6,546 nucleotides of DNA. Origin: Bacteroidales bacterium (GTDB lineage Bacteria > Bacteroidota > Bacteroidia > Bacteroidales > SM23-62). Under the pieces are notes generated by a model that was not told the origin of the DNA, searched no databases, and worked only from the letters and a program-made list of their open reading frames with translations. Below are positions 1-6,546 of this stretch, piece after piece. Each line of letters begins with the position of its first letter. Within the stretch, counting starts at the first letter, position 1. Both the position numbers and the translations under genes were made by a program. The stretch is from positions 1 to 6,546 of the forward strand of contig JADHVS010000239.1 of assembly GCA_016783865.1 (NCBI GenBank), in the 5' to 3' direction.

Positions 1-30
1 ATAGAATCCTCCCTCGAATCAGCAAAAGAC

Positions 31-44
31 AGCCAAAGGAGGCT
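31..44 (-). other. Small dyad just after the IS91 transposase stop
   Basis: AGCC (31-34) and GGCT (41-44) form a 4-bp stem around a 6-base loop directly beside the transposase stop codon. On the minus strand it is followed by GTCTTTTGC. IS91-family elements are known to carry a hairpin near the end downstream of the transposase gene, and a weak terminator is an alternative. The stem is short, the element end cannot be placed, and the rest of bases 1-30 shows nothing recognisable. Confidence 0.2.
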
Positions 45-701
45 TTAGAAATATTCCTCATGCTCCTCAGCTGCCATCAGGAGTTGCTGTTGGACAAATT
101 GGGGCGGAGGTGGCCGTTCAGCGTCAAAGGTTAGCTCTAAGTGGGCGATGATCCTGTCGATGATCTTCGGCTCTTCTATAAATGAGATGATTGACATCTG
201 GCCTCCACACGAGGGGCACAACAGAGGATCAACTTCAAAGACTTTTCTTATCATCTCGGCCCAGCCCTTTGATGGAACAAATGAGACTTTATCATCAATT
301 ATTGGTGGATGGGAGCGTGAGACTCCTGCCTTGTTTATCTTTCCCCTGTGGGCATTGGCATAAACGCCGTAGTAACGAATCATCACCTGGCCCTTATCGG
401 GAATATGGGAGGTGACTCTGGCAATAAACTCCAGATAATCTATCTTCTCAAGCTCTGAACTGTCTTTACCATATTTATAGCAAACTTTACCGTCAGCCTC
501 ATCAAAGGAAAGCCGGTTGAGGGATAGGATCGGTCTTATCATGTATTTGCCGACTCTTTCCGCCTCCTGCTTACTTGTGGCCCTGACTTTGCTGTGGACA
601 TGGAAACCGGTATGTCTCCAGCGCAATATTTTCTGTATAAGTGTAAGATTGATTAGCTGCTTATGAAGAAGAAGAGAGAATACTTCCCGGGTAAAGATGA
701 T
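45..701 (-). pseudogene. IS91-family transposase, N-terminally truncated
   Basis: This is the C-terminal half of an IS91-family (IS801/IS1294-like) Y2 transposase, an HUH-type enzyme for rolling-circle transposition. Recognisable blocks in order are RWRHTGFHVHSKVRA, VGKYMIRP, DYLEFIARVTSHIPDKGQ, IRYYGVYANAHRGK, a zinc-knuckle-like LCPSCGGQM, and a C-terminus ending EEYF. The apparent start near 626 is a TTG inside the homology. The same frame continues without a stop to about 701, adding TREVFSLLLHKQLI and NLTLIQKIL, which fit the family just before the RWRHTGF block. The N-terminal zinc ribbon and the HUH (HxH) catalytic motif are absent, so the product cannot transpose. Family members are about 380-420 residues; about 218 codons remain. 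The break point coincides with the start of sulfatase homology on the other strand, so this is a recombination scar. The family call is confident; the exact boundary is good to about 15 bases. Confidence 0.85.
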
Positions 702-704
702 GCC

Positions 705-1283
705 TGCGTTGACAGAGTGATGAACCGTTTAAAAGAACTGGGCCTGGATAAAAACACAATTGTAGTAGTCTGGGGTGACCACGGCTGGAAGCTGGGTGAA
801 CACAACAGCTGGGGCAAACAGACCAACTAAAACATCGACACACGTGTTCCTCTCTTCATTCGTGATCCAAAACTCCATCGAGAAGGAGTCAAATGTCAAC
901 AGCTCGTCGAAGCCGTAGACCTATTTCCGACGCTCTGCAACCTTGCAGGAATCCCGATTCCGGAAAACATGGAGGGGATCAGCCTCAAACCCGTGTTAAG
1001 AACTCCTGGGCGGGTCTTAAAGTCGGCTGTTTTCAGCCACTATCATCAGAAACCAAGATCAACGCTCGATGGAAAGAGGTACATGGGCTACTCAATGGTG
1101 ACTTCGAAATACCACTATGTGGAGTGGTACCATTGGGATGATGGAAAAAAGGTCGCCTACGACCAGGTCGGGATGGAGTTGTATGACAACCAGGTAGACC
1201 CAGAGGAAAATATCAATATTGCCGGAAATCCAGAAAATGCTGATCTCGTTCTGAAACTCTCTAAACAGCTCAAGGCTGGATAG
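705..1283 (+). pseudogene. Iduronate-2-sulfatase-like sulfatase, C-terminal remnant with in-frame stop
   Basis: This is the C-terminal part of a type I (formylglycine) sulfatase of the iduronate-2-sulfatase-like group, enzymes that remove sulfate esters from glycans in the periplasm or outside the cell. Visible are VVVWGDHGWKLGEH (the metal-binding GDHG region), GKQTN with the conserved lysine, DTRVPLFIRDP, LVEAVDLFPTLCNLAGIPIP, and the C-terminal ELYDNQVDPEENINIAGNPE block. The N-terminal C/S-x-P-x-R motif that becomes formylglycine is missing. A TAA at 828-830 replaces the aromatic residue usual after GKxTN, and the frame continues intact to the TAG at 1281-1283. An ATG at 663 lies in the same frame, but 663-701 reads better as IS91 sequence on the opposite strand, so sulfatase homology probably begins near CVDRVMNRL. 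About 190 of the usual 470-520 codons remain. It converges on the PQQ-like gene 37 bases away with no clear terminator between them. Non-functional. Confidence 0.85.
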
Positions 1284-1320
1284 CGTGCAGCAGTGGAAAG
1301 CGAATAAATCCCATAATAAG

Positions 1321-2604
1321 CTATTTCCCTTTTATAACATAGGCAAACAGTTTATCTTCATGACGCACGTATAACCGTCCACCACATACTACGGGATGAG
1401 TCCAGTGCATTCCTTCTCCTCCGCTGGGCACTTGGAAAGAACTCACAGCTTCATATTTTTCGGGTGTGGCTTTGACCAGAATCATCATTCCTCTTTCCCC
1501 CAGACAATAAAACATATCGTCAGCATAGATCAATGAGCCCATTCCACCCCGCTCTTTCCACATTTGTTTTCCGGTCTTAAAATCCAGACAGAACCAGCCT
1601 CTCTCGTTGTGACCCGAACCGTAAAGATACCCATCATGCAGAATGACTCCTCCATGGAGATTGTCCATAAGTTCCGTATGCCAGACCGTTTCCGGAATAA
1701 TCGTATTTTCCGAAGATGTGAGTTTTATCAGAGTGCTTCCTCTTCCGTAACCGCTTGAGGCGAAAACAAATCCATCGTGAAATATGGGATCAGGGCAATT
1801 ATTCGACCGCTGATTTTCATACTCTACTCTCCAGAGTAACTTTCCAGTCTTTGTGTCTACGCCATAAACACAATTAGAACTCAGGTTGATGAGCTGGCGA
1901 AAGCCCGCAAATTCTCCAATAACAGGAGAGCTGAACCCCACGGTGCCCGGTATTTCCGTATTCGCCCAAATAAGATCCCCGGACTTTTTATCAAGGCAGA
2001 TCATAAATCCTTTATTTCCCACCGGATTGCAGTACAGGCGTTCTCCCTCGATAAAAACGGACTCAGAATATCCATATTCAGGGATTTCCGCATCGAATTC
2101 CTGACGAAGCTCAAGGACCCAGATTTCGTTCCCGGTTTGACTATTCAAGGCGGCCAGTCGTCCTAAGTCACTCAAATGATAGACAATGCCGTCATTGTAT
2201 GTGGGAGTACTTCGAGAACCGGTGTAAGCCCTGGCATGCGACATGGTTGTCTGCCAGGACGTACCGTTTTGTTTCTTCCAGACTTGTTTTCCATTTAGGT
2301 CGAAGGCAAATACATACGTTTGTTTTTCTATCATGCCGGCAGTATAGAGATATCCTCCGGCAATGGACATGGAACTGTATCCTTTGCCAAGGCCCGAGAC
2401 CATCCACAGCTGTTCGGGCCCATTCTCCGGCCATTTTTTTAACAGTCCTGTTTCCTTCGACTTGTTGGTACGGTCTATGCCGTGAAAGCAGGGCCATTCG
2501 CCTTTTTCTTGCGCCAAAACCAAAATCCCTACAAAATTAAAGATAATGATACCGAAAAACAAGATAAAAATTAGACGTCTTTTTGTTTTAACGACTCCAT
2601 CCAT
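1321..2604 (-). CDS. Secreted PQQ-like beta-propeller repeat protein
   Basis: This is a complete 427-residue protein with a Sec signal: basic KTKRR at 6-10, a hydrophobic stretch at about 11-31, and likely cleavage near VLAQ. The mature part opens with WPCFHGIDRTNKSKETGLL...WPENGPEQLW, typical of periplasmic or extracellular PQQ-like/BamB-like propellers. At least five blades are marked by D-x-x-[TSN]-G-x-x-x-W repeats, near residues 101-109, 154-162, 205-213, 250-258 and 341-349. Such proteins are often found beside sulfatases and other secreted hydrolases in polymer-degrading bacteria. The fold does not prove PQQ binding or dehydrogenase activity, and no specific reaction can be assigned. 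The ATG at 2604 is supported by AGGAGAG (2611-2617) six bases upstream. No convincing sigma-70 or sigma-54 promoter was found in the 142 bases before it. The frame is intact although the flanking genes to the left are debris. Confidence 0.85.
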   Translation of the reverse strand: MDGVVKTKRRLIFILFFGIIIFNFVGILVLAQEKGEWPCFHGIDRTNKSKETGLLKKWPENGPEQLWMVSGLGKGYSSMSIAGGYLYTAGMIEKQTYVFAFDLNGKQVWKKQNGTSWQTTMSHARAYTGSRSTPTYNDGIVYHLSDLGRLAALNSQTGNEIWVLELRQEFDAEIPEYGYSESVFIEGERLYCNPVGNKGFMICLDKKSGDLIWANTEIPGTVGFSSPVIGEFAGFRQLINLSSNCVYGVDTKTGKLLWRVEYENQRSNNCPDPIFHDGFVFASSGYGRGSTLIKLTSSENTIIPETVWHTELMDNLHGGVILHDGYLYGSGHNERGWFCLDFKTGKQMWKERGGMGSLIYADDMFYCLGERGMMILVKATPEKYEAVSSFQVPSGGEGMHWTHPVVCGGRLYVRHEDKLFAYVIKGK

Positions 2605-2746
2605 TTTTTACTCTCCTAATGATGACACGGACAATTAATTTTAGACTGTTTTTGCTTCCAAGATTTATAGTTCGCCTACTAGCCCCTAAGCTTATTTCTT
2701 TCTCTTTTACGAGAGATAAAGACAAAAGCATGAACTAAGAAACTTC

Positions 2747-3136
2747 TTACGCCTGGCCCCCAGCGCCTCCACCACAAACCTGGTCATTTCCAATGATATT
2801 CAGTTTTCCTGAGATCAGATCTTCAACTACAGGTTTAATTTCTTGACGTTCAACTTCATAGTAAACATTTATTCCAACCTGATTAAAGCCCATAAGAGGC
2901 CGCATTCCGATACCACCAACAATCAGGGCATTCACATTATTTTGAGCCAGCAGATTGACCGGTACCATGCAGCCGCCTTGGACATGCGCTTGGTTTTGTA
3001 TCGTTGAAACATTTTCAATTTTTCCATCTTTGACATCAATTATTGTAAATACATCACAGTGACCGAAATGACCTGCACGCATGCCATCCAGTCCACCTTT
3101 TTCATTAGACGGAACTGCAATTCTTCCATTTTCCAT
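2747..3136 (-). CDS. NifX/MTH1175-like (ORP-type) iron-molybdenum cofactor-binding domain protein
   Basis: This 129-residue protein is a single dinitrogenase iron-molybdenum cofactor biosynthesis domain (the NifX/NifB-C/MTH1175 family, RNase H-like fold). Supporting blocks are RIAVPSNEKGGLD at the N-terminus, AGHFGHCDVFTIIDV (22-35), QGGCMVPVNLLA (53-64), ALIVGGIGMRPL (70-81) and the Gly/Cys-rich tail QVCGGGAGGQ. Cys27, Cys56 and Cys121 and the His residues near 23-26 could hold a metal cluster. The family includes the orange protein (ORP) of Desulfovibrio, which carries a Mo-Cu-S cluster, and small proteins encoded with Mrp/NBP35 ATPases in anaerobes. No nitrogenase gene is present, so nitrogen fixation should not be inferred. 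The ATG at 3136 has AAAGGA about eight bases upstream. It follows the receiver-like gene by 32 bases and is probably co-transcribed with it. A TAAGAA/TTCTTA palindrome overlaps the stop codon, too short to call a terminator. Confidence 0.85.
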   Translation of the reverse strand: MENGRIAVPSNEKGGLDGMRAGHFGHCDVFTIIDVKDGKIENVSTIQNQAHVQGGCMVPVNLLAQNNVNALIVGGIGMRPLMGFNQVGINVYYEVERQEIKPVVEDLISGKLNIIGNDQVCGGGAGGQA

Positions 3137-3168
3137 GAGTTTTTTCCTTTTATAAAAATTGTTATTAA

Positions 3169-3555
3169 TTAGCTTAGCCGGCTGCTGCTGCTTGTCATTT
3201 GTATAATTTTATTGACTTGAAGCAAGAGTTGTTCAAGATGCCGCTTTTCAGGCTGAACAGGCAGCTGCATCATCAAGCCCAAACCCTCACTGGCTTCATG
3301 ATAGTCTTTGGACGAAAGCGAACTCACGACAGCACAATCAACCATTGGATTTAATGAAATTAGTTTTTCAGCAAATTCAAGTCCGGTCATGTCTCCTAAT
3401 GATTCGTCGGAAATTACAAGGTTAATTGTTTTATTTGCAATCATATCAAGAGCTTCATTCCCAGAGTTTGCTCGAAATATTTCAGCTTTTTCTGAATACT
3501 CAGATACTGATGAAATAAAATTTCTGTTATTACTCACTAACAATAATGTAACCAT
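3169..3555 (-). CDS. Degenerate response-regulator receiver domain protein
   Basis: This 128-residue stand-alone receiver (CheY-like) domain has no output domain. The beta1 strand is MVTLLLVSNN: the acidic Mg-binding pair normally at the end of this strand is replaced by Ser-Asn-Asn (8-10). The phosphoacceptor-like Asp50 is kept in NLVISDESLGDMTGLEF. A serine (78/79, AVVSSLS) stands in the usual Thr/Ser position. The conserved lysine of the K-P motif is replaced by valine in LMMQLPVQP (Val100). It may therefore bind a partner without classic phosphorylation, or use altered chemistry; this is inference. A TTG at 3570 would add five residues (133 total), but the ATG at 3555 starts exactly at beta1. 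Neither has a good Shine-Dalgarno sequence. It is the first gene of a two-gene operon with the NifX-like gene, so a role in controlling or assisting that protein is plausible. A strong sigma-70-type promoter lies about 55 bases upstream. Confidence 0.75.
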   Translation of the reverse strand: MVTLLLVSNNRNFISSVSEYSEKAEIFRANSGNEALDMIANKTINLVISDESLGDMTGLEFAEKLISLNPMVDCAVVSSLSSKDYHEASEGLGLMMQLPVQPEKRHLEQLLLQVNKIIQMTSSSSRLS

Positions 3556-3616
3556 ATTTATGTGAATCAATTAAAAGGTTAATCTAAACCTGTTAAATGT
3601 AAAGTGCTTGATAATT

Positions 3617-3645
3617 ATTATACATCTTAAATATAACCTTATCAA
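3617..3645 (-). promoter_or_regulatory. Sigma-70-type promoter for the receiver/NifX-like operon
   Basis: On the minus strand the -35 box TTGATA (3640-3645) and a perfect -10 box TATAAT (3617-3622) are separated by exactly 17 bases. Transcription would start near 3610 and give a leader of about 55 bases before the ATG at 3555. The -35 box overlaps the sequence ATCAACTTA that looks like the terminal repeat of the IS1-family element, while the -10 box lies outside it, so this may be a hybrid promoter formed at the insertion. Confidence 0.65.
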
Positions 3646-4689
3646 CTTATGTAATACGAGAGGTTGAGGAGGGCATTCGTATTTGATGTTCAACTTGTTG
3701 AAAGGGCGTATTCGACGGCGGCGTTATCTCTGCAAGACCTGTAAAAAGACTTTCTGTTCAACAAAGGGAACGCCATAGTACAGACTCCAAAAATCACGTT
3801 TGGATTTCGATGAAGTGGTTCAAATGACTGTTGAAGGAGTAGGGATTTCGTCAATTTCGCGGATCAAGTGCTTTTCCTGGAATACGATTGCCAGCTGGCA
3901 ATACCTTGCGTGTCAAGCTGTTGGTAAGTTTAACGATCATAAACTTAAAGGCGTTGAACTAATGGAACTTCAGGCTGATGAAATCCGAACCTTCGCAGGA
4001 ACAAAAAAGATACATATGTGGATTTTCGCTGCAATCGAAGTCGGGTCCCGACTGTGGATTTCCAAGGTTGTAGGGAACCGCAACTACCGAAATATCAAAA
4101 CACTCCTGAATAAGGTGATCAATTCTTGTAGAATTGTGAACCCATTCATTTTCACAACCGATGGTTTTGAGCCTTATTCTTGGGCTACAAAAAACCTAAT
4201 GAGATCTATCTGCTTGTATGCACAAGTCATCAAGAAACGGAGGAAGAATCGTGTCATTAAAGTAGAACGACGACTAATCATCGGAACCAAGCCAAAGATA
4301 GAGCAACTCCTATTTGAATCAGAGGATTCCTCTACTATCAACACATCATTCATAGAGTGACTTAATCTTACAATTCGACAGGGCTGTGCTTATTTGGGAC
4401 GCCGGACAGCCTGTCATTTAAGGCGTAAAGATCTGCTTGATGACAACCTTGCTCTCCAAATGTGTTATTACAATTTTGTTCGGCCGCATTCAGCCTTAAA
4501 ATTCGGGAGTGAAACCCGGACACCTGCAATGCAGGCCGGATTAGTCAAAAAACAGCTCAGTTTTCGGGAAATCTTTACTGCAGTGGAAATCCTTTTTTGG
4601 TGGGTTTTCATGTTTTTGAGAACTCGGGTCCGAGAAGAGAAGTTTACGTGAATTTCGGCTTAGTAACAACAGTTAATGAAGGAAGCACA
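3636..4689 (+). mobile_element. IS1-family insertion sequence, decayed
   Basis: The transposase remnant defines the element. Candidate terminal repeats are ATCAACTTATGTAA at 3641-3654 and, read on the minus strand, ATTAACTGTTGTTA at 4664-4677, agreeing at 10 of 14 positions. CCTT lies just outside each (3637-3640 and 4682-4685). The CAACTTA motif recalls the terminal repeats of IS1 itself. The resulting length of about 1.05 kb suits the family. Exact tips are uncertain, and no 8-9 base target duplication is visible. On the right the element cuts into a minus-strand signal-peptide gene whose remainder is not found at the left side, so an adjacent deletion or other rearrangement followed insertion. 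Confidence 0.55.
3686..4651 (+). pseudogene. IS1-family transposase, broken by two nonsense codons
   Basis: One reading frame runs from about 3668 to the TGA at 4649-4651 and matches an IS1-type DDE transposase. It shows the second half of the N-terminal zinc finger (RRRRYLCKTCKKTFCSTKGTP), a helix-turn-helix region (MTVEGVGISSISRIKCFSWNTI), the catalytic-core blocks ELQADEIRTF and FTTDGFEPYSW, then SFIE, LNLTIRQ and the C-terminal YNFVRPHSALKFG and RTPAMQAGL. The TAG at 3776-3778 sits where GTP-[aromatic]-YRL is expected, and the TGA at 4358-4360 replaces the arginine of FIER-LNLTIRQ, immediately after the likely catalytic glutamate. The first CxxC of the zinc finger is also lost (GGHSYLMFN remains). 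Three independent defects mean that no active transposase can be made. IS1's own programmed frameshift is not involved, because all parts are in one frame. Confidence 0.85.
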
Positions 4690-4702
4690 GAATTTCGGTT
4701 TA
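4650..4702 (+). repeat. Near-perfect 13-base direct repeat around the right IS end
   Basis: GAATTTCGGCTTA (4650-4662) and GAATTTCGGTTTA (4690-4702) differ at one position and are spaced 40 bases apart. The first overlaps the transposase stop codon; the second lies just outside the proposed right tip of the IS1-family element, inside the truncated signal-peptide gene. The shared GAATTTCGG has the 9-base length of an IS1 target duplication, but both copies are on the same side of the transposase and no copy is seen at the left end. Origin unknown. Confidence 0.5.
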
Positions 4703-4776
4703 TCGGTCTTGGTTTGACTGGATAAAAACGAAGTGAGTATCAAAGTGATACAAATAAAATGAATTGATTTTTTCAT
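4660..4776 (-). pseudogene. 5' fragment of a secreted-protein gene (signal peptide only), cut off by the IS
   Basis: From the ATG at 4776 the frame reads MKKSIHFICITLILTSFLSS then QTKTDKPKF, a textbook Sec signal peptide: Lys-Lys n-region, hydrophobic core at about 5-18, and Ser-Ser-Gln near the cleavage site. A strong ribosome-binding site AAGGAGG lies at 4781-4787, four bases upstream. After about Phe29 the frame enters the proposed IS1 end, reads CASFINCCY and stops (TAA 4660-4662), for 38 codons in all. The body of the gene is missing and does not reappear beyond the element. A -24/-12 promoter stands directly upstream. The parent protein is unknown; the short charged linker ending DKPK resembles the start of many periplasmic proteins, sulfatases among them, but this is not enough to identify it. 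It is divergent to the FtsX-like permease gene. Confidence 0.7.
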
Positions 4777-4803
4777 GATTCCTCCTTATATACATGATAT
4801 TAC

Positions 4804-4819
4804 CGCAATTAATATGCCA
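4804..4819 (-). promoter_or_regulatory. Sigma-54 (-24/-12) promoter reading toward the truncated signal-peptide gene
   Basis: On the minus strand the sequence is TGGCATATTAATTGCG. It matches the RpoN consensus TGGCACG-N4-TTGCW with the essential GG (4817-4818) and GC (4805-4806) exactly ten bases apart. The predicted start is near 4793, giving a leader of about 16 bases that contains the AAGGAGG ribosome-binding site. Its position immediately before a signal-peptide ORF with a strong ribosome-binding site supports it. Confidence 0.6.
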
Positions 4820-4871
4820 TTATTATCCCCTGAGATTTTCGATTTTTTATTAAAGACTAGATGTCCATTCA

Positions 4872-4898
4872 TGAACATTATATGTTCGCATCTGAACA
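4872..4898. promoter_or_regulatory. Candidate enhancer (activator) site: GAACA/TGTTC dyads
   Basis: GAACAT (4873-4878) and ATGTTC (4882-4887) form a perfect 6-base dyad with a 3-base centre. The TGTTC at 4883-4887 also pairs with GAACA at 4894-4898 across six bases, so three half-sites lie in 27 bases. The cluster is about 90 bases upstream of one predicted sigma-54 start and about 105 upstream of the other, the usual range for sites of bacterial enhancer-binding proteins. The activator itself is not encoded in the window. Confidence 0.45.
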
Positions 4899-4960
4899 GA
4901 ACTAATTATTTCTAATAGTCTACAAAAGCCCCAACAGTCAGGCCAAGAGATGTTTAGTAT

Positions 4961-4976
4961 TGGTACATAATTTGCA
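4961..4976 (+). promoter_or_regulatory. Sigma-54 (-24/-12) promoter for the FtsX-like permease gene
   Basis: TGGTACATAATTTGCA matches TGGCACG-N4-TTGCW at all but two consensus positions. GG (4962-4963) and GC (4974-4975) have the required ten-base spacing. The predicted start is near 4987, leaving a leader of about 14 bases with AAAGGA (4988-4993) before the ATG at 5001. The spacing closely mirrors that of the divergent site at 4804-4819, which strengthens both calls. Confidence 0.65.
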
Positions 4977-5000
4977 AGGCAATATCCAAAGGATAATTTT

Positions 5001-6546
5001 ATGTTAAAAAATTATATTAAAACTGGAATAAGAACTTTATTAAGACACAAAGGGTATTGCGCCCTCAATATCATGGGTTTGGCTGTGGGCCTGGCCGTTT
5101 GCATCCTGATCTTTCTTTGGGTGCAGGACGAACTGGGTTATGACCGCTTCCACACCAACGCAAACAGGATTTATCGTGTGATCGAGCATGAGGAACTTTC
5201 CAATGGGGAACTGTTGTCTTATACGCAGCAAGGACCTGAATTGGCCTCAATTTTAAAGACAAATTATCCAGAGATCCTGGAGAGTGTTCGTTTCAGAAAC
5301 ATGCGTGACCGTTTAGTGAAGTTCGGGGACCATCAATTTTATGAAAGAGGATTCGCTTTTTCCGATCCGTCGATTCTGACCATGTTCACCTTTCCTCTAA
5401 AAATGGGAGATCCAGCCTCGGCTTTGAATGATCCATCCTCGATAGTCATATCAGAAAACATGGCGAACAAGTATTTTGAAAATCAAGATCCTCTGGGAAA
5501 GGTCCTCCGCGTGGATAACCACACAAATTTTATCGTCTCAGGTGTGATGGAAAATATCCCATCTAATTCCCATCTCAAGTTCGATTTTCTTGCTAAGTTC
5601 GATAGTATAAAAAATTTCGGTCAACCCATTACGGGATGGGGATCGTTTTATATCGACACCTATGTTCTTCTTGCAAAAACAGCAGATCCTCAGAATGTCA
5701 ATCAAAAGATCAAAAACGTTATCAGTGAGCATTCTGATGGAGATCCTTTTTTCATTGATCTCCAACCTCTGACACGGATACGCCTTTTTTCTAACGCCAT
5801 CCTGACTCCCCGGGTGGATGGAGATATAAAATATGTTGTCATTTTTTCTCTGATTGCGATCTTTATTCTGCTTAATGCTTGTATTAATTTTATGAATCTG
5901 ACAACAGCTCGCTCCGGCAAAAGGGCTCGAGAAATCGGGATGCGAAAAGTCGTTGGCGCACGGCGAAAGGAATTGATTCAACAATTTTTTGGAGAATCGC
6001 TTTTGATGGCATTTATTTCCTTGCTCTTTGCTGTAGTGCTTGTGCAAGTCCTTCTTCCATTCTTTAACCAACTTTCAGGAAAAGATCTTCCTCTGATGAT
6101 TTTAGGTCGGTTACATGTGATTCTTGGTCTATTGGGAATAACTCTGACGGCTGGTATGATCTCAGGGATTTATCCAGCCCTTTTTCTGTCTTCATTTCAA
6201 CCTGTTTCTGTTTTAAAAAGTACATTTAAATCAGGACATCGCGGCAAAACATTCCGGAAGACTCTTGTTATTTTTCAATTCGTTTTGACAACAGTTCTTG
6301 TTATCGGAACAGTGGTTGTCTACCGACAGTTAAATTATCTCCGCCAACAGAACCTGGGATATGATACGGAGCAGGTGATGAGTTTCCGGCTGCCGGGAAA
6401 CCTGAGAGAAAAAATCGATCTTTTAGAAACAACTTTCGAAAGGAACACTGATGTTTTAAACACTGCGGCAGCATCTACAATACCTGGACGCAGGAGAGCT
6501 ACTCTTACCCTAAATACCTGGGAGGGGAGGGATTCTGAAGATCGGT
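5001..6546 (+). CDS. FtsX/MacB-type ABC transporter permease, 3' end outside the window
   Basis: The frame is open from the ATG at 5001 to the window edge (515 residues; family members are about 780-810). The layout is that of MacB-like permeases. A short cytoplasmic start, MLKNYIKTGIRTLLRHKGY, precedes a first membrane segment at about 21-41. The periplasmic MacB_PCD domain follows (about 45-270, with YDRFHTNANRIYRV and IVISENMANKYF). The first FtsX domain has membrane segments at about 278-300, 333-353 and 371-395, with a cytoplasmic loop TTARSGKRAREIGMRKVVGA typical of FtsX coupling loops, then GIYPALFLSSFQPVSVLK. A further membrane segment at about 421-441 begins the second half. Such duplicated permeases work with a separate LolD/MacB-type ATPase in mechanotransmission or export of lipoproteins, peptides or drugs; no ATPase gene is in view and the substrate is unknown. 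AAAGGA seven to eight bases upstream supports the start. A sigma-54 promoter sits directly upstream, so expression should depend on RpoN and an activator. Confidence 0.85.
   Translation, partial: MLKNYIKTGIRTLLRHKGYCALNIMGLAVGLAVCILIFLWVQDELGYDRFHTNANRIYRVIEHEELSNGELLSYTQQGPELASILKTNYPEILESVRFRNMRDRLVKFGDHQFYERGFAFSDPSILTMFTFPLKMGDPASALNDPSSIVISENMANKYFENQDPLGKVLRVDNHTNFIVSGVMENIPSNSHLKFDFLAKFDSIKNFGQPITGWGSFYIDTYVLLAKTADPQNVNQKIKNVISEHSDGDPFFIDLQPLTRIRLFSNAILTPRVDGDIKYVVIFSLIAIFILLNACINFMNLTTARSGKRAREIGMRKVVGARRKELIQQFFGESLLMAFISLLFAVVLVQVLLPFFNQLSGKDLPLMILGRLHVILGLLGITLTAGMISGIYPALFLSSFQPVSVLKSTFKSGHRGKTFRKTLVIFQFVLTTVLVIGTVVVYRQLNYLRQQNLGYDTEQVMSFRLPGNLREKIDLLETTFERNTDVLNTAAASTIPGRRRATLTLNTWEGRDSEDR

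Follow-up and report, generated by a model that had tools for sequence, protein, structure and literature searches.

The intergenic region at positions 4777–5000 of the window (the whole 6,546-nt stretch of DNA that was analysed) separates an FtsX/MacB-type permease gene from a short minus-strand reading frame. It raises the question of whether one enhancer serves two divergent sigma-54 promoters and, if so, which protein acts on it. The features that bear directly on this question are the following:

4961–4975, plus strand: sigma-54 −24/−12 element TGGTACATAATTTGC, TGGTAC-N5-TTGC, putative promoter of the permease gene
4805–4819, minus strand (read 4819–4805): sigma-54 −24/−12 element TGGCATATTAATTGC, TGGCAT-N5-TTGC, putative promoter of the minus-strand stub
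4862–4877, no strand: operator A, 16-bp palindrome TGTCCATTCATGAACA, 10/12 consensus positions
4883–4898, no strand: operator B, 16-bp palindrome TGTTCGCATCTGAACA, 11/12 consensus positions
5001–6546, running off the window, plus strand: FtsX/MacB-type permease gene, MacB_PCD and FtsX domains found by domain search

Two opposite-strand −24/−12 elements with exact GG-N10-GC spacing had been predicted here, and both are present, each within a TGGYAY-N5-TTGC match. The longer pattern given originally, TGGYAY-N5-TTGCW, stands up to its last position, but the W fails at the minus site, which ends in TTGCG. In 20,000 first-order Markov resamplings of 4777–5000, a strict sigma-54 site appeared on either strand 41 times and on both strands never (0/20,000). 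The plus element ends 25 nt ahead of the permease ATG at 5001, the sole start codon after an in-frame stop located inside the plus promoter; the minus ATG has its A at 4776. Ribosome-binding sites (AAGGA on the plus side, AAGGAGG on the minus side) and start codons are in place as expected for short leaders. The anticipated leader length of 14–16 bases becomes ~14 nt on the plus side and 17–18 nt on the minus side, assuming transcription to start ~12 nt past the −12 GC, which puts the predicted starts near 4986–4987 (plus) and 4793–4794 (minus).

The cluster of GAACA/TGTTC half-sites described between the promoters, at enhancer-like distance from both, is found and is more regular than described. 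It consists of two 16-bp palindromes of consensus TGTYCG-N4-CGRACA, placed 21 bp apart, start to start. Operator A begins 99 nt upstream of the plus TGG and 58 nt upstream of the minus TGG, and operator B 78 and 79 nt upstream, respectively. One palindrome copy at ≥10/12 arose in 58/20,000 resamplings and two copies in 0/20,000. The observation of divergent sigma-54 elements with central dyads is thus confirmed, and the tandem palindromes, at −58/−79 and −78/−99, are putative enhancer sites upstream of both promoters.

The permease encoded in the window is 94% identical to P0001, a 785-aa Aminicenantes ABC permease; the nearest named genome contigs, also from Aminicenantes, are at 65 and 63%. 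These matches, together with the 93.5% identity of parts of the window to a contig of the family genome G262, mark its source as a bacterium of the Candidatus Aminicenantes type. Aminicenantes are placed in Acidobacteriota. No ATPase domain was found in the window part of the gene. Unlike many close relatives, the permease has neither an N-terminal prefix nor a PadR neighbour, and the promoter may therefore have been joined directly to its gene. The idea that 4777–5000 encodes the N-terminal prefix present in many 855-aa relatives was considered and rejected, since none of its frames looks like this prefix and the promoter contains a stop.

Twelve homologous permease matches show no strict sigma-54 site in the 350 nt upstream of them, although some of the eight non-Aminicenantes matches start within genes, so that the stretch ahead of these is not promoter DNA. 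The Aminicenantes loci L007 and L015 belong to the matches lacking such a site. At L002 a sigma-54 site and operator lie farther upstream, before a PadR gene, and the L416 homologue likewise comes after a PadR gene preceded by a site and operator, with an imperfect −12. The L001 homologue follows a PadR gene, and the intergenic strict site there faces the opposite, divergent PadR-permease operon; the closest named homologue of the window permease is consequently without a strict site facing it.

Among relatives, rpoN was found in 4/4 genomes searched. Strict TGGYAY-N5-TTGCW matches outnumber those of a reversed-pattern control by 59/9 in the genome G001 and by 69/6, 63/6, 85/4, 33/2, 44/5, 43/7, 32/4 and 27/4 in eight further family genomes; sigma-54 promoters in this Aminicenantes family are real. 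FtsX/MacB-type permease genes are abundant, with 96 MacB_PCD matches in the genome G253, all on one 4.43-Mb contig. We took 53 of the 96 as N-terminal and dropped 43, nearly all of them second domains of the same frames; the lone partial matches among those dropped (at 592566, 2018997 and 2478049) have no strict site near. A same-strand strict site lies ≤150 nt upstream of 9/53 permease domains (0.07 expected under random rotation), and a strict site ≤400 nt upstream of 10/53 (0.21 expected). The association in G253 is far beyond chance, and the other 43/53 domains lack a strict site in the 400 nt ahead of them.

The sites preceding permeases also carry the operator. In G001 and G253 together, 22/144 strict sites precede permease or PadR-permease frames (partial frames at L181 and L295). 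The proposed search for sites and dyads before other FtsX-like permeases is answered positively: a palindrome of ≥10/12 lies within 250 nt of 20/22 permease-linked sites (0.35 expected), a fraction that is partly circular because the consensus had been derived by eye from sequences including the permease class. Sixty permuted half-sites matched at most 5/22 of these sites. The other strict sites of the two genomes carry a palindrome in 22/122 cases (1.6 expected). Two strict sites in G001 without an operator of ≥10/12 within 250 nt (L155, L174) have pilin-like genes downstream.

Palindrome pairs (≥10/12, within 140 nt) are spaced by 21 in 12/12 cases; a wider set includes three pairs 20 apart (L337, L338, L342). 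The distances from palindrome to −24, 49 in number, cluster near −58, −68, −79 and −91. Their helical phasing gives a Rayleigh p of 1e-8 at 10.5 bp and 2e-11 at 11 bp, with paired copies being non-independent.

The divergent layout recurs as well. At L233 in G253, a Tat-type oxidoreductase-like gene and a gene for a thioredoxin-like exported protein diverge from one operator pair, at offsets of −57/−78 and −99/−78 compared with −58/−79 and −99/−78 in the window, that is, within 1 bp; the −12 elements of L233 depart from consensus. At L398 in G262, two genes with export-like starts flank one operator pair at −68/−89 and −78/−57. An orthologue of the exact intergenic region of the window was not recovered. 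An exported family with the motif YLGQ..PG..P..FAPGI(I/V)S near its start is found under sigma-54 sites or modules at L398, L409, L162 and L294.

On the minus side, operator and promoter belong to a longer conserved unit:

4805–4911, minus strand: operator-linker-promoter module, 107 bp, recognised by DNA similarity and profile match
4820–4839, minus strand: linker block AAAATCTCAGGGGATAATAA beside the −24 element, similar in a promoter subclass of relatives

A DNA search of 38 family genomes finds positions 4805–4910, whole or in part, 70–80% identical to ten scattered places. A linker of about AAAAYCYCAGGRGATAA, adjoining the −24 element, is common to one promoter subclass that includes the minus module of the window and, outside it, L249, L260, L277, L279, L329 and L354. 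We built a profile from 20 aligned modules of relatives, with the window left out and L328 dropped from the 21 listed; its members were found by BLAST with the window minus module over collected loci. The profile matches the minus side (4805–4911) with 74.3 bits (E 4.2e-23), a score that is not independent because members were chosen by similarity to that module. The plus side (4860–4975) receives 23.0 bits (E 4.3e-7; next match, E 0.057), part of which comes from the operator common to both sides.

At E ≤0.01, and with up to 100 candidates per genome scored, the profile finds matches in at least 24/38 family genomes, including at least 22 in G253, 14 in G004, 13 in G001, 11 in G262 and 10 in G002. 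A later search covered 67 sources, namely the window and 66/417 loci, mostly known matches, so its tallies are no census. Ten of 76 rows were omitted (four duplicates, three short partials, the second L259 match and two Sphingobacterium loci), and the remaining 66 module instances were selected by score, which likewise makes them no census. An open frame starts downstream in promoter orientation at 65/66 instances. Outside the window, 22/64 instances precede a permease or PadR frame. The remaining 42 non-permease instances include 33 that pass a crude hydrophobic-start rule, suggesting export or a membrane anchor, although this rule is a non-validated predictor that misassigns L343, an ATPase. 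From this tally of 64 downstream genes, permeases and exported proteins emerge as the two main target classes. A combined operator-promoter pattern, too strict for census use, gives 18 matches in 12/396 genomes of the phylum and 0 in a reversed control. In Sphingobacterium, two permeases have weak module matches just upstream (18.6 and 19.4 bits), and the activator genes are without operator.

The original prediction suggested looking for a sigma-54 activator gene nearby; no Sigma54_activat match was obtained in the seven window ORFs scanned, the permease gene running off the window. A candidate encoded elsewhere is indicated by the operator itself. G253 and G001 together have 26 Sigma54_activat loci, including a few weak or incomplete matches. 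A palindrome of ≥11/12 lies at two of these loci, which are orthologous to each other; the other 24 loci have none at this threshold (0/24) and 8/24 at ≥10/12 over 3.5 kb. In both genomes the candidate has receiver, Sigma54_activat (AAA+) and Fis-type HTH domains (Pfam), and its gene adjoins a histidine kinase gene and diverges from a MacA-like adaptor gene. The adaptor is followed in G001 by ATPase, permease, ATPase and TolC-like genes and stands alone in G253.

Orthologues of the candidate occur in 19/38 family genomes, including G262, the nearest relative by DNA among those compared, where a piece of the gene lies at a contig end. Enough upstream DNA is available for 17/19 orthologues, and two at contig ends were left out. 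An operator lies ≤600 nt upstream in 17/17 at ≥10/12 (0.90 expected) and in 16/17 at ≥11/12 (0.12 expected), while 60 permuted half-sites reach at most 4/17. We also took 16 genomes outside the phylum, picked from permease loci in various kinds of Bacteroidota, Rhodothermia, Balneolaceae, KSB1, Ignavibacteria and Cloacimonadota. One match to the activator gene at E 1e-130 or better is found in 16/16 of them, with an operator at 9/16 at ≥10/12 (0.78 expected) and 8/16 at ≥11/12 (0.00 expected). Four of the nine operator cases are 21-bp tandems, and 7/16 outside-phylum activator genes are without operator. Chitinophaga and Olivibacter are among those with an operator at the activator gene. This orthologous NtrC-type response regulator is probably the activator of the operator-bearing promoters.

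We therefore propose, with considerable confidence, that 4777–5000 controls sigma-54 transcription in both directions from a single shared enhancer, served in trans by an NtrC-type response regulator. The regulator would be encoded elsewhere in the genome, beside a histidine kinase gene and divergently from a gene for a MacA-like adaptor. Once phosphorylated, it would most likely bind the two tandem 16-bp palindromes, assemble there and activate RNA polymerase–sigma-54 at the promoters on either side through DNA looping. The two palindromes would stand at a helically favoured distance from both promoters, with operator B at −78/−79 from each −24, and the two sides might be co-induced in response to an envelope- or export-related signal. 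The plus side would drive the permease gene, which has no ATPase partner in sight, and the minus side a gene that is cut by an insertion sequence:

4660–4776, minus strand: remnant ORF of 38 codons, a signal-peptide-like start followed by insertion-sequence read-through
3713–4688, plus strand: insertion-sequence remnant with broken transposase frames, recognised from copies in relatives, right end between 4688 and 4695

The minus-strand gene keeps ~27–29 native codons before the junction, and because the insertion sequence cuts it, only a signal-peptide stub could be made here. A natural 38-aa peptide was considered and rejected, since the insertion-sequence boundary falls within the ORF. The window copy of the insertion sequence is truncated at its left end relative to the G262 copies, the loss occurring at a common CGACGGCGG stretch. 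On its left flank, positions 1500–2616 and 2766–3722 are 93.5% identical to contig C449 of G262; the junction may stem from a deletion or from a join made in assembly. For the predicted single switch co-inducing a secreted protein and a permease, the shared operator and the two target classes thus speak in favour, but the minus gene of the window survives only as this short remnant.

The asymmetry between the two sides leaves room for a simpler reading, in which only the minus promoter works or once worked, the plus match arose by chance and transcription of the permease starts from a different promoter. The profile score of 74.3 bits on the minus side against 23.0 on the plus side agrees with it, as do the weaker plus element (TGGTAC), the 43/53 G253 permease domains lacking a strict site within 400 nt and the L001 homologue with no strict site facing it. 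We nevertheless regard it as unlikely: the plus side still reaches E 4e-7, partly via the shared operator, its site is 25 nt from the ATG with 9/53 G253 domains having one similarly close, operator B sits in phase at −78, and the two-sided offsets of L233 nearly equal those of the window. Alternatively, the palindromes might be sites for some other protein, either a repressor or another response regulator from this family, with sigma-54 activation coming from a different activator. Related Fis-type domains could share sites, binding to the palindromes is a prediction, and 22/122 non-permease strict sites also carry one. However, an autoregulated enhancer site would be expected to show just what is observed: positions stepped by helical turns upstream of −24, 21-bp tandems and, across 26 loci, ≥11/12 palindromes at a single orthologous activator gene. 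This makes the alternative distinctly unlikely.

It is very improbable that the ~105-bp module is a dispersed repeat, mobile or duplicated non-coding DNA, whose sigma-54 and dyad resemblance is inherited and not selected. Identity of 70–80% over up to ~105 bp, scattered before unrelated genes and extending to the linker between operator and −24, would fit such a repeat. It fits poorly with an open frame downstream in promoter orientation at 65/66 instances, with an operator distance that shifts in helical steps as the operator and −24/−12 stay, and with the retention of the operator before one activator gene in genomes beyond the phylum. The bidirectional control region with a shared enhancer thus remains our preferred interpretation.

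In its architecture this control region resembles the ZraPSR system of enterobacteria, where two divergent sigma-54 promoters share central ZraR activator sites and one side encodes a periplasmic protein. The activator genes of ZraPSR belong to the divergent pair, whereas the window ORFs scanned include no activator gene and the targets are dispersed. Given the ZraR-type precedent, a shared divergent enhancer would not be new in kind.

The G001 cluster beside the candidate activator resembles the adaptor, ATPase, permease and TolC components of DarBCD and MacA-MacB-TolC exporters. Among the matches listed, however, its NCBIfam scores for DarB, DarC, DarD, MacA, MacB and TolC are below cut-offs, and its adaptor exceeds only that of the general model TIGR01730 (146.2 vs 94.9). 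G253 differs in having only the adaptor beside the activator, and the window permease differs from such exporters in having no ATPase gene beside it. P0001 scores 151.0 with the DarB model (cut-off 700) and 39.3 with MacB (cut-off 966). ADOP permeases (TIGR03434) share with the window group a duplicated permease with MacB_PCD/FtsX domains, some relatives following PadR genes, but P0001 scores 298.3 bits, below the cut-off of 622.3.

The pairing was originally thought to be unlike any described regulon. This view has to be narrowed, as a 2025 report in PLoS One (PMC12316311) describes sigma-54 promoters before FtsX-like/COG0577 permease genes as a 'previously unrecognized regulatory axis', with COG0577 reported for gamma-Proteobacteria, Opitutia and Bacteroidia. 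Its main text has no occurrence of 'acidobacter', 'uas' or 'palindrom', and operator, phasing, activator gene and shared divergent enhancer are absent from its relevant passages. Sigma-54 was earlier described as governing the bacterial exterior, with AtoC-like activators as the dominant subgroup (Francke 2011; PMC3162934); 'permease', 'ftsx', 'abc transporter' and 'acidobacteria' do not occur in the main text of that paper. Among the open-licence papers listed by the literature searches, none describes the operator or its activator in its title or the opening of its abstract. As far as these searches show, what is new is the operator, its assignment to an activator, its conservation beyond the phylum and, within the phylum, the regulon of permeases and exported proteins. 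Sigma-54 control of FtsX-like permeases, as reported in 2025, is extended to another phylum, and a mechanism is proposed.

We know of no role assigned to the numerous FtsX/MacB-type permeases. The operator, the probable activator with its histidine kinase and the target list make this role testable, beginning with the signal perceived by the kinase. A second question also opens, namely whether permeases standing alone cooperate with the ATPase and adaptor encoded in the operator-bearing exporter cluster. A wider scheme is possible, if somewhat short of probable: the regulator and TGTYCG-N4-CGRACA could constitute a sigma-54 regulon for 'envelope export' that is conserved in Aminicenantes (Acidobacteriota), Bacteroidota, Ignavibacteria and Cloacimonadota. 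In Aminicenantes the ~105-bp module would have carried it to numerous genes for FtsX permeases and exported proteins. In this scheme the linker (about AAAAYCYCAGGRGATAA) could be a third protein-binding block absent from ordinary sigma-54 promoters.

The rest of the window encodes, at 2747–3570 (minus strand), a dinitrogenase iron-molybdenum cofactor domain protein adjoining a receiver-only response regulator and, at 1321–2604 (minus strand), a PQQ beta-propeller domain protein with a hydrophobic start. A Y2-type transposase piece at 45–626 (minus strand) and a piece of a sulfatase C-terminus at 969–1283 (plus strand) complete it, and this end of the window (45–1283) looks like decayed mobile DNA.
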